DNA from: Spirochaetales bacterium
GTDB taxonomy: Bacteria; Spirochaetota; Spirochaetia; Sphaerochaetales; Sphaerochaetaceae
Direction: 5' to 3'
DNA length: 35,250 bases
Assembly: GCA_012838895.1 (NCBI GenBank)
Contig: DUOJ01000019.1
Span: forward strand, 1 to 35,250
Shown here in pieces: positions 1-35,250 of this stretch (positions are counted from its first letter, which is position 1; each line of letters starts with the position of its first letter). The position numbers and the translations under genes were made by a program. A model generated the notes under the pieces. The model was not told the origin of the DNA. It saw only the letters and a list, made by a program, of their open reading frames with translations, and did no database searches.

Positions 1-2
1 TT

Positions 3-974
3 ATTGAGGGAATCATCTTTATCATCTTATCGGCATTCAATATTCGTGAAGCGATTGTTAACTCGATTCCCGAGAACGTTAAGAAGGCTATTAGTGTCGG
101 TATTGGACTTTTCATTGCCTTCATTGGCCTCCAAAACGTCGGCATTGTCGTCGGCGGAGCAACTCTGGTTGAGTTGGGTAACGTTAAACAGGGTGACGCT
201 CTCTTGGCAATTATTGGACTAGTTATTACTGGTGCTCTATTAGTCTACAAGGTAAAGGGTGCCCTCTTAATTGGTATTGTAGCGACCGCCCTTATTGGAT
301 GGCCTATGGGAATCACAGAGTATGCGGGAGGAAGCTACCTACCCCCATCATTGGCTCCCACTTTCTTCAAGTTTGATTTCAAAAACTTCTTTACAATTGA
401 CATGCTGGTGATTACCTTCACCTTCCTCTTCGTCGACATGTTCGACACCGTCGGAACCCTTATTGGGTGCTGTACTAAGGCGGACATGCTCAACCCAGAT
501 GGGTCTATTCCCAACTGTAAAGAGGCTCTCTTGGCCGACGCCATTGGAACCACAGTTGGTGCTATCTTAGGTACCTCAACAGTTACCACCTATGTTGAGA
601 GCTCAGCTGGTGTAGCTGAAGGTGGAAGAACTGGATTAACGGCTGCCGTAGTTGGTGTCCTCTTCCTCTTATCCCTCTTCATCTCACCCCTCTTCCTCTC
701 AATTCCAGGTGCTGCAACCGCTCCTGCCTTGATTCTTGTTGGACTCTTTATGATGAGCCCTGTTAGAGATATCGACTTCGATGATAATTCAGAGGCGATA
801 CCCGCCTTCCTCACGATTCTTTTCATGGTCACCACCTACTCAATTGCCAACGGTATCATGTTTGGTGTCCTCTCTTGGATCGTCTTGAAGCTCTTAACTG
901 GAAAAGTGAAACAAATTAAACCTATGATGATTGTCGTGGGTGTCCTCTTACTGATTAAACTACTCTTTACTTAA
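3..974 (+). CDS. NCS2/AzgA-type purine (guanine/hypoxanthine/adenine) permease, 5'-truncated by the window edge
   Basis: Frame stays open from base 3 (IEGIIFIILSAFNIREAIVNSIPENVKKAISVGIGLFIAFIGLQNVG...) into the 174..974 ORF. Motifs FVDMFDTVGTLIG and TSTVTTYVESSAGVAEGGRTGLTAAVVG are typical of NCS2 AzgA/PbuG. Confidence 0.93.
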   Translation: MEGIIFIILSAFNIREAIVNSIPENVKKAISVGIGLFIAFIGLQNVGIVVGGATLVELGNVKQGDALLAIIGLVITGALLVYKVKGALLIGIVATALIGWPMGITEYAGGSYLPPSLAPTFFKFDFKNFFTIDMLVITFTFLFVDMFDTVGTLIGCCTKADMLNPDGSIPNCKEALLADAIGTTVGAILGTSTVTTYVESSAGVAEGGRTGLTAAVVGVLFLLSLFISPLFLSIPGAATAPALILVGLFMMSPVRDIDFDDNSEAIPAFLTILFMVTTYSIANGIMFGVLSWIVLKLLTGKVKQIKPMMIVVGVLLLIKLLFT

Positions 975-991
975 AATAGAGGAACTACTAG

Positions 992-1017
992 AAAGGGAGC
1001 CAACCGGCTCCCTTTTT
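992..1017. terminator. Bidirectional intrinsic terminator between the permease and adenine deaminase
   Basis: AAAGGGAGCC-AACC-GGCTCCCTTT, perfect 10-bp stem followed by TTT on the + strand, between convergent genes. Confidence 0.85.
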
Positions 1018-2736
1018 CTATACCTCAAGGTCTACAAACTTGAATTGGTCGACATCAAACAGACCCTGGTCACTCACTTTTAAGTGGGGGATTACCGGTA
1101 GGGCCATAAAGCAGAGGGTCATAAAGGGGTCGATACCCCTGGGGATGTTAAACTCTTCAAGGGCAATCTTCTGCATCGCTTTGAGCTTCTCTCTCACAAA
1201 GGTACCACTCTGGTTGGTCATCAAGCCACCAATGGGGAGAGGAAGGGCGTCTATGAGTTCTCCACCCCTCACTATTACGATCCCCCCTTTAATCTTCTTC
1301 AAGCTCTCAACGGCCACTACCATATCTTCATCGTTATCGCCGGCCACTATGATATTGTGGGAGTCGTGGGCGATGGTGGTCGCTATAGCCCCTCTCTTAA
1401 GGCCATAACCACTCAAGAGGGCTAACCCTACATTGCCAGTGCCGTGGTGACGCTCAACGACGGCCAGTTTAACTAAGTCTTGGCTAGGATTATTTTGGTA
1501 GTACCCTTTTGAGTCCCTTTTTACTTCCATTTCTACCGAATTGGTCACTACCATATCGGGGATAATCCCGATGGCTCGAATGCGATTCCCCTTGAGGGGT
1601 AGTCTTAGCTTCTCAATGGAGAAATCTTTAATATTGAACTTAGTCTCAACCTCTTTAGGAACTAGAGTCTCCTCTTCTTCCCCTTCACGGTAGAGAGTTC
1701 CCTCTACAAAGACGTGGGCGACATTAAAATCTTTGAGGTTATCGACAAGGATAAAATCGCCTCGCCTCCCTGGGGCAATGGCTCCTCGGTCGTGGAGTGA
1801 GTAGCAGTTGGCAGCATTAATCGTCCCCATCTGAATTGCAGTAATGGGATCGAGTCCTTCACTGACCGCTATGCGGAGGTGGTTATCGAGGTGCCCCTCT
1901 TCGAGGATAGATTCAGGCTGGCGGTCATCGGTACACAAGAGGCAACGGTGGGAATTACAAGGGGTTACCCCAGGCAAGAGGGATTTTAGGTCTTTAGTTG
2001 CCGACCCCTCTCTTAAGAGAACATACATCCCCCGCTCAATCCTCTCTTCAAGTTCTTTAACAGTGGTGCACTCGTGGTCGGTTAGTACCCCTACCCCGGC
2101 GTAGGCATTTAAGTCTTTACCACTCACTTGGGGAGAGTGGCCATCAATTACCTTCCCATGCTCTTTGGCAAGGGCTATTTTATCGATAACGGAGGGAACA
2201 CCACCTATTGTCCCCACACTATCCATCAGCTCTCCCAACCCTAAAACTTGGGCTTCTTCTATCCTTTGGGCCAAATCTTTGGCTAAAAGGGTCGCCCCAG
2301 AAGTCTCAAAGGGGGTGGAAGGGACACATGAAGGGAGCATGAAGAAGATAGAGAGGGGGCTTTCTTTGGCAGATTCAAGCATATAATCGAGTCCATCAAG
2401 GCCCGCCACATTACAAATTTCGTGGGGATCAGCTATTACAGTGGTGGTCCCCCTCGGCAACAACAGTTTCCCAAACGAGCGGGGCTCAACATGGGAGGAC
2501 TCAATATGGACGTGGGCATCAATTAGTCCGGGGAGAAGATAGGCTCCATTACCTTCAAAGACTTCACGCCCTTCATAGGGGCCAATACCAACGATTACGC
2601 CATTGTCGACACCTAAATCCCCTTCAATTATTTTACCATTGAAAACATCGACAATCTTACACCCTTTGACAACAAGGTCGACTTTTTGACGACCGGTTGC
2701 CCCTTCAATAAACCGCTTTATATTGTCCCTCTTCAT
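1018..2736 (-). CDS. ade: Adenine deaminase
   Basis: LLPGLIDAHVHIESSHVEP, TTTVIADPHEICNVAG, VLTDHECTT, GGLMTNQSG motifs. Start moved to 2736 (MKRDNIKR) because GGAG precedes it; the ORF track starts at 2763. Confidence 0.95.
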   Translation of the reverse strand: MKRDNIKRFIEGATGRQKVDLVVKGCKIVDVFNGKIIEGDLGVDNGVIVGIGPYEGREVFEGNGAYLLPGLIDAHVHIESSHVEPRSFGKLLLPRGTTTVIADPHEICNVAGLDGLDYMLESAKESPLSIFFMLPSCVPSTPFETSGATLLAKDLAQRIEEAQVLGLGELMDSVGTIGGVPSVIDKIALAKEHGKVIDGHSPQVSGKDLNAYAGVGVLTDHECTTVKELEERIERGMYVLLREGSATKDLKSLLPGVTPCNSHRCLLCTDDRQPESILEEGHLDNHLRIAVSEGLDPITAIQMGTINAANCYSLHDRGAIAPGRRGDFILVDNLKDFNVAHVFVEGTLYREGEEEETLVPKEVETKFNIKDFSIEKLRLPLKGNRIRAIGIIPDMVVTNSVEMEVKRDSKGYYQNNPSQDLVKLAVVERHHGTGNVGLALLSGYGLKRGAIATTIAHDSHNIIVAGDNDEDMVVAVESLKKIKGGIVIVRGGELIDALPLPIGGLMTNQSGTFVREKLKAMQKIALEEFNIPRGIDPFMTLCFMALPVIPHLKVSDQGLFDVDQFKFVDLEV

Positions 2737-2777
2737 AATTTCTCCTTCCCAATACATTAACACCGCTTAAGTAGTCA

Positions 2778-2793
2778 GGCAAGTTAACTTGCC
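2778..2793. promoter_or_regulatory. 16-bp perfect palindrome GGCAAGTTAACTTGCC in a divergent intergenic region
   Basis: Read directly; lies between the ade start (2736) and the DUF4190-like start (2840). Confidence 0.5.
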
Positions 2794-2839
2794 ATTTTTT
2801 CTCCCCGTTATTAGATTTAGTATATAGTTGGAGGCGCAT

Positions 2840-3208
2840 ATGGATACACAAGAGATTGAGAAAACCGAAGAGCAGAGAATCAAACAAGAGAGGCACGCTA
2901 TTGTAGCCCTTATCTTGGGAATTTTTTCAGTTATAACGCCAATGCAACTCTTTGGTTGTGGCGGTTTAATTGGATTAATTTTTAGCATAATTGGACTTTA
3001 CCAAGTCTCTTTAGCTGGCGGGGCCAAAGGAAACAACCTAGTGAGAACGAGTAAAATTCTCTCTATTGTTGGCCTAGTCCTCTCAGTTTTAGTCTTAATA
3101 GTGACAGTGTTGCTGTTAGCCCGCTTTTCTCGTTCTATGGGCCTTTTTTTCCGTATCTCACCCTTTAGAATGAGACCAAGTATGATGCGGTATCGCTTTA
3201 TCTTCTAA
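2840..3208 (+). CDS. DUF4190-like small membrane protein
   Basis: Two TM segments (HAIVALILGIFSVITPMQLFGCGGLIGLIFSIIGLYQ; ILSIVGLVLSVLVLIVTVLLLA) in DUF4190 layout. GGAGG precedes ATG 2840. Confidence 0.65.
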   Translation: MDTQEIEKTEEQRIKQERHAIVALILGIFSVITPMQLFGCGGLIGLIFSIIGLYQVSLAGGAKGNNLVRTSKILSIVGLVLSVLVLIVTVLLLARFSRSMGLFFRISPFRMRPSMMRYRFIF

Positions 3209-3210
3209 TT

Positions 3211-3238
3211 ACTAGTCCCGACCTAAGTCGGGACTAGT
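3211..3238. terminator. Bidirectional terminator between convergent genes
   Basis: ACTAGTCCCGAC-CTAA-GTCGGGACTAGT, perfect 12-bp stem followed by TTTAG. Confidence 0.85.
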
Positions 3239-3246
3239 TTAGTGTT

Positions 3247-4446
3247 TTAGTTAACTCGCTTACGACTAGCTTTTAGTAGTTCACTGAGTTTAGCGGCCGG
3301 GTCTTTAAACTTAGCCAACATAATCATGGCAGCAATGATATAGGGTTTGTAGGAGGCCTCTTTGTAGAGAGGTTCACGGTAGCGATCAAAGACCGATGCA
3401 GCCACCTCACCCGCTTTACAACTCACACCGGTAATATCGGCAGGAAGGCAGTGCATGTAGAGGGCATTGCCACCTTTGGTCTTGGCCATCAGCTCTTCGG
3501 TACACTCCCAATCCTTAAACTTGGCGTTGTTTAAGAGGCAGCGCTGTTCGAGGCTCCCCAACTCGTCAAAGCGTCCATCGCTCACCATCTGAGTCCTCTC
3601 TTCCATCACGGCATAGGGGGCCCAGCTCTTAGGATAGACGATATCGGCATCGATAAAAGCCTCTTCCATCGAGTAGACCTGTTTATAAGAGCCACCGGTG
3701 CGCTTCACGTTCTCACGGGCTACATCTTCAACTTCACTCATTACGTTGTACCCCTCAGGGTGGGCTAACACCACATCCATCCCGAAGCGGGTGAAGAGTC
3801 CGATAATCCCTTGGGGAACCGAAAGTGGTTTACCGTAAGAGGGGCTGTAGGCCCAACTCATGGCAACTTTCTTCCCCTTCAGGTTTTCAACTCCCCCAAA
3901 GTGGTCAATTACATGGAGCATATCAGCCATCGACTGGGTGGGGTGGTCAATGTCACATTGGAGGTTAATTAGGGTGGGTCTCTGCTCTAATACACCATCG
4001 TCAAACCCCTCTTGGACCGCATCAGCCACCTCCTTCATGTAGGTGTGACCCTTCCCGATATACATATCATCGCGAATACCAATCACATCTGCCATAAAGG
4101 AGACCATATTAGCTGTCTCGCGCACGGTCTCTCCATGGGCGATTTGGCTGGATGCTTCATCTAGGTCCTGAACAGTTAAACCCAACATATTACAGGCACT
4201 GGCAAAGCTGAAGCGGGTGCGTGTTGAGTTGTCTCTAAAGATTGAAATACCTAGGCCGCTATCAAACAGCTTGGGGGAGATGTTGTTCTCCCTCATCTTT
4301 CTCAAGATTTCAGCAACTGCAAAAGTGGCTGCCAGTTCATCGTCACTTTTCTTCCAGGTGTGAAAGAAATCGTTGAGGTACATCCCATCCGACTTTAACC
4401 TCTTCAATTCATCAATCATCTTCTGGATTACGCTCATCTCCTTCAT
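3247..4446 (-). CDS. ygeW: YgeW-family carbamoyltransferase (ATCase/OTCase superfamily)
   Basis: FRDNSTRTRFSFASA, SQIAHGETVRETANM, LQCDIDHPTQSMADM, MSWAYSPSYGKPLSVPQGIIGL, ALYMHCLPADITGVSC. AGGAGG precedes the ATG. Confidence 0.95.
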   Translation of the reverse strand: MKEMSVIQKMIDELKRLKSDGMYLNDFFHTWKKSDDELAATFAVAEILRKMRENNISPKLFDSGLGISIFRDNSTRTRFSFASACNMLGLTVQDLDEASSQIAHGETVRETANMVSFMADVIGIRDDMYIGKGHTYMKEVADAVQEGFDDGVLEQRPTLINLQCDIDHPTQSMADMLHVIDHFGGVENLKGKKVAMSWAYSPSYGKPLSVPQGIIGLFTRFGMDVVLAHPEGYNVMSEVEDVARENVKRTGGSYKQVYSMEEAFIDADIVYPKSWAPYAVMEERTQMVSDGRFDELGSLEQRCLLNNAKFKDWECTEELMAKTKGGNALYMHCLPADITGVSCKAGEVAASVFDRYREPLYKEASYKPYIIAAMIMLAKFKDPAAKLSELLKASRKRVN

Positions 4447-4490
4447 AATACCTCCTCTCTAAAGATCTCTTATTCTTGCTATTTAAGAGA

Positions 4491-4520
4491 ATTATAACAT
4501 GAGGGTGGAAGGTAAGTCTA
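4491..4520 (-). promoter_or_regulatory. Predicted sigma70 promoter of ygeW
   Basis: Minus strand TAGACT - 18 bp - TATAAT (complement of 4515-4520 and 4491-4496). Confidence 0.55.
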
Positions 4521-4524
4521 CCTA

Positions 4525-4543
4525 TTTGTTGCAGTTTGTTGCA
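4525..4543. repeat. Direct repeat TTTGTTGCA-G-TTTGTTGCA (10-bp period), candidate activator site for ygeW
   Basis: Read directly; 4 bp upstream of the predicted -35. The same 8-mer pair occurs at 15789-15806. Confidence 0.6.
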
Positions 4544-4551
4544 TAAGGGAG

Positions 4552-4570
4552 GGGGCCCGTTTAGGGCCCC
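4552..4570 (-). terminator. Candidate terminator downstream of xdhD
   Basis: GGGGCCC-TAAAC-GGGCCCC on the minus strand, just after the xdhD stop; weak U-tract (TCCCTT). Confidence 0.5.
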
Positions 4571-4574
4571 ACTA

Positions 4575-7454
4575 TTAGGTAATCTTACCCATCTCCCTTA
4601 ATATCTTTTCAGGAGTGATAGGCCAAGAGCGAATCCACACCCCAACAGCATCGTAGATAGCGTTGGCAACGGCTGGTGCTGCTCCGTTGGTGGCAATCTC
4701 ACTAATTGACTTAGCTCCAAAGGGACCAAACTCATCGTTCTCATCAATTAAGACCGCCTTAAAGTCTGCTGGAGCTTCGCTAATCATCGGCACCCCATAG
4801 TTGGTGAAATTGGCAGCAATACAGCGCCCCTCTTCATCGAGGGCCATATCCTCATAGAGGGTGTGACCGAGCGACTTTTGGGCCGCCCCATACATCTGCG
4901 TTAAAGCTAGTTCGGGGTTAATTGGCGTTCCTGCATCTTGCAAGGCGTAGAACTTATCGACCCTAATGGCTCCCGTCTTGACGTTGACCGCCACCTGGGC
5001 AAAGTGGGCCCCGTAGGGGATGGCTGCATCTTCGGTGGCAAAGGAGCCGTAGCCCACTAGTTGCCCGCGCCCGAGTCCCGAGACTGCTTGGTGGATTAGC
5101 TCACCATAGGGGAGAACTTTTCCACTCTTCTTCGAGACAACCTCACCAGGAGCTTGGAGGCTAAGGTCTTCGACCGCCTCCTCCATCTGGAGAGCTGCTT
5201 CGGCTAACACCTTCTCTTTGAGGTTGAGGGCCGCCTTAAGGGTAGCCCCTCCCGAGAAGTAGGTGCCACTTGAGGCGTAGGCGCCGGTATCGAACATGGT
5301 GTTATCGGTATCGCCGGAGAGGATTGAAACTTTGTCCATCTCGACACACATCACCTCGCTAACACACTTCACGCTGATGGTATCGAGGCCAGTACCAATG
5401 TCAGCCCCGCCGCTGTGGACCATAAAGGTTCCATCGGTATTCATCACCACGTCACACATACTGTGGTCGAGTCCAGGCAGGCCTGATCCTTGTTGAATCA
5501 TGGCAAACCCTTTGCCAACCTTCCAGTTGGGGTCTTCACAAACCTCTTTTTTACCCCAATCAATCATCTTAGCCCCTAAGTCGAGAGCTTTCCTTAAGCC
5601 ACAGCTCCCAACTGGCACTGGTGTCCCTTCACGCCCTTCGCCGAGGCTCTTTAGAATCTCCAACATGAAGCCCCGCTCGACGTGGTTGATCTTAGCCATC
5701 TCTAAGGGGTCAACCTTGAGAACAGAGGCCATCTCAGCGAGACAGGTCATCAAGGCAAATGAGCCTTTGGGAGCGCCATACCCTTGGTAGGCCCCTGTGG
5801 GAGGGATATTTGTGTAATAGGTGGTCACATCAAAGGCAATATTGGGACAGTTGAGGAGTGGCAATGTTTTTGAACAGGCATTCATAGGAACGGTTAAACA
5901 GTGGTTACCGTAGGGACCAGTGTTGGCCCGCACATCCATATAGACTGATGTTAATTGGCCACCCTTCTTCGCCCCCATCTTAACGGTGATACGCATCGGA
6001 TGACGGGTACTGTTGGCGATAAACTCCTCTTCACGGGTGTTGCGATAGTAGATGGGACGACGGGTAATCCAAGTTGCGTACCCAGCTACATCCTCTACCA
6101 AGATATCTTGTTTGGAGCCGTAGCCTCCCCCCACTTTCTCTTTAATCACCCTAATTTTGTTCTCAGCGATTCCACACACCCGGGCCACAATGCGACGGGT
6201 GTGGAACGGCACCTGCGTTGAGGCGTGAATCACTAAGCGGTCGTTATCGATCTTGGTGTAGCAGAGGTGCACTTCGAGAGGCGTACACTGAATTTGACTC
6301 GTCTGGTAGGTGCGCTCAATCACCTCATCGGCTTCTGCAAACCCCTTCTCAATATCTCCAATAGCTCCGGTGGCTCTTGAGGCAATATTGCGACGGTTGT
6401 CCCCATGGAGGGGGAAGGGGTAGATAATCTTCCCTTCGCGAGGGTCGACTCCCTTATTGTACTCGGCTAACCCCTCAGGCTCTCCACTGAGATACTCGGC
6501 AGCCCCATTTTGGACAATGGGAGCCCCTTCAGCCATAGCCTCTTCGACGGTAAAGATTGGTTTTAAGACTTCGTACTCGACCACTATCTTCTCGCGTGCT
6601 GCAATAGCTTGCTCTTCAGTTTCAGCTACAATGGCGGCTACCCGGTCGCCCACGTGTCGCATCTTCCAGTTGAAGAGGCGTCTGTCGTAAGGAGAGGGTT
6701 CAGGGTTCCCCTGACCGGCTGACATATAGAAGACATCGGGGCAGTTGGCTGCTGTTATAATAGTCACCACTCCATCCATCTTCTCAGCTTCACTTGTATC
6801 GATCTTGGTGATATAAGCGTGGGCATAGGGGCTTCTAAGGAGCACCATTGAACAAGCGTTGGGGTCGACGCGGTCTTCGACATAAGACCTCCACCCAGCC
6901 ACCAGTTGGCGCCCATCAACTTTGGGTTTCACCTTCCCCACATATTTAAGGTGGTCCCTAAATTCGGGGGCGATGGTTGAGCTATATTTGCCACTTCTGA
7001 GTTTCTCTTTAGCCAACTCAACAGCTAAGTAGTAGTGCTCATAACCGGCATCGCGGATGAAGATTCCAGATAGGACCTCTGCTACATCGCTCCGACTTGC
7101 ATTGGGCTTCTTCTCGAGGAGCCAAGTTAACAAGAGGGCGGCAGCAGGGGCATTGTAGGCCGACTGGACCACTCCTGCATCAATCATCGCCTCTTGGACC
7201 ACATTGAGCTCTCTCCCAGTAGCGAGCGAGTCGGGGGTCCTAATAGTGGCCCCTTCCGCCTCAGCCGCTAACAATAAGTTAGAGTAGAGGGGACGGTCGT
7301 TAAAGATAACTGTATCGCTTCCAGCAAACCCCTCCCCGTCATCACTGTCGCGCACGGCAAAGTGTCCTAGAGAGAGCAACATCTTCCTTAGCGTCTCGTG
7401 GGGCGCCACGTTAACTTCTACATTTTTTCCATTGACTATACAGCGGACAATCAT
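4575..7454 (-). CDS. xdhD: XdhD-like molybdenum hydroxylase (xanthine dehydrogenase family), with a cysteine-free N-terminal 2Fe-2S-like domain
   Basis: PEPSPYDRRLFNWKMRHVGDRVAAIVAET, VKEKVGGGYGSKQDILVEDV-type MoCo motif, GAYQGYGAPKGSFA, HSGGADIGTGLDTI, GPFGAKSISEIATNGAAPA. Start 7454 (MIVRCIVNGK) preceded by AAAGGAGG and overlapping the ygfM stop; the ORF track starts at 7487. Confidence 0.93.
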   Translation of the reverse strand: MIVRCIVNGKNVEVNVAPHETLRKMLLSLGHFAVRDSDDGEGFAGSDTVIFNDRPLYSNLLLAAEAEGATIRTPDSLATGRELNVVQEAMIDAGVVQSAYNAPAAALLLTWLLEKKPNASRSDVAEVLSGIFIRDAGYEHYYLAVELAKEKLRSGKYSSTIAPEFRDHLKYVGKVKPKVDGRQLVAGWRSYVEDRVDPNACSMVLLRSPYAHAYITKIDTSEAEKMDGVVTIITAANCPDVFYMSAGQGNPEPSPYDRRLFNWKMRHVGDRVAAIVAETEEQAIAAREKIVVEYEVLKPIFTVEEAMAEGAPIVQNGAAEYLSGEPEGLAEYNKGVDPREGKIIYPFPLHGDNRRNIASRATGAIGDIEKGFAEADEVIERTYQTSQIQCTPLEVHLCYTKIDNDRLVIHASTQVPFHTRRIVARVCGIAENKIRVIKEKVGGGYGSKQDILVEDVAGYATWITRRPIYYRNTREEEFIANSTRHPMRITVKMGAKKGGQLTSVYMDVRANTGPYGNHCLTVPMNACSKTLPLLNCPNIAFDVTTYYTNIPPTGAYQGYGAPKGSFALMTCLAEMASVLKVDPLEMAKINHVERGFMLEILKSLGEGREGTPVPVGSCGLRKALDLGAKMIDWGKKEVCEDPNWKVGKGFAMIQQGSGLPGLDHSMCDVVMNTDGTFMVHSGGADIGTGLDTISVKCVSEVMCVEMDKVSILSGDTDNTMFDTGAYASSGTYFSGGATLKAALNLKEKVLAEAALQMEEAVEDLSLQAPGEVVSKKSGKVLPYGELIHQAVSGLGRGQLVGYGSFATEDAAIPYGAHFAQVAVNVKTGAIRVDKFYALQDAGTPINPELALTQMYGAAQKSLGHTLYEDMALDEEGRCIAANFTNYGVPMISEAPADFKAVLIDENDEFGPFGAKSISEIATNGAAPAVANAIYDAVGVWIRSWPITPEKILREMGKIT

Positions 7455-8296
7455 TGGGCACCTCCTTTCGAAATGGCATCGAGGCACTGTTTATAGAGCT
7501 CTGCCACACTGGCAGTCAAGATATATTTTTTGTAGGCAGCGCTACCGGTTATATCGTCAACAAGGACTAGGTCTTGGGCCGCTTGGGCAGCAGCATCTTC
7601 AACTGTTGGGTAGCGACCCTCCATAATCCCATTCTCAACCTCAATTAGGCGCACAACCCCACTCCCCTTAATAGCAGCTGCAATGCGCACATCGTGGGGA
7701 GCATCACTTGAGATGTCGGCCCCCAAGGCGATTGTTACGGCAGCGGGACTCTGCATAGTACGGGCATAGCGCAATGAGGCGACAAAGCGCTTAGGTTTGT
7801 TAAGGACTATTTTCAAGATGAGTGAACCCTCAAAGTGCTCCTCAAAAGAGTGGTACTCCCGAATAGGGATATTTTCTTCACCATATTTGCCATCGCTGGC
7901 GATATCGCCCAGGATAAGGCGTGCTTTAGCGGCAATTAGGGTTGGTGCAAGGTAGGAGTCGTCCCTTCGAAGGGCAATATTTCCCCCAATTGTCCCCATA
8001 TTACGTCTTGTATAGGAGCCACAATAGAGGAGTGCCTCTTTTAAGTAGCGGGGGACGAGTTCACTCTCAAGTGCCTCTTGGAAAGTGGTGGTAGCCCCAA
8101 TTGAGACTATCCCCTTCTCTTCTTCTATCCCAGAGAGGTTCAACCCCTTGAGAGAGACAACTTTCTGAGGATTTATAAGCGACCCTAACCTTAGAATCTC
8201 GGTCCCTCCCCCAATGAAGTGGGTCCCTTCACCACCATCATGTAGTGCCCCTAACGACTCTTGGGGTGATGCAGTACGAATGAACTCACCAATCAT
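7451..8296 (-). CDS. ygfM: FAD-binding subunit of molybdopterin dehydrogenase (YgfM-like)
   Basis: FIGGGTEILRLGSLINPQKVVSL, RRNMGTIGGNIALRRDDSYLAPTLIAA. Start 8296 preceded by AAAGGAGG. Confidence 0.85.
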   Translation of the reverse strand: MIGEFIRTASPQESLGALHDGGEGTHFIGGGTEILRLGSLINPQKVVSLKGLNLSGIEEEKGIVSIGATTTFQEALESELVPRYLKEALLYCGSYTRRNMGTIGGNIALRRDDSYLAPTLIAAKARLILGDIASDGKYGEENIPIREYHSFEEHFEGSLILKIVLNKPKRFVASLRYARTMQSPAAVTIALGADISSDAPHDVRIAAAIKGSGVVRLIEVENGIMEGRYPTVEDAAAQAAQDLVLVDDITGSAAYKKYILTASVAELYKQCLDAISKGGAQ

Positions 8297-8307
8297 ACTT
8301 CCTCCTT

Positions 8308-9684
8308 TCACTCGGCTTTTGCGAGCATTTTCTGGCTAACACCATTGGCTTTCTCAAAGAGTTCTTCCTCCTCAATGCCAATGAGTTGCCCTTTATCAAC
8401 AACAACTTGTCCATTCACGATGGTGTAGTCGGTATTGTGATCGTCTCCACAGAAGATAAGGGCCGCTACTGGATCAGAGAGGGCCCCGGCATAGGGGAGA
8501 CGCTGTACATCAAAGATTGCCATATCGGCAGCCCACCCCTCTTCCAACTTGCCAACTTTGCCAAAATTGAGCATCTTAGCCCCATTTTCAGTCGCCATTT
8601 TGAAAACCTGGCGGGTGGTGAGAGCCGCTGCTCCGTTTAATACCCGTTGGAGGAGGAGGGCGTTACGCACCTCACCCAACATGTCGGAAGAGTCGTTGGA
8701 GGCTGAGCCGTCAACGGCAATCCCCACATTGATTCCCAGTGCCAACATCTCAGGGACGCGGCAAATGCCACTTCCTAACCTCATATTCGAAGAGGGGCAG
8801 TGGGCCACTGAAGAACCCGCTTGGGCTAAAATTTTAAGTTCCTCATCGTTGAAGTGGATTCCATGGGCATAGAAGACATCGGGACCAATCAATTCACACT
8901 CTTCCATTAAAGCTAGGGGGCGCACCCCAAACATCTCAAGACAAAAGTCATTCTCATCAAATGTTTCAGCAAGGTGGGTATGGAGTTGTACCCCATACTT
9001 CCGTGCTAGACGGGCACTATCCCTCATAATCTCTTTAGTCACTGTAAAGGGGGAACAAGGAGCTAAGACTACTTTGTGCATCGCCAGTGGCGAGGGGTCG
9101 TGAAATTGTTGGATGACCCGTTCACTGTCAGCTAAAATTTTATCATCGGTTTGGACCACCGAATCGGGGGGGAGCCCCCCATCCTTTTCACTTAAACTCA
9201 TAGAGCCACGTGTTGGACTGAACCTGATTCCCAACCTGTCGGCAGCCTCAAACTGGGTCGCCATTAAATCCCCATCAAACCCTTGGGGATAGAGGTAGTG
9301 GTGGTCGGTAGTTAAAGTACACCCCGTCTTCAGTAACTCTCCCATCGCCAAGAGAGAGGAGTAGTAGACCCCCTCATTGTCAATATTTTTCCACACATTG
9401 TAGAGGAATCTGAGCCAATCGAAGAGTTCGGCATTTTGAACCGCCGGGTGGTTTCTTGTCATCGTCTGGAAGAAGTGGTGGTGGGTGTTGACCAACCCAG
9501 GGATAACGACATGCTTTGAGCAGTCGATTACACGGGTGGCACTTTTATAATCCATCTTCCCCTCTAGGTCGATCTTTTTCACCACTCCATCAGTGATGAG
9601 CATATCGGCTCCCTTAATGGTCTCTTTAGCCGTATCGGTCATTAAGCAGTAGATGTTTTTGAGAATTACTGAATGGTCATACAT
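8308..9684 (-). CDS. Amidohydrolase, 8-oxoguanine deaminase-like (TrzA/AtzA/Pa0142-type family)
   Basis: VIPGLVNTHHHFFQTMTRN, HTHLAETFDEN, FYAHGIHF, VAHCPSSNMRLGSGICRVPEML, VDGSASNDSSDML. Substrate assigned by family resemblance and context. Confidence 0.75.
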   Translation of the reverse strand: MYDHSVILKNIYCLMTDTAKETIKGADMLITDGVVKKIDLEGKMDYKSATRVIDCSKHVVIPGLVNTHHHFFQTMTRNHPAVQNAELFDWLRFLYNVWKNIDNEGVYYSSLLAMGELLKTGCTLTTDHHYLYPQGFDGDLMATQFEAADRLGIRFSPTRGSMSLSEKDGGLPPDSVVQTDDKILADSERVIQQFHDPSPLAMHKVVLAPCSPFTVTKEIMRDSARLARKYGVQLHTHLAETFDENDFCLEMFGVRPLALMEECELIGPDVFYAHGIHFNDEELKILAQAGSSVAHCPSSNMRLGSGICRVPEMLALGINVGIAVDGSASNDSSDMLGEVRNALLLQRVLNGAAALTTRQVFKMATENGAKMLNFGKVGKLEEGWAADMAIFDVQRLPYAGALSDPVAALIFCGDDHNTDYTIVNGQVVVDKGQLIGIEEEELFEKANGVSQKMLAKAE

Positions 9685-9688
9685 GTTT

Positions 9689-9772
9689 TCATCTCCTAAT
9701 TATAAATCTCCCAAGGTACTGGATAAGACTTTTGTTTTGCTTGTCGCTACTGACAAAAGGTCTCTTCGCCAC
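9689..9772 (-). CDS. Unannotated small ORF, 27 codons: MAKRPFVSSDKQNKSLIQYLGRFIIRR (GTG start)
   Basis: AAGGAGG-CCAGTT-GTG on the minus strand; the TGA stop overlaps the Shine-Dalgarno region (AGGAGATGA) and lies 4 bp from the amidohydrolase ATG. Too short for the ORF track. Confidence 0.4.
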   Translation of the reverse strand: MAKRPFVSSDKQNKSLIQYLGRFIIRR

Positions 9773-9812
9773 AACTGGCCTCCTTGTTGAATCGCAAAAC
9801 TATCGCTCAGTC

Positions 9813-9915
9813 AAAAAAAAAGACCCGCGAAGCCTCTCTTAGAAACCACCCATCCATGATGGGAGAGGAGCTCATGGCGGGGAAGGAGCTTGGCACATCG
9901 CTGTGCCAAGCCCTT
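9813..9915 (-). ncRNA. Structured intercistronic RNA region (nested hairpins ending in U9): intrinsic terminator/attenuator or cis-regulatory RNA
   Basis: Minus strand: GCTTGGCACA-GCGA-TGTGCCAAGC hairpin (9888-9911), then CCCGC...CCTCTC(CCCATC-ATG-GATGGG)...GAGAGG...GCGGG followed by TCTTTTTTTTT. Confidence 0.55.
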
Positions 9916-9943
9916 AGCAAATAAATCATACATCAGAAATGGC

Positions 9944-11170
9944 CTATTTTCCACCTTTTTTTTCTAGACTAAGGGGGAGCATCGCGTAAAACGCAGCACA
10001 GATTTCTAAGTCATCAACTCTAGTAATCTCGTTGGGGGCGTGGGCCTGAACCTCATCGCCAGGGCCAAATCCAATTGCGGGGATTTTATGGCGCCCGGTG
10101 GTTGCCACTAAGTTGGTACTGAAAGTCCACTTATCGACGACTGGTTTTTTACCAAAGAGGGTCTCGTAGGCATCAACCCCGGCTTGGACAAAGAAGTGGT
10201 CTTCTTCGGTTTTCCAGGTGGGGAAATAGAGCTCTTGGCTATAATCTTTCTTGGTCCACCCCACCTTCTCATACATCGGCATCTCAACCACGATATCTTC
10301 GGGATTATCACCAGTCGCTTTTGAGACAACGTCTCGCACTTGGGCTATTGCAAAATCGGCATCCTCGCCCCAGGTTAAGCGTCGGTCGAGGTAGAGCATA
10401 GCGTAGTCGGGGACGGCACACTGCGAAGGGCCCCTCACATCCATTTGAGAGACGGTGACGGTCCCTTTCCCTAAGAAGTTGTCATCATCGGGGGGGAGCT
10501 CCTCATTGAGTTGCTCAATCGCTAAGGCAGCTCTAGCCGCTTTATAGGCAGCACTAACGCCCCTCTCAGGAGCACTACCATGACACGAAATTCCCTTTAA
10601 GATGGTCCTAATCTCCATCCTCCCCCTCTGCCCACGGTAGAGTTGGCAACTGGTTGGTTCGGTTGAGACCACTAAATCGGGTTTGAAGTTCTCCTCTTCA
10701 ATGAGGTACTTCCAACACATTCCATCACAATCCTCCTCCATAACGGTGAAGGTGAAATAGACGGTGTACTCGCCACCATATCCCAACTCTTTCAAGATCC
10801 GCCCAGCGGTAATCATCGAGGCGGCACCCCCCTTCTGGTCGCTGGTTCCTCTTCCATAGACTAGGCCATCTTTAATCTCTCCACTAAAGGGGTCAAACTT
10901 CCAGTTGTCACGGTTTCCCACCTCAACGGTGTCTACGTGGGCATCGATTGCCAATTTCTTGGGGCCGTTACCAACCTTACCAATGACACTCCCTAGCCCA
11001 TCGATTCGAATATCTTCGAAGCCGGCCTCCTCAAGTAGCGTTACAATTAAGCGGCATACATCCTCTTCTTGGCTACTGTAAGACTTAACCTTCACCAACT
11101 TGGAGAGGTTCTCGGCAGTGTAATCACGATACTTGGCGGCCAACTCTAAAATCTTCTTGTCCATTCCCAT
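9944..11170 (-). CDS. ygeY: YgeY-family (selenium metabolism-linked) M20-type hydrolase
   Basis: LAIDAHVDTVEVGNRDNWKFDPFSGEIKDGLVYGRGTSDQKGGAASM, FTVMEEDCDGMCW, STEPTSCQLYRGQRGR. Confidence 0.92.
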   Translation of the reverse strand: MGMDKKILELAAKYRDYTAENLSKLVKVKSYSSQEEDVCRLIVTLLEEAGFEDIRIDGLGSVIGKVGNGPKKLAIDAHVDTVEVGNRDNWKFDPFSGEIKDGLVYGRGTSDQKGGAASMITAGRILKELGYGGEYTVYFTFTVMEEDCDGMCWKYLIEEENFKPDLVVSTEPTSCQLYRGQRGRMEIRTILKGISCHGSAPERGVSAAYKAARAALAIEQLNEELPPDDDNFLGKGTVTVSQMDVRGPSQCAVPDYAMLYLDRRLTWGEDADFAIAQVRDVVSKATGDNPEDIVVEMPMYEKVGWTKKDYSQELYFPTWKTEEDHFFVQAGVDAYETLFGKKPVVDKWTFSTNLVATTGRHKIPAIGFGPGDEVQAHAPNEITRVDDLEICAAFYAMLPLSLEKKGGK

Positions 11171-11197
11171 TTCTTACTCCTTCTCAATCGTTATCCC

Positions 11198-12538
11198 CTA
11201 ATGGGGTTTTATTGTATCAACTTGATGCCACACTCGGTGGGCAACTTCACGCGCCTTGGCGTAGATCTCTTCAACATCAAAATCGAACTGGCGCTCCTTC
11301 ATCACAAACTTCCCCTCCACCATCACCGACTCGACGCAGTTACTGCTGGTTCCCCACACAAGGTGGTTGGCTGCATTACCATCGACCCACGGGGTGGGAC
11401 TCTGGTAGTCTAAGAGGGTAATATCGGCTTTATAGCCCGCTTCAAGGCGCCCAAATTTATCTTTAAAATAGGTCTCCAACACCTCGTTGCCACGGGAGAG
11501 CATCGCCACAAAGTCGCCTGGCCACCAAGGGCCTCCCACATCTTTATGCTTAAAGAAGGCAATCTTCAACTCTTCAAACATATTGCCCCCGCACCCATCG
11601 GTTCCTAAAATGGAGCGCTCCACCTCTCTAAGGTTGGTGCAGTAGCCAACATGGTTGTTCATATTGCTTCTTGGGTTGTGGGCTAAGAAGCCACGACGGG
11701 CATTGAGGAGTTCAACCTCTTTCTCACTCAAATAGAGACCATGCACTAAGAGGCTCTTATCAGAGAGGAGGCCAAACGAATCGAGCCTCTCCATAATATC
11801 GAGGTGGTAGTGGTGGTGGCTGTGGACACTGTCGTACTTATCTTCAGCGACGTGGAGGTGAATGCCCCTCTGTGTCGTATCACACGCCTCTTTGAGAAGT
11901 TCCAACCCCCTATTGGGAATAGTGAAAGGGGCGTGTCCCCCAATCATCGCTTCAACTAGCGGTTTTTTTCCACTTTGCCACTCTTTGTCGACACTCTTGG
12001 CAAACTCGATGTTCTCTTTGACCCCTGCTTTGACCTCCTCCATACCGCCATTACGGTCGGTAACCTCGTAGCAGGTCATCCCCCTTAATCCAACCTCCCG
12101 CATTCCACGGGCGATGGTCTCAAGGGATCCTCCAATAAAGGAGGGGCTGGCATGGTGGTCGATGCAACTCGTCGTTCCCGCCTTAATTGCATCAATTGAG
12201 CAGATTAGAGAGCTGTAGTAGAGAGCCTCTTCGTCGAGCCCCCTGTCTAGGCGCCACCACCACTCTTTTAAGACTTGGATAAAGTCATTTTGTTCTCCAG
12301 CACTAATCAGCATCCCCCTTGAGAGACCCGAATAGTAGTGGTGGTGACCACACACAAGACCCGGAATAAGGGTCTTACCCGTGGCATCAATAACCTTAGC
12401 ACCCCTATAGGAGGGGGCTAAATTCTCCCCTACAGCAACTATCATGTCACCTTGGATTACAACATCACGCCCCTCTTCAACCGAAAAGGGAGGTTTTGTT
12501 TGGACAACCCTAGCATTGGTAAAAATTGTAAATTCCAT
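11198..12538 (-). CDS. ssnA: SsnA-family putative aminohydrolase
   Basis: LIPGLVCGHHHYYSGLSRGM, CIDHHASPSFIGGSL, HLHVAEDKYDSVHSHHHYHLDIMERL, HNPRSNMNNHVGY. Start 12538 (MEFTIF) preceded by AAGGGGG. Confidence 0.92.
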   Translation of the reverse strand: MEFTIFTNARVVQTKPPFSVEEGRDVVIQGDMIVAVGENLAPSYRGAKVIDATGKTLIPGLVCGHHHYYSGLSRGMLISAGEQNDFIQVLKEWWWRLDRGLDEEALYYSSLICSIDAIKAGTTSCIDHHASPSFIGGSLETIARGMREVGLRGMTCYEVTDRNGGMEEVKAGVKENIEFAKSVDKEWQSGKKPLVEAMIGGHAPFTIPNRGLELLKEACDTTQRGIHLHVAEDKYDSVHSHHHYHLDIMERLDSFGLLSDKSLLVHGLYLSEKEVELLNARRGFLAHNPRSNMNNHVGYCTNLREVERSILGTDGCGGNMFEELKIAFFKHKDVGGPWWPGDFVAMLSRGNEVLETYFKDKFGRLEAGYKADITLLDYQSPTPWVDGNAANHLVWGTSSNCVESVMVEGKFVMKERQFDFDVEEIYAKAREVAHRVWHQVDTIKPH

Positions 12539-12548
12539 CACTACCCCC

Positions 12549-15500
12549 TTATGCTTCAACAGCCCCCAATAGATAGGCGTGGTTTAAAATAATCTCCTCA
12601 ATTATAGAGGTCACCTCTTCTGGAAGTTCGCTGTCGAGCTTTCCGTCACTCTCGATGGGAGCCTTTGTAATCTCCCCCTCGTAGCGCACCAACACCTCCC
12701 CCTCTTTGAGGAAGAAGCCACTATTTTCAGAACTTTCAAAATCGTCGAGGCGGCTGAAGAGGGTAAATTTATCTTTGTAGGGTGAACCGCTCCAAGGACA
12801 GAAGGTGGTACAGTTACCACACTCGTTACAAAAAGCATCTAAGTGGACAATTTGGAAGGGGTTCTCAAAGAGGTCCCAGCGGTAGCGCATGTCGATGGCG
12901 ACATTGGCCCGGTTGGGACAAACTTCGACACATTTATCACACACATAGGAGCACTCGAGACAGCGAGCCGCCTCAATCTTAGTAAAGGTGTCGACACTCT
13001 CCCCCGCTTGAGCTCCCTTTACAAAGTACCCCTTCTTATCGCGAATTGTCTTAAAGAAGGCGTTCTCTTCCACCTCTATCTCGTAGGAGTCGATCTCTTC
13101 GTCGAAGTGGTCGTGTTCGTCTTCTTCAGGTGGACCTAAAATTGAGTCGATAGCCGCTTCAACTGCACTACGCGCCGCTGCAATACAGCGCACAACAGTG
13201 GAGGGGCCACTTTGGGCATCCCCTATCACATAGACCCCTGGCTGCCGACTCTCAAAGGTTTCGCTGTTCACAATAGGCCACCCCTTCTCATCAACAGGGA
13301 GGCCAAACCAAGTTAAACTTTGGGAGTCGACCTTCTCGCCAATGGCAGTAATAAGTGAATCAACTTGAAGGGTAATTGTCTCATCTGTAGCGACTGGGGA
13401 ACGCCGATTAGAGGCATCCTTTTCACCTAAAGCCATTTTACGACAAACAAGGGTCCCATCTTCATTAAAAGACTCTGGGTTGGTAAGGAAGTAGAACTTA
13501 ACCCCATCTTGGAGGGCATTGTGGTACTCTTCACGATCGGCAGGCATCTCATTTTCAGTGCGCCGATAGAGGACAGAGACCTCTTCAACTCCCTCGACTC
13601 TAATGGCAGCGCGTGCCCCATCCATAGCTGTATTGCCACCACCCACAACAACCACCCGTTTGCCTAGGTTGAGACGCTCTTTGTGGCGATTGAATTGGGC
13701 TAAGAATGGGAGTGAGGGGTAGATGCGACTACGATCCCCCGTTAAGGGGATAATATTGTCAACTTCAGCCCCAATAGCGTAGAAGATGTGGTCAAAGCCT
13801 TTCTGCTTTAAAGCCTCAATTGTCACCTCTTCACTGGGGGTAGAGAACTTAAACTCAACACCGTGCTTAGCGATAAAATCGATATCACCCTGGAGGGCAC
13901 TAGCAGGGAAACGGAACGAGGGGATAACGTAGCGAGTCACCCCACCAGCATCCTTCTCTCGCTCAAAGAGAGTCACAACGAAGCCGGAGCGGGCTAAGAA
14001 GTAGGCTGCCGAGAGGCCGGCCGGACCAGCTCCTACAACAGCGGCTTTAAATGAAGATTGCTCAGGCCTCTCCCACCGCTTAACATACTCAGCAAAACCC
14101 TCTTCAACAGCAATTTTTTTCATCTCCCTAATTTGGACCGTCCCCTCATAATCGAGGCGGGTACAGTGGTATTGGCACTGATGGTCACAAATATAACCGG
14201 TAAGGTTGGGCAGAGCGTTGGTCTCGTAGATTACCTCAAGGGCATCAGCGTAGCGCCCCTGACCCACCAGGTAGATGTAGTCGGGGATATTTTGATGGAT
14301 GGGACACGCTTCGATACAGGGGGCGACGTAACAGTCGGTGAGGGGGAGTCTCCCCTCCACTTCAACCTTCTCATGACCCCTGTAATCTTTGTGAAGATCT
14401 TCCCTAGTGAGGCTACTTTCAGCGAGAGCCTCAATCTTATTAAGATCAATTGTTTTAACACCCCAACTCTCACTCCTCTCTTCTAAGAGTTCTACCATCT
14501 GTTTTAGGCGCACATACCCCCCCGGTTTAAGGAGGTCGGTCGCCAAAGTGATAGGACGAATTCCACACTCGAAGAGGTCTACAATCGTAGATGCAGTCGC
14601 CCCACCACTATAGGAGATGGGGAGTGTTCCTTTAAACTCTTTAGTGAGGAGGGCCCCCACTGCAACACTTAAGGGGAGGAGAGCGCGCCCCGACATATAC
14701 ATCTCATCACCGGGGAGAAAGCCTTGGTCGTTAACCGAACCGAGGGTGTTGGTGAGTTTAACCCCAAAGCCGAGCCCCTCTCGTTGACTGAGAGCCACTA
14801 GGCGCTCCAACATTGGAATAGCGTCCCCATATTGGAGGTCAACCTCAAAGGCTTGTGGCTTAAGGGTGATATAGTTGTACCCTAACTCATCGAGGGTAGA
14901 GCGCACTCTATCAAAGCCGAGGAGGGTTGGGTTCAATTTAACAAAGGTATTGAGTTTTTTCTTACTCAACATATAGGAGCAGATTGCCTCAATCTCTTTA
15001 GGGGGACAACCGTGCATCGTACTGAGGGTCACTGAAGAGCAGATCTTGGGTGATATTTTCTTAGAGAGCCCCTTAAGGCGCCCCTCCATCCCCTCCCATT
15101 CGGTCCCATTAAAGAGGCTCCCTTCAGCTAAAATCGCTTCGAGGGAATCTAAGTGACCTTTAAAAGAGGTGTTTTTACTCGAGTCGATCATCGAATCGAT
15201 AAAGGTTTGCATCTTAGGTGTTAAAATCCCCTCAAGGTTGTAACCAACACTCATATTGAAGATAAAAGAGGGGGTGCCATCAAATTTGGGCTCTAAAAGG
15301 GCCTCTAATAGGTGGAGTAAAACCCACGCTTTGGCATACTCATCGTAAGCTTTGGGGAGGGTGTACTCACTCGACCACTCGACGTTGTACCCCTCATCGC
15401 GCACATCGATACACGGTTTATCAATCTCAAGTTCGTCGAGGATTTGAACCGTCTTAAGTTCAATAAAGCGTCCACCCACTAAATAACTAGCCACTATATT

Positions 15501-15701
15501 TTGGGCTAATTGGGTGTGAGGTCCGGCAGCTGGCCCCAACGGGGTGGCACATTTTTGACCAAAGACCTCAATGGCTGTCTTCCCATTATTTTTATAAAAT
15601 TGGTCTTTATGGAGACCAAAAATCTTACCACATTGGCGGTATTCACCAAAAATCCGAGAGAGTAATTCTTCAAAGGGGACACTTCGCATTATATCTGACA
15701 T
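12549..15701 (-). CDS. ygfK: YgfK-family putative selenate reductase / NAD(P)H-linked Fe-S flavoprotein subunit
   Basis: Dihydroorotate-dehydrogenase-like N-terminus (LGPAAGPHTQLAQNIV), GltD-like core (AAVVGAGPAGLSAAYFLARSG; VVVGGGNTAMDGARAA), C-terminal ferredoxin-like Cys motifs (CSYVCDKCVEVCPN; CNECGNCTTFCPW). Confidence 0.93.
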   Translation of the reverse strand: MSDIMRSVPFEELLSRIFGEYRQCGKIFGLHKDQFYKNNGKTAIEVFGQKCATPLGPAAGPHTQLAQNIVASYLVGGRFIELKTVQILDELEIDKPCIDVRDEGYNVEWSSEYTLPKAYDEYAKAWVLLHLLEALLEPKFDGTPSFIFNMSVGYNLEGILTPKMQTFIDSMIDSSKNTSFKGHLDSLEAILAEGSLFNGTEWEGMEGRLKGLSKKISPKICSSVTLSTMHGCPPKEIEAICSYMLSKKKLNTFVKLNPTLLGFDRVRSTLDELGYNYITLKPQAFEVDLQYGDAIPMLERLVALSQREGLGFGVKLTNTLGSVNDQGFLPGDEMYMSGRALLPLSVAVGALLTKEFKGTLPISYSGGATASTIVDLFECGIRPITLATDLLKPGGYVRLKQMVELLEERSESWGVKTIDLNKIEALAESSLTREDLHKDYRGHEKVEVEGRLPLTDCYVAPCIEACPIHQNIPDYIYLVGQGRYADALEVIYETNALPNLTGYICDHQCQYHCTRLDYEGTVQIREMKKIAVEEGFAEYVKRWERPEQSSFKAAVVGAGPAGLSAAYFLARSGFVVTLFEREKDAGGVTRYVIPSFRFPASALQGDIDFIAKHGVEFKFSTPSEEVTIEALKQKGFDHIFYAIGAEVDNIIPLTGDRSRIYPSLPFLAQFNRHKERLNLGKRVVVVGGGNTAMDGARAAIRVEGVEEVSVLYRRTENEMPADREEYHNALQDGVKFYFLTNPESFNEDGTLVCRKMALGEKDASNRRSPVATDETITLQVDSLITAIGEKVDSQSLTWFGLPVDEKGWPIVNSETFESRQPGVYVIGDAQSGPSTVVRCIAAARSAVEAAIDSILGPPEEDEHDHFDEEIDSYEIEVEENAFFKTIRDKKGYFVKGAQAGESVDTFTKIEAARCLECSYVCDKCVEVCPNRANVAIDMRYRWDLFENPFQIVHLDAFCNECGNCTTFCPWSGSPYKDKFTLFSRLDDFESSENSGFFLKEGEVLVRYEGEITKAPIESDGKLDSELPEEVTSIIEEIILNHAYLLGAVEA

Positions 15702-15753
15702 GGCGTTAACTTCTCCTTAAATAGGGGGCTCCAAAGGGGAACCCCTCCCCTCT

Positions 15754-15781
15754 ATTGTAAAACAGATTCTTCATAAGTCAA
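15754..15781 (-). promoter_or_regulatory. Predicted sigma70 promoter of ygfK
   Basis: Minus strand TTGACT - 16 bp - TACAAT (complement of 15776-15781 and 15754-15759). Confidence 0.55.
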
Positions 15782-15788
15782 TCGCTAT

Positions 15789-15806
15789 TGCAACAATGTG
15801 CAACAA
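15789..15806. repeat. Direct repeat TGCAACAA-TG-TGCAACAA (10-bp period), candidate activator site for ygfK
   Basis: Read directly; 7 bp upstream of the predicted ygfK -35. Matches the pair at 4525-4543 in opposite orientation. Confidence 0.6.
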
Positions 15807-15966
15807 CAAACTAGAATTTTATATAACCTAATTATCTTTGGTTTAGCTCAAATTAAATCTGCTTTTTTGTGTTATCTGGCGAATAATTATTTTACTTATT
15901 TACTTTTCAACAAGGTGCATGGTAATCTTGATTAAATTATTAAAGAGGTTGAAAAGGGAGTTGCCA

Positions 15967-17175
15967 ATGCGCTTTAGTTATCTTTGTAATGAGTGTAATC
16001 GTGAATATAAGACAGACGAAATTTTCTACACCTGCCCCGCTTGTAGCGGCACTGAAAAGAGCGGTGAGTTTCGTAAAGGGAATGTGATTGTCAAACTCAA
16101 CGATGAAGATTTAGAAGAACTGAGGAAAGAGAAGCACTATCCACTCTTAGAGCTACTGCCCTATCCCATCCCCAATATGGGGGCTTTTCCAGTGGGTCCT
16201 ACCCCCCTCTCCAAGCCGTTTCGTCTCGCTAAAAAGTACGACTTAAAGCACCTCTTACTTAAACTCGATAACCTCCTTCCATCGGGCTCTTTCAAAGATC
16301 GTGCTAGTCAGATGGTGGCTGCCCAAGCCATTTACCATGGAGAGAAGAAGATTGCTCTCGCTTCAACCGGCAACGCCGGAGCAGCGATGAGTTGTGCCGG
16401 TGCTGCCTATGGTTTAGATATTGTCCTCTTTGTCCCCGAGAGTGCCCCTGTCAATAAACTGATGCAAAGTATCTTGTACGGGGCAACTGTCGTCCCCGTT
16501 AAAGGGAGTTACGACGACGCCTTCGCCCTCTCCCTCTATTACACGGCCAACTATGGCGGTATAAACCGCAACACCGCCTACAATCCAATGACCGTTGAGG
16601 GGAAAAAGAGTGTCGCTCTTGAGCTCTTTCTTCAACTTAAAGGGGACCTTCCTGATGTAATTTATGTCCCCGTTGGTGATGGGTGTATCTATGCAGGAGT
16701 TTGTAAAGGCTTTCTCGACCTTAAAAGGGCCCACCTAATTGAGAAGGTTCCTCAAGTGGTTTGCGTCCAATCAGAGAGTTCGGCGGCAATTGCCAAAGCT
16801 TGGGAGAGTGGGATACCGGCAACAGTTGAGGCGACAACTTTAGCTGACTCAATCAGTGTCTCCTCCCCTGCGAATGGAAGGATGGCGCTACGCTACCTCA
16901 AAGAGACAGCTGGATGGGCCACCATCGTCTCAGACGAAGAGATTCTAGCAGCCCAAGATGAGTTAGTTAGGGAGAGTGGCACCTTTGTTGAGCCAGCTGC
17001 CGCTTGTGCTTGGGCCGGGATGATTAAAGATCGCCCTAAACTCTCTGATGAGACTAAGGTGTGTGTTTTACTCACCGGAATGGGTTTTAAAGATATGGGA
17101 GTTTATGAGGGAAGGGTGCAGATGCCTAAGGCAATTGAAAACTCGAGCCAAGCAGTCGATGAGCGGTTTGGTTGA
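15967..17175 (+). CDS. Threonine synthase-like fold-type II PLP enzyme with an N-terminal zinc ribbon
   Basis: CNECNREYKTDEIFYTCPAC zinc ribbon; LLPSGSFKDRASQM PLP lysine; ALASTGNAGAAMS. AGGGAG precedes ATG 15967; the ORF track starts at 15919. Confidence 0.8.
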   Translation: MRFSYLCNECNREYKTDEIFYTCPACSGTEKSGEFRKGNVIVKLNDEDLEELRKEKHYPLLELLPYPIPNMGAFPVGPTPLSKPFRLAKKYDLKHLLLKLDNLLPSGSFKDRASQMVAAQAIYHGEKKIALASTGNAGAAMSCAGAAYGLDIVLFVPESAPVNKLMQSILYGATVVPVKGSYDDAFALSLYYTANYGGINRNTAYNPMTVEGKKSVALELFLQLKGDLPDVIYVPVGDGCIYAGVCKGFLDLKRAHLIEKVPQVVCVQSESSAAIAKAWESGIPATVEATTLADSISVSSPANGRMALRYLKETAGWATIVSDEEILAAQDELVRESGTFVEPAAACAWAGMIKDRPKLSDETKVCVLLTGMGFKDMGVYEGRVQMPKAIENSSQAVDERFG

Positions 17176-17231
17176 GGAGTTGATGGACTTTCTCCCCTCG
17201 TGTTATAATCGCCCTACTTGAAGGAGTTCCT

Positions 17232-17687
17232 ATGGAAAACATCATCATTGGGTTTGCAATTGGTGCCGTATTAATGTTGATCATCTTGATTATCCAAATC
17301 ACTAAAAATAGGGGGCGCATAAAAGCCCACCAAGCTGAAATAAGTCGCCTCAAAGCGATGCTGAGCGATCGCATGGACCTCGAATCAGAGGGGTTAAGTA
17401 AGCTAAAAGAGGAACTCGCAGAACTGAAGCTACAAAATGAGAATATGAGGATTACCATCCAAACTCATGCCCAAAAACCGGGGCGTAAAGAGGTTGCCCG
17501 CCTTCAAGTCTACCAACAAGCTGTTGACCGCCTTGCAGTTAGTGCCCCCGGCTTCTCAGCCGCTTGGCAAGCAGCCCTTAAAGAGAGTGAGGGGGAGTAC
17601 GAGCAAACTTTGATCGGCGTTAAACCTTTCGTAAAGAGGGTCATCCCCCTAAAGAACTCAAAAACCTCTCTCGATATCGAAGAGTAG
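17232..17687 (+). CDS. Hypothetical membrane-anchored coiled-coil protein
   Basis: N-terminal TM (IIIGFAIGAVLMLIILIIQI) then heptad-rich region. GAAGGAG precedes the ATG; TTGATG-18-TATAAT upstream. Confidence 0.7.
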   Translation: MENIIIGFAIGAVLMLIILIIQITKNRGRIKAHQAEISRLKAMLSDRMDLESEGLSKLKEELAELKLQNENMRITIQTHAQKPGRKEVARLQVYQQAVDRLAVSAPGFSAAWQAALKESEGEYEQTLIGVKPFVKRVIPLKNSKTSLDIEE

Positions 17688-18029
17688 TTAATCGTCTTCG
17701 TAGAGTTCGTGGATAACGTCCCAAGCCTCTGCATCGCCCACCCTAAGTCTACACAAGAGGGTGTAGTGGTAGTGGAGCATTTTAAGCTGTCGCTCAACAA
17801 CCTCAGCTGGAGCCATGCTACCAACCTGCTGTAACTCGTTAGAGGTAGAAGGAAGAGCCATCAAACGGTCCCATTCGTTGAGCATATCACCCCTTCTCCA
17901 GTAGATAAAATTGGGTGCCTCTAAGATGAGCGTTGGCTCGTAGTGGTAGCGCCCTAACCCTTGTGCAGTGTAGGCTATCTCAGCCTCCGTGGCATCCGCT
18001 GGCAGTTGTTCAAAGAGTCTCCTCTCCAT
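17688..18029 (-). CDS. Hypothetical protein
   Basis: 113-aa ORF overlapping the 3' end of the upstream pncA-like gene (operon-style overlap). Confidence 0.6.
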   Translation of the reverse strand: MERRLFEQLPADATEAEIAYTAQGLGRYHYEPTLILEAPNFIYWRRGDMLNEWDRLMALPSTSNELQQVGSMAPAEVVERQLKMLHYHYTLLCRLRVGDAEAWDVIHELYEDD

Positions 18030-18552
18030 CTCTTCCCCCTTTTAGTTGGCTACTTTTTATAAACTTAACCCTCCCATCAAAGTAATCGACTTCGTCGTAG
18101 GAGCGTTTATCGATTGAGTAGATTAAATCTACAATAGCATAGAGGCGTTTATGAGGAGCATATTTTAGGAGGTCTAAGAGCGACTGTTTGACACAGTAGT
18201 CACCAGCCAAACCAACGACATAGACCTCATCCCCCGCAATCTTTTCAATATTTTTACCCCCCTCAAAGGCAGAAAATTCTTCTTGTTCAATTCTTTCTCC
18301 CTTTAAGAGAAGTTCATCACCCCCCTCTACCGCCACTTTAGCTCCATGGGTTCCGGCTACACAGTGGGAGGGAAAGGTCTCAAAAGAGGCGTGATGGGGG
18401 GGGTGGTTGTCGGCCGTTAAGAGCACTTGGTCAAAGTGGTCCATTATCGCTTCGACATCTTTAACATAGCTACGGTCAGCCCCTTCTACAGCGAGGGCGC
18501 CCCCCTCGAGAAAATCGTTTTGTACATCGACAATTATTAGTGTCTTATCCAT
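18010..18552 (-). CDS. pncA: Isochorismatase-fold nicotinamidase-like hydrolase
   Basis: LIIVDVQNDFLEGGALAV, TADNHPPHHASF, HCVAGTHGA, VVGLAGDYCVKQSLLD. Confidence 0.82.
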   Translation of the reverse strand: MDKTLIIVDVQNDFLEGGALAVEGADRSYVKDVEAIMDHFDQVLLTADNHPPHHASFETFPSHCVAGTHGAKVAVEGGDELLLKGERIEQEEFSAFEGGKNIEKIAGDEVYVVGLAGDYCVKQSLLDLLKYAPHKRLYAIVDLIYSIDKRSYDEVDYFDGRVKFIKSSQLKGGRDGEETL

Positions 18553-18588
18553 ACCTCAATTATTACAAAAGGGGGGCACTTGGGCAAG

Positions 18589-18882
18589 TTATCCCCTCCT
18601 TTTTAAATACTTTTCCTCCAGTTCTTCAAGGTGGTCGAAGATATGAACCAGCTCTTCGCCAAAGGTGAGGAGCGCATAACTCCCCTCTTCTACTTTAGTA
18701 ACCGCCCCTTGATCTAGAAGGAGCGCTAACTTTCTATTCAGTTCAGTGTGGCTCATACCAGGCACGCTGGCTAGAATTGCATTATATCGGTAGTTGCCCA
18801 ACTCGATAGACTTTAAAATATCGGGAACCCAGCGCATTTTAATTAGACTGTGGATTAGTTTGAATCCATTGAGAACCTTCAT
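18589..18882 (-). CDS. HxlR-type winged-helix transcriptional regulator
   Basis: MRWVPDILKSIELGNYRYNAILASVPGMSHTELNRKLALLLDQGAV matches the HxlR layout. GGAGG precedes the ATG. Confidence 0.72.
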   Translation of the reverse strand: MKVLNGFKLIHSLIKMRWVPDILKSIELGNYRYNAILASVPGMSHTELNRKLALLLDQGAVTKVEEGSYALLTFGEELVHIFDHLEELEEKYLKRRG

Positions 18883-18989
18883 TTACACCTCCAGTTATCA
18901 ACAAACATTTTTGTCCCTTTTTGTTTCTCAAGAATTATAGTATATTCTAACCGATATAACGAAGATTAACTATTATCAGGAGGAAATAA

Positions 18990-19424
18990 GTGAAACACTT
19001 AGATCTAGTTCAAAAGTATTTAGCCAATTTAGCAGTGCTAAACGTTAAGTGGCACAACATCCACTGGAATGTTGTAGGTAGACAATTTTTAAGAGTACAT
19101 ACCTATACCGAAGAGCTTTATGACCAACTCTTTGAAGACTATGATGCAGTTGCCGAACTTCTTAAGATGAAAGAGGTTACCCCCCTTTCAACCATGAAAG
19201 ATTATCTAGCTAACGCTACTGTCAGCGAAGTGGCCCCCAAAGATTTTGGCCATGACGACTCACTAAAGCTTGTCAAAGATGACTTAGTAACAATGAGAGC
19301 TTTGGCCACCGATATTCGTAACAGCGCCGATGATGCAGGGGACTTTGAAGTTGTCGCCATGTTTGAAGACTACGTAGCCTTCTACAGCAAGCACATCTGG
19401 TTTGTAAGTTCAATGTTAAAGTAG
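18990..19424 (+). CDS. dps: Dps family ferritin-like protein
   Basis: LNVKWHNIHWNVVGRQFLRVHTYTEELYDQLFEDYDAVAE ferroxidase motif; AGGAGG before the GTG start. Confidence 0.9.
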   Translation: MKHLDLVQKYLANLAVLNVKWHNIHWNVVGRQFLRVHTYTEELYDQLFEDYDAVAELLKMKEVTPLSTMKDYLANATVSEVAPKDFGHDDSLKLVKDDLVTMRALATDIRNSADDAGDFEVVAMFEDYVAFYSKHIWFVSSMLK

Positions 19425-19443
19425 AGCTTTAAGTTAAACGCCT

Positions 19444-19470
19444 AGGCACCTCGCTCGAGGTGCCTCTTTT
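19444..19470 (+). terminator. Intrinsic terminator after dps
   Basis: AGGCACCTCG-CT-CGAGGTGCCT-CTTTT. Confidence 0.85.
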
Positions 19471-19481
19471 ATTGGGTCTCA

Positions 19482-19509
19482 TTGACATTTTATCCATCTC
19501 TGTCATAAT
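19482..19509 (+). promoter_or_regulatory. Predicted sigma70 promoter of the EFR1-type gene
   Basis: TTGACA - 16 bp - CATAAT. Confidence 0.55.
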
Positions 19510-19542
19510 TCCTCTCTATAACGATAAAATAAAGGGTTAGTT

Positions 19543-20454
19543 ATGGATCTTGCCTTCTCGTCAGTCATCCTCTATACGTTTTCTGGGACCGGGAACACCA
19601 CCAAGGTGGCCCAGATGATCAAAACTAATTTTGAAACAAAGGGGATTGAGTGTCGATTAGTTGAGATTGGCAAACTCGAAACACTCCCCCAGCCCCCTGA
19701 AGGGGCCCTCGTTGGCATTGGATTCCCCATCCACGCTTTCAATGCCCCTACTCCCCTTATGAGGGCCATGCGCTCTCTAAGCGAGAGCCTTGATTCTCAA
19801 AAATGTTTCATCTTTAAGGTATCAGGCGAGCCCCTTAAATTAAACAACGCTGCCGCAAAAGGTTTAAAGCGTCTCCTAAAGAGAAAGAATTATGAAACTA
19901 TGGGTGACTACCATTTTCTCATGCCCTACAACATCTGGTTCAGGTACTCAGATGCTCTAGCTAACCATATGTACCGCTACGCACTAGGGCAAAGTCGCTT
20001 AATTGTCGAAGAGCTCACCAATGGGGCCAATTATACTCCAAAGAGAGCTCCCCTAAGGGCCCACGCGGTAGCCACTGTTTTAAAAATTCAAAAACCGGCA
20101 GCTAAGCTTAATGGTCGCCTCTACAAAGTTGATCGAGAGAAGTGCACCCTTTGCGGGGTGTGTGAGAGGGGATGTCCGGTGGCCAATATTGAGATTAAAG
20201 ATGGGAAGGTCAACTTTCATAAACATTGTGCAATGTGTATGTATTGCGCCATGTACTGCCCCGAAGATGCTATCTCTATCGGACTACTCAAGTACTGGAA
20301 GGTCAACGGTCCCTACCCCTATACCAGACTAACTGACGACAAATCTCTCCCCTTCCCTTTAATTACAGCTAAAACCAAAGGGATTAGAAAAATATTCATT
20401 AAACACTACCAGCGTTTAGACCAGAAACTGGCTGAGTATAAAATTGAGGTTTGA
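19543..20454 (+). CDS. EFR1-type flavodoxin/4Fe-4S ferredoxin fusion
   Basis: YTFSGTGNTTKVAQMI flavodoxin motif; CTLCGVCERGCP and CAMCMYCAMYCP 4Fe-4S motifs. Confidence 0.87.
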   Translation: MDLAFSSVILYTFSGTGNTTKVAQMIKTNFETKGIECRLVEIGKLETLPQPPEGALVGIGFPIHAFNAPTPLMRAMRSLSESLDSQKCFIFKVSGEPLKLNNAAAKGLKRLLKRKNYETMGDYHFLMPYNIWFRYSDALANHMYRYALGQSRLIVEELTNGANYTPKRAPLRAHAVATVLKIQKPAAKLNGRLYKVDREKCTLCGVCERGCPVANIEIKDGKVNFHKHCAMCMYCAMYCPEDAISIGLLKYWKVNGPYPYTRLTDDKSLPFPLITAKTKGIRKIFIKHYQRLDQKLAEYKIEV

Positions 20455-20770
20455 CTAATTGAATAGCACTAAAAACTCGACAAATACTCCTTTATTTTTC
20501 AAATAAATCTCAAACCACTCCTCAACAAATTTAAGCTGTTGTCACCCTACTATGGCACCTTAATTGACATTAGCACAACAGTTTATGCTTTATCTTTAAA
20601 CTAAAATGTTACCAGTTAAAATAATTGAAATTTATGTTTATCTCAAAAGGTAATCTAATTTTATTGTTATAATTTGATAATACTGACTATCATCTCTGTT
20701 AAGATAAAATTATAGCTATAAAGATCTCCTATTTTAAATTTAGTTTGCACAATTTATAAAGGTGTTATAG

Positions 20771-20923
20771 GTAAGTGGCATTACTTATCAAGCCGATAGA
20801 AGACCAAATGCAGGTGCTTTTATTAGAGACTATCGAGTATTTAAATATGAAATACCTAAAGATAATTTAGCAGCAGTTGGTAACTATTCAGCCAATATTT
20901 TCTTCACTATTACAGTAGATTGA
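20771..20923 (+). pseudogene. C-terminal gene remnant with no start codon (VSGITYQADRRPNAGAFIRDYRVFKYEIPKDNLAAVGNYSANIFFTITVD*)
   Basis: 50 open codons bounded by an in-frame TAG upstream; protein-like composition with a beta-rich C-terminus; followed by an intact terminator. Confidence 0.5.
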
Positions 20924-20942
20924 AATAATTCTAACTAATGGG

Positions 20943-20967
20943 AACCTCCCGAAGGGGAGGTTTTTTA
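20943..20967 (+). terminator. Intrinsic terminator downstream of the gene remnant
   Basis: AACCTCCC-GAAG-GGGAGGTT-TTTT. Confidence 0.85.
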
Positions 20968-21052
20968 ATTCGCGAGTTTTTGCGTATCTAACTGAGATAT
21001 TTTTAAAGTAAAACAGCCCTCAATGATGAAGACTGCTTTATTTACAATGTTT

Positions 21053-21136
21053 TGCCGAAGACGAGACTTGAACTCGTACGCCCCTAAGAGCAAGGGATTT
21101 TAAGTCCCTTGTGTCTACCGATTCCACCACTTCGGC
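21053..21136 (-). tRNA. tRNA-Leu (anticodon TAA)
   Basis: Minus strand GCCGAAGTGGTGGAATCGGTAGACACAAGGGACTTAAAATCCCTTGCTCTTAGGGGCGTACGAGTTCAAGTCTCGTCTTCGGCA: acceptor stem GCCGAAG/CTTCGGC, class II variable arm, GTTCAAGTC T-loop; CCA not encoded. Confidence 0.95.
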
Positions 21137-21206
21137 CCACCGCTATACTACAGAGTAGTTTACTTTTCGTCAACTAAAGATTTCTAAAAATTTTTGTTCT
21201 TTTCTA

Positions 21207-21235
21207 TTGACAAGTTTTAGGGGAAAGTGTCTAAT
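21207..21235 (+). promoter_or_regulatory. Predicted sigma70 promoter of the feo operon
   Basis: TTGACA - 17 bp - TCTAAT. Confidence 0.65.
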
Positions 21236-21241
21236 ATCGAT

Positions 21242-21267
21242 AAAGAGTTAGCGGATGCTAACTCTTT
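21242..21267 (+). promoter_or_regulatory. Perfect 11-bp hairpin at the predicted 5' end of the feo mRNA
   Basis: AAAGAGTTAGC-GGAT-GCTAACTCTTT, beginning about 7 nt after the -10. Confidence 0.6.
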
Positions 21268-21292
21268 GAAAAGAACTCCCTCAGGAGGGGAT

Positions 21293-21502
21293 ATGCCATT
21301 AACATTTATTCGAGTTGGTCAATCTGCCTCAATAAAGTCGATTCAGGGTAAAGATAATACTAAAAACTTTCTCGGAAGCTTGGGTTTCACCGCTGGGGAA
21401 ACAGTGACTGTTATCTCAGAGAACGGTGGTTCTTATATCCTCTGTATTAAAGGCTCTAGAGTCGCTTTAGATCGATCAATGGCCATGAGAATCCACGTTT
21501 GA
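21293..21502 (+). CDS. feoA: FeoA family protein (first copy)
   Basis: FLGSLGFTAGETVTVISENGGSYILCIKGSRVALDRSMAMRIHV. Start 21293 has AGGAGGGG upstream; the track GTG at 21227 lies within the predicted promoter. Confidence 0.82.
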   Translation: MPLTFIRVGQSASIKSIQGKDNTKNFLGSLGFTAGETVTVISENGGSYILCIKGSRVALDRSMAMRIHV

Positions 21503-21738
21503 AACAGGAGAATGTGATGAAGTTAAGTGATGCTAAACCTGGCGATACAGTTCGGGTTCGTAAAATAGAGGGAAGTGGCCCTACGATGCGCAGAATTATG
21601 GATATGGGGATTACCAAAGGGTGTTCCCTCCACGTCCGTAAATATGCTCCTCTAGGGGACCCCATCGAGATAACTGTTCGTGGTTACGAACTATCACTTA
21701 GAAAAGCTGATGCGGCTACTATCTTAGTTGAGAAATAG
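21499..21738 (+). CDS. feoA: FeoA family protein (second copy)
   Basis: KLSDAKPGDTVRVRKIEGSGPTMRRIMDMGITKGCSLHVRKYAPLGDPIEITVRGYELSLRKADAATI. The true start may be the internal ATG 21517. Confidence 0.88.
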   Translation: MKQENVMKLSDAKPGDTVRVRKIEGSGPTMRRIMDMGITKGCSLHVRKYAPLGDPIEITVRGYELSLRKADAATILVEK

Positions 21739-21765
21739 CCTTCTACATATAAAGGAGTACACCAA

Positions 21766-23787
21766 GTGGCTCACTCAATCGCTTTAGCAGGTAACCCCAA
21801 TAGCGGGAAGACCTCCATTTTTAATGAATTAACAGGTTCACTTCAATATGTCGGTAACTGGCCCGGCGTAACGGTTGAGAAGAAAGAGGGATACCTCAAA
21901 AACGACAAAAGATTTGTTGTCGTCGACCTTCCTGGAATCTACTCCCTCTCCCCCTACACATTAGAGGAGGTGGTGACTAGAGACTACCTTATCGATGGAA
22001 AGCCCGACCTAATTATCGATGTGGTCGATGCTACCAATTTGGAGCGTAACCTCTATTTAACGACCCAGTTGATTGAAACCGGGATTCCCGTCTTAGTGGC
22101 CCTCAACATGATCGACCTAGTCCACAAAAATAAGGACAAGATTGACATAAAAAAATTGAGCGACTCTCTCGGGTGCCCCGTGATAGAGACCTCAGCTGTC
22201 ACCAAGGCGGGATTAGATGACCTGGTACGAACCAGCCAACAAATTATAGAAAGGGCTACTGGGCATGGTATTATAGCGCGGTTCTCAGAACCTATAGAAG
22301 CTGCACTAAAAGAGATTGAAAATTTAATCGAAGGACAAGTTACCCCTGAGAGCGAACGCTGGTTCACAATCAAACTCTTTGAGAGGGACGTGAAGGTGTT
22401 AGAGCGCCTCCATCTATCTGAAGAGATCTTAGCTAATATTGAGAAGATCATCGTGAAAATCGAAGAGGAACTTGATGATAGTAGCGAAGGGTTAATCACC
22501 AACGATCGCTACGAATATATTGAGACGATGATTATGGGGTGTTACAAGAAGGGGCGCCAGACAGGTGAACTCACCATCAGTGATAAGATTGACCGTATTT
22601 TAACTAACCGGTGGCTCGCCCTCCCCCTCTTCTTTGTAATTATGTGGGGAGTCTACTACATCGCTATCCAGAGTGTAGGAGACTTCTTTGTTGGTTCGAT
22701 TGAGTGGCTCTTTGAAGACTTTATAGGGGGGAACTTAGCCACCTTCCTCACCTCAATAAAAGTCTCACCTTGGCTAATAGGACTTATTACCGAGGGGATT
22801 GTGACCGGAGTGGGATCTGTCTTAACCTTTGTCCCCCAGATGATGATCCTCTTCTTCTTCCTCTCATTCATGGAAGATTGTGGCTACATGGCACGTGTTG
22901 CTTTTATTATGGATAGGGTCTTTAGGAGATTTGGTCTAAGTGGCAAATCGTTTATCCCAATGTTGATTGGGACGGGGTGCTCGGTACCAGCAATTGTCTC
23001 CACCCGCACCATCGAAAACCAGAGGGACCGACGTATGACTATCATGCTTACCCCCTTTATTCCATGTGGTGCTAAACTCCCCGTCTTTGCCCTTATGGTG
23101 GGGGCATTCTTCCCCAACAGTGCCTGGGTCGCTTCATCGATGTATGCTGTTGGAATTATTGGGGTAATTATCTCGGGGATTATCCTCAAGAAAACAAAAC
23201 CTTTTAGAGGCGAACCCTCCCCCTTTGTTATGGAACTTCCCCCCTACCACTTCCCCCGGATGCGCGGTGTATTGCGCCAGATGTGGGACCGTGGAAAAGA
23301 GTTTATAAAGAAGGCGGGAACTATCATAGCCTTAGCTTCAGCTGTCATATGGATCTTACAGTCGACTAGTTGGTCGTTCCAGTTTGTAGAGACACAAGAC
23401 TCCATCTTGGCCTCAATTGGGAGATTTATTGCCCCCCTCTTCGCCCCCTTAGGATTTGGTACATGGCAAGTAGCCATTGCCACTATCACCGGCCTCTTGG
23501 CGAAAGAGACAATTGTAGCTACCTTTGGAATTGTACTGGGACTCGGTGGCGGAATTGCTGAGGGGGATGTTACCCTTCTCAACTCGATAGGGGCCTTCTT
23601 CACCCCCTTAAGTGCCTACTCCTTTATGATTTTCACCGTCTTCGCAGTCCCCTGCGTAGCTGCCATTGGGGCAACTAGACGAGAGATGCAGAGTGCTAAA
23701 TGGACTTGGGCGACAATTTTATTCCAATTTGGGTTCGCCTACACAGCGGCTCTACTGGTATTCCAAATTGGAAGCCTATTTATCTAA
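21766..23787 (+). CDS. feoB: Ferrous iron transporter FeoB
   Basis: GNPNSGKTSIFNELTGSLQYVGNWPGVTVEKKEG, VVDLPGIYSLSPYTLEE, GTGCSVPAIVSTRTIENQRDRRMTIMLTPFIPCGAKLPVF. Confidence 0.97.
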   Translation: MAHSIALAGNPNSGKTSIFNELTGSLQYVGNWPGVTVEKKEGYLKNDKRFVVVDLPGIYSLSPYTLEEVVTRDYLIDGKPDLIIDVVDATNLERNLYLTTQLIETGIPVLVALNMIDLVHKNKDKIDIKKLSDSLGCPVIETSAVTKAGLDDLVRTSQQIIERATGHGIIARFSEPIEAALKEIENLIEGQVTPESERWFTIKLFERDVKVLERLHLSEEILANIEKIIVKIEEELDDSSEGLITNDRYEYIETMIMGCYKKGRQTGELTISDKIDRILTNRWLALPLFFVIMWGVYYIAIQSVGDFFVGSIEWLFEDFIGGNLATFLTSIKVSPWLIGLITEGIVTGVGSVLTFVPQMMILFFFLSFMEDCGYMARVAFIMDRVFRRFGLSGKSFIPMLIGTGCSVPAIVSTRTIENQRDRRMTIMLTPFIPCGAKLPVFALMVGAFFPNSAWVASSMYAVGIIGVIISGIILKKTKPFRGEPSPFVMELPPYHFPRMRGVLRQMWDRGKEFIKKAGTIIALASAVIWILQSTSWSFQFVETQDSILASIGRFIAPLFAPLGFGTWQVAIATITGLLAKETIVATFGIVLGLGGGIAEGDVTLLNSIGAFFTPLSAYSFMIFTVFAVPCVAAIGATRREMQSAKWTWATILFQFGFAYTAALLVFQIGSLFI

Positions 23788-23801
23788 GAGGAGAGCTAAA
23801 G

Positions 23802-23948
23802 ATGGCTACAATTATAGTGGGTTTGATTGTTTTTGCACTTTTAGGCTTTATTGCTTACCGCACCTTTTTCTCTAAAAAAAAGGGGGGAGGGTGTCACTCT
23901 TCGGCCTGTGGCTCCTGCCCCTACGCTTGTGATAAAAAAGAACACTAA
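23802..23948 (+). CDS. FeoB-associated Cys-rich small membrane protein
   Basis: MATIIVGLIVFALLGFIAYRTFFSKKKGGGCHSSACGSCPYACDKKEH: one TM plus Cys-rich tail directly after feoB; AGGAGAG upstream of ATG 23802. Confidence 0.8.
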   Translation: MATIIVGLIVFALLGFIAYRTFFSKKKGGGCHSSACGSCPYACDKKEH

Positions 23949-23992
23949 GGAGACCTTGTCCCCCACTCTCTTTTTGCATTAGTATAGCGGTA

Positions 23993-24667
23993 ATGTTAGA
24001 AAAATCAGATTTGGAAGTACTGGAGGAGAACCTCCCCTTTTGGAAGGGGGCCACTCCAGCTGAAAAAGAGATCTTGACCCAAGGGACAATGCGCTTTACC
24101 CACGCTAAAGGGACTATTGTCCACGAAGACCGCAACAAATGTACCGGCCTCTTATTAGTCGTCTCGGGTCAACTTAGAATCTATATTATCGGCGACTCTG
24201 GAAAACAGATCACCCTCTACCGCCTTTTTGAACGCGATGTGTGTGTCCTCTCCTCCTCCTGCATGATTCGTAACATCTCGTTTGATGTCCACATTCAAGC
24301 AGAAAAAGAGACCACAATGCTCCGCATCACTACCGACAGCTATCTCGAAGCTGGTAAGAGTAACCCCCAGATTCCAAAGTTTACCAATGAGATTGTCTCT
24401 TCACGCTTTAGTGATGTGATGTGGGTGGTGGAACAGATTGTCTTTATGAGCCTCGACCGCCGCTTGGCGATGCACCTTCTTGAGCAGGCGGCTATTGCTT
24501 CCAGCGACTCTTTTGCTATAACCCATGAGGCGATTGCCCACGACTTGGGAAGTGCCCGTGAGGTAATTACCCGGATGTTGAGCCGTTTCCAAGAGGATGG
24601 GCTAGTCTCCCTCTCTCGAGGAGGGATAACCCTCCTCGACAGTAGTGGCCTCTACGCTCTAACCTAG
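23993..24667 (+). CDS. Crp/Fnr family transcriptional regulator
   Basis: Cyclic-nucleotide-binding-like N-terminus and C-terminal HTH (ITHEAIAHDLGSAREVITRMLSRFQEDGLVSLSRGGITLLD). Confidence 0.9.
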   Translation: MLEKSDLEVLEENLPFWKGATPAEKEILTQGTMRFTHAKGTIVHEDRNKCTGLLLVVSGQLRIYIIGDSGKQITLYRLFERDVCVLSSSCMIRNISFDVHIQAEKETTMLRITTDSYLEAGKSNPQIPKFTNEIVSSRFSDVMWVVEQIVFMSLDRRLAMHLLEQAAIASSDSFAITHEAIAHDLGSAREVITRMLSRFQEDGLVSLSRGGITLLDSSGLYALT

Positions 24668-24976
24668 GTTGAGCATCTCCCGCAGTTTAGCCTCGTTACG
24701 TACCCCCACTTCCCGGGCGATAACTTTACCCTCTTTGAAAGCAATCATGGTTGGAATACTCATAATTTGGTATTCAAAAGAGAGATTGGGGTTGGTGTCG
24801 ACATCGACTTTACAGATCTTAGCCTCCCCCTCTTTTAATCCCCTACTAAAAGCATCCACAATCTCACCTTGAATGCGGCATGGTCCACACCAGGCTGCCC
24901 AAAAATCGACTAATACAGGCACCTCAGATTTGAGTACCTCTTGTTCAAACGTATCTTCTGTAACATTAATTAACAT
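24659..24976 (-). CDS. trxA: Thioredoxin
   Basis: VLVDFWAAWCGPCR, YQIMSIPTMIAFKEG. Confidence 0.93.
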   Translation of the reverse strand: MLINVTEDTFEQEVLKSEVPVLVDFWAAWCGPCRIQGEIVDAFSRGLKEGEAKICKVDVDTNPNLSFEYQIMSIPTMIAFKEGKVIAREVGVRNEAKLREMLNLG

Positions 24977-25075
24977 CGTAACTCCTATAGATGGGATGGC
25001 TTAAGATAGTAATTATTGTGCCAAGAGTATGTGACTTTATCACCTTAATTATCCCCCTTTAGAGGAGTGGGGGTG

Positions 25076-25104
25076 TTGACAGTATTAGGAATCATTCCTA
25101 ATAT
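25076..25104 (+). promoter_or_regulatory. Predicted peroxiredoxin promoter overlapping a 9-1-9 palindrome (Fur/PerR-like operator)
   Basis: TTGACA - 17 bp - TAATAT; ATTAGGAAT-C-ATTCCTAAT at 25084-25102. Confidence 0.6.
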
Positions 25105-25164
25105 AAAGCTACAAAGTTCCAAAAAGAACTGACAAAGAATTATTTTTAATAGGAGAATAGAGAG

Positions 25165-25842
25165 ATGCAAGAGATTAAACAGACAACTATGCCATTAATT
25201 GGTGATGCAGCACCCGAGTTTACCGCTGTAACTACCCAGGGAACGATTAATTTCCCCAAAGACTACAAAGGGAAATGGGTCATCCTTTTTTCACACCCCG
25301 CTGACTTTACCCCCGTTTGTACCACCGAGTTTATGACTTTCGCTTCGATGATGGATGAGTTCAAAGCACTCAACACCGAATTAGTTGGCCTCTCGGTCGA
25401 CTCCCTTTATGCCCACATTGCTTGGCTGAGGAGAATTGGTGAGTTAGAGTGGAAAGGGATGAAAAACCTCAACGTAACCTTCCCCTTAATTGAGGATATC
25501 AAGATGGAAGTCGCCAACAAGTACGGTATGATCCAACCCGGTCAGAGCAATACCCAGGCTGTCCGTGCTGTCTTCGTAGTTGACCCCAAAGGGATTATTA
25601 GAACTATCCTCTACTACCCCCTCTCAATGGGACGTAACTTTGACGAAATTAAGAGAATCATCTTAGCTCTTCAAAAAGCTGATGAAGATGGCATCGCCAC
25701 TCCAGCTGACTGGAGACCCGGTGATGACGTTATTATCCCCACCCCAGGCTCCTGTGGCACCGCCAGAGAGAGGATGGAGTCACAAGACAAAGACATGTAC
25801 TGTCTCGACTGGTTCATGTGTTTCAAACGTGAGAAGAAATAA
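25165..25842 (+). CDS. Peroxiredoxin (AhpC/Prx6 family)
   Basis: VILFSHPADFTPVCTTEFMTFASM, FVVDPKGIIRTILYYPLSMGRNFDEI; AGGAG upstream. Confidence 0.93.
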   Translation: MQEIKQTTMPLIGDAAPEFTAVTTQGTINFPKDYKGKWVILFSHPADFTPVCTTEFMTFASMMDEFKALNTELVGLSVDSLYAHIAWLRRIGELEWKGMKNLNVTFPLIEDIKMEVANKYGMIQPGQSNTQAVRAVFVVDPKGIIRTILYYPLSMGRNFDEIKRIILALQKADEDGIATPADWRPGDDVIIPTPGSCGTARERMESQDKDMYCLDWFMCFKREKK

Positions 25843-25858
25843 GTTTACCATCTTAATT

Positions 25859-25886
25859 AAGGTCCAGCTTGGCTGGACCTTTTTTA
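25859..25886 (+). terminator. Intrinsic terminator after the peroxiredoxin
   Basis: AAGGTCCAGC-TTG-GCTGGACCTT-TTTTA. Confidence 0.88.
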
Positions 25887-25908
25887 TTAGCGTTGTTAGA
25901 GTAACCAC

Positions 25909-26676
25909 ATGCACGGCTTAATCGATTCCCACTTCCACCTCCTCGCCCTAAAACAGAAAGGGGTCGATATCCTCCACCTCTTGGATAAGCTTTTTGAGAG
26001 CGGTTTTCAAGGTGGTATCGACATTGGTATAAGAAGAGACGACTTAGCTGAGCGCAACCTTTTATTAAAAGACTATCCCCAGATCAAAGTTGCTGCCGGC
26101 ATTGGTCCTTGGGGAGCCCAAGAGCCTCTCGAGGGGCAGCTTGAGGCCTTTAGGGCCCTCTGTGACGAAGAGAAAATCGATGCCCTCGGCGAGATTGGAC
26201 TCGACTTCTACTGGAACTATGGGACTGTAGAGGACCAAATTACCCTCTGCAAGGGTCAAATTGAGTTGGCTAATGAGCTCAAAATTCCAGTTATCTTCCA
26301 CACCCGAGAGTCTGATGATGCGATGGGAGAGCTTATAAAGGGGGTCTCTCTCCCCCACTCTGGAATTCTCCACTGCTTCTCTTCAACATGGGCTTTGGCT
26401 AAAACAGTCCTCGATAAGGGGCTCTACATCTCTTTTGCGGGCCCTATCACCTACAAGAAGAGCGATGCTTTACGCTCTGTTTTGGCTAAAGTTCCCCTAG
26501 ACCGCCTCTTATTGGAGACCGACAGCCCCTATTTAGCCCCACAGAGATACCGAGGAGAGATAAATACCCCCCTCTATATTGGGGAAATCTACCAAGAGGC
26601 GGCTAGAGTTAAGGGGATTTCTCTTGAAGAGTTAATTGAGGCTATAGGGAGAAACTTTACAACTTTGTTTTGCTAG
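25909..26676 (+). CDS. TatD family hydrolase
   Basis: LIDSHFHL, ALGEIGLDFYWNYG, PVIFHTRESDDAM, GILHCFSS, LLLETDSPYLAPQ. Confidence 0.93.
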   Translation: MHGLIDSHFHLLALKQKGVDILHLLDKLFESGFQGGIDIGIRRDDLAERNLLLKDYPQIKVAAGIGPWGAQEPLEGQLEAFRALCDEEKIDALGEIGLDFYWNYGTVEDQITLCKGQIELANELKIPVIFHTRESDDAMGELIKGVSLPHSGILHCFSSTWALAKTVLDKGLYISFAGPITYKKSDALRSVLAKVPLDRLLLETDSPYLAPQRYRGEINTPLYIGEIYQEAARVKGISLEELIEAIGRNFTTLFC

Positions 26677-27487
26677 AGCGGTAGCCACGCACCATTGGGT
26701 AGACCCCTTTTTCACCCTTCAAAATGGGCTGGAGTGTCTCAAAGAGATTGGTGTAAACCACCCCCTCAAGCGCCCCTTTGTCAACCATAGCCCCATAGAG
26801 CTCATCAACAATCCAGCGCACCCCCTCAAGAGGTTTAGCTGTTAAGAGGAGATTTAAATCGTCGAGATAGGGGACAACAACTAAGAGGGTACCACGCGCC
26901 TCAATTGTCTCGGCCAACTCTTCAATTTTCTTCCTCCCCCCCTCCTTAAGAAGTATGGTGTCGAGGAGGGGGCCCTTAAAGTTGTCGCTGAAAAGGCGAG
27001 CACTCCTTTCAGCCTCTTCGTTAGAAGGGTTGTAGAGGAGGAGGGTGGGCAGCGGTGTTTGGTTGGCTAACCCTAGAGCACCTTCTGCAGCCTTCTGCCA
27101 CCCTAAGTCGGGCCGTTGTTTCACCACCCTATAGTCGAAGTTTTGGTAATCGCCAAAGCTCACCCCATTTGGAAAAGAGAGGGGAACGCCATTAAGGGCA
27201 TAGCTGACTAAGGGGGAACAGACCACTAACTGGGTATTACGTCGCATCCCTTTAGTGATAATTTGCTGGAGTTGCTCTTGGTCAATTAGCTCATTAGGAG
27301 GCAAAACAAGAGGCCTAAAGAGCCACCCCTCTTTGGCAAAAGACCAAATCAACTCCCCCATTTTAAGATTCCGTTCAGTGGTTACATAGAGGAGTTCCCC
27401 CTTGGCAAACCAGAAATAGAGGAGCGGAGAGGCTACCACTAAAACTAGGAGGAGAACAACTACAATCTTTACAGCTTTACGGGGCAT
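26657..27487 (-). CDS. Hypothetical membrane-anchored/exported protein with a possible periplasmic-binding-like domain
   Basis: N-terminal hydrophobic segment (VKIVVVLLLVLVVASPLLYFWFA) and an alternating alpha/beta body; no family recognised. Confidence 0.65.
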   Translation of the reverse strand: MPRKAVKIVVVLLLVLVVASPLLYFWFAKGELLYVTTERNLKMGELIWSFAKEGWLFRPLVLPPNELIDQEQLQQIITKGMRRNTQLVVCSPLVSYALNGVPLSFPNGVSFGDYQNFDYRVVKQRPDLGWQKAAEGALGLANQTPLPTLLLYNPSNEEAERSARLFSDNFKGPLLDTILLKEGGRKKIEELAETIEARGTLLVVVPYLDDLNLLLTAKPLEGVRWIVDELYGAMVDKGALEGVVYTNLFETLQPILKGEKGVYPMVRGYRSSKTKL

Positions 27488-27612
27488 AGAATCACTTTAA
27501 CAACCCTCGCTATTGTGGTCAATCGATAAGTGTATAGTTGACCAAGCTTAGCCAAAAGATTAGATTAAATTAAGATATTAAGAAAATTTATTTCAAAGGA
27601 GTGGTAATCCGT

Positions 27613-28605
27613 ATGACTTCATACAAAGATCTTGGTCTGGTGAACAGCCGAGAAATGTTCGCTAAAGCTATGAAGGGTGGCTACGCTGTGCCTGCCTACA
27701 ACTTCAACAACATGGAACAACTGCAAGCAATCATTCAAGCTTGTGTTGCGACGAAGTCCCCCGTTATTTTACAGGTCTCTAAAGGGGCTCGCGACTATGC
27801 CAATATAAACCTGCTCAGGAATATGGCCAAAGGGGCCTCTGAGTATGCCAAAGAGTTGGGGTGTGAGATTCCCATCGTTCTCCACCTAGACCATGGAGAC
27901 TCTTTTGAGACTTGTAAAGAGTGTATCGACAACGGCTTCTCATCGGTTATGATTGACGGTTCACACTTCTCTTACGAGGAGAATATTGCCCTTACTAAAA
28001 AGGTAGTTGAGTATGCCCACAAGTTTGATGTCACCGTTGAGGGTGAGTTGGGTGTATTAGCTGGAATTGAAGACGAAGTCTCTGCCAAGCACTCAACCTA
28101 CACTGAGCCCGACGAGGTAATCGACTTCGTTAAGCGCACCGGGGTCGACTCATTGGCTATCTCAATTGGGACAAGCCACGGAGCCAATAAATTTAAACCC
28201 GAGCAGTGTCAGCGTAACGAAGAGGGGATCTTAATTCCCCCTCCCCTACGCTTCGACATCTTAGAGGAAATTGAGAAGAGACTCCCCAATTTCCCCATCG
28301 TCCTCCACGGCTCCTCTTCGGTCCCCCAAGAGTACGTTAAAACTATCAACGAATTTGGTGGAAAACTGGTCGACTCGATTGGAATCCCTGAAGAGCAGTT
28401 GCGTCGTGCAGCCAAGTCTGCTGTTTGTAAAATCAACATTGACAGCGATGGACGCTTGGCAATGACTGCTGCGATTAGGAAAACAATGGCTGAAAAACCG
28501 GGCGAGTTTGACCCTAGAAAATATCTTGGACCAGCTCGTGAAGCTTTAAAGAAGATGTATATCCACAAAAATGAGAATGTATTGGGTTCAGCAAATCAAG
28601 CCTAA
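27613..28605 (+). CDS. fba: Class II fructose-bisphosphate aldolase
   Basis: AVPAYNFNNMEQLQAIIQA, IVLHLDHGDSFETCKECIDNGFSSVMIDGSHF, GELGVLAGIEDEV, LHGSSSVPQEY. Confidence 0.93.
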   Translation: MTSYKDLGLVNSREMFAKAMKGGYAVPAYNFNNMEQLQAIIQACVATKSPVILQVSKGARDYANINLLRNMAKGASEYAKELGCEIPIVLHLDHGDSFETCKECIDNGFSSVMIDGSHFSYEENIALTKKVVEYAHKFDVTVEGELGVLAGIEDEVSAKHSTYTEPDEVIDFVKRTGVDSLAISIGTSHGANKFKPEQCQRNEEGILIPPPLRFDILEEIEKRLPNFPIVLHGSSSVPQEYVKTINEFGGKLVDSIGIPEEQLRRAAKSAVCKINIDSDGRLAMTAAIRKTMAEKPGEFDPRKYLGPAREALKKMYIHKNENVLGSANQA

Positions 28606-28623
28606 GCATTAATGACCTACCCC

Positions 28624-28659
28624 ACAAGGTTCCCCTTTGACGAATAAGGGGACCTTGTG
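28624..28659. terminator. Long hairpin after fba, overlapping the predicted infC promoter
   Basis: CACAAGGTTCCCCTT-TGACGAAT-AAGGGGACCTTGTG (one bulged T); no U-tract. Confidence 0.5.
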
Positions 28660-28666
28660 CTATAGT
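28637..28666 (+). promoter_or_regulatory. Predicted promoter of infC-rpmI-rplT
   Basis: TTGACG - 18 bp - TATAGT. Confidence 0.5.
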
Positions 28667-28728
28667 CTAGGGGTGTTAAAACACCCTAAATTTTTAATAA
28701 ATGGTCTCTAAATGAGAAAGGAGAGAGC

Positions 28729-29259
28729 TTGGCTACAAAAGAATTAAGGATTAATCGACAGATTAGAGCAGAAGAGGTGCGAGTTATTGATGCAGAAGGG
28801 AATCAAAGAGGTGTAATGAGTGTTCCACAAGCTATCGCACTGGCAGAAGAAGCTGACTTAGATCTTGTAGAAGTCTCTCCAAACGCAAGCCCACCTGTTT
28901 GTAAAATTATTGATTATGGTAAATATCGTTATGAGCAGGAGAAGAGACAAAGAGAAGCTAAAAAGAACCAGACGGTTATAAAATTAAAAGAGATTAGAAT
29001 GCAGCCTAAAATTGAGCGACACGATATGGAGTTCAAGACAAAGGCAATTGCCGAATTCCTAGCTGATGGGAACAAGGTGAAAATATCGGTCCGTTTTAGG
29101 GGCAGAGAGCTAGCCCACACCAATTTAGGTAAGGTTGTCCTCGATAACATCCTCGAGATATTGACCGAAATGGGTGTTTCTTATAATCTAGACCGGCCGG
29201 CTATGATGGAGGGGCGGATGATGAGCCTCTTTATTAGTCCAGGTAAAACAAAAAAATAG
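28729..29259 (+). CDS. infC: Translation initiation factor IF-3 (TTG start)
   Basis: [73 protein letters not shown] upstream of TTG. Confidence 0.97.
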
Positions 29260-29330
29260 TCCTATTAAGGATAAAATACATGCTGTTTCAAGGGCCTCTT
29301 GTTCCTTGAAGACGCGAAATGAGGTTAATA

Positions 29331-29531
29331 ATGCCAAAAATGAAAACAAGAAAATCTGCTGCCAAACGTTATAAGGTGACAGCAACTGGGAAGGTCCTCT
29401 ACAAGAAACAGGGACTTCGTCATATCCTCACCAAGAAGAGTGCAAAACGGAAACGCAATCTACGCAAAACTGGTGTGTTGAGCGATGCTGAGACTAAGAT
29501 AGTAAAAGTCTTGCTACCGTACGAATTCTAA
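29331..29531 (+). CDS. rpmI: 50S ribosomal protein L35
   Basis: [46 protein letters not shown]. Confidence 0.96.
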
Positions 29532-29547
29532 GAGAGGAGAGAGAAGT

Positions 29548-29904
29548 ATGCCCAGAGCAGTAGATGGAACAAAAAGAAAAGATCGTAGAAAGAAGATTCT
29601 AGATCAGACCAAAGGCTACCGAGGTCGTCGCAGTACTAACTTTAGAACAGCCAAAGATGCGATGCACAAAGCTGGTGAATACGCCTATCGCGACCGCAAG
29701 AGGCGTAAGCGAGACTTTAGAAAGTTGTGGATTACCCGCATCTCCGCTGCCGTTCAAGCCGAAGGACTCAACTATTCACAATTCATGCACGGCTTAAAAT
29801 TGTCAAACATTGAGATAAACCGCAAGGCCCTCTCCAATATGGCAATTGAAGACAAAGCAGCATTTTCTCAGTTAGTTGCTCAGGTCAAAACTGTCCTGAA
29901 CTAA
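29548..29904 (+). CDS. rplT: 50S ribosomal protein L20
   Basis: KRKDRRKKILDQTKGYRGRRSTNFRTAKDAMHKAGEYAYRDRKRRKRDFRKLWITRI. Confidence 0.97.
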   Translation: MPRAVDGTKRKDRRKKILDQTKGYRGRRSTNFRTAKDAMHKAGEYAYRDRKRRKRDFRKLWITRISAAVQAEGLNYSQFMHGLKLSNIEINRKALSNMAIEDKAAFSQLVAQVKTVLN

Positions 29905-29930
29905 ATATCTTTAGATAGGAGGTCTGTAAG

Positions 29931-30272
29931 ATGACGACTCTCGATAAGGTCAAATTATTAGAACAACGTATCATTAAGGCGACCATCTTAATACACAATC
30001 TCGAAACTAAAATCGAGGAGTTGAACGATGAAATTGAGGTCCTCTCTGTCCACAATACCGAGCTCCAAAAGTATGCCGATACATTTAGTGCTGACAGCCA
30101 GCTTATTGCAGAGAGTATCAGTAATGCTCTTGACCATCTCGACACAATTGAAGGACTTGATGAGATTGAAATTCTCGATTCACTCAGTGAAGATTTAGCC
30201 GTAGCCGATCGTTTTACCGATGGTGAAGGTCAAACTATTGACGAAGTCTCCCTCGACGATCTCAGGTATTAA
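29931..30272 (+). CDS. Coiled-coil protein, ZapB-like
   Basis: VKLLEQRIIKATILIHNLETKIEELNDEIEVLSVHNTELQ; position between rplT and the candidate 6S RNA; AGGAGG upstream. Confidence 0.65.
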   Translation: MTTLDKVKLLEQRIIKATILIHNLETKIEELNDEIEVLSVHNTELQKYADTFSADSQLIAESISNALDHLDTIEGLDEIEILDSLSEDLAVADRFTDGEGQTIDEVSLDDLRY

Positions 30273-30290
30273 ATCTTAGAGCAAAAAGGT

Positions 30291-30319
30291 AAAACGGAAC
30301 CAAACGGTTCCGTTTTCTT
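30291..30319 (+). terminator. Intrinsic terminator after the ZapB-like gene
   Basis: AAAACGGAACC-AAAC-GGTTCCGTTTT-CTTT. Confidence 0.85.
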
Positions 30320-30351
30320 TACTACTATGGTATCATTCAAGAAGGTTTATT

Positions 30352-30534
30352 GGGGGCTGCGGTTGCTGTGATGCGTGAGTTCTCTTGGCTCAAACAACAC
30401 AAATGGGATCCGGTATAGTTGAGTTGAATTGCTCCTGGGGAGTTACTCCTTTTTAGGGAACAGAATGCTCGACACCTAGTTTCCCCCTTGGACCTTAGGT
30501 TCAAGAGATAACCTGAGCAGCACCGCAGTCCTCT
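30352..30534 (+). ncRNA. ssrS: Candidate 6S RNA
   Basis: ~180 nt, closed by GGGCTGCGGT(T)GCTG / CAGC-ACCGCAGTCC, with 6S-like 3' half CCTTGGACCTTAGGTTCAAG...CCTGAGCAGCACCGCAG; no ORF; directly after a terminator and next to a Zap-type gene. Confidence 0.78.
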
Positions 30535-30553
30535 TCTTATAAGGGAATAATCG

Positions 30554-31675
30554 ATGCAAAACTTAGATGACGTAGTGTTCATAACCCTCCCCGACGGGTT
30601 TGGACAAGAGATTGAAGGATTTTCCTTCGACCCGACGATTGAGCTTCCGGTCCAAATAGCTGATGGGAGGGAGGAGATTACTACCGACGAGGGAATCTCC
30701 TTCGCCATGATAGCTGCCGGTCTTATAAAGGTGATTGCCCACAACCAAAACCATCCCCATACCGCCTACTACCGCAATCTTCTCTTCAACTTGCAACCTG
30801 ACATTGTTAAAGAGTTGCAATTGGCAGCTATTGCCAGGGTCAATGCCGAAGATTACGACTTTGCTGAGGAGCTCTTCAGTGCCGCCCTCAACTTAAACCG
30901 CGAAGAACCTCAACTCTTTGTAAACCTCTCCCTAGTCTATGGACAAATGGCCCGTAAAGCCCGCGACGACAAGAAACAAGAGCTCTACGATGAGGCCATA
31001 GAGAAGCAATTACAAACACTGCGAGAAGGGGTAGATCTCCACCCCAATTCAGAGCTTCTTTTATCTGAATATGGGGTGTTAAACCTCTTTCTTGGGAACG
31101 ACGAAATAGCCCTTAAATACCTCAACAGCTACCTCAAAGTAGCTCAAGAGGGGGAGAAGAGGGACCTCATTGGAAAACAGGTCAATCAACTTACCGAGCG
31201 GATAGACAACGAAAAGACCCTCTTTGCCGCTTTCGATGCAATGCAGATGGGGCAAGATGAGAGGGCCCTAGCCCTCAGTGAAACCTTCATTACCAACGAT
31301 AAACATCAGTGGGGTGCTTGGTTTATTAAAGGGTGGGCCCACCGTCGCCTAGGCGACTACCAGAGCTCACAGGCGGCATTTCTCCGCTGCTTAGAGCTAG
31401 GAGAAGAGAATGCCGATATCTACAACGAACTCTCTATTTGTGCCCTTGAATTGGGCAACAGAGAGCTCTCTAAGGATTACTTAGAGATTGCCCTCGAACT
31501 CGAAGAGGATAATGTTAAGCTCTTAAGCAACCTCGCCTTTATCCATATGCGTGACGGCGAGTTTAATCGTGCCTATGAACTTATGGAGAGGGGCCTAGCC
31601 ATCGACCCTAACGACCCAGCTATCCAATTCCTACAGAGTGAGCTCACCAGAGAGGGGGACGAGGGTGAAGAGTGA
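30554..31675 (+). CDS. TPR-repeat protein
   Basis: Repeated helical TPR units (AWFIKGWAHRRLGDYQSSQAAFLRCLELGEENADIYNELSICALELGNRELSKDYLEIALELEEDNVKLLSNLAFIHMRDGEFNRAYELMERGLAIDPNDP). Confidence 0.88.
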   Translation: MQNLDDVVFITLPDGFGQEIEGFSFDPTIELPVQIADGREEITTDEGISFAMIAAGLIKVIAHNQNHPHTAYYRNLLFNLQPDIVKELQLAAIARVNAEDYDFAEELFSAALNLNREEPQLFVNLSLVYGQMARKARDDKKQELYDEAIEKQLQTLREGVDLHPNSELLLSEYGVLNLFLGNDEIALKYLNSYLKVAQEGEKRDLIGKQVNQLTERIDNEKTLFAAFDAMQMGQDERALALSETFITNDKHQWGAWFIKGWAHRRLGDYQSSQAAFLRCLELGEENADIYNELSICALELGNRELSKDYLEIALELEEDNVKLLSNLAFIHMRDGEFNRAYELMERGLAIDPNDPAIQFLQSELTREGDEGEE

Positions 31676-32093
31676 AATCTACCTAAGCCACAGTGAAGAG
31701 GCGACAAGGGCCTTTGGGCGCCGACTCGTCACCCTCCTACCAAAGGGGGGAATTATCTCCTTAACCGGCCCCTTAGGTTCAGGTAAAAGTGTAATCGCTA
31801 AAGGGGTTGCTGAAGGACTTAAGATTGAAGAGGCGATTGTGAGCCCCACCTTTACCCTCGTCCAGGAGTATGATGGAATCCTCCCCCTCACCCACCTCGA
31901 CCTCTACCGTCTAGATGGAGTTGAAGATTTTGAGGGAATAGGGGGAGAAGAGCTCCTCTACCGCGAGGGGTTTGTGTTGATAGAGTGGGGAGAGAAGATT
32001 GAACAACTCCTCCCCTCTTCAACCATTGAGATCACACTCACAATTGGGACCGAGGGAGAGAGAAAAATTGAACTTAAAGGGGTCTCTTTGTGA
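31665..32093 (+). CDS. tsaE: tRNA t6A biosynthesis ATPase TsaE
   Basis: GGIISLTGPLGSGKSVIAKGVAEGL, SPTFTLVQEYDG, LTHLDLYRLDGVEDFEGIG, VLIEWGEKI. GTG start at 31665 inferred. Confidence 0.92.
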   Translation: MKSEIYLSHSEEATRAFGRRLVTLLPKGGIISLTGPLGSGKSVIAKGVAEGLKIEEAIVSPTFTLVQEYDGILPLTHLDLYRLDGVEDFEGIGGEELLYREGFVLIEWGEKIEQLLPSSTIEITLTIGTEGERKIELKGVSL

Positions 32094-32779
32094 AGACATT
32101 AGCGATAGAGAGTTCAGGTGAACTGTTACACATAACCATTGAGAATAATGGCCAGTTTATCAGCCAAACTCGACTCAACGATAAAAGCTTTAGTGAAGTT
32201 ATAATGGAAGAAGTGGTCACCCTCTGTGAGAAGGTGAATCTAAAACTTAAAGAGTTAGAACTGGTTGTAACCGCACGTGGTCCCGGCTCCTTCACCTCCC
32301 TTAGAGTGGGATATGCAAGTGCTAAAGGGATCGCCATGGCAGCGAATATCCCCCTAGTTAGCCTCTCCACCCTCCAAATCTTAGCCTATCCGCTCAAAGA
32401 GTTAAGAATGCCCATTCTGGCCGCTTTAGATGCTAAGAAGGGGCGCTACTACTGTGCCCTCTTTGAGGGTGGCAACCGCTTGAGTGACGACCTAGATGCC
32501 ACAATCGAAGAGATTGTGGCCTTAATCGCCCCTTTTAAAGAGGTTTTAATCACCGGGGTAGAGAGCGAAGCGCTCTATAACAAGCTGTGTGATGAAATCA
32601 CAAAAGGGGCACTAAGTACAAAAATTTACAGAGATGAACTTATTTATCGTGATTTAGGCGAATCTATGATTAAATTGGGTAAAAAATTGTACTTAGACCA
32701 AGGAGGAGACCCCCCCTCTAAAGGACCCACCTATGTTCGAAAGAGCGATGCTGAAGTATCCTTAGAGGGTAGAATTTAA
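32090..32779 (+). CDS. tsaB: tRNA t6A biosynthesis protein TsaB
   Basis: MKTLAIESSGELLHITI, VVTARGPGSFTSLRVGYASAKGIAMA, AALDAKKGRYYCALFEGG; 4-bp overlap with tsaE. Confidence 0.92.
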   Translation: MKTLAIESSGELLHITIENNGQFISQTRLNDKSFSEVIMEEVVTLCEKVNLKLKELELVVTARGPGSFTSLRVGYASAKGIAMAANIPLVSLSTLQILAYPLKELRMPILAALDAKKGRYYCALFEGGNRLSDDLDATIEEIVALIAPFKEVLITGVESEALYNKLCDEITKGALSTKIYRDELIYRDLGESMIKLGKKLYLDQGGDPPSKGPTYVRKSDAEVSLEGRI

Positions 32780-32803
32780 TAATTATTAGTTAAGAGGATA
32801 GAG

Positions 32804-33748
32804 ATGAGTGAAAAACAACCTGACGTAATTATAATTGGAGGAGGCGCTGCCGGCCTCTCAGCGGCCCAGTATGCAGCTCGAGCTGGTCTAGAGACCCATC
32901 TATTTGAGGAGATGGCTCCTGGTGGACTCCTCCTGAACATCGATATTTTGGAGAACTACCCCGGTTACGACAAACCCATAAGTGGTTTTGAACTCGCTGA
33001 TAACTTCTCCAAGCAAGCTGAACAATTTGGTGTTGTGATTCATTATGGGGGAATTGAGAGCCTCAAACGTAACGACGAAGGGTACTTTGTAGTCACCAGT
33101 GACGATGGGATCTTCACCGTCCCTGCTGTTATTCTAGCAACTGGGGCCAAGCGACGCGAATTAGGGGCTCCCGGTGAGATAGAGTACCAAGGAAAAGGGG
33201 TCTCTTACTGTGCCACTTGTGATGGCCCCTTTTTCAAAGGGAAAAGGATGTTGGTGGTGGGTGGGGGCGACTCGGCCTGTACTGAAGCCCTCTTTTTGAG
33301 CAAACTAAGCGACCAGATCGTTATAATCCACCGCAAAGATCGCTTTAGAGCCCAACGCTCGCTTGCTAACAACGTTGAACACAACAAAAACATTGAGACC
33401 CGCTTTATGCACACCGTTAATGAGATTAAAGGGGATGGCAAAAAAGTCACCTCCGTCTCCCTCCACGATAGTGCCAACAACCGCGACTACGAAGAGGCGT
33501 TTGACGCTGTCTTCGTCTTTATCGGCTCAGACCCTAGAGTCGACCTAGTGCCTGATGTTGAACTCGATGACGCTGGTTATATTGTCACCGATGAGTTGAT
33601 GCGCACCTCAATTCCTGGACTCTTTGCAGTGGGCGATGTACGCAACACCCCCTTTAGACAGGTGGTCACCTCAGCGGCTGATGGAGCAGTGGCAGCCCAC
33701 GCTGCTAACGAATATATTGACGAGTTGAGGGGTCAAGCCTACGTTTAA
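32804..33748 (+). CDS. trxB: Thioredoxin reductase
   Basis: VIIIGGGAAGLSAAQYAARAG, GVSYCATCDGPFFKGKRMLVVGGGDSACTEALFL, GLFAVGDVRNTPFRQVVTSAADGAVAA. Confidence 0.96.
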   Translation: MSEKQPDVIIIGGGAAGLSAAQYAARAGLETHLFEEMAPGGLLLNIDILENYPGYDKPISGFELADNFSKQAEQFGVVIHYGGIESLKRNDEGYFVVTSDDGIFTVPAVILATGAKRRELGAPGEIEYQGKGVSYCATCDGPFFKGKRMLVVGGGDSACTEALFLSKLSDQIVIIHRKDRFRAQRSLANNVEHNKNIETRFMHTVNEIKGDGKKVTSVSLHDSANNRDYEEAFDAVFVFIGSDPRVDLVPDVELDDAGYIVTDELMRTSIPGLFAVGDVRNTPFRQVVTSAADGAVAAHAANEYIDELRGQAYV

Positions 33749-33761
33749 AGCCTAAATTCCC

Positions 33762-33790
33762 TTGACGTCATCCCTTTAACAGAGTCTAAT
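33762..33790 (+). promoter_or_regulatory. Predicted sigma70 promoter of glgA (possible leaderless transcript)
   Basis: TTGACG - 17 bp - TCTAAT, ending 5 nt before ATG 33796. Confidence 0.6.
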
Positions 33791-33795
33791 TAGTT

Positions 33796-35232
33796 ATGAG
33801 AATAATGATGATCTCCAGTGAAGCAGTCCCCTACTCTAAATCGGGAGGCTTGGGGGATGTAGCCTCTTCCCTCTCCTATGCTTTGGGAGAGCTTGGTCAC
33901 GATGTTAGATTGGTAATCCCCAACTACGGATTGACTGACGACACCCAATTTGAGACCCTACCCTTCAGTGCTAAGGTCAAAATTGGCCACAAAACTGAGA
34001 CGATTAACTTTAAAGAGAAGAGTGATGGTCCCGTTAAAATCTACCTAATTGACCACATTTGGTTTAGTGGACGCCAAGGCATCTATGGGGATAGTGCCTA
34101 CGCCCCCTATAATGACAATCTGGTCCGTTTCACCCTTTTAACTAAGGGGGCCCTAGAACTTTGTAAAAACTTAAAATGGACACCCGAGATCTTCCATGGT
34201 CACGACTGGACGAGTGGCTTTCTACCCCAGCTTGTTAAGAGGGAAAATTTTAGTGACTCAAAAGTTGTTTTCACAATCCACAACCTCGCCTACCAGGGGG
34301 TCTTTCCCCGCCTAGACCTCCTTTTAGCTGATGTGGGGGTCGATGAATCCTTTTTTGAAGAGAGTGGAAAAACTAAACGGGTCAATATGATGAAAGCTGC
34401 CCTTGAGGGGGCCGATGTAATTACCACTGTTAGCCCCTCTTATGCTAATGAGATTCAAGAAGAGGAGTATGGGTGTGGTCTAGATGGGTTACTTAGAAGG
34501 CGTCGCAAAGAGCTCTTTGGAATCTTGAACGGAATCGATACCAAAGAGTGGGACCCTGACACAGACCCCCTTTTGAAGCACCACTACAATGCTAACAATT
34601 TAGAGGGGAAAGCCCTCTTAAAGAGGGAGTTGCAACAACGTTTCAATCTCGACATTGACCCCAACGTCCCCCTCATCTCGATGATTAGTAGAATTACAGA
34701 GCAGAAAGGTTTTGTGGAACTCCTCCAAGGCTCCCCCTCAACCTTAGAGCAGATTGTAGGTGACCTCCCCCTCCAGTTTCTAATTATTGGAACAGGTAAT
34801 AAAGAGATGGGAGAGGCGCTAAAGGCCCTTGCAGAACTCCACTCCAACCTCTCAGTTAACCTAATTTTTAGCAATGAAGCAGCCCACTTGGCTGAAGCAG
34901 GGAGCGATTTCTTCTTAATGCCCAGTCGCTATGAGCCGTGTGGATTAAATCAGATGTACTCGCTCAGGTATGGTACAATACCTATAGCAAGACGCACTGG
35001 TGGACTACGCGACTCAATTGTCGATATTAGTCAAACAGAGGGGACAGGAATCCTCTTTGATGAACTCTCTATGGGGGAGATATATGGGGCAGTGGAGAGG
35101 GCTGTCACCCTCTATAAGAGTGACTATGAGAGGTTTATAACTATTCGGAAGCGGGGAATGGGAGTCGATTTTTCGTGGTTGAATTCGGCCCAAGAGTATG
35201 TGAGAATCTATAATAAAGTTTTAAAGGGGTAA
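33796..35232 (+). CDS. glgA: Glycogen synthase (ADP-glucose type)
   Basis: MISSEAVPYSKSGGLGDVASSL, FHGHDWTSGFLPQL, FTIHNLAYQG, GILNGIDTKEWDP, LMPSRYEPCGLNQMYSLRYGTIPIARRTGGLRDSI. Confidence 0.97.
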   Translation: MRIMMISSEAVPYSKSGGLGDVASSLSYALGELGHDVRLVIPNYGLTDDTQFETLPFSAKVKIGHKTETINFKEKSDGPVKIYLIDHIWFSGRQGIYGDSAYAPYNDNLVRFTLLTKGALELCKNLKWTPEIFHGHDWTSGFLPQLVKRENFSDSKVVFTIHNLAYQGVFPRLDLLLADVGVDESFFEESGKTKRVNMMKAALEGADVITTVSPSYANEIQEEEYGCGLDGLLRRRRKELFGILNGIDTKEWDPDTDPLLKHHYNANNLEGKALLKRELQQRFNLDIDPNVPLISMISRITEQKGFVELLQGSPSTLEQIVGDLPLQFLIIGTGNKEMGEALKALAELHSNLSVNLIFSNEAAHLAEAGSDFFLMPSRYEPCGLNQMYSLRYGTIPIARRTGGLRDSIVDISQTEGTGILFDELSMGEIYGAVERAVTLYKSDYERFITIRKRGMGVDFSWLNSAQEYVRIYNKVLKG

Positions 35233-35236
35233 ACCA

Positions 35237-35250
35237 ATGGGAAAGAAGAA
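35237..35250 (+). CDS. Start of a downstream ORF (MGKK...), truncated by the window edge
   Basis: AAGGGG-TAAACC-ATG GGA AAG AAG; only four codons visible. Confidence 0.35.

Follow-up and report, generated by a model that had tools for sequence, protein, structure and literature searches.

The window, a stretch of 35,250 nucleotides from a Spirochaetales bacterium of the family Sphaerochaetaceae, carries a tandem direct repeat upstream of both ygeW and ygfK. Our analysis suggests, with a probability of about 0.8, that both copies are bound by a 323-aa protein encoded on another contig of the same genome (C67), and that they are operators of a purine/urate-catabolism regulon. This protein combines an N-terminal helix-turn-helix, a middle region that is best called a degenerate WYL region, and a C-terminal WCX domain. 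As judged from genome comparison, the predicted operator, TGTTGCR-N3-TGTTGCR, is conserved and concentrated at purine-catabolism promoters. The comparison supports the view that the putative regulon, its operator and the candidate regulator, which is of a known transcription-factor kind, are newly described for spirochaetes. Within that kind, the candidate would stand apart by its metabolic role, its direct-repeat operator and the divergence of its sensor region.

The repeat in the window and across spirochaetes

Both putative target genes lie on the minus strand, as do the other operon genes listed next; all were named by NCBIfam models. ygfK (12549..15701) is the first gene of an operon that runs from 15701 down to 4575 and continues with ssnA (11198..12559), a ygeY family hydrolase (9944..11170), an 8-oxoguanine deaminase family amidohydrolase (8308..9684), and the FAD (xdhB/ygfM-like; 7451..8311) and Mo/Fe-S (xdhD-like; 4575..7487) subunits of a molybdopterin oxidoreductase, the latter being the last gene. 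ygeW (3247..4446) encodes a knotted carbamoyltransferase. The closest match of the ygfK product is from a Sphaerochaetaceae metagenome-assembled genome (73% identity), followed by Sphaerochaeta and Spirochaetales records, and on this match rests the assignment of the genome to the family.

The doubled 8-mer that a sequence-only reading had described upstream of the two genes is present at 4526-4543 and 15789-15806. Read off the plus strand of the window, the former is TTGTTGCA-GT-TTGTTGCA and the latter TGCAACAA-TG-TGCAACAA. In the direction of its gene, the ygeW site (plus strand) reads TGCAACAAACTGCAACAA, the reversed orientation, and the ygfK site (minus strand) reads TTGTTGCACATTGTTGCA, the forward orientation; this opposite arrangement relative to transcription had also been pointed out, and it is kept in relatives. 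Each repeat ends just upstream of the -35 element of a predicted sigma70-like promoter on the minus strand, with a gap of 5 bp at ygeW (TAGACT-18-TATAAT, 4491..4520, with TG preceding the -10) and 7 bp at ygfK (TTGACT-16-TACAAT, 15754..15781), in agreement with the promoters first proposed. A riboswitch or attenuator is ruled out as an explanation of the repeats, since they lie upstream of the promoter at both genes.

The exact 18-mer TTGTTGCA-N2-TTGTTGCA occurs only twice in the 1.73 Mb genome sequence searched (85% complete), 5' of ygeW and 5' of ygfK, so the paired motif is not a frequent one here. When up to 3 mismatches are allowed, the window has a single further match, an intragenic copy with 2 mismatches; chance would give 0.27 matches in all. 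There are 11 TGTTGCR half-sites in the window, and the four that are intergenic all fall within the two operators. Matches at 27703-27720 and at C18:27012 were discarded as operators because they are intragenic (coding), and the ade gene of the window has no site in front of it. In this genome, the putative regulon was found to include the ygfK operon, ygeW and, on contig C99, arcC, besides the regulator gene itself.

Comparison with related genomes retains the paired motif but replaces the 8-mer as the repeat unit: the conserved unit is TGTTGCR-N3-TGTTGCR, and the first T of the 8-mer is a preference (about 50-75%) that lies outside it. The 10-bp periodicity noted earlier holds as a strict register throughout the family, and among the loci examined the spacer between successive TGTTGC motifs is 4 bases in 27 cases and never any other length from 0 to 15. 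TGTTGCRNNNTGTTGCR was counted 222 times in the 61 family genomes, and the reversed control pattern twice. Of 23 other spirochaete ygfK loci, 19 have the repeat upstream, differing from the 18-mer at 0-3 positions and in one constant orientation; upstream of ygeW in relatives it has the orientation opposite to that at ygfK. The two outcomes that the sequence-only reading had set as refuting, a pair widespread in the genome or missing before orthologous operons, did not occur. At the ygfK genes of G005, G012, G029, G041, G045 and G057, genomes without a full-length ortholog of the candidate regulator, no site was found. The repeat thus has the marks of a regulon operator, in that it precedes orthologous operons, co-occurs with the regulator and recurs at the regulator's own gene.

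A gene start is near 76 of the 81 sites that were examined with flanking DNA. The targets include carbamate kinase (15 sites), ygfK (14), ygeW (11), NCS2 xanthine permease and AzgA-like permease (4 each), an XDH-like fusion (3), and ygeX, ygeY and adenine deaminase (2 each), while some sites precede genes without a clear purine role. Carbamate kinase, pbuX, YgeX and YgeY were checked with NCBIfam; the other targets were named by clustering with the window genes or by eye. This set would fit the reductive urate pathway, in which urate is converted to yanthine and then to 2,3-diaminopropionate and pyruvate (PMC12507026), together with purine uptake and the recovery of ATP from carbamoyl phosphate. 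The label of purine-regulon operator, given from the window alone, holds, because in relatives the sites also precede carbamate kinase, ygeX, ygeY, XDH, adenine deaminase and purine permeases. This anaerobic pathway is relevant to urate removal in the gut and to gout, and little is known of its regulation.

A candidate regulator encoded outside the window

The sequence-only reading had placed the regulator outside the window, and the best candidate is indeed on contig C67 of the same genome. The 323-aa gene is immediately preceded by a site at C67:2154 that has 2 mismatches to the 18-mer and 1 to the 17-bp consensus, and the gene for a relative of this protein in genome G010 (59% identity) is preceded by an exact site. 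The ortholog is single-copy and present in 53 of the 61 family genomes. An exact site occurs in 52 of these 53 and is missing from one (G015), while genomes without the regulator divide into 3 with and 5 without a site (Fisher p 5e-5); outside the family, 12 of 219 Spirochaetia genomes have a full-length ortholog and all 12 have sites (36 sites), against 12 of 207 genomes (17 sites) where it is absent (p 1.4e-13), both p-values being uncorrected for the relatedness of the genomes and hence overstating their independence. Regulator presence tracks the site across five families. G018, G033 and G077 have sites but no detected regulator; of these, G033 and G077 are incomplete genomes, and the regulator is present in two further members of the genus of G018.

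The regulator's own promoter contains a site in 32 of 59 orthologs (within 150 bp, at most 1 mismatch), compared with 0 for the reversed control and 0.005 for shuffled sequences; a clear site is absent in the remaining 27. In the near clade the site starts 8-12 nt after a TATACT -10 element and covers +1, and in most of these promoters the second half-site is TGGTGC. In distant orthologs the position varies or there is no clear site. Such autoregulatory sites recur in many genera. In the genome of the window, the regulator gene is not adjacent to purine genes.

The helix-turn-helix of the C67 protein matches PF08279 (HTH_11) at 29.2 bits (cut-off 25), and this model is matched in all 20 orthologs compared. 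The segment HRSTxSRY within it is invariant in these orthologs, which is consistent with the invariant TGTTGC. Among these 20 orthologs, 19 show the C-terminal WCX domain (PF25583), the lowest E being 5e-8; the C67 protein itself scores 23.0 bits in the protein search (cut-off 23.9) and 26.0 bits in the genome search. PF13280 (WYL) has no match in the window's genome, and the G059 ortholog reaches 12.6 bits, below the cut-off. However degenerate its middle region may be, the C67 regulator is homologous over its full length to L315, a protein that carries a WYL as well as a WCX domain (26% identity, E 6e-24; profile probability 99.4%), and PDB profiles that match its WCX region include those of 8tp8 and 9pfq, annotated as DeoR-family/WYL proteins.

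Promoter geometry and alternative readings

The sites occupy three kinds of position. At ygfK (forward orientation) and at the ygeW, xdh and ygeY-like promoters (reversed), the -10 element starts 29-31 nt past the end of the repeat, the centre of which is near -50 at ygfK and ygeW. At carbamate kinase (12 of 15 sites) and some azgA promoters (forward), the -10 starts 7 nt past the repeat end. These two distances differ by 22-24 bp, or some two turns of the helix, which would put the protein on roughly the same face of the DNA. At the regulator gene of the near clade, the site covers +1.

Activation is favoured by the fixed spacing upstream of -35 and by -35 elements that are weak at ygeW and poor or missing at arcC, and we regard it as probable at ygfK and ygeW. 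The position beside -35 matches that of class II-type activators, from which we infer a role of this type. At ygfK and ygeW, the protein would sit just upstream of -35 and activate a sigma70 promoter through contact with RNA polymerase. At carbamate kinase it would occupy the -35/-10 interval, and a contact of the PafBC kind could there replace the missing -35. The overlap of the site with +1 favours autorepression at the regulator gene, which the protein would cover and repress. The presumed signal would be a purine or a pathway intermediate bound in the WYL-like region.

The same operator and regulator could also be read as a repressor acting at all promoters and released by a purine inducer. 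The sites over +1 at the regulator gene and between -35 and -10 at arcC are classical repressor positions, and the promoter of ygfK comes near the consensus by itself; however, an upstream location at a fixed distance from -35, as at ygfK, ygeW, xdh and the ygeY-like genes, is usual for an activator and unusual for a repressor, and the -35 is weak at ygeW and poor or missing at arcC. We consider repression throughout unlikely, though it is the strongest of the alternatives. It is a good deal less probable that another transcription factor binds the operator and that the HTH/WCX protein is one more target. Such a factor would agree with the separation of the regulator gene from purine genes in this genome, with the three genomes that have sites and no detected regulator, and with a GntR-type gene (named by eye) that is divergent from arcC, beside the site, in G022 and G078. 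Against it, regulator presence follows the site across five families and autoregulatory sites are found in many genera, while the GntR-type gene occurs at no other examined locus and was rejected as the regulator. A CRP-like gene in the window (23993-24667) was likewise set aside, the sites of that family being inverted repeats.

A chance coincidence of a short sequence, finally, can be practically discarded for the two repeats. The motif is indeed short, but chance is contradicted by the numbers found (3 against 0.27 expected in the window, 222 against 2 in the family) and by the constant position relative to promoter elements.

Binding by the C67 protein with activation at ygfK and ygeW is part of a fuller model that we offer tentatively. 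In this model, a WYL/WCX regulator with a diverged WYL pocket would sense a purine or urate metabolite instead of ssDNA, bind direct repeats arranged head-to-tail, and have two modes of activation separated by some two turns of the helix (one upstream of -35 at ygfK and ygeW, the other resembling PafBC and placed in the -35/-10 spacer at carbamate kinase); it would repress its own gene at +1, and replace the sigma54 control of Clostridiales and apparently of E. coli.

Relation to sigma54 control and to other WYL/WCX regulators

In Clostridiales, the orthologous ygeW-ygfK-ssnA-ygeY genes, with dpaL and pbuX included, have been assigned to the sigma54 activator DioR (PMC6615313), and RpoN of E. 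coli has a binding site between ygeV and ygeW (PMC8743547). The likeness to these systems lies in the orthologous pathway genes that are controlled; they use sigma54 promoters (with a sigma54 activator in Clostridiales), whereas here we find sigma70-type promoters and a direct-repeat operator. The genome of the window encodes sigma54. A search of the window for the -24/-12 element TGGCAC-N5-TTGCW with up to 2 mismatches gave 15 matches against 13 expected by chance, none of them at the ygfK or ygeW promoter, and sigma54 control of these genes was rejected on this ground, which bears out the earlier suggestion that the control logic differs. If our reading is true, one pathway has been rewired between sigma54 and sigma70 control.

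The WYL/WCX regulators PafBC and DriD respond to DNA damage and have nucleic acids as their ligands; further regulators of the WYL type are linked to phage defence. If confirmed, a member that acts in purine catabolism would represent a metabolic branch and provide a concrete ligand hypothesis. We found no description of a WYL/WCX regulator of purine catabolism in the open literature, which is not proof of absence, and to our knowledge none of the WYL-WCX proteins studied to date binds head-to-tail repeats. Half-sites in tandem, spaced by roughly one turn of the helix and close to -35, are typical of Spo0A, PhoB/TorR, RpaB and SARP type regulators; the site layout is similar, but these belong to other protein families and none has been linked to this operator.

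PafBC is a mycobacterial HTH-WYL-WCX activator, with a promoter of the form tTGTCRgtg-N8-TannnT that includes a -26 motif (PMC5656591). It is a heterodimer that takes part in the DNA damage response, where ssDNA activates it, and it does not bind promoter DNA without RNA polymerase (PMC11804915). The C67 regulator shares its domain order, and the second half-site of arcC-type promoters, TTGTTGCA, located 7 nt before an extended -10 that lacks a good -35, resembles the -26 motif. The spirochaete system differs in having one gene, a paired direct repeat, sites that also occur upstream of -35, and metabolic targets. DriD of Caulobacter, also an HTH-WYL-WCX activator, senses ssDNA and recognizes a 20-bp pseudopalindrome at varied promoter positions, including one site at its own gene (PMC12340889). 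The domain order, the varied site positions and the site at its own gene are thus common to DriD and the candidate regulator, whereas the pseudopalindrome and ssDNA of DriD contrast with the direct repeat before purine genes described here.

Genes flanking the predicted operator

The gene divergent from ygfK, the first gene of the window operon, encodes a threonine synthase-like protein in the window (15919-17175) and a cysteine synthase-like one in relatives (for instance, locus L221, 2425-3897), with about two dozen loci of each kind. Both are PLP-fold enzymes, and the operator falls in the intergenic region that their genes share with ygfK.

In two related genomes, G065 and G080, homologs of azgA (AzgA-like permease) and ade (adenine deaminase) are divergent, with a single operator between them. 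Unlike these pairs, ade in the window (1018-2763) lacks an operator site and is convergent with an NCS2-type permease gene truncated by the contig start (1-974). Around position 4001 in G022 (L171) and G078 (L174), a regulator gene, assigned by eye to the GntR type, is divergent from the carbamate kinase gene, and an operator is common to both. One site in G002 (L163, around 4001) lies close to a gene whose product, judged by eye, resembles the BMP-type binding protein of a nucleoside ABC transporter; this gene had no NCBIfam match at the threshold applied.

An intragenic look-alike

An operator look-alike with two mismatches (27703-27720) lies within a 334-residue gene (27601-28605). We rejected it as an operator on account of this intragenic position. 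Genes of L056 and L058 contain it too, so the match appears to be a coincidence of coding sequence, of a sort that can mislead motif scans.

The operator at the candidate regulator's own gene

In the operator of the candidate regulator's own gene (L162, 1168-2139, on contig C67 of the window's own genome; upstream regions of L242-L260), the second half-site deviates in a conserved way, with TGGTGC in place of TGTTGC, and sits 3' of the -10 element. This operator is possibly a tuned-down autoregulatory site. In genus g7, the promoters of the regulator gene (upstream regions of L294 and L293) each contain a tandem pair of operators with a separation of 22 bp, an autoregulatory layout that differs from that of the near clade, the close regulator orthologs in which the site covers the +1 position.
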